Shown here: one piece after another, positions 1-34,663 of the stretch | How positions within the stretch are numbered: position 1 is the first letter of the stretch | Layout: each line of letters opens with the position of its first letter | NCBI GenBank assembly: GCA_016284575.1 | Contig: JAEEPD010000059.1 | Coordinates: 1 to 34,663, forward strand | DNA: 34,663 nucleotides | Source of the DNA: Bacillota bacterium | GTDB taxonomy: Bacteria; Bacillota; Clostridia; Peptostreptococcales; Anaerovoracaceae | Direction: 5' to 3' | Translations under genes and position numbers: made by a program | Notes under the pieces: generated by a model | The model's input: only the letters and a program-made list of their open reading frames with translations | What the model was told of the DNA's origin: nothing | Databases searched by the model: none

Positions 1-40
1 AAAAAAGCTTGAAGCCTGTGCAGCTTCAAGCTTTTCTTAT
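1..40 (-). terminator. Rho-independent terminator for the 48..902 minus-strand gene
   Basis: Inverted repeat AAAAAAGCTTGAAGC-(loop)-GCTTCAAGCTTTT directly downstream of the stop codon on the minus strand, T-rich tail. Confidence 0.8.
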
Positions 41-47
41 ACTTATA

Positions 48-902
48 CTATTTCTTTCCCCTTTCGCGGGCTTCGCGTCTCTTCCTGTTCTTTCTGATGA
101 CGCTTCTGGGGACTCTTCCGCCTGCTTCCTTTATGGACTTGGGACCGTGAACCCTGTAGTTCAGAGCCTTTCTTGCGGCTTCCATTTCCGCCTCGATGCG
201 CTTTTCAGCCTCGGCAACAGCTGCAGCTCTTACAGCATCCTTTTCAGCCTGCTTTTCCTGAGCCTTGGAGAGCTTTTTCTCCTTCTTTTCCTTTGTGGCA
301 TTCAGCTGCCTGTTAGCCTCATCCACGGAAATGCCCTTTTCCTTGGCATACTTGTAGACATCGGTGGTCTCCGCCTTGGCCTGAGACTTGCTCTCCTCTG
401 TTGCTGTGGCCTCCTGAGTGGCCTTTCTGGTCATGCCGAACATTACCACCATGAAGGCAACCATCATGAGCATGCTGATAGTGGAGTCAGTCTTGGTATT
501 TCTGGTCTTGAAGGTTACGGAATAATCCTCAGCCAGAGCATCGCCGTTAGCAGCAAGCACGCCAGCCTTAGCGGTAACGGTATATTCGGTGTTGGAGACG
601 AGTCCGTCATCCAGTATCAGCCACAGCTGGTTGGGATATCTGTCCTGAGCGCAGACGATGGTGTAGCCTATGGTATTGCCTTCGGGATCCGCGATCTGGA
701 ATTTGCCTTTGTTAGCTTCTGCGGAATCGTCATCCATGGCTTCATTGAAGGTGAACTTCACCGCCATGTTGGAGATCTGCTTTCCGGTCTCTCCGTCGCC
801 GGGAATGACATTGGTTATTTCAAGACCTGCGGCAAAAGCAGTCTGGCACATGGCCAGTACCATTATCAGGGCCAGCAGCAGGCTGACAGCTGTCTTTTTC
901 AT
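48..902 (-). CDS. Secreted/membrane-anchored SbsA-type Ig-like (Big_5-like) domain protein with TM helix and charged coiled-coil tail
   Basis: Signal peptide MKKTAVSLLLALIMVLAMCQTAFAA; Ig-like segment (VIPGDGETGKQISNMAVKFTFNEAMD...); TM STISMLMMVAFMVVMFGM; K/E-rich C-terminus. Confidence 0.75.
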   Translation of the reverse strand: MKKTAVSLLLALIMVLAMCQTAFAAGLEITNVIPGDGETGKQISNMAVKFTFNEAMDDDSAEANKGKFQIADPEGNTIGYTIVCAQDRYPNQLWLILDDGLVSNTEYTVTAKAGVLAANGDALAEDYSVTFKTRNTKTDSTISMLMMVAFMVVMFGMTRKATQEATATEESKSQAKAETTDVYKYAKEKGISVDEANRQLNATKEKKEKKLSKAQEKQAEKDAVRAAAVAEAEKRIEAEMEAARKALNYRVHGPKSIKEAGGRVPRSVIRKNRKRREARERGKK

Positions 903-954
903 CGTTTATCCTCCGATTATTATATTCGCGGCATTTTCTGCCGTCATAAGCGAT

Positions 955-1512
955 TTATTCGGCGCTTTTGCGCTCTTCCTTCCGCGTACGGCGAAGTTTT
1001 CTGAAGAAATCCTTCAGCACGGCTTCGCATTCGGGCTGAAGCACCCCGCAGATAAGCTCCGGCTGGTGATTGAGTCTCTCATCTGAAGGTATATTCCTGA
1101 GAGAACCGCAGGCTCCTGCCTTAGGATCCATGGTGCCTATGAAAAGCCTCTCTATGCGGGAGAGCACTATGGCTCCGGCGCACATGCTGCAGGGCTCCAG
1201 CGTGACATACATGTCGCAGCCTATGAGCCTCCAGCCGCCCAGCTCCGCAGCGGCCTGTCTTATGGCCTTCATTTCCGCATGGACTGTGGGATCCTTATCT
1301 GTCTCAGTGCTGTTGAAGCCCCGGGCTATTATCCTGCCGTCCTTTACTATAACGGCTCCTACGGGTATCTCACCGAGAGCTGCAGCTTCTTTTGCCAGCT
1401 TAAGGGCCTCAGCCATATAAAATTCCGGGCTGCCCTCCTCTATAGGGGTGGGAACTGCAAGCTCAGGCATCTTTTCCTCCGCAGCACAAAACCCTGTGCG
1501 CAAACGTACCAC
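955..1512 (-). CDS. tadA: tRNA-specific adenosine deaminase
   Basis: HAEMKAIRQA and TLEPCSMCAGAIVLSRI zinc/cytidine-deaminase motifs. The N-terminus may be shorter than the ORF start. Confidence 0.9.
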   Translation of the reverse strand: MVRLRTGFCAAEEKMPELAVPTPIEEGSPEFYMAEALKLAKEAAALGEIPVGAVIVKDGRIIARGFNSTETDKDPTVHAEMKAIRQAAAELGGWRLIGCDMYVTLEPCSMCAGAIVLSRIERLFIGTMDPKAGACGSLRNIPSDERLNHQPELICGVLQPECEAVLKDFFRKLRRTRKEERKSAE

Positions 1513-1537
1513 TTATATTAACACAACAACTTTAATC

Positions 1538-1566
1538 TTGCAATTACAAGATTATTAGTTTATAAT
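1538..1566 (+). promoter_or_regulatory. Sigma70-type promoter for tRNA-Arg
   Basis: TTGCAA - 17 nt - TATAAT upstream of the tRNA; inverted repeat AATCTTG-CAATTA-CAAGATT overlaps the -35. Confidence 0.65.
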
Positions 1567-1608
1567 AATTCCGCTAAAAGATTCGGGTGCCCAAAGCCCC
1601 GCATACAT

Positions 1609-1683
1609 GCCCTCATAGTTAAACGGATATAACGGAGGTTTCCTAAACCTTTGTTGGTGGTTCGATTCCGCCTGGGGGTGCCA
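1609..1683 (+). tRNA. tRNA-Arg (anticodon CCU), CCA encoded
   Basis: Acceptor GCCCTCA/TGGGGGT, anticodon arm GAGGT-TTCCTAA-ACCTT (anticodon CCT), T-arm GGTGG-TTCGATT-CCGCC, GCCA 3' end. Confidence 0.92.
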
Positions 1684-1684
1684 G

Positions 1685-1718
1685 AAAAACCGGGTCCTTA
1701 AAGGATCCGGTTTTTGTA
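1685..1718. terminator. Bidirectional Rho-independent terminator (tRNA-Arg / flavodoxin operon)
   Basis: AAAAACCGGGTCC-TTAAA-GGATCCGGTTTTT between convergent units. Confidence 0.8.
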
Positions 1719-1765
1719 TGCTTTATTTACATGATGATATCGTTTTCCTGAAGCGGGAAATCGCA

Positions 1766-2434
1766 CTAAGCCTTCCGTCCGGCACTCATGCATATCCGCG
1801 CCGCCAGGGTGCCTGCAAACGCCCAGAATGACAGCATCAGCAGGTTTTCAAGAAGCACCAGCCATCCGGCTTTGTCATAGTCCAGAAAGGCAAAGGGCAC
1901 TCGGAAGAACAGATAATCCTGGATCCCGCTTTTGAGAAAAAGCCACAGGCCGATGCCGCCCATACAGGTGAAAATGCAGGTAAGCACTGCTTTGGTTTTA
2001 TCCTTCAGGCTCAGGCCGGAGGCAATCGCAGGGATGTGCAGCCCCAGATGGAGCCCCATCAGCACAAAGGACCAGTGGGACATGGAAAGATGCATCCTGC
2101 GCACAAAGGAGACCGGCGCCATGCCGTAAAGAAAGGGCACAGCATAGCCGCTCATGGACATGCCGCAAAAGGCGGTGAGAGCGAAGCTGAAAAGAAGCAG
2201 AAGGTTCAGAATGGCCGTGATGCTGCGGTACGGATTGTATTTTCCCCTGAACAGGGCTCCGTACCACCTACGGTTCAGCAGCTGGTGGATGATGACAAGG
2301 GCCGTCATGGCCATGCCTATCCATTCATGCAGCTCGTCGCCTGTGACCTGATAAGCCATAAGAAGCAGCAAAAGGGCCGTCATGGCCGCGTCCACGAGCC
2401 TTTTTATTGTGATGTTCGTTTTAGCCTTGGACAT
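1766..2434 (-). CDS. Multi-pass membrane protein, DUF4405 / cytochrome b-like
   Basis: Several hydrophobic helices with conserved-looking His (LHEWIGM, VIIHQLLNRRW, RRMHLSMSHWSFVLMGLHLGLHIP). Confidence 0.7.
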   Translation of the reverse strand: MSKAKTNITIKRLVDAAMTALLLLLMAYQVTGDELHEWIGMAMTALVIIHQLLNRRWYGALFRGKYNPYRSITAILNLLLLFSFALTAFCGMSMSGYAVPFLYGMAPVSFVRRMHLSMSHWSFVLMGLHLGLHIPAIASGLSLKDKTKAVLTCIFTCMGGIGLWLFLKSGIQDYLFFRVPFAFLDYDKAGWLVLLENLLMLSFWAFAGTLAARICMSAGRKA

Positions 2435-2455
2435 GACTCCGTCCCTCCGCGGTCA

Positions 2456-3157
2456 TTAATTCAACCCTTCGATCCAGGACTGCAGCTCTGATTCCGATAC
2501 GCTGCCGCCAAAGCGCTTTCCATCCAGCCAGGTCCCGCTTCCCGCAAGGGCCTCCATATTGGAGCCGCTGCGGCCGATGCCGCTGCTGGAGGAGGTGCAG
2601 AAGGGAATGACCCTGATGCCTTCAAAGCTGTATTTTTCTGCGAAGGTATCGAGGATCCGGGGCTCCTCGCCCCACCAGATGGGAAAGCCAAGATAGATGG
2701 TCTTATAGTCCTCAAGGGATATGTCCCCGCCTCCGATCTCAGGGCGCACGCTTTTATCGTTCTGCTCTTTTGTGGAGCGGCTGTTTCGGTCATTCCAGTT
2801 CAGATCGGCGTCCGAGTAGGGCTCCGCAGGGACGATCTCATAAAGCTCTCCGCCGGTGATCGAAGCGATCTTTTCGGCAACGCCCTTTGTGGTCCCGGTG
2901 GCGGAGAAATATGCCACCAGAACATCCGAAGCGGCGGCTCTATCGCCGCCCGCCGGCTTCGATTCGCCAGCTGCGGGCTGGGATGGCCCTGCCGGAGCAG
3001 AGCTCCCTTCCGAAGCTGCTTTACCGGGTCCTGCTGTTTCCTTCTGCTCCTCTGCTGAGGCCTGGGGACCCTTTGCCTCTGACTGGGGTTCGCTTCCGCA
3101 GGCCGCAAGGGCAGCAAGAAGAAGGACTGCCATTATTATTGATATGGTTTTTTTCAT
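2456..3157 (-). CDS. Flavodoxin-domain lipoprotein
   Basis: Lipobox-like MKKTISIIMAVLLLAALAACGS, low-complexity linker, flavodoxin motifs (VLVAYFSATGTTKGVAEKI, IYLGFPIWWGEEPRILDTF, PFCTSSSSGIGRS). Confidence 0.85.
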   Translation of the reverse strand: MKKTISIIMAVLLLAALAACGSEPQSEAKGPQASAEEQKETAGPGKAASEGSSAPAGPSQPAAGESKPAGGDRAAASDVLVAYFSATGTTKGVAEKIASITGGELYEIVPAEPYSDADLNWNDRNSRSTKEQNDKSVRPEIGGGDISLEDYKTIYLGFPIWWGEEPRILDTFAEKYSFEGIRVIPFCTSSSSGIGRSGSNMEALAGSGTWLDGKRFGGSVSESELQSWIEGLN

Positions 3158-3220
3158 GGATCTGCTCCAAGCCTCCCATTTGTTCAGTCTGCTGCGTACT
3201 TCAGCATTTCTGTGTCCGCT

Positions 3221-3700
3221 TTACAGCACCTTTGCCAGCCAGCTGCGGATCTCCTCTGCATCCGGACGGTTGATCAGTCTGCCCTTTTCCCACTTCACAT
3301 CGGCGCTAACATCCTTGTGAAGCTCGGTGTCGCTTCTGCCCACTCCGCTTCCGCCGGAGGTGCAGAAGGGAACGATCTTCTTTCCGGAGAAATCATAGCT
3401 TTCCAGGAAGGTGTCGATGATCCTGGGAGCCACGCCCCACCAGATGGGGAAGCCCACGAACACAGTATCGTAAGCGGCCATATCCAGGGCGCTGTCTGCG
3501 ATCTCTGGCCTTGCGGAAGGGTCGTTCATTTCCACGCTGCTGCGGCTCTTTCTGTTTCTCCAGTCCAGGTCCGCGGAGGTGTAAATTTCCTTGGGTAAGA
3601 TCTCGTAAAAGTCTGCTCCTGCAGCCCTGGCGATCTCTTCGCCGACTCTTTTTGTGACACCACTGGCAGAAAATACTGCAACTAATACCTTATTTGACAT
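3221..3700 (-). CDS. Cytosolic flavodoxin
   Basis: MSNKVLVAVFSASGVTKRVGEEI..., VFVGFPIWWGVAPRIIDTFLE, PFCTSGGSGVGRS; RBS GAAAGGAG upstream of ATG at 3700 (ORF extends to 3778). Confidence 0.88.
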   Translation of the reverse strand: MSNKVLVAVFSASGVTKRVGEEIARAAGADFYEILPKEIYTSADLDWRNRKSRSSVEMNDPSARPEIADSALDMAAYDTVFVGFPIWWGVAPRIIDTFLESYDFSGKKIVPFCTSGGSGVGRSDTELHKDVSADVKWEKGRLINRPDAEEIRSWLAKVL

Positions 3701-3807
3701 TTTATTTTCTCCTTTCATTCTGATGATTTTTATTGATTTCTTCCCTTTTGAGTGAGAGCTGCTCCACCGTGATGACATTCACTCTTCAAGGCTTTGCGGC
3801 TCGGCCC

Positions 3808-3856
3808 TGACATCGTGTCAACATGTTGATTATACGCCGGCGCTGACACTGTGTCA
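3808..3856. promoter_or_regulatory. Two palindromic operator-like sites flanking the promoter
   Basis: TGACACTGTGTCA (3844-3856, perfect palindrome overlapping the -35) and TGACATCGTGTCA (3808-3820, downstream of the -10). Confidence 0.65.
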
Positions 3857-3857
3857 A
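3829..3857 (-). promoter_or_regulatory. Consensus sigma70 promoter driving the flavodoxin operon
   Basis: On the minus strand TTGACA (3852-3857) - 17 nt - TATAAT (3829-3834), matching both consensus hexamers. Confidence 0.85.
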
Positions 3858-3923
3858 GGCGTTTTATTATTTTTTAACACGGCCTGACCCGCCTTGTCTG
3901 AACCAGAGCCTGCTTCATTCAAA

Positions 3924-3956
3924 CTGAAAAAGCTGCAGTCAGTTGCAGCTTTTTTC
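3924..3956. terminator. Rho-independent terminator
   Basis: AAAAAGCTGCA-GTCAGT-TGCAGCTTTTTT downstream of the SDR gene. Confidence 0.8.
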
Positions 3957-3987
3957 AGTCCGATTTCAGTTATTCCTGAGCCTCAGA

Positions 3988-4659
3988 TCATATCACAAAG
4001 CCGCCGTTTACCCCCAGGTCCTGGCCGGTTATAAACGAGGCCTTGTCGCCGGCGAGGAAGACCACCGCGTTTGCCACGTCCTCCGGCTCGCCTATGCGTC
4101 CAAGAGGCGTCTCCTCTATCAGCGCAGCCTTTTCCTCCTCCGTGTATTCGTCCATCATGCGGGTATTGATGCAGCCGGGGCTGATGCAGTTGACCCGTAT
4201 GCCGCTGGGGCCCAGCTCCTTGGCCAGCGCCTTGGTAAAGGCTATGAGCCCGCCCTTGCTGGCTGAATAGACGCTCTCAAAGGAAGCCCCCACCTGTCCC
4301 CAGATCGAAGCGATGTTTATTATGCAGCCGGATTTGCGGCTTACCATGCCGGGGACGAAGGCCCTGGTTATAAGAAAGGCTCCCCTGAGATTGGTGTCCA
4401 TGACCCTGTTCCAGTCCGAAACGCTCATGTCCTGAAGCAGGCCTGAGCCCTCCATTCCCGCGTTGTTTACCACCAGGTCAGGGACTCCGTACATGCCAAG
4501 TATCATGTCCGCATGGGACCTGACCGCATCCGGATCAAGAAGATCCAGTTCAGTCCGGCCCTTAGGACCCACGACCCTGTAGCCCTCAGCCTCCAGTGCC
4601 TGAGCCACTGCCAGGCCTATGCCGCGTCCGCGGCCTGTCACAAATGCAAGCTTTGCCAT
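3988..4659 (-). CDS. SDR family oxidoreductase (FabG-like)
   Basis: TGRGRGIGLAVA, NNAG, YSASKGG catalytic motif, NCISPGCINTRM, C-terminal GQDLGVNGGF. Confidence 0.88.
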   Translation of the reverse strand: MAKLAFVTGRGRGIGLAVAQALEAEGYRVVGPKGRTELDLLDPDAVRSHADMILGMYGVPDLVVNNAGMEGSGLLQDMSVSDWNRVMDTNLRGAFLITRAFVPGMVSRKSGCIINIASIWGQVGASFESVYSASKGGLIAFTKALAKELGPSGIRVNCISPGCINTRMMDEYTEEEKAALIEETPLGRIGEPEDVANAVVFLAGDKASFITGQDLGVNGGFVI

Positions 4660-4726
4660 CCTTTATTCCTCCGCAATAGTTTTACGCATGTGTCATATAT
4701 TCACAAAAGAAGCCCGGCGCCCTGCC

Positions 4727-6880
4727 TTAGGGCTCCTCAGGCTCCGGGACGTCGCCGTCCTTAAGGGATACCGGTATGGTGGCCTCACAGGCCCAGTCTC
4801 TCTCGTAGGCCTCCTTTGTACCCCTCTTAAGCCAGTAATCCTTCCAGTATTCGCCCCAGCGCCTGCTGGCTTCCTCGATGTTTTCCTCCGTGAATTCGCC
4901 GTTATGGGTAACGACCCTCATATCGTCTCCGCCGGCTATGAAGGCCACCTCCCCGCAGCTTGCCGAGATCAGATACTTTGCCCCGGCGAAAAGGCTCTCG
5001 TCAAAGCGGGGCTTCAGGGGCTTTCTGTGGGGATATTCCTTCATCAGATCTTTTGCATGGACAGGATCGTTGAAGGCCAGAGCGAAGCCGTCCAGAGGGA
5101 AGGGCTGTATTTCGTCGTTATGGAGCTTTATGTCCCAGTCAGCATCCTCGAGCTCATCCAGGAAAATCCCGAAGATATTGCCGTAAAACCGCACAGCTGC
5201 GGTGCTGGAATGGGGAGCCTTTTCAGCCTTTGAATCGTCGTAGAGCTGCACGCCGCCAAACTCCAGCTGCAGCATGTCATCGTCCAGATACCACCACTGC
5301 CAGGCGCCGATATCGGATATGGCATCGGCCAGGATATTCAGGCTTTCCTGGCTGAATTCGGGCCTCTTTCTGACCCCGCCGATGGACTCAAAGCTGGTGG
5401 CTCCGGAAAGAAGCTCCTCCACGCCGGCCTTGATGTCATCGTCAGGCTCCGCGTCCTTTAAGGATTCGAGAAGCGGGCAAAGCTCCGGCAGGAGTTCAGA
5501 AAGGGGCTTCTTCTCCAGGCTCACCCAGTGCCTGAGCACGTTAAGGGCACCGAATCTTGTACGGACAGGCTCAGCCTTAAGCGCCGTCTCCACCAGGTCC
5601 ATCCCCTCAAGGGGATAGCGCCTCAGCTCCTGCAGTATAAACTCAAGAGCGCTCTCCCTCCAGTACTCCTCCCCAAGGCCCAGAGCCGTCCCGGGGCCGG
5701 GATGTATGGAATCCGGGGGCAGCTGCTGCCTGTAGAGCTCTATCGCCTCCCTACGGAAGGCCTCATCGTCCATAATATAGCGCACCAGATGCCTGTGCTC
5801 CTTTATGCTGCTCTTAAGAAGCTCCATCACATAGGGCTTCACATCCACGCCGGTGCCCTCCGCCATGTCCACAGCCTCGCCCTGCTTGAGGGCGTCGAGT
5901 ATCATACAGCGGCATCGGTAGGTAGTCAGCAGCTTTTTGCTCTTAAGAGCAGGCCAGCTTCGGCCCTCCCCAGCTTCTTTGTAATGCAGATAAATATCGT
6001 AGATTACCCTGTAATCCTCCAGCTCCAGGGGCTGCTTCTCCGCCGCATCCAGAAAGGTCTCTATTATCTGGTCTCCGTTTTCCATGGAAGAGATCCCGGG
6101 GACCGGGCCTTCATCCAGAAGAGCCCTGAGAAGCCTTCCTATGCCTGCCAGCTGCTCGTACGAAGGTCTGTTCTTAAGCACAAACTCCGCATCGGACTTG
6201 TTCCAGCAGGTCAGAGCCAGGTAGCTGTCCATCACATCGCCGGTCACAGCCTCGGTGAGCAGCCACTTCTTGATGCTGGAGGCAGAAGGCTTCAGCGCCT
6301 CCACGGCATGTATCCTGCCCCAGCCCTTAAGCTTTTTCGCCAGGCTGAAGATCTCCTCATTGCCATTTTTCCACCGGCTGATGACCCGGATGGCGAAGAG
6401 AGCGAACTCGTCGCTCAGGGCAACGGTCCTGATATCGTTTTTGAGAGCTTCGCTGCCTTCGTTATCGAAAAGCTCCAGCAAGGCCAGAGCCAGCTTTACG
6501 CATTCCCTGTTGTCGGAATTTCTGAGCATCCCAGACGCGAAATCGAAGATGCTGGCCGGTTTCAGCTCGTTCTTGTGAGTTCTTATATAGTCCTGCAGGG
6601 GCTCGACTGCAAAAATGGCCTGCTTTTCTTTCGTAAGCTCAGCAAGCAGGGCTTCGGCTCCACCGAAGTCCCTCTCATTAGCGGCTGCCACAGCCTTTTC
6701 TATCAGAGCCTTTTCAGCCTCATCAAGCTCCTGGGGGCCCATGTGATACAGCGCGATGCCGTCCATGGCGCCTGCCGCAAAGCTCAGCGCATCTGCATCA
6801 CCATCCGGGGCCGGCAGAGAAAAATCCTCCGGGAGACAGCCGCCTGCGGCAGCCTGGCTTATGTATTCCAACAATGACAT
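4727..6880 (-). CDS. Large helical-repeat-like protein of unknown function (ORF extends to 6922)
   Basis: Long continuous ORF; predominantly helical HEAT-like composition, distinct C-terminal part (WQWWYLDDDMLQLEFGGVQLY...). Preferred start MSLLEYIS with upstream GGAAGG. Confidence 0.6.
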   Translation of the reverse strand: MSLLEYISQAAAGGCLPEDFSLPAPDGDADALSFAAGAMDGIALYHMGPQELDEAEKALIEKAVAAANERDFGGAEALLAELTKEKQAIFAVEPLQDYIRTHKNELKPASIFDFASGMLRNSDNRECVKLALALLELFDNEGSEALKNDIRTVALSDEFALFAIRVISRWKNGNEEIFSLAKKLKGWGRIHAVEALKPSASSIKKWLLTEAVTGDVMDSYLALTCWNKSDAEFVLKNRPSYEQLAGIGRLLRALLDEGPVPGISSMENGDQIIETFLDAAEKQPLELEDYRVIYDIYLHYKEAGEGRSWPALKSKKLLTTYRCRCMILDALKQGEAVDMAEGTGVDVKPYVMELLKSSIKEHRHLVRYIMDDEAFRREAIELYRQQLPPDSIHPGPGTALGLGEEYWRESALEFILQELRRYPLEGMDLVETALKAEPVRTRFGALNVLRHWVSLEKKPLSELLPELCPLLESLKDAEPDDDIKAGVEELLSGATSFESIGGVRKRPEFSQESLNILADAISDIGAWQWWYLDDDMLQLEFGGVQLYDDSKAEKAPHSSTAAVRFYGNIFGIFLDELEDADWDIKLHNDEIQPFPLDGFALAFNDPVHAKDLMKEYPHRKPLKPRFDESLFAGAKYLISASCGEVAFIAGGDDMRVVTHNGEFTEENIEEASRRWGEYWKDYWLKRGTKEAYERDWACEATIPVSLKDGDVPEPEEP

Positions 6881-7120
6881 AGGGCGTATTCCTTCCGCCT
6901 GCCCTTTCGCAGGCTCTTTCAAATCATATATTATGCTTTATATTACACGTTTCAGAGCGCCTCTTCAAGCCCGAAGGCCTCTCCGGGGCGATTGACTCTT
7001 GCGCCCGGGACCTGCACAGGATATTATAAAGAGTAAGGCTTTGACAAGAGCCGGTCCGGACAGTAAAGAAAACCGCCGGATCCGGACACGAAGGTGCAGG
7101 CACACCAAAGGAGAAGCGCA

Positions 7121-8299
7121 ATGACCACGTACATGAGCGATTTCAGAGAGCGTCCCGAGGGCTCCGTCCCCCGCCCCGCGTGGGTGGAGGTGGACACGGG
7201 AGCCATCTCAAGAAATATTGACAGGATAAAGAAAAGGCTGGCTCCGGGCTGCGAATTCTGCGCCGTCGTTAAAGCCAATGCCTACGGCCACGGCCAGAGA
7301 AAGTGCATGGGGCTTCTGATGGCCAAGGGTATCACCCGCTTCGCGGTGGCCACTATCGAGGAGGCCCTGCTGGCCAGAGAGCTATGCCCAGGTGGCATGG
7401 TCTACATACTTGGCCTTGTGGAGCCCCAGGACTACGGCATTATACTGGAGAACAACATAACCCTCGGAATCTGCGAGATGGATGACGCCAGGCTCCTGTC
7501 CGAGGCTGCGGTAAAGGCCGGAAAGAGATCCCCTGTGTTTGCGGTGGTCAACACTGGCATGAACCGCCTGGGCTTCATTCCCGAGGACCCGGCTACCGAG
7601 GACTGCATAGGGGAGATCTCAAGGCTGCCCGGCCTTGAGCTTCTGGGCCTCATGAGCCACTTCTCCAGCTCCGACGAGTTCGACGAGGCAGGAGACGAAT
7701 ACACCGAGATGCAGCTCCAGCGCTTTGAGACCCTGAGGGCGAGGCTGGTGGAAAAGGGAGTACCTCTCCCCTTCAACACACTGGCAAACAGCGCCGCAGC
7801 CCTGCTGCTCCCCCGCAGCCACTACCAGATGGCCCGCCCCGGCGGCTCCATCTTCGGAGACTACGCGGACGGACTGCCCCCAGAGCTTGGCATCGAATAC
7901 TGCATGAGCCTCAAGGCCAAGATAATGCACCTGAAATGGCTGCCCAAGGGCAGCGCCATAGGCTACGGCCGTCACACCGAGCTTAAAAGAGACAGCCTGA
8001 TCGGCACCCTGAACCTGGGCTACGCCGACGGCATCCCCAGGATATGGTCCTGCGAGAAGGGCTACGTGCTGGTCCACGGCGTAAAAGCCCCCATAGTAGG
8101 GGTGGTCTGCATGGACCAGATGATGATAGATGTGACAGACGTGCCGGATGTGAAGCGCTTCGACATAGTCACCCTGATGGGGGAGGATGGGGACCTTCAC
8201 ATAAGACCGGAGGAGATAGGCGAGATCTGCGGCGGCATTTTCGACACCACGGTCATTGGCCTGGCCCAGAGGCTTCCATATAAATATATCGAAAGCTGA
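7121..8299 (+). CDS. alr: Alanine racemase
   Basis: PLP motif CAVVKANAYGHG, GLMSHFSSSDE, NLGYADGIPR, VCMDQMMIDVTD; RBS AAAGGAG before ATG 7121. Confidence 0.92.
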   Translation: MTTYMSDFRERPEGSVPRPAWVEVDTGAISRNIDRIKKRLAPGCEFCAVVKANAYGHGQRKCMGLLMAKGITRFAVATIEEALLARELCPGGMVYILGLVEPQDYGIILENNITLGICEMDDARLLSEAAVKAGKRSPVFAVVNTGMNRLGFIPEDPATEDCIGEISRLPGLELLGLMSHFSSSDEFDEAGDEYTEMQLQRFETLRARLVEKGVPLPFNTLANSAAALLLPRSHYQMARPGGSIFGDYADGLPPELGIEYCMSLKAKIMHLKWLPKGSAIGYGRHTELKRDSLIGTLNLGYADGIPRIWSCEKGYVLVHGVKAPIVGVVCMDQMMIDVTDVPDVKRFDIVTLMGEDGDLHIRPEEIGEICGGIFDTTVIGLAQRLPYKYIES

Positions 8300-8326
8300 G
8301 GGCAGTATATTCAAACCTGAACGCAG

Positions 8327-8356
8327 AGGAGACCGGTCCCGCCGGCCTCCTTTTCT
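8327..8356 (+). terminator. Imperfect-stem terminator after alr
   Basis: AGGAGACCGG-TCCCG-CCGGCCTCCTTTTCTT, one mismatch. Confidence 0.55.
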
Positions 8357-8494
8357 TAAAGCAAAATTAAAAAAGAAATTTTGAGATTTAAGGATCCTTT
8401 AAGGACTGTCCGTAAAATGGGAAGTGTCAGAAGCAATAAACAGGGCGCCGCCGGAAAAGGCGGACCCGGCACGATATACCAGGAGGACAATAAA

Positions 8495-10192
8495 ATGAGT
8501 AACAAGGAAAACGGAAAAATGATCGCAGGCATAGTGCTTGCGGCAGCACTGATAGCGGCTCCCTTAGGCGTCTACGCAATGAACGGAAGGGGAAGCTTCT
8601 CCTTCGGCGGAGGAAATGATTCCGCGGTGGTTGAGGACCTGGGCATAGCTCAGTCCGAAGAAAGCCAGTCCGGCAGCGAGCTTCCGGAGCTTAGCGAAAG
8701 CGCCCCCTCCCAGAGCGGCAGCTCCGACCAGAGCCAGAGCTTTGGCGGCTTCGGCGGCAAGGAGCAGATGGACGGCTTCGGCGGCATGAACAGCAACGCA
8801 GCAAGCTACGCAGCTGAGCCCACCGAGATAGTCACAAGCAGCCTTACAGCCAACAGCGCAGAAGACCTGACCGCGGACTACGCCAATGCCCAGACCATAA
8901 CCATGAGCAGCGAAAACAGCAGCGTCAAGATCAGCAGCTCCGGCACCTATATCATCACCGGCAGCTGTGAGGACGGTAACATCACCGTAAAGAAGGGCAC
9001 CACCGGCGTGGTCCTGATCCTGAAGGATCTGGATCTGACCAGCAGCACAGGAGCCACCCTTTCCATCAACAAGGGCACCGAGGTGAAGGTGCTGGTGGAG
9101 GGCAGCGTAAGCCTTACTGACGCCGAAAATCTGGCAGATGAAGAGCTGGACAGCTTCGACGGCGCAGTCATCAAGGTAAAGTCCGGCGCCTCCGCAGTCA
9201 TCGGCGGCAGCGGAACACTGACCGTGAACGGCAGCTGCAAGAACGGCATCAAGGTCTCGGACCTGGATGAGGACGACATTGCAGACGGCTACAGCGAGGC
9301 CAGCCTCATAATCGACGGGGACCTGACCATAAACGTGACAGCGGCCAACGACGGCATCAACTCCGGTACGGATCTTACCATCAAGAGCGGAAACATCACC
9401 GTAAGCGCAGCTGACGACGGCATAAAGGCCGATTATATCCTGACCATAGGCGAGGAGGGCAGCGAAGGGCCCACCATCAATGTGACACTGTCCGAGGAGG
9501 GTCTTGAGGGCGCCACCATCAATATCTACAGCGGAAACATCACCGTCAATGCTTCTGATGACGGTATCAACGCAGCAAACAGCGACCTGACAGATTACAC
9601 CTACTCCCTGAACATCATGGGCGGCACCGTAAATGTGAGCTCCGGCGCCGACGGCATCGACTCCAACGGCAACATCAACATTCTCGGCGGCCTCACCTCC
9701 ATCGTTAAATCCGCAAGCAACGGCGGCGAGGGCGGCATCGACTACGAAGGAAGCTGCTATGTGGCTGATGGCTGCCTGGTGAACCCCTACGGCGTGACCA
9801 TGGATTCCGGCAATGGCGGCCAGGGAGGCTTCGGGGGTTTTAGCGGAGCCGGCGGCTGGAAGAACAGACAGAACAGCGGAAGCGACCTGCCCCAGCAGCC
9901 GGATGGAAACAGCAACAGCGAAATGCCCCAGATGCCTGAGTGGAACGGACAGAACGGCCAGATGCCCCAGATGCCTGAGTGGAACAACCAGAACGGGCAG
10001 GACGGACAACCCCCGCAGCTGCCTGAGTGGAACAACCAGAACGGACAGGACGGTCAGCAGCAGAGACCCGGAAGGGGCCAGGGAAGACCCGGCCAGATGC
10101 AGGGCCCCGGAATGAATAACCAGATGCCCGGACAGAACGGCCAGGCTCCCGAAATGCCCCAGTTCCCCGGAAGCACTCAGAACCAACAGTAA
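8495..10192 (+). CDS. Secreted carbohydrate-binding-domain (Cthe_2159/DUF4353-like) beta-helix protein with Gln/Asn/Pro-rich C-terminal tail
   Basis: Signal-anchor MIAGIVLAAALIAAPLGVYA; repeated turns (SGNITVSAADDGIKAD, SGNITVNASDDGINAANSD, GGTVNVSSGADGIDSNGNI); RBS AGGAGG. Confidence 0.8.
   Translation: MSNKENGKMIAGIVLAAALIAAPLGVYAMNGRGSFSFGGGNDSAVVEDLGIAQSEESQSGSELPELSESAPSQSGSSDQSQSFGGFGGKEQMDGFGGMNSNAASYAAEPTEIVTSSLTANSAEDLTADYANAQTITMSSENSSVKISSSGTYIITGSCEDGNITVKKGTTGVVLILKDLDLTSSTGATLSINKGTEVKVLVEGSVSLTDAENLADEELDSFDGAVIKVKSGASAVIGGSGTLTVNGSCKNGIKVSDLDEDDIADGYSEASLIIDGDLTINVTAANDGINSGTDLTIKSGNITVSAADDGIKADYILTIGEEGSEGPTINVTLSEEGLEGATINIYSGNITVNASDDGINAANSDLTDYTYSLNIMGGTVNVSSGADGIDSNGNINILGGLTSIVKSASNGGEGGIDYEGSCYVADGCLVNPYGVTMDSGNGGQGGFGGFSGAGGWKNRQNSGSDLPQQPDGNSNSEMPQMPEWNGQNGQMPQMPEWNNQNGQDGQPPQLPEWNNQNGQDGQQQRPGRGQGRPGQMQGPGMNNQMPGQNGQAPEMPQFPGSTQNQQ
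9923..10056 (+). repeat. Tandem repeat encoding MPQMPEWNxQNGQ(DGQ) units
   Basis: Three successive near-copies of MPQMPEWNGQNGQ / MPQMPEWNNQNGQDGQ / PPQLPEWNNQNGQDGQ. Confidence 0.8.
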
Positions 10193-10218
10193 CGATAGCT
10201 CCTTAAAATAACCATATA

Positions 10219-10255
10219 AAAAGGGCTCCGCGCTTAAGGCGCGGGGCCCTTTAAC
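10219..10255. terminator. Bidirectional terminator between convergent genes
   Basis: AAAGGGCTCCGCGC-TTAAG-GCGCGGGGCCCTTT. Confidence 0.8.
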
Positions 10256-10267
10256 ATTCATCCACTT

Positions 10268-11752
10268 CTACTTCAGCAGCTCCAGAGCCTTTTCCAGCTG
10301 GGGATCCGTGCCGTCCAGGTTCATCCATGAATTGAAGCGGTCCTCTATGATCTTCAGGGTCAGGTTATCCAGATTGCCATAAGCGTAGGAGCCTGCATCC
10401 TTCTGAATGGACCGGAGAGCAGCCATGGTCTTTCCATCCATGTGACCGTTGGCATCCACATCGTAGCCCAGGATGCTGAGCCTCTGCTGAGCCGCAAGCA
10501 CGTTGAGGCCGAACTCGCCGGCATAGTAGCGCTCAGTGCTCAGGGGCGCCATGTCCTCAATAAGCGCCACAGCGTCGGAATCGGTCATGTTGCCGTGTCT
10601 GTATACAACCACGTCGGGAATAACGCCGACGCCATTGATATCCACATTGCCGGGACCCTTGAACTCCATGACGGAAAGCTTGAAGCTGTCGCCGTTGTCC
10701 ACATCCGCCGTGGTCTGAGCCAGTCCCTTGCCGAAGCTGGTCACCCCTACCACCTTGGCAGCGCCGTTCTCCTTAAGAGCGGACGCCAGGCATTCGGAGG
10801 CGGAGGCGGTATACTCGTTTATAAGTACCACCATGGGGAGCTTCGCCTGCTTGTTCGGATTGGAAAGCTCGTATTCGATGAGCCTGCCCTGGCGGTAGAA
10901 CAGGGCGATCACGCCCTCATCCAGCAGCTGGTCCGCAATGTCCGTGGCCTGGAAAAGAAGGCCTCCGCCGTTGTCCCGAAGGTCCAGGATCAGGGAATCG
11001 GCTCCCCTGTCCACCAGGTCTGCCTTGGCTTCTGCAAACTCCTTGGCGGTGTTGGTGGAAAAGCTGGAGATCTCTATGTAGCCTGTATTTCCTGCCATCA
11101 TCTCGCTGAACACTGTGGAATTGACCAGGGGCACCCGCTCCAGGGTGAAGCTGCGGATCCTGCCCTCAGCATCAAAGCTCAGCTGCACCTTCGTGCCCTC
11201 CTTGCCGCGGACCTTCAGGGCCACCTCGGAGATGCTCATACCGCTGACGCTTACGCCATCCACTTCGGTGAGATACCAGCCGGCTCTTACACCGGCAGCG
11301 AAGGCTGTGCCCTTCTTGTTTACCTCGGTAACCAGGATGCGGTTACCGTCGGACTGCATGGTTATGCCAACGCCGTAGTAGGAATTATCCAGCTGAGTGG
11401 CCAGAGAGGGCACCTCATCCTCCACAAAGTAGTATTCGCTCCACCTGTCCCCCAGGGCGCTGAACATGCCCTGGTACACACCCCGTATCAGGTCCTCCCG
11501 GGTGACGGTGCCGTTGTAGTAGGTCTCCAGATAGTCCATCACCTCTTCAATATTTTTCAGGCGGCTCTTCTGAAGCTCCTCCTGTGACAGCTCCGCCGCA
11601 TAGACCATGCCGGGAGCCTCGAAACCGAAGGCCGAAGCCAGCAGCATCAGCACGTAGAAGAAGGAACCAGCCAGCATGGCAATCACTATTATCAGGGCCG
11701 TGGTCCTTGCCAGACGCTTTTTTCTCTCCTGGGTCTTAGTTACATTCGCCAT
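10268..11752 (-). CDS. S41 family C-terminal processing peptidase (PDZ, TM anchor, C-terminal peptidoglycan-binding-like domain)
   Basis: N-terminal TM; PDZ segment; LILDLRDNGGGLL, INEYTASASECLASALKENGAAKVVGVTSFGKG catalytic region; PG-binding-like C-terminus. Confidence 0.9.
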   Translation of the reverse strand: MANVTKTQERKKRLARTTALIIVIAMLAGSFFYVLMLLASAFGFEAPGMVYAAELSQEELQKSRLKNIEEVMDYLETYYNGTVTREDLIRGVYQGMFSALGDRWSEYYFVEDEVPSLATQLDNSYYGVGITMQSDGNRILVTEVNKKGTAFAAGVRAGWYLTEVDGVSVSGMSISEVALKVRGKEGTKVQLSFDAEGRIRSFTLERVPLVNSTVFSEMMAGNTGYIEISSFSTNTAKEFAEAKADLVDRGADSLILDLRDNGGGLLFQATDIADQLLDEGVIALFYRQGRLIEYELSNPNKQAKLPMVVLINEYTASASECLASALKENGAAKVVGVTSFGKGLAQTTADVDNGDSFKLSVMEFKGPGNVDINGVGVIPDVVVYRHGNMTDSDAVALIEDMAPLSTERYYAGEFGLNVLAAQQRLSILGYDVDANGHMDGKTMAALRSIQKDAGSYAYGNLDNLTLKIIEDRFNSWMNLDGTDPQLEKALELLK

Positions 11753-11761
11753 TCTATCCTC

Positions 11762-12229
11762 CTAATTCATCTTCCCGGGCTTGCTCAGGATCTCGATATC
11801 GAAGCTGTTGCGGCTTTCGGAGAGTCCCTTGACGCTGAGGCTGTAGTCGATGGAGATCTTGTCCAGCTCCGCGGCGCTCTTTCCAAGTCCGCTGAGCTTA
11901 TCGGTCAGCAGCTCCAGCCCGAAATTGCCGTAGGGGGTCACATAGATGCCGTTGAAGCGCTTGCCCTCCTCGAATTCCATCAGGTTTTCGTCGTCGCCCC
12001 ACTCGGTGCTGCGTCTGACCTTGACCTTTTTCGGTGTGATGGTGATGTGGGTGGTGACGCCGCCCATGCCGTATTCCTCCATCTCCGGATAGACTATCAG
12101 GGTGCTGCGCCCCACGGTGCCGATCTTGCCCTCGGTTATGAATTCTATTACGTTATCTTCCTTAACTTCGCCGTCCTCACGGAAGTAGCTTTTTCCCGTG
12201 ATCTTCAGCATTACATCTTCCATTGCCAT
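11762..12229 (-). CDS. DUF1934 domain-containing protein (ORF extends to 12262)
   Basis: Beta-barrel-like ~155-aa protein in the position and with the sequence pattern typical of the family. Confidence 0.7.
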   Translation of the reverse strand: MAMEDVMLKITGKSYFREDGEVKEDNVIEFITEGKIGTVGRSTLIVYPEMEEYGMGGVTTHITITPKKVKVRRSTEWGDDENLMEFEEGKRFNGIYVTPYGNFGLELLTDKLSGLGKSAAELDKISIDYSLSVKGLSESRNSFDIEILSKPGKMN

Positions 12230-12274
12230 TTTTGTTCCCCTTTTCGATCGTTTACTGTCCAAACCCCTTTGGAT

Positions 12275-13210
12275 CTATTTTTTCGAAGCGGATCTGAGAA
12301 GCTCCGTCAGCTCCTCCCTGCCGAAATGGTACTTTTTCCTGCAGAAGGTGCAGGAAAGCTCCGCCTCGCCGTCCTCGTCGATGATGGTCTTAAGGTCCTT
12401 TTCTCCGATGGACACCAGGGCCCTTGCCATGCGCTCTCTGCTGCAGTCGCAGTGCCAGCTGATCTGCCTGCGGTCCAGGATCTCGGGATAGTATTCCTGA
12501 GGCACATCCTTGAATATCAGCTTAAGAAGCTCCTCGCAGATCTGAAGCTCGCCGGGCTCCTTTCCCATGCGCGCTGTGCAGTTTTCCTTTGCGTCGTTTA
12601 TGAGAAGGGTCAGGGAGTCCATGTAGAAAAGCATGTCCTCCAGCGCCTTCAGAGCCTCCTCGCTGGCGTCCGGCAGCACCTGGATGACCATTCCGCCGGC
12701 GGACTCCACCCCGCCGTCCACGCCAAAGCGCACCCCAAGAGCCACGCTGGAGGGCTGCTGCTCGGAGACGGTAAAGTACTGGGTCAGGTCCTCCGCTATC
12801 TCACCGGAGACCAGGTCCACCCTGCCCACATAGGGCTCCTTAAGCCCCAGGTCCTTGATCACGGTAAGAGTGCCGGCACCCACAGCCGCTCCCACGTCCA
12901 GCTTTCCAGGCCCCTTAAGAGGCAGGTCCAGATAGGGATTGGAAATGTAGGCCTTGACCTCGCCCATGCCGTTGGCCGCCGCCAGTATCTCCTGCGCGGG
13001 ACCGTCACCCTTTATCTGAAGGGTCATGCGGGCGTGCTCGTCCTTGAGCATCAGCCCCATGATCCCTGCCCCTGTCATGGTGCGGCCAAGCGCCGCCCCT
13101 GCCAGAGGCGTGCATTCGTGGATGGCTATGGCCTCCCGGACCATTTCCGTGGTGACTGTAAGATAAACGCGGTAGGAACCGCTTCTGTCGACTGCTATGA
13201 CTGTGTTCAT
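12275..13210 (-). CDS. hslO: Redox-regulated chaperone Hsp33
   Basis: C-terminal CDCSRERM...CTFC zinc centre, GAALGRTMTGAGIMG, GDGPAQEI motifs. Confidence 0.92.
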   Translation of the reverse strand: MNTVIAVDRSGSYRVYLTVTTEMVREAIAIHECTPLAGAALGRTMTGAGIMGLMLKDEHARMTLQIKGDGPAQEILAAANGMGEVKAYISNPYLDLPLKGPGKLDVGAAVGAGTLTVIKDLGLKEPYVGRVDLVSGEIAEDLTQYFTVSEQQPSSVALGVRFGVDGGVESAGGMVIQVLPDASEEALKALEDMLFYMDSLTLLINDAKENCTARMGKEPGELQICEELLKLIFKDVPQEYYPEILDRRQISWHCDCSRERMARALVSIGEKDLKTIIDEDGEAELSCTFCRKKYHFGREELTELLRSASKK

Positions 13211-13365
13211 GTTTCCCCTTCTATGTGACGGGCAGCCCGGGGGCGCCCGGAAATCCTTTTTAACTGAATAATTATTTTAACACATAAGGCGCCTTTTGTG
13301 GACGGATGTGATATATTATTTCGTGAAATATTGGTGAATTCGGAGGGCCCCGGGAGGAGCCGTTT

Positions 13366-14325
13366 ATGGATATAAAGATAAACGCGTACGCAAAAATTAA
13401 CCTCAAGCTCAAGGTGCTGGGAGACCTTCCCGGCGGCTACCACGAGCTGTATAATCACATGCAGGCCGTGGGGCTCTGCGACAGGGTCTATATCGACTAT
13501 CACGACATGGGAGCTGTATCAGCCAAGGAGGCTGAAGGCTACCGGCCCCGGGTGATACTGCACCCCGGAAAGCCTTATCTTCCACGGGATGAGAGGAATC
13601 TGGCCTGGAAGGCGGCGGAGCTGATGCACCGGCGCTTTCACCCGGACAGGAGGGAGAAATTCTTTATCTCTGTGGAAAAGAATATACCCGTTGCGGCGGG
13701 TCTTGCAGGGGGTTCTGCTGACGGAGCCGCTGTTCTTACCGGCCTTGCCAGGCTCTGGGGACTGATACCGGGTTATGGCGAGGGCCCTGAGACTGCCAAT
13801 GCAGACCAGCCCGGCGCTGAAGTCAGTGCTGCAGACAGGTCTGAAGCTGCAGCAGGCAGCCCAGAGCGTCCCAGCCTTCAGCAGCTTGAGCCTCTGATAG
13901 AGCTGGCAAAGGAGCTGGGCTCTGATGTCCCCTTCTCCCTGCTGGCCCAGAACGGATATCCGGCGGCAGTCGGGACCGGCCGGGGCACAGAGCTGGAGCT
14001 GGTCACCTCTGAAAGCTACAAGGTCCTTATCTACACCCCGAATTTTCCCCTGTCCACAAAGGCTGTCTACGGAGAGTTGAAGGATGGTGACGCCAGCGAA
14101 TTCAACGACCTCGAGCCTCCCGCAAAGCGCCTGAGCCCCGAGATCGAAGCCGTGATGGAGCTGATGAAGGGCATAGGAACGCCCCTCCGCACCCAGCTCT
14201 CCGGCAGCGGCCCCTCGGTCTTCAACCTCTACAGCAATAAAGGCCCCTGCCCCTCCCTCAAGGAGGTCAAGGCAGCCCTTGCAAACCGCGAAGGGAACAT
14301 CTACCTTGGGGAGACGCTGGAGTAG
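13366..14325 (+). CDS. ispE: 4-diphosphocytidyl-2-C-methyl-D-erythritol kinase
   Basis: NAYAKINLKLKV, NIPVAAGLAGGSADGAA, LGSDVPF, LSGSGPSVF GHMP-kinase motifs. Confidence 0.92.
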   Translation: MDIKINAYAKINLKLKVLGDLPGGYHELYNHMQAVGLCDRVYIDYHDMGAVSAKEAEGYRPRVILHPGKPYLPRDERNLAWKAAELMHRRFHPDRREKFFISVEKNIPVAAGLAGGSADGAAVLTGLARLWGLIPGYGEGPETANADQPGAEVSAADRSEAAAGSPERPSLQQLEPLIELAKELGSDVPFSLLAQNGYPAAVGTGRGTELELVTSESYKVLIYTPNFPLSTKAVYGELKDGDASEFNDLEPPAKRLSPEIEAVMELMKGIGTPLRTQLSGSGPSVFNLYSNKGPCPSLKEVKAALANREGNIYLGETLE

Positions 14326-14350
14326 CAGAGGGCTTCGGTCATACGCATAA

Positions 14351-14380
14351 AAAAGGACGGCTTTTCGGCCGTCCTTTCTC
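14351..14380. terminator. Bidirectional terminator between ispE and prmA
   Basis: AAAGGACGGC-TTTTCG-GCCGTCCTTT. Confidence 0.75.
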
Positions 14381-14442
14381 GATTTCTGCGGTATTGCTCC
14401 CGCAAAAATTACACTATTTTTTCACTATTTTTCACTATTCGG

Positions 14443-15498
14443 CTATTGCTTAAGCACTGCGGCGAAGGCGGTCCAGCAGTCGTCGTGGAGGGAGTCGATT
14501 ATCTCAAAGCCCGCGTCTTCTATGGCTTTGCGGCATCTGTCCTCGGTGCCGTCGATAATGCCGCTGCTTATATAAAGGCCTCTGCCCCGGCAGTGAGCGG
14601 CCACGTCCGGGGACAGCATCACCACAAGGTCGGAGATCAGATTGGCCACCACGGCATCGGCGTGGTAGTTAAGGCCTTTGGTAAGGTCCCCCTGAACCGC
14701 CTGTATTTTATCCTCGCAGCCGTTGATCCTTGCGTTGCGCCTGGTGCTGTCTATGGCCTCCGGGTCTATGTCCACCGCAAGTATGCGGGACGCACCCAGG
14801 CGGTCGGCGACAACAGAGAGTATCCCTGTGCCGCAGCCCACGTCCAGGACCGCATCCCCCGGACGCAGCCACTTTTCCATGAGCCGCACCACAAGATAGG
14901 TGGTGGCGCTGGTGCCTGTGCCAAAGGCCAGGCCCGGGTCTATGGAGATGACCTGCTCACCGGGCTTGGGGTCGTACTCCTTCCAGTCCGGCTTAACCAC
15001 GAAGTGCTCGCTTATCCTGCTGGGGACGTAGTACTCCTCCCACTTGTGGAGCCAGTCCTGATCGTCCACGGTGGAGACGGAGGCGTCGTAGCTTTTAAGG
15101 AGCTGGGTCAGCCCCCAGTCTCTTCTTCGGATCTGGTCCGCGCTCAGCCGCTCTCTTGCTATCCCGGAGGCGCCGCGCTCGGTGCGGGAGTCCGAAGGGT
15201 CCAGATCGGCAGCCCCGGGTCGGCCAGCCCCGTCCCCGGCACCGGCAGCTCCACCTGAGCCTTCAGCACCCTCCTCCGCCTCTATGTAGAAGCAGACGCT
15301 GGGCCTTTCCCTAAACTGCGCCAGCACAGACTCGTCCACCGCGTTCCAGAACCAGCCTATGGACTTCTCCGGGCTGAAAAGCTCCGCGTCCGTAGGGTCG
15401 TTTATGATGATCTCCTCGATCCCCAGCTTTGCCAGCTCAGCCTCCAGTGCCTCCAGCCCCTCCTGTTCGCAGTATATCTTGTATTCCTTGTATTTCAT
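14443..15498 (-). CDS. prmA: Ribosomal protein L11 methyltransferase
   Basis: DPGLAFGTGTSATT, DVGCGTGILSVVADRLGA, VVANLISDLVV motifs. Confidence 0.9.
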   Translation of the reverse strand: MKYKEYKIYCEQEGLEALEAELAKLGIEEIIINDPTDAELFSPEKSIGWFWNAVDESVLAQFRERPSVCFYIEAEEGAEGSGGAAGAGDGAGRPGAADLDPSDSRTERGASGIARERLSADQIRRRDWGLTQLLKSYDASVSTVDDQDWLHKWEEYYVPSRISEHFVVKPDWKEYDPKPGEQVISIDPGLAFGTGTSATTYLVVRLMEKWLRPGDAVLDVGCGTGILSVVADRLGASRILAVDIDPEAIDSTRRNARINGCEDKIQAVQGDLTKGLNYHADAVVANLISDLVVMLSPDVAAHCRGRGLYISSGIIDGTEDRCRKAIEDAGFEIIDSLHDDCWTAFAAVLKQ

Positions 15499-15567
15499 GG
15501 TGTTTCCGTTTTATTCCCAAGGGCCTCACGGGGCATCTATTGCAAAAAAGTTCCCCGTAAAACCCCG

Positions 15568-18500
15568 CTACTCCAGGAAATAGCGCTTCCTCTGCTCCGT
15601 GCTCAGCGTCCTGCCGCCGATGGCCCGGTCCGCCAGCTCCAGCAGCTCATTTCCTTCCATGCATCTGAGCAGGTAAAGCACGGTGCCGTCCCCGGTCCTT
15701 CCTATCAGCAGGCGGCTGCCGTCAGCCGCTGCGTCCTGAACGAAAAGCTCCCTGTCGTGAAGATCCAGCAGGCAGAAGCCGTCGACGGCCCTGCAGACTG
15801 CGCCGTCCTCCATGTAGGCCCCGTCTCTTCCGAAGAAGAACTCGGCCTTGTCCTCCGCGGGGATCTCGCCCTCTGCAGGCTCGTAAGGCGCCAGTGTCTC
15901 TCCGTCGAAGCTGTACCAGGCTCCGCCGCCGTCGGTGCTGTAGAGCAGCATCGCGCTGCCGTCTGCATTCAGCAGAGTCCTGGTGACCCCCAGGATGTCC
16001 AGCTCCAGATTTTCTCCGCTCCTGAGGTCCAGTATGTGGGTTTTATTCGAATAGATATAGACCGAAAGCTGATCGCCCCAGCCGGGCAGATTCGCGTCTG
16101 TTACCGTGCCGCCATAGCTCTTCCACCACTGGTGGCCGGAGCCGGCGCTGGTCCAGGTCTCCGTATCTATCACCAGCACATACTGGGCGTCGTTCTGCAC
16201 CCCGTGGATGATAATATACTTTCCCTGCCGTTCGAAATCGTTCGTCCACCAGCTGTCCTGAACGAGCTCGGAATGCAGCAGCTCCATGGTCCTTGAATCG
16301 AAGACATAAAAGACCCAGCGGCCGCCGAAAACGGTAAAATCGTCATCTGTCCAGACCGTCACCAGCTCAGAGCTGTCATCTGTTATTTCCTTTCCGTCCC
16401 CGTCCTTACCCCGGGCCTCCGGGTTGATGGTCTTCAGCTTTTCCCCTGTTTCCGCGTCGTAGACGAAGATCACGGACTTTCCGCTGTCATGAGCCTGGCC
16501 GAAGCGGACAATGAAGCGATCTCCCACCCTCGACATTTTATTGGCGTAGAGCACATTCATGCGGGATATGGTCTCAGCCACCGTATTCTCCCCGGTCCTG
16601 GTGTCCATCACGGTCAGATAGTATTCCTGATTCTCGCTCCTGTAGTACCAGAGCTTTTTTCCGTCCTTCGTAAGGACCGCCTTTGACGCCCCCATGATGC
16701 CGTTGCTCAGGGTCTGCGCCATGGCAGACTCGCTGCTCTTGTCCTGCCTCATCAGCCGGGACTTTTCGGGGCCCTTCAGCAGTATGTAGCTGTCGTCCAG
16801 AGAATTGCCCCATTCATCGTAGTTCACATAGCAGGCTTCTTCTATGTCGAAGTCCGCCTTGATGGTCTGCCGTATATCGCCGTAGGAGATGACAAGCACG
16901 GTATCCTCTTCGGAATCGCAGCAGAGCAGCGTGTTTCCGTCTGCCGAATAGTGCATGGTATCCACCGAGTTCCACTGGGTGGATACGGCCTCGGCCTTCT
17001 GCTGTGCCAGATCTATTATATAGAGCTTGTCCTGCTCCGTGGTGACTGCGATCTTGTCCTCCGTGGGGGAGGCGATCATGGACTCGAAATAGCTGCCGTC
17101 CAGCTCCTTGCAGCTTATCCGTGCCAGCTGCTCCTCGGAAACCGAATCCCAGATGAATATCCAGGCGTCCGAAAGCCCCACCACGTAGCGGCTGTCGAAG
17201 GAGCCGATGTAGTCGGAAACGAAATCCCTGCTCTGGGTGCTGTCGTATATGATCTCCCCGTCACTTCCGGGGATCTCGGTGCTGTAGCTGTGGATGATGC
17301 GCTCTTCAAAGCTCTCCGCATATGCGTTTGTACGGACCATAATGACGCTGGAGCTCCCCGGCCCGATTATGTTCGTAAGCACCAGATCGCTGTAGCGGTC
17401 GACACTTTCGGTGTTGGCAAGACCATCAGCCGGGAAGCGGACCAGATCCGAGAGGGAATTCTTTTCCGTATCGATCTCCCGGCTCCAGGTGTAGATGTTG
17501 TAGCTGTAGTACCAGGCAAATTCTGAAATGTCCCTCTCGGCTATCAGCCCGTCATCCCACCACTTGAAGTAAGTGTTGGGATAGAGCAGTGAATTTGTAA
17601 CCGTATCCCCCGACATCCTGAGCATGCCCACGCCGGTGGAATCCGTGTAGACTATGCGGGTAAGATCGTTTCCGATCACCACCTGGAAGGGGGCCCTGTC
17701 AAACTTCAGGGGGTAGTCCTTCTCCTCGCCGTTTTCCAGCCTGAAGCAGGCGGTATAGCCGGGCAGGGATTCGGAGCAGACTGCCAGGGTGACAGAATTG
17801 GCCCGGAAGCTCTTTATGGGGAAATTGAGATCCGTAAGGGGCAGGTAATTGCTGCTGACCCCGGAGATCAAAGCGCTTCTCAAGGCCGCCACAGCCTCCT
17901 CCGCCACGGGGCGGTCTGGGTCGTCGAAGTCATCCGGGAGGGCTTCCCTTGCCAGCAGCGTGGCCAGCATGCGGTCCCCGCCGGAATCCAGCAGGTCCTG
18001 GGCTCCGCTGGCCAGGAATTTGGATTGGGAGAGCAGCGCAGCGTTCCTCTCCGCCGTTATCTGGCGGTTTTTGACCACCGCATAGCCCAGAAAGCCGGAA
18101 AGCAGGGCCACGGCAGCCGCAAGCACGCCTGCGGCGATGCGGGTCCTTCTCTGCCTGGCCCTCTGCTTAAGGTCGTCGAAATTGACCCCCAGCATGGGAG
18201 CCAGTATTCGCAGCTTCTCCTCCTTCAGCTTCTTGAGGGACTCCTCAACTGTGGCGCCCCGGACGTCAGCCGCCAGAGGCTCCACCTCCACCCGCCTTCC
18301 GTCCTCCTCCCTGAAGCGCAGCTGCTCCGGGAAGGAATCCGCGGGTTCACCCTCCGCCAGTATGGTAAGGATGCGGTCCCGCCTGCCCAGGGAGATGAAA
18401 TAGTCCAGCTCCTCCATGCACCAGCGGGACTGGAGGTAGCGGGGAGAGCAGACGCATATGAGCCACTCGGAGTTCTCCAGGGCATGGTGGATGTCATCCC

Positions 18501-18690
18501 CCAGATCCACCGAAAGGGGAAGCTCGTCCTGATCCCTGAAGACCCGTCCCATACGGCTTATCCCCAGGGACTTTTTCAGCGCCCCGGGGATAGCATAGGT
18601 CTCGATCTGAGTATGCAGTTTTCTTGCTATGTCCTGATCCGGCGACTGATGCCGGTAGGATATGAAGGCCTTGTAACTGTACTGCTCCAT
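15568..18690 (-). CDS. TIR domain - single TM - beta-propeller/WD40-like protein
   Basis: N-terminal TIR (YKAFISYRHQ, FRDQDELP, WLICVCSPRYLQSRWCMEEL); TM IAAGVLAAAVALLSGFLGYAVV; ~750-aa repeat-rich C-terminal region with WD40-like blades. Confidence 0.85.
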   Translation of the reverse strand: MEQYSYKAFISYRHQSPDQDIARKLHTQIETYAIPGALKKSLGISRMGRVFRDQDELPLSVDLGDDIHHALENSEWLICVCSPRYLQSRWCMEELDYFISLGRRDRILTILAEGEPADSFPEQLRFREEDGRRVEVEPLAADVRGATVEESLKKLKEEKLRILAPMLGVNFDDLKQRARQRRTRIAAGVLAAAVALLSGFLGYAVVKNRQITAERNAALLSQSKFLASGAQDLLDSGGDRMLATLLAREALPDDFDDPDRPVAEEAVAALRSALISGVSSNYLPLTDLNFPIKSFRANSVTLAVCSESLPGYTACFRLENGEEKDYPLKFDRAPFQVVIGNDLTRIVYTDSTGVGMLRMSGDTVTNSLLYPNTYFKWWDDGLIAERDISEFAWYYSYNIYTWSREIDTEKNSLSDLVRFPADGLANTESVDRYSDLVLTNIIGPGSSSVIMVRTNAYAESFEERIIHSYSTEIPGSDGEIIYDSTQSRDFVSDYIGSFDSRYVVGLSDAWIFIWDSVSEEQLARISCKELDGSYFESMIASPTEDKIAVTTEQDKLYIIDLAQQKAEAVSTQWNSVDTMHYSADGNTLLCCDSEEDTVLVISYGDIRQTIKADFDIEEACYVNYDEWGNSLDDSYILLKGPEKSRLMRQDKSSESAMAQTLSNGIMGASKAVLTKDGKKLWYYRSENQEYYLTVMDTRTGENTVAETISRMNVLYANKMSRVGDRFIVRFGQAHDSGKSVIFVYDAETGEKLKTINPEARGKDGDGKEITDDSSELVTVWTDDDFTVFGGRWVFYVFDSRTMELLHSELVQDSWWTNDFERQGKYIIIHGVQNDAQYVLVIDTETWTSAGSGHQWWKSYGGTVTDANLPGWGDQLSVYIYSNKTHILDLRSGENLELDILGVTRTLLNADGSAMLLYSTDGGGAWYSFDGETLAPYEPAEGEIPAEDKAEFFFGRDGAYMEDGAVCRAVDGFCLLDLHDRELFVQDAAADGSRLLIGRTGDGTVLYLLRCMEGNELLELADRAIGGRTLSTEQRKRYFLE

Positions 18691-18696
18691 TTTATG

Positions 18697-19719
18697 TTAT
18701 GCTCTGCAAACAGCAGCTGCGATCAGCTTTGCGCCCTCCTCGATGTCCTTTATGCAGGCCGTCTCCTGAGGCGTGTGCATGTAGCGCAGAGGCAGGGAAA
18801 CTCCGCCGGTGGGAACGCCGCCGCGGCCCTTGTGAATGGGACCGCCGTCGGTGCCGCCCACAAGGCACACATCCCTCTGGACCTTCAGCTTGAGGGCCTT
18901 TGCGGTCTCCTCGATGTGGGCCACCACCGCGGGATGGCAGATAACGGAGCTGTCCATGATCATCACAGCCGGGCCCTTGCCTGTGCAGCAGGTGGCATCG
19001 GCCTCGCCGCCGGGAACATCGTTGGAATCAGTCACATCAAATATGAAGGCCATGTCCGGATCGACACCGTAGCCTGCGGTCTGAGCGCCTCTGGTGCCCA
19101 CCTCCTCCTGAACGGTGAACACGAAATAGAGGTCGTTTTCGCTTTCCTCCAGCTGCTCCATGGCCAGCAGCATCATGGCGCAGCAGGCCCTGTCGTCCAT
19201 GTAGGGACCGGTGATGTACTTGCCATTGGCGCTTACATAGCAGGGGCTGTCATAGACTGCCACATCCCCCACCTTTACGTACTTTTCGGCCTCCTCTTTC
19301 TTGCTTACGCCCAGGTCTATGTAGAGTCTGTCGAAGCTAAGATCCTTGGCCTCGGTGCCGGAATTGGCGTGGATGGTGCCCACGGTGCCGTTTGCAAAGC
19401 GCACAGGAAGCCCCACAATGTCCATGGGAGCGATGCCGCCCAGCTTTCCGAACTTAAGATAGCCGTCCCCGGTGATCCTGGTGACCATAAGCCCCAGGGA
19501 ATCCATGTGGGCCGCCATCAGAAGCTTCTGCGGAGCAGCCTCTGCCATATTGTCTGCAGAGGTAGGGGCCCTGTGGCAGATGAGATTGCCCAGGGTATCC
19601 ACCCTGCACTCAAAGCCCCTGTCCTCGGCCATTTTCTTTATAACATCGCGTACCTGGCCTTCCCAGCCGCTGGGGCCGTAGGCCTTGCTTAAAAGTTTAA
19701 CCAGTTCAACTGTATTCAT
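18697..19719 (-). CDS. M42 family metallopeptidase (third of tandem trio)
   Basis: AAHMDSLGL, MDDRACCAMM, VQEEVGTRGA, IFDVTDSND, RYMHTPQE metal/catalytic motifs. Confidence 0.9.
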   Translation of the reverse strand: MNTVELVKLLSKAYGPSGWEGQVRDVIKKMAEDRGFECRVDTLGNLICHRAPTSADNMAEAAPQKLLMAAHMDSLGLMVTRITGDGYLKFGKLGGIAPMDIVGLPVRFANGTVGTIHANSGTEAKDLSFDRLYIDLGVSKKEEAEKYVKVGDVAVYDSPCYVSANGKYITGPYMDDRACCAMMLLAMEQLEESENDLYFVFTVQEEVGTRGAQTAGYGVDPDMAFIFDVTDSNDVPGGEADATCCTGKGPAVMIMDSSVICHPAVVAHIEETAKALKLKVQRDVCLVGGTDGGPIHKGRGGVPTGGVSLPLRYMHTPQETACIKDIEEGAKLIAAAVCRA

Positions 19720-20805
19720 CTAATTAGCCTTCCCTTCTGCTAAAGCCTCAACAAAAAGCTTTGCCAGCCTGTATGCATTGTCCATGTCCTCCTCGGAGGC
19801 GATGGTGGATGCGGAGTGGATATTTCTTACGGCGACGGAGATGTTAGCGACCCTAATGCCCTCTAAGGAGCGCTGTATGGTGCTGGCATCGGTTCCGCCG
19901 GCGATCTTCTGCTTCACCTGCCAGGGCAGTCCCGCCTCATCCGCAAGACCCGTCAGAAGCTCAAAAAGCCCCCTGTCGTAGATGGCGCCGCCGTCCACAA
20001 GGCCTATCACAGGTCCTGCGCCCACGACGGTTATCTTGTTGTCTGCGGAGACCGTGGGAAGATCAGAGCAGCTGGCGCCCTCGAAAACTATGGCGATGTC
20101 CGGAGCCACACTGTAGGCCGCCCCATAGGCGCCTCTGGTGCCCAGCTCCTCCTGGACCGTGAAGGCATAGGTAACATCCATGGGAAGCTCCTCCTTCATC
20201 AGCTTCAGCATCATAGCGCAGCCGAAGCGGTCGTCTATGGCCTTGGCCTTGACGCGGCCTTCGCCGAATTCGACGAAATCGCTGTGGAAGACCACCTCGT
20301 CTCCCAGAGCCACATTCTCCATAGCCTCTTCCCTGCTGGAGGCGCCGATGTCTATGTACATCTCCTTAAAGTCCGGAGCCACCTCCCTGTCCTCCTTGGT
20401 TGTCAGGTGGATGGCCTTAAGACCTATGACGCCGGGCACCATGGCCTGGCCCACGTAGACCTTGCGGCCCAGGACCACCCGCTTGTCTATGCCGCCCATG
20501 CAGGCAAAGCGCAGATAGCCGTTGTCCTCTATGTGGGTGACGATGAAGCCGATCTCGTCCATGTGGGCAGCGATCATGAGCTTTGGAATGGAGCCTTCAG
20601 CCAGCCTCCCCGCCTTTTTAGCAGCCTTTACGGCCTTGGGGGAAGCCTTTTTTACGATATACAGCGTGCCCATGATGTCCGTGCGCATGTCCTCTTCGGA
20701 CACGCCGCAGTCCTCCATGGCAGTGCTTTTAATGAACTCCCTTACCGGGCCCTCGAAGCTGGATACTCCCGGCAGCAGGCAGAGCTCCTCTAAATATTCA
20801 AGCAT
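19720..20805 (-). CDS. M42 family metallopeptidase (second of tandem trio)
   Basis: AAHMDEIGF, AIDDRFGCAM, VQEELGTRGA, GGTDAS, RNIHSAS. Confidence 0.9.
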   Translation of the reverse strand: MLEYLEELCLLPGVSSFEGPVREFIKSTAMEDCGVSEEDMRTDIMGTLYIVKKASPKAVKAAKKAGRLAEGSIPKLMIAAHMDEIGFIVTHIEDNGYLRFACMGGIDKRVVLGRKVYVGQAMVPGVIGLKAIHLTTKEDREVAPDFKEMYIDIGASSREEAMENVALGDEVVFHSDFVEFGEGRVKAKAIDDRFGCAMMLKLMKEELPMDVTYAFTVQEELGTRGAYGAAYSVAPDIAIVFEGASCSDLPTVSADNKITVVGAGPVIGLVDGGAIYDRGLFELLTGLADEAGLPWQVKQKIAGGTDASTIQRSLEGIRVANISVAVRNIHSASTIASEEDMDNAYRLAKLFVEALAEGKAN

Positions 20806-21839
20806 GTTCTTACCTCCTCCCCGGGTTCAAGGGCGAATTCAGCCATCAGCTCGCCCAGAAGCTCCAGATCCCGCAGGTTTATGACCTCCTGGGGGGTATG
20901 CATGTAGCGCAGGGGCAGGGACAGCACCGCGGTGGCGATCCCCTCCCTCTGGGTCTGGACGGCCCAGGCATCTGTTCCGGTGCGGCTGGGCGACACGGTT
21001 ATCTGCACGGGTATGCGCTTTTCAGCGGCAGCGGCGGTTATGCCGTGAGCCACAGCGGGCGCCACATTGGCTCCGATGGGCATTCTGGGACCCTCGCCCA
21101 GCTTTGAAATATAGTCTGTGGGCTTGCAGTCCGGGGTCCAGGCCTGGCAGACGTCGCTGGCGATGCACACGTCAGGATCGATGGCAAAGGAGGTCATGGT
21201 GGCGCCTCTGAGGCCCACCTCCTCGCTTATGGTCCCAACAAAATACACATCCCAGTGCAGCTGGCGATCCTTAAGAAGCTCCGCAGCGCGGCAGACAGCC
21301 AGGAAGCAGGCTCTGTCATCCAGGGACTTGCTGCAGACGCAGTCCTTTCCAAGCTCAAAGAAGGGTGAGCGGAAGCTTACGGGAGTGCCCACCGGGATCT
21401 CCCTTTCCGCCCTCTTCTGGCTCAGACCCACATCTATGCGAAGGTCCTTCATGGGTATGGATTTATTCATGGATTCGGGGCTTGCGCCATGGGGAGCAGC
21501 GGCTCCTATCACACCGAAATGGCGCTTTTTCGACAGCACGGTCACCTCTCTTCCGGGAAGCATCCTCTGATCCACTCCGCCCAGCTGGCCGAAGCGGAGG
21601 AAGCCCTCCTCGTGACCCGTAACTATCAGGCCGATCTCGTCGATGTGGGCGCAGATCATCAGCTTTCTGGCATTTTCCCTGCCGCAGCGCCTGATGCCCA
21701 CCACGTTATACATGGGATCCACGTAGATTTCGTCCACAAAGGGCTCAAGGATCCCTGCGCACAGCCCGGAGACATTGCATTCGAAGCCGCTGGGAGCAGT
21801 CTCGGTGCACAGCCTCTCGAGATCATCAAGTATGTTCAT
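20790..21839 (-). CDS. M42 family metallopeptidase (first of tandem trio)
   Basis: CAHIDEIGL, SLDDRACFLAV, ISEEVGLRGA, RTGTDAWAV, RYMHTPQE; RBS AAAGGAG. Confidence 0.9.
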   Translation of the reverse strand: MNILDDLERLCTETAPSGFECNVSGLCAGILEPFVDEIYVDPMYNVVGIRRCGRENARKLMICAHIDEIGLIVTGHEEGFLRFGQLGGVDQRMLPGREVTVLSKKRHFGVIGAAAPHGASPESMNKSIPMKDLRIDVGLSQKRAEREIPVGTPVSFRSPFFELGKDCVCSKSLDDRACFLAVCRAAELLKDRQLHWDVYFVGTISEEVGLRGATMTSFAIDPDVCIASDVCQAWTPDCKPTDYISKLGEGPRMPIGANVAPAVAHGITAAAAEKRIPVQITVSPSRTGTDAWAVQTQREGIATAVLSLPLRYMHTPQEVINLRDLELLGELMAEFALEPGEEVRTCLNI

Positions 21840-21869
21840 TGCACTCCTTTCTGTTTCTTCTTTAAATAA

Positions 21870-21890
21870 GGCCGCCCTTTTGGGACGGCC
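21870..21890 (-). terminator. Hairpin terminator/attenuator between the fusion gene region and the M42 trio
   Basis: GGCCG-CCC-TTTT-GGG-A-CGGCC followed on the minus strand by TTATTT. Confidence 0.55.
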
Positions 21891-21912
21891 GGAAATACAA
21901 GCTTATGAAGAA

Positions 21913-24078
21913 CTAATCCCAAAGTCTGTCGGGATAGATTCCTTCCTTCTTTTTGTTGAGCATGGCATCCACCACCAGCTGACGGTCCTCCTTGTAGGTA
22001 ACGCCGTACCACTTGTCGGGGGAATGGAGCACCTTCACATCCGCCTTGCCCTCCTGGATGAGCTCGGAGGTGACGATGGGAATGTAGAACTCGCCCTTTA
22101 AGGGGTTCTCTCTCAGGATCCTGTAGATGTTTTCAGGAAGCCTTGCCTTGAGCTCGGTGATGATGCTGGGGGTGAAGCCAAAGAGGTTCATGGACACAGG
22201 AGTGCCTACGGGCACATCGGTCCAGCTGGCGCCGTCATCCTCTGTGAACTGGATCTTGTCGCCGTTCCACTGGATCTTGGTGCGCTCGTCGATCTTCTTG
22301 AGATGGCCCTGATCATCCATGGTGCAGACCCCTCTTGCCACGCTGCCGTGCTCGGAGAGGGTGTTTTCCACCTGATATGCCACCATGCAGTAATCATACT
22401 TGTCGCCGTCCTTGGCATGGCTCAGGTAGTCGTAGATGGTCTTGAAGGCGCCGGGGCCGTAGTAGTCATCGGCATTGACCACCGCAAAGGGCGCGTCGAT
22501 GATGTTTCTGGCAGCCAGAATGGCGTGACCGGTGCCCCAGGGCTTGACTCTGCCCTCGGGGATCTGTATGCCTGCAGGGATATCGGTCATGTCCTGATAG
22601 GCGTAGAGTATGTTCATGTGCTTTGCGGCACCGCGCTCCATCAGAGCCTTGAAATCCTCCTCGATCTCCTTCTTGATGATGCAGATGGCGGTCTCAAAGC
22701 CGGCCTTCCAGGCATCGTAAAGGGTGAAGTCGATGATGATCTCTCCGTTGGAGCCGATCTGATCTATCTGCTTGAGTCCGCCGTAGCGGCTGCCCATGCC
22801 TGCGGCCATTATGACAAGAACGGGCTTCTTGCGGTCCGGATCCGCCTTTTCAGATTCTGCTGCAGCTGCTGCAGCCTCAGCCTCAAGTCTTGCTGCCTCG
22901 GCCCTTTCAGCCTCCATCGCAGTCAGTCCATCCGCCATTTTGTTCACCGCCTCCTCGATATTTTCCCTGCTTGTGGAAAGATTCATGCGAACGAAGGGAG
23001 CAAACCTGTCGCCCCCGAACCAGCTGCCGTAATCGAAGGCCAGGCCGCATCTGTTTTCGCAGAAATCGCTGACCTCCTCCTGGGTCTGGAAATATTTATT
23101 CAGGCTGAGCCAGAGCAGATAGGTGCCCTGAAGGCTGCCCACCTCGATCTCAGGAGCCCTTTCCGCAAGCTGAGCCTTTACATACTCGTAATTGCTCCAG
23201 ATCTGGGCCTTCACCTCCTCCAGCCACTCTCTGCCCTTTCTGTAGGCAGCGGCGGCAGCCACGTAGCCGAAGGCATTGCCGGAGCTCACGTGGATGCGGT
23301 TCTGGAAGTCCTTGTAGCGGGCCCTAAGCTCATCGTCCGGAATGATGATTATGGAGTTCTGGGCAGCGGCTATGTTGAAACTCTTGCTGGCAGAGGTCAT
23401 TGTTATAAGGAAGCTGTCATAGTCCCCAAGGGTCGCTGTGGGGATGTGCTTGTGGTCCTCCCACTCGAAATCCTGATGGATCTCGTCGGAGACCACATAC
23501 ACTCCGTGCTTTTCGCAGATCTCCATCAGCTTTTTTATCTCCTCAGCGGTCCAGATGCGGCCCACGGGATTGGCCGGAGAGCAGAAAATGAAGAGCTTGA
23601 CGCCGTTTTCCACGATATCCTGCTCAAAGCGCTCAAAATCTATGGAATAATCCATCCCGCTGCGGACAAGGTCGCACATTATGAGCTTGCGGTCGTTGTC
23701 CTTTACGGCGTTGAGCATGGGATAATAGACCGGGGTAAGGGTGATGACGCCGTCTCCCGGCTTTGTGAGCATCAGAACGCTCCAGTAGAAGCCGGAGACC
23801 ACGCCGGGGCTGAAGCAGATCCATTCACGCTTTACATCATAGCCGTGATACATGCTCTCCCACTCGATGAAGGCATCGTAGTAGTCATCCGGGGGCATGG
23901 CGTAGCCCAGGGGAACATTCCTTGCATAGTCCGACAGGGCATCCCTGATGCAGTCTGCGCACTCAAAATCCATGTCTGCGATCCATAAGGGCAGCAGCTC
24001 GTCGCTGCCGTACTTCGACCACATACCGTCCCACTTGACGCTGTCCATACCGCGTCTGTCGATATACTTTAGACTCAT
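21913..24078 (-). CDS. Fusion: MalY/PatB-type PLP aminotransferase/C-S lyase + nucleotidyltransferase
   Basis: N-term: LPLWIADMDFECADCI, FCSPANPVGR, VVSDEIHQDF, TSASKSFNIAA (PLP Lys). C-term: VLVIMAAGMGSRYGGLKQIDQIG, AVVNADDYYG. Joined by Ala/Glu helical linker. Confidence 0.88.
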   Translation of the reverse strand: MSLKYIDRRGMDSVKWDGMWSKYGSDELLPLWIADMDFECADCIRDALSDYARNVPLGYAMPPDDYYDAFIEWESMYHGYDVKREWICFSPGVVSGFYWSVLMLTKPGDGVITLTPVYYPMLNAVKDNDRKLIMCDLVRSGMDYSIDFERFEQDIVENGVKLFIFCSPANPVGRIWTAEEIKKLMEICEKHGVYVVSDEIHQDFEWEDHKHIPTATLGDYDSFLITMTSASKSFNIAAAQNSIIIIPDDELRARYKDFQNRIHVSSGNAFGYVAAAAAYRKGREWLEEVKAQIWSNYEYVKAQLAERAPEIEVGSLQGTYLLWLSLNKYFQTQEEVSDFCENRCGLAFDYGSWFGGDRFAPFVRMNLSTSRENIEEAVNKMADGLTAMEAERAEAARLEAEAAAAAAESEKADPDRKKPVLVIMAAGMGSRYGGLKQIDQIGSNGEIIIDFTLYDAWKAGFETAICIIKKEIEEDFKALMERGAAKHMNILYAYQDMTDIPAGIQIPEGRVKPWGTGHAILAARNIIDAPFAVVNADDYYGPGAFKTIYDYLSHAKDGDKYDYCMVAYQVENTLSEHGSVARGVCTMDDQGHLKKIDERTKIQWNGDKIQFTEDDGASWTDVPVGTPVSMNLFGFTPSIITELKARLPENIYRILRENPLKGEFYIPIVTSELIQEGKADVKVLHSPDKWYGVTYKEDRQLVVDAMLNKKKEGIYPDRLWD

Positions 24079-24150
24079 ATTCTATCTCCTGTTTGTCCGG
24101 AGACGCAGCCTTCTTATGACCGCCGCTTCCGGTTATTTTGCAACACAAAA

Positions 24151-24197
24151 CCCGCTCTTTTGGAGCTTGTTAAGCTATATAATACCAAAAGAGCGGG
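24151..24197 (-). terminator. Long-loop inverted repeat downstream of the zinc-ribbon gene
   Basis: CCCGCTCTTTTGG (24151-24163) / CCAAAAGAGCGGG (24185-24197), nested AGCTT-GTT-AAGCT; minus-strand tail TTTTGTG. Confidence 0.6.
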
Positions 24198-24289
24198 GCT
24201 TAGGCAATAAAATGCGTGCGAATTCACAATAAACTCAAAGTGCAGAGGCGTCGCCAATCCAACGGCTTCCGCCGCGTGCAGCCTTCGTT

Positions 24290-24892
24290 TTACCAGCGCC
24301 TGCGCCTCCCCAGCAGGGTCAGACTTCCCAGAACGCCTGTGGCCAGGCCTATCAGCAGGGTCTTGGCGCCGAAGCTCAGCTTGCTTTTCTGCTGCTGCAG
24401 CCTCTGATACTGCCAGCTGCTTTCCTGCTTCTGCCTTGCGGCGCAGCTGCTGCATATGAAAATGCTCTTTCCGTCCTTCATGTAGTGATCTGCCGGCACG
24501 TAATTCCTGCCGCAGCTTTCGCAGCAGGTCCTGTAGTTATTGGCCAGAAGATGGTCAATGACGGGATCCACTGCCTCCGCCAGCCTTTCGGGCAGATGGC
24601 TCTTAACAAAAGCAGGCTTCACGCTGAGCTCAAGGCTGTATTTATCCACCTTGATCTCCTCGATCAGCCTGAACTGGTCGGCATTTTCCCGCAGGTACTT
24701 CCTGAGCACATCGTTGAAGGGGTCATCCTCGCTGGCGGCATTGATCTTGACAATATAAAGCCCGTCTTCCTTCCGAAGACTTACGTAATAGCTGCTGTAG
24801 ACGCCTGCCCAGTCGGTCCCGTAGTCCCTGAGCTCGCCGCCGAGAGTGCGCTCTCTTATCTCATCGCTGAGCGTCAGCTTATCCTGTCCCAA
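24290..24892 (-). CDS. Hypothetical protein with zinc-ribbon-like CxxC...CxxC and C-terminal TM
   Basis: CESCGRNY...FICSSC, tail helix TLLIGLATGVLGSLTLLGRRRRW. Confidence 0.65.
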   Translation of the reverse strand: MGQDKLTLSDEIRERTLGGELRDYGTDWAGVYSSYYVSLRKEDGLYIVKINAASEDDPFNDVLRKYLRENADQFRLIEEIKVDKYSLELSVKPAFVKSHLPERLAEAVDPVIDHLLANNYRTCCESCGRNYVPADHYMKDGKSIFICSSCAARQKQESSWQYQRLQQQKSKLSFGAKTLLIGLATGVLGSLTLLGRRRRW

Positions 24893-24913
24893 AATTTCCT
24901 CCTTCGGACCCGG

Positions 24914-25438
24914 CTACGCCCAGGGGTCTCTGCTCTTGGGCTGACGTATGCCCACAAGAATGAACTGCTCCCACAGGAAATACTGACCGGTGGAGGGCTT
25001 CAGCCTCAGCTGTATCTGCCTTGGGCTGTCGGCGCCGCCGGATTCCAGCAGGACCTTGCAGTAGCTGGGATCCGCGTGGCTGTTGGGGTCGTCCCAAAGC
25101 TTCAGAGTATAGGGCTGATCCGGGGTGTAGTTGTTGTCAGGCGTTGCGCCGTTGAAGTAGGAGCGGGGGATGTAGTCCACGTTGTCCATGAAGCGGTCAT
25201 TGATGAAGGACCAGTACATGGGGGTGAGTTCTCTGGGGCCGGAGAGCCAGGCAATCATGCGCTTTGCCTCCTCCTTGTTCTCCGGATAGAGGCAGAAGGC
25301 TGCGACCGCAAGGGCTGCGGTATCCGCGGGGCTCTTGAGTTCTGCCTGAGGCAGGGCCTGCATCTCCTCCAGGGTCTTCGGGAGCTTTTCGAAGCTTATC
25401 TCCCAGCTTGTTCCATCTTTATAATTATATGTTGCCAT
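24914..25438 (-). CDS. Conserved hypothetical protein (possibly DUF6935-like)
   Basis: Continuous ORF with plausible start; resembles clostridial ~170-aa hypothetical proteins, family name from memory only. Confidence 0.55.
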   Translation of the reverse strand: MATYNYKDGTSWEISFEKLPKTLEEMQALPQAELKSPADTAALAVAAFCLYPENKEEAKRMIAWLSGPRELTPMYWSFINDRFMDNVDYIPRSYFNGATPDNNYTPDQPYTLKLWDDPNSHADPSYCKVLLESGGADSPRQIQLRLKPSTGQYFLWEQFILVGIRQPKSRDPWA

Positions 25439-25570
25439 GTTTTACTCCTTCTTTACTTTACAAGTGAAGAACTGTTTGTCACAGATAGAGTATACCACAA
25501 GGCAGGCTTTTCATTGTGATTATTTGCTGAAATTGCAGGCGATCTGACAGATCAGGCCCTGATATCCGGG

Positions 25571-26458
25571 CTAGCTCCCTTTCCTGCTTCCGATGACAAG
25601 GGCAAGAAGGATCAGGGCGCAGCCAAGAAAACCGGCAGACCCAAGGCTTTCCTTCATGAAGAGGACCCCAAGAAGGCCTGCCACCATGGGATTCACGGCG
25701 CAGAGGAGACTGGTTTTTTCCGCGCTCACCTTGCTCTGAGCCACGGGCTGAAGCGTAAAGCCAAAGCCGGTGCAGACCACCGCAAGCAGCAGGATCATGG
25801 CCCATTCGGTGCCATTGTGGGGCAGGGTGGCAGTTCCGGTGATGAAGGACGCAATTGTTGCCAGAAGGGCCTGGGTCCCGACCTGGAACACGCCCATGGT
25901 AAAGGCGTTCCCCTGCCTCGACAGGCGGCTGGTCACCATGATCGAAGCGGTATAGCAGCAGGCCGCAAGCATAAGCCAGAGCTCGCCCCTGCCGATCTTA
26001 AGGCCCGCAGAGCTGCCTGCTCCCGGGAAGCCCACGGACAGAAGCCCCACGCCCAGAAGCGCCGTCAAAGCAGCGATAATAGCCCTTTTCTGAGGGAAGC
26101 GCCTTATCAGCGCCGCCTCTGCGATGGGCACCAGCACTATGGCTGTATTTTCGATGAAGGACGCCGTGGAGGAGGCTATAAAGGGCACACCGGTGAGCTC
26201 GCAGCTCATGGTTATGAAAAAGCAGCAGCCTATGGCCGCACCGCGGAGCGCATCCTTCGGGTCGAAATTCTTAAAGATCTGCCGACCGAACAGCAGCATC
26301 AGCAGTACAAAAGCCATCCCAAAGCGCAGCGACAGCAGCGCAAAGCGGGTTATGCTACCTATTATAAGCTTGTTGAACATGAAGGATGTGGCTCTGGCGG
26401 ACACCAGCAGCACAAGCAGTATCTCCGCCCTCTTCTCCGTAAGCTCAAAATTTTTCAT
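25571..26458 (-). CDS. DMT/EamA family transporter
   Basis: Ten hydrophobic helices, internal EamA repeat (SSTASFIENTAIVLVPIAEA; LLCAVNPMVAGLLGVLFMKESLG). Confidence 0.85.
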   Translation of the reverse strand: MKNFELTEKRAEILLVLLVSARATSFMFNKLIIGSITRFALLSLRFGMAFVLLMLLFGRQIFKNFDPKDALRGAAIGCCFFITMSCELTGVPFIASSTASFIENTAIVLVPIAEAALIRRFPQKRAIIAALTALLGVGLLSVGFPGAGSSAGLKIGRGELWLMLAACCYTASIMVTSRLSRQGNAFTMGVFQVGTQALLATIASFITGTATLPHNGTEWAMILLLAVVCTGFGFTLQPVAQSKVSAEKTSLLCAVNPMVAGLLGVLFMKESLGSAGFLGCALILLALVIGSRKGS

Positions 26459-26550
26459 GATGCCTCCCTGCCGCTTTACTGCGGCAAATCGATTTGACAA
26501 GATGATACACGATGTGTTAATTTGAGTAAAGCGACATTAAATCATAGTTT

Positions 26551-26569
26551 ATTTGATAATTTATCAAAT
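26551..26569. promoter_or_regulatory. Palindromic operator candidate in the DMT/LysR divergent intergenic region
   Basis: Perfect 19-bp palindrome ATTTGATAA-T-TTATCAAAT. Confidence 0.6.
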
Positions 26570-26608
26570 CAGCGTCGCCAGCAGGCAGAAAACAGAACGG
26601 GAGCGGAA

Positions 26609-27475
26609 ATGGACACCGAAAAAATAAAGGTATATCTTGAAGCCATAAGCTCAGGCAGCCTCAGCGCTGCGGCTGAAAGGCTGGGCTATACACCCTCCGG
26701 GATATCAAGGAGCATCGCAGCCCTGGAGGAGGAAACGGGACTGACCCTCCTGGAGCGCGGCCGCAGGGGCGTAAGACCCACGGCGGATGCGGAAAAACTG
26801 ATACCCATAATGCGGGACTTCCTCCAGCAGGAGATCCGCTACATGGACATGGCGGGAAGCCTCAGGAACATGGAGACGGGCAGCATCACCGTTGGAATAA
26901 ACTATGCAGCCCATTTCCGCGCCATATCCGGCGTGCTGAAAAAATTCGAGAGGGAGTACCCCGGCATCGAGCTGCGGACCATACAGGGTCTTTCCAGCGA
27001 GCTCACCCAGGCGCTTCAGGAGCATAAGGCGGACTTCATCATCGCCACAAAAAGGCCTGATTTCGAGTTCATAAGGCTGGCGGAGGACCCCATGGTGGCC
27101 TGCGTGCCGAAGGAGCATCCCTGCACGGCGAAGGGGATCTATCCGCTGCAGCGCTTTTCGTCGGACCCGATGATCGCAACCTATCCATCGGTCGACACGG
27201 ACTACAAACGGGCCCTGCGGGACCGCGGGATCACCCCGAATGTCCGCTACACGAGCCAGAACGTATACGCCACCTACTGCATGGTGGAGGCGGGGCTGGG
27301 CGTTTTCATGTCCAACAGGCTGGAGATGGAGATGTATCAGGGCGATGCAGTGCTGCTGCCACTGGATCCTCCGGTCCTTCAGGAGATAGGGATCATGTAC
27401 CGGGGCGAGGACAGTCTTTCTGTATCCACTAAGAAACTGCTTCAGATGATAGCCAGCGAGCTGGCTGAGGCATGA
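26609..27475 (+). CDS. LysR family transcriptional regulator
   Basis: N-terminal wHTH (IKVYLEAISSGSLSAAAERLGYTPSGISRSIAALEEETGLTLLER) plus substrate-binding domain. Confidence 0.9.
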   Translation: MDTEKIKVYLEAISSGSLSAAAERLGYTPSGISRSIAALEEETGLTLLERGRRGVRPTADAEKLIPIMRDFLQQEIRYMDMAGSLRNMETGSITVGINYAAHFRAISGVLKKFEREYPGIELRTIQGLSSELTQALQEHKADFIIATKRPDFEFIRLAEDPMVACVPKEHPCTAKGIYPLQRFSSDPMIATYPSVDTDYKRALRDRGITPNVRYTSQNVYATYCMVEAGLGVFMSNRLEMEMYQGDAVLLPLDPPVLQEIGIMYRGEDSLSVSTKKLLQMIASELAEA

Positions 27476-27519
27476 ATCAGCTTCAAGATATCTGCCGGGC
27501 GATAGCGACCAAAGGCAAT

Positions 27520-27554
27520 TCAAAACCCCGAACCAGCCGGTCCGGGGTTTTTCG
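27520..27554. terminator. Bidirectional terminator
   Basis: AAAACCCCGAACC-AGCC-GGTCCGGGGTTTTT. Confidence 0.8.
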
Positions 27555-27568
27555 TGTCGCTTTTGTCT

Positions 27569-27811
27569 TTACAGATCAGCGTCGAAGGGCAGCAGAGCTA
27601 CTGTTCTTGCAACCTTGATGGCATTGGTGATGTCTCTCTGGTGCATAGCGCAGGCGCCGGTAACTCTTCTGGGCAGGATCTTGCCGCGCTCGGAGATGTA
27701 CTTCTTAAGAGTATCAACGTCCTTGTAATCTACGGTAAGAGTCTTGTCTGCACAGAACTGGCAAACCTTTTTTCTGCTGACATAGCTTCTCTTTTTGTTT
27801 TCTCTTTCCAT
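27569..27811 (-). CDS. rpsR: 30S ribosomal protein S18
   Basis: [43 protein letters not shown]. Confidence 0.95.
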
Positions 27812-27836
27812 GTCTTGCTTTCCTCTCTGTTAATAC

Positions 27837-28313
27837 TTAGAAGGGGATGTCGTCATCGGTGAGCTTGGTGAATGCACCAAAGTCTTCATCGTCGTTCTTG
27901 GCCTGATTGCCCGCGGACTGCTGGTTCTGGCTGTAATTGCCGCCGCCGAAGCTGTCGTTTCCGCCGCTGTAGCCGCCCTGGCTCTGACCGTTTCTGTCCC
28001 CTCTGTCAAGTGGCTCCAGTCTGTCGCAAACTACCTGATCGCGATAAACGGTCTTTCCGTTCTGATCCTGGTAATTGTCATTCTGGATCCTTCCCTGAAC
28101 TGCAACAAGTCTGCCCTTGCCCACATACTTCTCAACGAATTCTGCGGTCTTTCCGAAGCAAACTATGTTAATGAAATCTGCTTTTCTTTCACCATTTTTA
28201 TCGGGAACCCGATCAACGGCGATGCTGAATTTGGCAATTGCCATTTGAGAACCAGCTGCATAACGAACCTCAGGATCTCTTGTAAGTCTACCTGTCAAAG
28301 ATACTGAATTCAT
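27837..28313 (-). CDS. ssb: Single-stranded DNA-binding protein
   Basis: MNSVSLTGRLTRDPEVRY OB fold and acidic tail DDDIPF. Confidence 0.95.
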   Translation of the reverse strand: MNSVSLTGRLTRDPEVRYAAGSQMAIAKFSIAVDRVPDKNGERKADFINIVCFGKTAEFVEKYVGKGRLVAVQGRIQNDNYQDQNGKTVYRDQVVCDRLEPLDRGDRNGQSQGGYSGGNDSFGGGNYSQNQQSAGNQAKNDDEDFGAFTKLTDDDIPF

Positions 28314-28325
28314 AGTGCACCGCCT

Positions 28326-28613
28326 TTACTTGTCGTCCTTGCGAACGATCACATGTCTCATGCAGTTTTCAGAAATTCTAAGTCTTCTGTCCAGTTCCTT
28401 GGGAAGAGTGGGAGCAGCTTCGAACTGCATAACTACATAGTAGCCTTCCTTCTTCTTCTGGATAGGATAAGCAAGCTTTCTGAGACCCCAAACATCGGTA
28501 GCGGAAACTTCGCCTTCAGCTGCGATGATACCCTTAACGGTTTCGATCATAGCTTCCTTTGCGCTTTCCTCGAGATCAGGATCGATAACAAACATAAGCT
28601 CGTACTTATTCAT
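28326..28613 (-). CDS. rpsF: 30S ribosomal protein S6
   Basis: MNKYELMFVIDPDLEE...GLRKLAYPIQKKKEGYYVVMQFEA. Confidence 0.95.
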   Translation of the reverse strand: MNKYELMFVIDPDLEESAKEAMIETVKGIIAAEGEVSATDVWGLRKLAYPIQKKKEGYYVVMQFEAAPTLPKELDRRLRISENCMRHVIVRKDDK

Positions 28614-28691
28614 TGTTTCACCTCCCTATGGCCTTGAATGGCTGCGGTTCTCCCCCGCAGCAGAGAGCCTCGCTTTCGCGAGCGCTTGAAT

Positions 28692-28719
28692 ATTGTATCA
28701 CAACCCCACGCAAATGCAA
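28692..28719 (-). promoter_or_regulatory. Promoter for rpsF-ssb-rpsR
   Basis: Minus strand TTGCAT - 16 nt - TACAAT. Confidence 0.55.
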
Positions 28720-28785
28720 GCGGTTTTTTGCGTTGTTTTATGGATTTTCAAGGGTTTGCGGGGCCCCTTCACAGCTGTCTGCAGC

Positions 28786-28950
28786 CTATGCGGTGCCGTT
28801 CCTTTCGGCAGCCTCCTTCTTAGCCATATCCTGTGAAGCCTGCACATCGATAATGGCGCGGATCACATTCATTTCAGGCTGGATCCCCTCATAGGCTTTT
28901 GCAAACTCGGGGTCCTTAAGCTGTTCTGCAAGATATTCTTTAAATTCCAT
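28786..28950 (-). pseudogene. Likely truncated XRE/HigA-type antitoxin remnant
   Basis: MEFKEYLAEQLKDPEFAKAYEGIQPEMNVIRAIIDVQASQDMAKKEAAERNGTA resembles the pre-HTH and first HTH helices of HigA-type antitoxins; TAG follows; intact RBS GGAGG. Confidence 0.5.
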
Positions 28951-29007
28951 GGTTTTTCCTCCTGACAATTGTCTTTTTACACATAATCAGGGCTATAACG
29001 GGCAGAT

Positions 29008-29036
29008 GTGACAAACAGAACCGTCCCCGTTGTCAC
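29008..29036. repeat. Short palindromic repeat element, GTGACAAACAGAACCGTCCCCGTTGTCAC
   Basis: Perfect 7-bp terminal inverted repeats around a GGGGACGGTTCTG core; recognised as a dispersed element seen in many bacterial genomes. Confidence 0.7.
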
Positions 29037-29633
29037 TTAGCGTTCCGGAGCTTTCAGGGAGCCTTTTTCGATGTTTTCCTGCAGGATCCGGTCGGTGATC
29101 TCCCAAATGGTCTTGGAGCCGAGGGCGGTCTTTTTCTGGCGCTCGTAGACAGGCGCTGCGGAGACGCCGTGGGCAACCCAGTCGCTGCCGCCGTTGCTGT
29201 TGTTCAGGATCAGAGGCTGGAGATTGTCCATGGCGTGGGCGAACTTTGCCTCGGGGGTCTCGAAGGCCTCGAACTCGTCGAACAGGGCCTTCAGCTCCTC
29301 TCCCTGGTCCTCCGGCAGCAGACCGAAGATCCTGTCGCGGGCAGCGTCCTCCCTAGCCTTCTTGGTCTTCTGGCTCTCGAAATCGTAAGCGTAGGTGTCG
29401 CCTGCGTCGATCTCCACCACATCGTGGATCAGACACATGAGCATCACCTTGCCTATGTCCACAGGCTCGTTGGAATACTCACGCAGCAGATAGGCCATCA
29501 CAGCCATGTGCCAGGCGTGCTCCGCGTCGTTTTCTGCCCTGCCATGGCCCGAAAGGTGGGTCTGGCGGAAGATATTCTTCTCTTTGTCTATCTCTAAAGC
29601 AAATTCAAGCTGCTTTTTAAGTCTTTCGTCCAT
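29037..29633 (-). CDS. HD domain-containing hydrolase (YfbR-like)
   Basis: ENDAEHAWHMAVMAYLL and MCLIHDVVEIDAGDTYAYD HD motifs. Confidence 0.85.
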   Translation of the reverse strand: MDERLKKQLEFALEIDKEKNIFRQTHLSGHGRAENDAEHAWHMAVMAYLLREYSNEPVDIGKVMLMCLIHDVVEIDAGDTYAYDFESQKTKKAREDAARDRIFGLLPEDQGEELKALFDEFEAFETPEAKFAHAMDNLQPLILNNSNGGSDWVAHGVSAAPVYERQKKTALGSKTIWEITDRILQENIEKGSLKAPER

Positions 29634-29713
29634 CTGTTTCCCCCATTTATATTCCCAAGCCCTGTGGGAGGACTTGGGAATCCGGTGTTTGCCTATTCAG
29701 CTTGCGGCCCTTC

Positions 29714-30727
29714 CTAATCCCTCATTACCGGACCTACGATGGCCTGCTCAGCGAAGAGCGCGGTGGTGCCGCCGGTGTGAAGGAAGACCACGGTGCTGCC
29801 CTTGGGGAGCCTGCCGCTGTCCAGGTAGTCCAGCAGCCCGCTGAAGGCCTTGCCCGTGTATACAGGATCCACCAGCAGTCCTTCGTATCTGGCCAGACGC
29901 CTGATTGCCGCGGTGCCTGCGGGTGAAGGGATCTCGTATCCCTCGCCCACGTAATTGTTGTCCACGCTGAAGTCCTCAGTGCTTACCCTTACATCGGATG
30001 CTCCCATGTGGTCCAGAGCCTGGTTTGCCAGGTCTGCCACCCTCTGCTCGTAGGCATCGTCCTTGAGGCCCACGCTCACGCCGATGATCTTAGTATCGTC
30101 ATCCGCGAACTTCTTGCCTGCCACAAGGCCCGCCAGAGTACCGCCGGAGCCTGTGGTGGTGAAGAGATAATCCATGCGCTTGTCAGCTGCCTCCAGCTGC
30201 CCTAAAAGCTCCAGATAGCCGTTTACATAGCCGCAGACGCCCACCTCGTTGGAGCCGCCCACGGGCACGTCGTAGACCTTATGGCCCTGGGCCTCCAGCT
30301 CCGCGATGCGCTTGGCGGACTCTGCCTTCTGGTCCGCGTCGCCGGCCAGCACGTGTACCTCAGCTCCGTAGATGGAATCCAGCAGCAGATTGGCCCTGAG
30401 GTCGTTGGGGTCCGGCTCCACCACGGTGCGCAGATAAACTATGGGCTCCAGCCCGCAGATCCTGGCCGCGGTTATGGTCTGCATGGCGTGGTTGGACTGG
30501 GTGGCGCCGTATGTTATGACGTAATCATAGCCATTGGCCTTTGCATAGCCCATCAGAAACTCCAGCTTGCGAACCTTGTTGCCGCCGTAAAGATTGCGGC
30601 CCGTAAAATCGTCACGCTTTATCCAAACGTCGTAGCCTGTCTGCTCGGATATCCTGTCCAGCCGGTGCAGCGGCGTGGGGAAAAAGCCGATATTCACTCT
30701 TGGAAGCTCGGGAAATTGTCTGATCAT
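29714..30727 (-). CDS. D-cysteine desulfhydrase / ACC deaminase family PLP enzyme
   Basis: FPTPLHRLDR, WIKRDDFTGRNLYGGNKVRKLEFLM, GATQSNHAMQT, TTTGSGGTLAGL; RBS GGAGGG before ATG 30727. Confidence 0.88.
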   Translation of the reverse strand: MIRQFPELPRVNIGFFPTPLHRLDRISEQTGYDVWIKRDDFTGRNLYGGNKVRKLEFLMGYAKANGYDYVITYGATQSNHAMQTITAARICGLEPIVYLRTVVEPDPNDLRANLLLDSIYGAEVHVLAGDADQKAESAKRIAELEAQGHKVYDVPVGGSNEVGVCGYVNGYLELLGQLEAADKRMDYLFTTTGSGGTLAGLVAGKKFADDDTKIIGVSVGLKDDAYEQRVADLANQALDHMGASDVRVSTEDFSVDNNYVGEGYEIPSPAGTAAIRRLARYEGLLVDPVYTGKAFSGLLDYLDSGRLPKGSTVVFLHTGGTTALFAEQAIVGPVMRD

Positions 30728-30904
30728 AATGCCCTCCTGTAAGCTTTGTGCTCCGTAAACTGCCCGCCTGCCGGCCGGAAAGCCCGGGCGGCAGCTCTTT
30801 ATCGTTATCATTACGATTTTAGCACAAGAAGGGAGCAGGGGCAATGCCATGCATAAAGCGCATGGATAATCACGTTTTCGGTATCTGTAAAAGTCCTCAT
30901 AGCC

Positions 30905-30933
30905 TTGAAAAACAAAGACCTTTACTGTAAAAT
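30905..30933 (+). promoter_or_regulatory. Sigma70-type promoter upstream of the HAD gene
   Basis: TTGAAA - 17 nt - TAAAAT. Confidence 0.6.
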
Positions 30934-30985
30934 AGTCTGGTTATCCGCAGCTTATAAAAATTCAGCCTGCGGAAAAGGAGACCAG

Positions 30986-31453
30986 ATGCTCAGATTCGAG
31001 ATACCCGGCCGGGATGTGCTGGAGATAAGCACTCTGCTGCTGGATTACAACGGAACCATAGCAAGGGACGGCCAGCTGATCCCCGAGCTCATAGAGCGCA
31101 TAAAGCTGCTGCAGGAAGACCTTCAGGTGCTGGTGCTTACCGCTGACACCTACGGCAACGTCCGCAGCCAGTGCCAGCCCCACGGCATAGAGGTCCGCAC
31201 CTTCCCCAGCGCCGGAGCAGCCCGCTTCAAGGCGGAAATCGCCAAAAGCTTCGGCAGCGGCGTCTGCAGCCTGGGAAACGGCTTCAACGACGCGGAGATG
31301 TTCGACGCCTCGGAGCTTTCCATCGCCGTTCTTGACGACGAGGGCATCTGGGCGGGACTTGTTTCCCATGCGGACATACTGGTGAAAAGCCCCATGGACG
31401 GGCTGGACCTGCTGCTGAAAAAGGACCGTTTAAGAGCAACCTTAAGAACCTAA
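30986..31453 (+). CDS. HAD family soluble P-type-ATPase-like phosphatase
   Basis: LLDYNGTIARDG, LTADTYG, GNGFNDAEMF, P-ATPase-like HAD motifs. Confidence 0.8.
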   Translation: MLRFEIPGRDVLEISTLLLDYNGTIARDGQLIPELIERIKLLQEDLQVLVLTADTYGNVRSQCQPHGIEVRTFPSAGAARFKAEIAKSFGSGVCSLGNGFNDAEMFDASELSIAVLDDEGIWAGLVSHADILVKSPMDGLDLLLKKDRLRATLRT

Positions 31454-31492
31454 AATGTATTTACCCGGCCCCGGAGGGCCCCGCAACGCTTA

Positions 31493-32449
31493 ATGAGCAG
31501 ATATTTTCTTAAAAGAATAATACTTCTTTTGCCCACACTGCTGGCCATACTGCTGGCAGTATTTATGCTGCTCAATGTTACCAGCCCCGCAAGATTCAGC
31601 GGCTTTGGGATCTACAGCTCCGGCTACGCCGAAGGCAGCACGGACCTTCTGGACAGAGTTTTCGAAAGCACTCAGGCAGAACCCGGGCTCTTCAACAAAT
31701 ACCTCCGCTACTGCTACAACCTGCTGATACACGGGGAATTCGGAGCCAGCGACAGCATCTTCGGCATCAGCCAGGAGATCTTCTTCAGGCTTGGGATATC
31801 CCTGATACTGGCGGGCTTCGGCTTTCTCATCTCTCTGCTGATAGGCATACCCCTTGGCGTCACCGCCGCCATTAAAAACGGCGATGCCGCAGACAGGATC
31901 ATCAGCATGGGAACCCTTGTAGCGGCATCCATACCCTCCTACACCCTGGCGGTACTGACCATGGTCATCTTCACCGTGCAGCTGCGCTGGCTGCCCCTTC
32001 TGGGCCTCAGCTCCTGGAAATCCTACGTGATGCCTATTATGGTCATTGCGGCCGCAGGCATCGCAATGACTGTCAAAATGACCCGCTCCGCGGTGCTGGA
32101 GGTGCTGGGAAAGCAGTACATAACCGTGCTCCACGCCAAGGGCATCAGCGAAAGGGACATCATTTTCAGGCACATTCTGAAGAACTCCTTCGTGACCATA
32201 GCAAGCACCCTGAACAATCTGGCAGCCCAGCTGCTCTGCGGCACCCTGATAGCGGAGAATTTCTTCGCTTTCCCGGGCATTGGCCAGCTGGTGTTCCGCT
32301 CCGTCAGCCAGGGCCAGCCCTACGTGCTCCTCGGGACCGTGGCGGTGCTTTCCGTGCTCCTTATGAGCTTCAACATTTTCTTCGATTTCGTCTGCGCCCT
32401 CATAAGTCCGCAGATCCGCATGGAATATTCGCACAAAGGCAGGAAATAG
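31493..32449 (+). CDS. Oligopeptide/dipeptide ABC transporter permease (OppB/DppB type)
   Basis: N-terminal MSRYFLKRIILLLPTLLAI and BPD-type EAA loop region (VLGKQYITVLHAKGISERDIIFRHILKNSF). Confidence 0.9.
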   Translation: MSRYFLKRIILLLPTLLAILLAVFMLLNVTSPARFSGFGIYSSGYAEGSTDLLDRVFESTQAEPGLFNKYLRYCYNLLIHGEFGASDSIFGISQEIFFRLGISLILAGFGFLISLLIGIPLGVTAAIKNGDAADRIISMGTLVAASIPSYTLAVLTMVIFTVQLRWLPLLGLSSWKSYVMPIMVIAAAGIAMTVKMTRSAVLEVLGKQYITVLHAKGISERDIIFRHILKNSFVTIASTLNNLAAQLLCGTLIAENFFAFPGIGQLVFRSVSQGQPYVLLGTVAVLSVLLMSFNIFFDFVCALISPQIRMEYSHKGRK

Positions 32450-32452
32450 CAT

Positions 32453-33316
32453 TTGAGCACTGAAAAAGCTTCAAAACCCAGCAGTCCTGCGCGCAGGGCA
32501 CTGAAACGCTTCGCGAAAAACCGCCTGGCGCTCTTTTGCCTTGCAGTCTTTCTTTTGATACTGGTGGTCTGCCTCCTGGCGCCCCTGTTTACCAGCGAGG
32601 ACCCCGCTGAGCTCAACCTCGGCAATACCAAGCAGAACCCGAGCCTGGCTCACCCCATGGGCACCGATATCCTCGGAAGGGATATTCTGGCCCGCATGCT
32701 CTACGGCGGCAGGACCACCTTCCGCATCTGCTTTGTGGCGATGCTTCTGTCCTCTGCCTTCGGCCTGTTTTTCGGCCTTCTTTCGGGCTTTTTCGGAGGC
32801 ACCCTGGACCAGATGATCTCAAGGGCCAACGATGGTCTGGCCTCCATACCCACCTTCCTGCTTGCCATCTTCGTGGAGGTGGTGACCGGCGCGGGCAAAG
32901 GCAATTACATGTACGCAATAGCGCTGGCACTGACGCCGCCGCTTATACGCCTCACCAGGAATCTGGTCATGAGCATAATGGGAAGCGAATACATCGAAGC
33001 CGCAAGGGCTTTGGGTGTGAAAAACAGCCGCATAATTTCCGGCCATGTGCTTAGAAATATTGCAGGACCTGTCATCGTCCAGATCTTTTCGAATTTTTCC
33101 GAGGCCATACTCACCTGCACCATCATGGGCTATCTGGGGCTGGGAGTCCACTCCCCCCGCGTGGAATGGGGCACCATAATTAAGGACGGCTTCGGCTTCA
33201 TACTCAACGCGCCCCTTCAGATAGCGCTGCCCTGTCTTGTCGTTTTCATCTGCGTGCTGACCCTCAACATAGTGGGCAGCGGCATCCGCGACGCCCTGTC
33301 CGAGGAGGAAGAATGA
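32453..33316 (+). CDS. Oligopeptide/dipeptide ABC transporter permease (OppC/DppC type), TTG start
   Basis: LAHPMGTDILGRDILARMLYGGRTTF, EYIEAARALGVKNSRIISGHVLRN. Confidence 0.9.
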   Translation: MSTEKASKPSSPARRALKRFAKNRLALFCLAVFLLILVVCLLAPLFTSEDPAELNLGNTKQNPSLAHPMGTDILGRDILARMLYGGRTTFRICFVAMLLSSAFGLFFGLLSGFFGGTLDQMISRANDGLASIPTFLLAIFVEVVTGAGKGNYMYAIALALTPPLIRLTRNLVMSIMGSEYIEAARALGVKNSRIISGHVLRNIAGPVIVQIFSNFSEAILTCTIMGYLGLGVHSPRVEWGTIIKDGFGFILNAPLQIALPCLVVFICVLTLNIVGSGIRDALSEEEE

Positions 33317-34299
33317 TGCAGAAGCTTCTTGAGATAAAAGATCTGAGCATAGAATTCAGCTCCCCCAAGGGCACAGCCAGGGCCGTGAACGACGTCAGCC
33401 TGAGCATTGCCCCGGGAGAAAGCCTCGGCATAGTGGGAGAGTCGGGCTCAGGCAAGAGCACCATCGCCCACGCGGTGATGCAGCTGCTGCCAAAGTCCGC
33501 GAAAATAAGCTCCGGCAGCATTTTCTTCGAAGGCCGGGACCTTCTTCGGATGTCTGCGGCGGACCTTCGCTCCCTAAGAGGACGGGATATCTCCATGATA
33601 TTCCAGGACCCCATGCAGTGCCTGGACCCCAGCTTCACCATAGCATATCAGCTGGTGGAGACCCTGCAGGCCCACGAAAAGCTGAGCAGGGACGAAGCCC
33701 GCAAGGCCTCCCTTCAGATGCTTCAGCGGGTGGGCATCCACAATGCGGAGGACATAATGAAGCGCTACCAGCACGAGCTTTCCGGCGGAATGCGCCAGAG
33801 GGTGATGATAGCCATGGCGCTGCTCACAAGGCCCAGGCTTCTGATAGCCGACGAGCCCACCACTGCGCTGGATGTGACCATACAGGACCAGATCCTGCAG
33901 CTTCTTAAGGGCTACGCAAGGGAAGCCGGCATGTCCATGCTCTTCATAACCCACAGCTTCGGCGTGGTGGCGGATGTGTGCGACAGGGTGGCCGTCCTCT
34001 ACGGCGGCAGGCTCTGCGAATACGGAAGCTGCGAAAGCCTCTTCTATGAGGCCCGTCACCCCTACACCAGGGGCCTGCTGGAGGCGGTTCCCACCATGGA
34101 GCGAGATAAGGCTCTGCCCCTCCACTCCATAGACGGCGCTCCTGTGAGCGTTTTCGATCCTCCCAAGGGCTGCCCCTTTGCTCCAAGATGCAGCAGGTGC
34201 AGGGAGGACAGTCAGCTGGCGGAAAAATGCCTCGGCAGCATACCGCCTCTTAAGGAAGCGGCCCCGGGCCACAGCTTCGCCTGCTTTATTGAACGATGA
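33313..34299 (+). CDS. Oligopeptide/dipeptide ABC transporter ATP-binding protein (OppD/DppD type)
   Basis: GESGSGKST Walker [11 protein letters not shown] signature, [12 protein letters not shown] Walker B, CPFAPRC C-terminal Cys motif. Confidence 0.93.
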
Positions 34300-34663
34300 G
34301 CGAGATTTTAAAAGTCGAAAACTTAAGCAAATACTTCCCCGCGAAGAACAGCTCCGGAAAGAAAACGGTTTTCAAGGCCGTTGACGGAGTGTCTTTTGCC
34401 GTGGAAAAGGGCTCCTGCTTCGGCCTGGTGGGTGAGTCCGGCAGCGGAAAGACCACCACAGGACGATCCGTCCTCAGGCTCATAGAGCCCAGCGCCGGCA
34501 GGATAATATATGACGGAAGGGACATAACCCGCGCCAATATGGCCCCCTACCGCAAGAAGATGCAGATAATATTCCAGAATCCGGGCGGCTCCCTTGACTC
34601 CAAGTATCTGGTGGGGGATGTGGTCGCCGAGGGCATGAGGGCCAACCGCATGTATGCCTCTAA
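34296..34663 (+). CDS. Oligopeptide/dipeptide ABC transporter ATP-binding protein (OppF/DppF type), truncated by window end
   Basis: ATGA overlap with upstream gene; [18 protein letters not shown]...[23 protein letters not shown]...QIIFQNPGGSLDSKY; no stop before the edge. Confidence 0.9.
   Translation, partial: MSEILKVENLSKYFPAKNSSGKKTVFKAVDGVSFAVEKGSCFGLVGESGSGKTTTGRSVLRLIEPSAGRIIYDGRDITRANMAPYRKKMQIIFQNPGGSLDSKYLVGDVVAEGMRANRMYAS

Follow-up and report, generated by a model that had tools for sequence, protein, structure and literature searches.

The window, by which we mean the whole 34,663-nucleotide stretch of DNA analysed here, encodes a protein that is probably a single-pass receptor-enzyme: a membrane-bound TIR domain that would act as an NADase or cyclase under the control of a ligand (probability about 0.6). 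Its gene lies on the minus strand (15568 to 18690) and forms one intact ORF, which encodes 1040 aa, starts with ATG, has no internal stops and gave a 100% self-match. Its GC content equals that of its flanks, with no deviation. The features of the gene and of its surroundings are as follows.

15568..18690, minus strand: TIR – TM – double beta-propeller gene, 1040 aa (propellers predicted); intact ORF
18256..18690, minus strand: TIR domain, residues 1–145; Pfam TIR_2 47.4 bits, AF2 pLDDT ~93, Foldseek
18517..18540, minus strand: FRDQDELP, residues 51–58, BB loop region; F51, R52, D53, E56 and L57 invariant, n = 77 (partly circular)
18409..18411, minus strand: E94 codon, putative catalytic glutamate; alignment with L6, ROQ1 and the WCxxE of AT1G72930, invariant, n = 77
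18073..18129, minus strand: single transmembrane segment, residues 188–206; hydropathy 2.13
17986..18180, minus strand: continuous helix 171–235 including the TM segment, with the Arg-rich flank QRARQRRTR, predicted cytosolic; AF2 secondary structure, K+R 6 before and 3 after the TM segment
17866..17973, minus strand: helical linker, residues 240–275; AF2
15667..17847, minus strand: predicted double beta-propeller region, residues 282–1008, ~57 strands (~14 blades); AF2 and Foldseek
18697..19719, minus strand: M42 aminopeptidase, context only and not part of the system; Pfam PF05343
19720..20805, minus strand: M42 aminopeptidase (context); Pfam
20790..21839, minus strand: M42 aminopeptidase (context); Pfam
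14443..15498, minus strand: PrmA ribosomal L11 methyltransferase, downstream neighbour (context); Pfam PF06325
10268..14325, no strand given: CtpA – DUF1934 – HslO – IspE block; place beside the TIR gene kept in genomes G289 and G290, of another genus

The TIR domain and its putative active site

The N-terminal domain scored above the Pfam cut-offs for TIR_2 (47.4 bits against 28, residues 9–116) and for TIR (37.7 bits against 21.3), and carried the motifs FISYRH (residues 9–14), FRDQDELP (51–58) and SPRYLQSRWCMEEL (82–95). An AF2 model of residues 1–215, built from a 77-sequence alignment, had a mean pLDDT of 93 and a pTM of 0.84. It showed a flavodoxin-like TIR fold, which Foldseek matched to RUN1, AbTir and SARM1 with a probability of 1.00. 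The closest solved structures (RUN1, L7, AbTir bound to 3AD, RPP1 and SARM1) were enzymatic TIRs; MyD88, MAL and TRAM were also among the matches. Motifs, Pfam scores and modelled fold thus bear out the TIR domain that a preliminary description of this DNA had recognized by its FISYRH and FRDQDELP motifs.

That description had also picked out the second Glu of WCMEEL, as residue 94 with its codon at 18409–18411, and had placed it by eye in the register of the catalytic Glu. The coordinates were exact (the codon is GAG), and the register was recovered in single-sequence and profile searches against PDB sequences. SRWCMEEL aligned with SKWCLMEL of L6 and STWCLEEL of ROQ1, which places E94 on the plant catalytic Glu. 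AbTir was also matched, with E94 in the same register, and E94 aligned with the WCxxE of AT1G72930.

S88, W90 and E94 were invariant, both in the alignment used for the TIR model (77/77) and in full-length sequences (46/46). The relatives had been retrieved with the patterns [YF]xAFISYRH and FRDxxEL, so that the conservation of FISYRH and FRDxxEL, including the invariance of F51, R52, D53, E56 and L57 in the 77 sequences, is partly circular. WxxxE was absent from these patterns, and its conservation is therefore not circular. All enzymatic TIRs examined require this Glu together with self-association (PMC10022894). We consider it likely that the TIR domain in the window is enzymatic, a putative NADase.

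The membrane segment and the propeller tail

The protein contains only one hydrophobic segment, residues 188–206 (mean hydropathy 2.13), which is preceded by QRARQRRTR and has six Lys and Arg residues before it and three after it. A single TM helix had been proposed earlier, and this was also the arrangement found in the family: no second segment with a hydropathy of 1.6 or more was detected in any of 84 tails (84 relatives, window protein included). In all 84, Lys and Arg were more numerous before the TM segment than after it (means 6.2 vs 2.4). This bias and the lack of a second segment lead to the prediction that the TIR domain is cytosolic and the propeller extracytoplasmic.

The composition of the tails in the family gave a divided answer, judged against cytosolic and exported reference sets that are rough gene calls. 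Their net acidity (6.9%) was close to that of exported neighbours (7.8%) and not to that of cytosolic ones (2.4%), which argues for a location outside the cell. Their median cysteine content (1.22%), in contrast, was like that of cytosolic neighbours (1.28%), with exported proteins lower (0.84%, p = 5e-4), which argues for the cytosol. Hence, of the cytosolic TIR and external propeller put forward in the preliminary description, the orientation agrees with the N-in/C-out prediction in 84/84 proteins and with tail acidity but not with tail cysteine. On balance we regard a propeller outside the cell as likely.

By sequence, the tail gave only weak matches to propeller or WD40-type Pfam families. 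A full-length AF2 model from a 46-sequence alignment (mean pLDDT 76, pTM 0.55) made residues 282–1008 all beta, and a Foldseek search with this model returned mostly tandem propellers at E ~1e-17, including UTP and IFT-A subunits, Pwp2, Utp21 and Apaf-1. The 57 modelled strands correspond to approximately 14 blades, and we read the tail, with moderate confidence, as two putative seven-bladed WD40-type propellers. The pLDDT fell below 50 at residues 409–428, 850–873 and 944–984. The outer region of about 750 residues had earlier been called WD40-like, with an AlphaFold model and a Foldseek search suggested as a check; both supported it, at a moderate confidence of the model. A paralogue on another contig of the same genome (C202) gave clearer WD40 and propeller profile matches than the window protein.

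Relatives, paired TIR genes and genomic setting

At least 574 relatives were found in GTDB contigs, and the 79 that we fetched belonged for the most part to Bacillota of the rumen and gut and to other anaerobic members of that phylum. Occurrence was patchy: a member was present in 41 of the 351 genomes from this taxonomic family, and in 12 of the 157 among them that are of high quality. Mean pairwise identity was 57% in the TIR domain and 17% in the tail, and the TIR domain was the more conserved part in each of 1035 pairs, which points to a constant output and a diversifying sensor. The genome that contains the window (84% complete) encodes three TIR-TM-propeller proteins. These lie in different branches of the TIR tree, and are therefore not recent duplicates. 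A fixed output with a diversified sensor, present in small repertoires, would fit a receptor family.

Outside the window, tandem pairs of an intact and a degenerate TIR-TM gene, the two usually overlapping, were present at 21 loci; at L132 the intact neighbour of the degenerate TIR is interrupted by the contig end. Copies were sorted as intact or degenerate by the presence of the N-terminal motifs only, and not by E94. The degenerate copies had lost the FISYRH and FRDxxEL motifs, and at the E94 column they carried Arg (19), Lys (1) or Cys (1), whereas the intact copies kept Glu (21/21). One class of pairs (17 loci) combines an intact partner of ~690–780 aa with a degenerate one of ~290–445 aa, and within it the tail at L159 was TPR by Pfam. 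The other class has propeller tails (L025, L157, L158 and L132). The window protein lacks a partner of this kind. We suggest that the degenerate TIRs may have a trans-acting regulatory role or serve as co-subunits.

Clustering of neighbouring ORFs over 79 relative loci, from which ABC-transporter neighbours (18 loci) were dropped as generic, brought out several recurrent partners. A DHH phosphoesterase of ~510 aa, in some cases DHH-DHHA1, lay beside or near the TIR gene at 20 loci, on either side and in both orientations, and overlapped it at frame level at several. The DHH label changed at least 10 times on the TIR tree, so the link has been made or lost repeatedly. Other loci, including L024, whose protein is the closest relative over the full length, encode a protein of 549–557 aa with a SLOG-like N-terminal region (YAcAr) and a membrane region like DUF4231, both below cut-off; in L025, L032, L034 and L065 the TIR gene adjoins one for a SLOG-like protein whose membrane segment is DUF4231-like. 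A further partner of 680–730 aa, which gave a Pfam RyR match of 15.6 bits in L040 (below cut-off) and no Pfam match for the L032 copy, is read as a putative HD-type phosphohydrolase with a C-terminal RyR-like motif. The neighbours at L064 carry RyR regions, one of them above cut-off. SLOG and SLATT are domains of an NAD+-ADPr signalling network (PMC9503650). None of these partner genes lies near the TIR gene of the window, where the neighbours are three M42 genes and PrmA. Searches of its own 84%-complete genome found no SLOG-SLATT, HD/RyR or DHH homologues, those for the DHH and RyR families having been run without a positive control.

Three M42 aminopeptidase genes in a row precede the TIR gene on the same strand; its ATG lies 6 nt beyond the stop codon of the last of them, with no promoter-like match in between. 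Such an arrangement would be expected if the TIR gene were a functional extension of an M42 peptidase operon, sensing peptide or proteolysis. However, different genes come after the M42 trio in the sister genomes G004 and G005, and neither M42 nor PrmA was found near the TIR gene at any of 81 relative loci searched. A conserved functional link between the TIR protein and M42 peptidases was rejected on these grounds, and we consider the operon reading highly improbable.

On its other side the TIR gene is followed by prmA, ispE, hslO, DUF1934 and ctpA (ispE and ctpA being named from their sequence). Two genomes from a different genus share the hslO-ispE-TIR order. In one of these (G289), DUF1934 and ctpA lie beyond hslO and a divergent LysR/EamA pair homologous to that of the window lies on the other side; in the second (G290), DUF1934 lies near the end of the stretch. 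Congeners have the ctpA-DUF1934-hslO-ispE block without a TIR gene in the sequence examined. Housekeeping neighbours and a position conserved in a second genus indicate that this is not a mobile defence-island gene; it is a chromosomal resident, whose gain or loss has taken place at one fixed site.

No convincing defence gene was present among the scanned neighbours, where the best PADLOC match was 23 bits. Records of similar proteins included none from phages and only 14 from plasmids, all below 60% identity, and phage or plasmid cargo was rejected for this reason. Phage challenge of the operon in a heterologous host had been proposed as an experiment, but the idea of such an operon suits this locus poorly, with three M42 genes before the TIR gene, prmA after it and none of the relatives' partners nearby.

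A receptor-enzyme model, its alternatives and known systems

In the model that we favour, the cytosolic N-terminal TIR domain would be kept inactive as a monomer or loose dimer, while the extracytoplasmic tandem WD40-type propellers would bind a cue from the envelope or the surroundings. Transmitted by the linker and the long, unbroken TM helix, binding would cluster or re-orient the proteins, and the TIR domains would then assemble a composite active site in which E94 could cleave NAD+, yielding either ADP-ribose or an isomer of cyclic ADP-ribose. This product would probably target, in some relatives, the adjoining SLOG-SLATT-like, RyR-like or DHH-type proteins. In the window's own genome, since no partner was found beside the gene, we propose that a signal diffuses to a receiver encoded elsewhere or that NAD+ is depleted locally. 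The receptor kinase PknD, which has an extracellular propeller sensor, provides a precedent for the topology (PMC3601408).

The propeller might instead be cytosolic, with the hydrophobic segment a mere anchor (re-entrant or C-in), and, like STAND-WD40 proteins, respond to something inside the cell, for instance a phage protein. Tail cysteine is consistent with this, the top Foldseek neighbours are cytosolic tandem propellers, including that of the Apaf-1 apoptosome, and cytosolic proteins of the STAND type, APAF-1 among them, commonly have WD40 tails (PMC13174449). Yet the N-in positive-inside bias is kept in 84/84 relatives, a lone 19-residue TM segment without a second one cannot bring the tail back to the cytosol, and the acidity of the tail is like that of exported proteins; we judge a cytosolic propeller somewhat unlikely. 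That the TIR domain is a non-enzymatic scaffold, recruiting another TIR or an effector as in MyD88/TLR signalling, is suggested by the many metazoan TIRs of similar fold that are scaffolds (the matches to MyD88, MAL and TRAM among them), and by relatives that pair a TIR with a Glu-less TIR, so that part of the system is clearly non-catalytic. What makes this decidedly improbable is that E94 and its neighbours are invariant in the intact copies, that the degenerate partners lose exactly this residue, and that the closest structures are enzymatic TIRs.

A further alternative is a Thoeris-like abortive-infection protein, encoded in the chromosome and directed against phages, whose effector is missing or unlinked; its chemistry would overlap with that of the receptor-enzyme, but its trigger would differ. 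TIR enzymes are frequent as defence effectors, and the SLOG-like, DUF4231-like neighbour at four relative loci resembles the TIR plus SLOG logic of ThsB and ThsA. Against this stand the weak PADLOC and NCBIfam Thoeris scores, the housekeeping neighbours, the position kept in another genus, the unremarkable GC content and the near absence of mobile-element records, and we hold an anti-phage role to be unlikely. Membership of Thoeris itself was rejected: the NCBIfam score was 21.2 bits against a cut-off of 220, the PADLOC ThsB match 18.4 bits and the Pfam ThsB_TIR score 16.9 against 21.2, there is no adjacent ThsA, whether SIR2-SLOG or another SLOG effector, and no homologue of the relatives' SLOG protein was found in the window's genome. 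The window TIR and ThsB, which makes cADPR isomers, share a TIR domain with a conserved Glu, and the SLOG-like neighbour of some relatives recalls the SLOG sensor of ThsA; however, ThsA is absent here and ThsB has neither a TM segment nor a propeller.

Returning to the receptor-enzyme model, the window protein shares the TIR fold, the FRDxxEL and SxWCxxE motifs and the register of the catalytic Glu with the enzymatic TIRs of plants (L6, RUN1 and RPP1), SARM1 and AbTir. It differs from them in that its TIR domain is N-terminal, membrane anchored and joined to a predicted double propeller. PknD-type receptor kinases have the succession predicted for the window protein, of cytosolic output domain, one TM segment and extracellular propeller sensor (PMC3601408), but their output is a kinase and they have one six-bladed propeller where the window protein would have two. 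Toll-like and IL-1 receptors are, as proposed for the window protein, single-pass receptors with a cytosolic TIR domain. However, they use LRR or Ig domains, whereas the window protein has the reverse order, with an N-terminal and apparently catalytic TIR domain, and propellers. We regard the likeness as a convergent layout and do not claim homology of the whole proteins.

We tentatively extend the model to the family, which may be a bacterial equivalent of Toll-type receptors. Its many members would be catalytic TIR receptors of the single-pass kind that read surface cues through diversified propellers outside the cell. In some lineages an active TIR would work only when paired with a Glu-to-Arg pseudo-TIR, the latter as a trans-acting gate or co-subunit. 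An NAD+-derived nucleotide might then act on SLOG-SLATT-like membrane effectors, and DHH phosphoesterases might switch the signal off.

If the model is correct, a class of transmembrane TIR receptors that is widespread and so far undescribed exists in gut and rumen Clostridia. The trigger of NAD+-based TIR signalling would then be a cue at the membrane or beyond it, instead of a phage sensed in the cytosol, and the picture of bacterial TIRs as mainly intracellular suicide switches would change. The coupling of a sensor module to a TIR output is shared with TIR-APAZ, TIR-STING and TIR-SAVED effectors. These effectors sense cytosolic nucleic acid or cyclic nucleotides, and we know of none with a TM-propeller tail.

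Our search, largely of open-access literature, found no description of a family that joins a catalytic TIR through a TM segment to tandem propellers; an earlier mention in work on the SLOG/SLATT/RyR network is possible. The main text of a survey of TIR sequence groups (PMC7075850) makes no reference to propellers or WD40. The parts are already known, and what appears to be new is the joining of a putatively catalytic TIR by one TM segment to a tandem propeller. The Glu-to-Arg pseudo-TIR partners would be a natural case of TIR active-site regulation in trans, of relevance to TIR pairs in plants and animals, and the linked SLOG, RyR and DHH genes provide concrete candidates for the receiver and for a signal-degrading enzyme.

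Paired intact and degenerate TIR genes

Intact and degenerate TIR genes lay in tandem in L159, L160, L163-L177, L025, L132, L157 and L158 (L-numbers denote stretches examined outside the window, mostly loci of relatives, with positions counted within each). When copies were sorted by presence of the N-terminal motif rather than by this residue, the column of the putative catalytic Glu (E94 in the window protein) held Glu in every intact copy of the 21 tandem pairs, and Arg (19/21), Lys (1/21) or Cys (1/21) in the degenerate ones. A signal-peptide-bearing protein of 840-930 aa, encoded immediately upstream of the pseudo-TIR/TIR-TPR pair, is possibly its third component; the L159 copy had no Pfam match.

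L159:6278-8800, signal-peptide-bearing protein
L160:1029-3824, signal-peptide-bearing protein

Neighbours and tandem copies of TIR genes

Of the 79 loci compared, 20 encode a DHH-type phosphoesterase of ~510 aa, with a C-terminal extension, whose gene adjoins, lies close to or overlaps that of the TIR-TM-propeller protein (L048, L049, L054, L061, L066, L067, L072, L076, L078-L080, L084, L085, L087, L088, L090, L091, L093, L095 and L099). Other TIR genes are accompanied by a protein that combines a SLOG-like part with a DUF4231/SLATT-like membrane region, by an HD-type protein whose C-terminus is RyR-like, or by both, labels resting partly on profile scores below cut-off. These genes apparently form an operon with the TIR gene in L024, L034, L040 and L065, and are convergent to it in L032.

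L024:11087-16812
L032:10817-14465
L034:10405-12075
L040:10484-12670
L065:10733-14445

Butyrivibrio sp. FCS014 carries three tandem TIR-TM-propeller genes (L077:1708-11018) with closely similar TIR parts, a recent local expansion.

Other genes in the source genome

Two further TIR proteins, of kinds other than TIR-TM-propeller, are encoded in the source genome.

L006:15222-17753 (contig C6), 844-aa frame, TIR joined to an apparent STAND/AP-ATPase region
L009:6662-9565 (contig C185), 968-aa frame, apparently two TIR-like regions

Within the window, a class I/II aminotransferase and a nucleotidyltransferase are fused in a single 721-aa ORF (21913-24078, minus strand); the two halves are separate frames in the sister genome G004 (L151).
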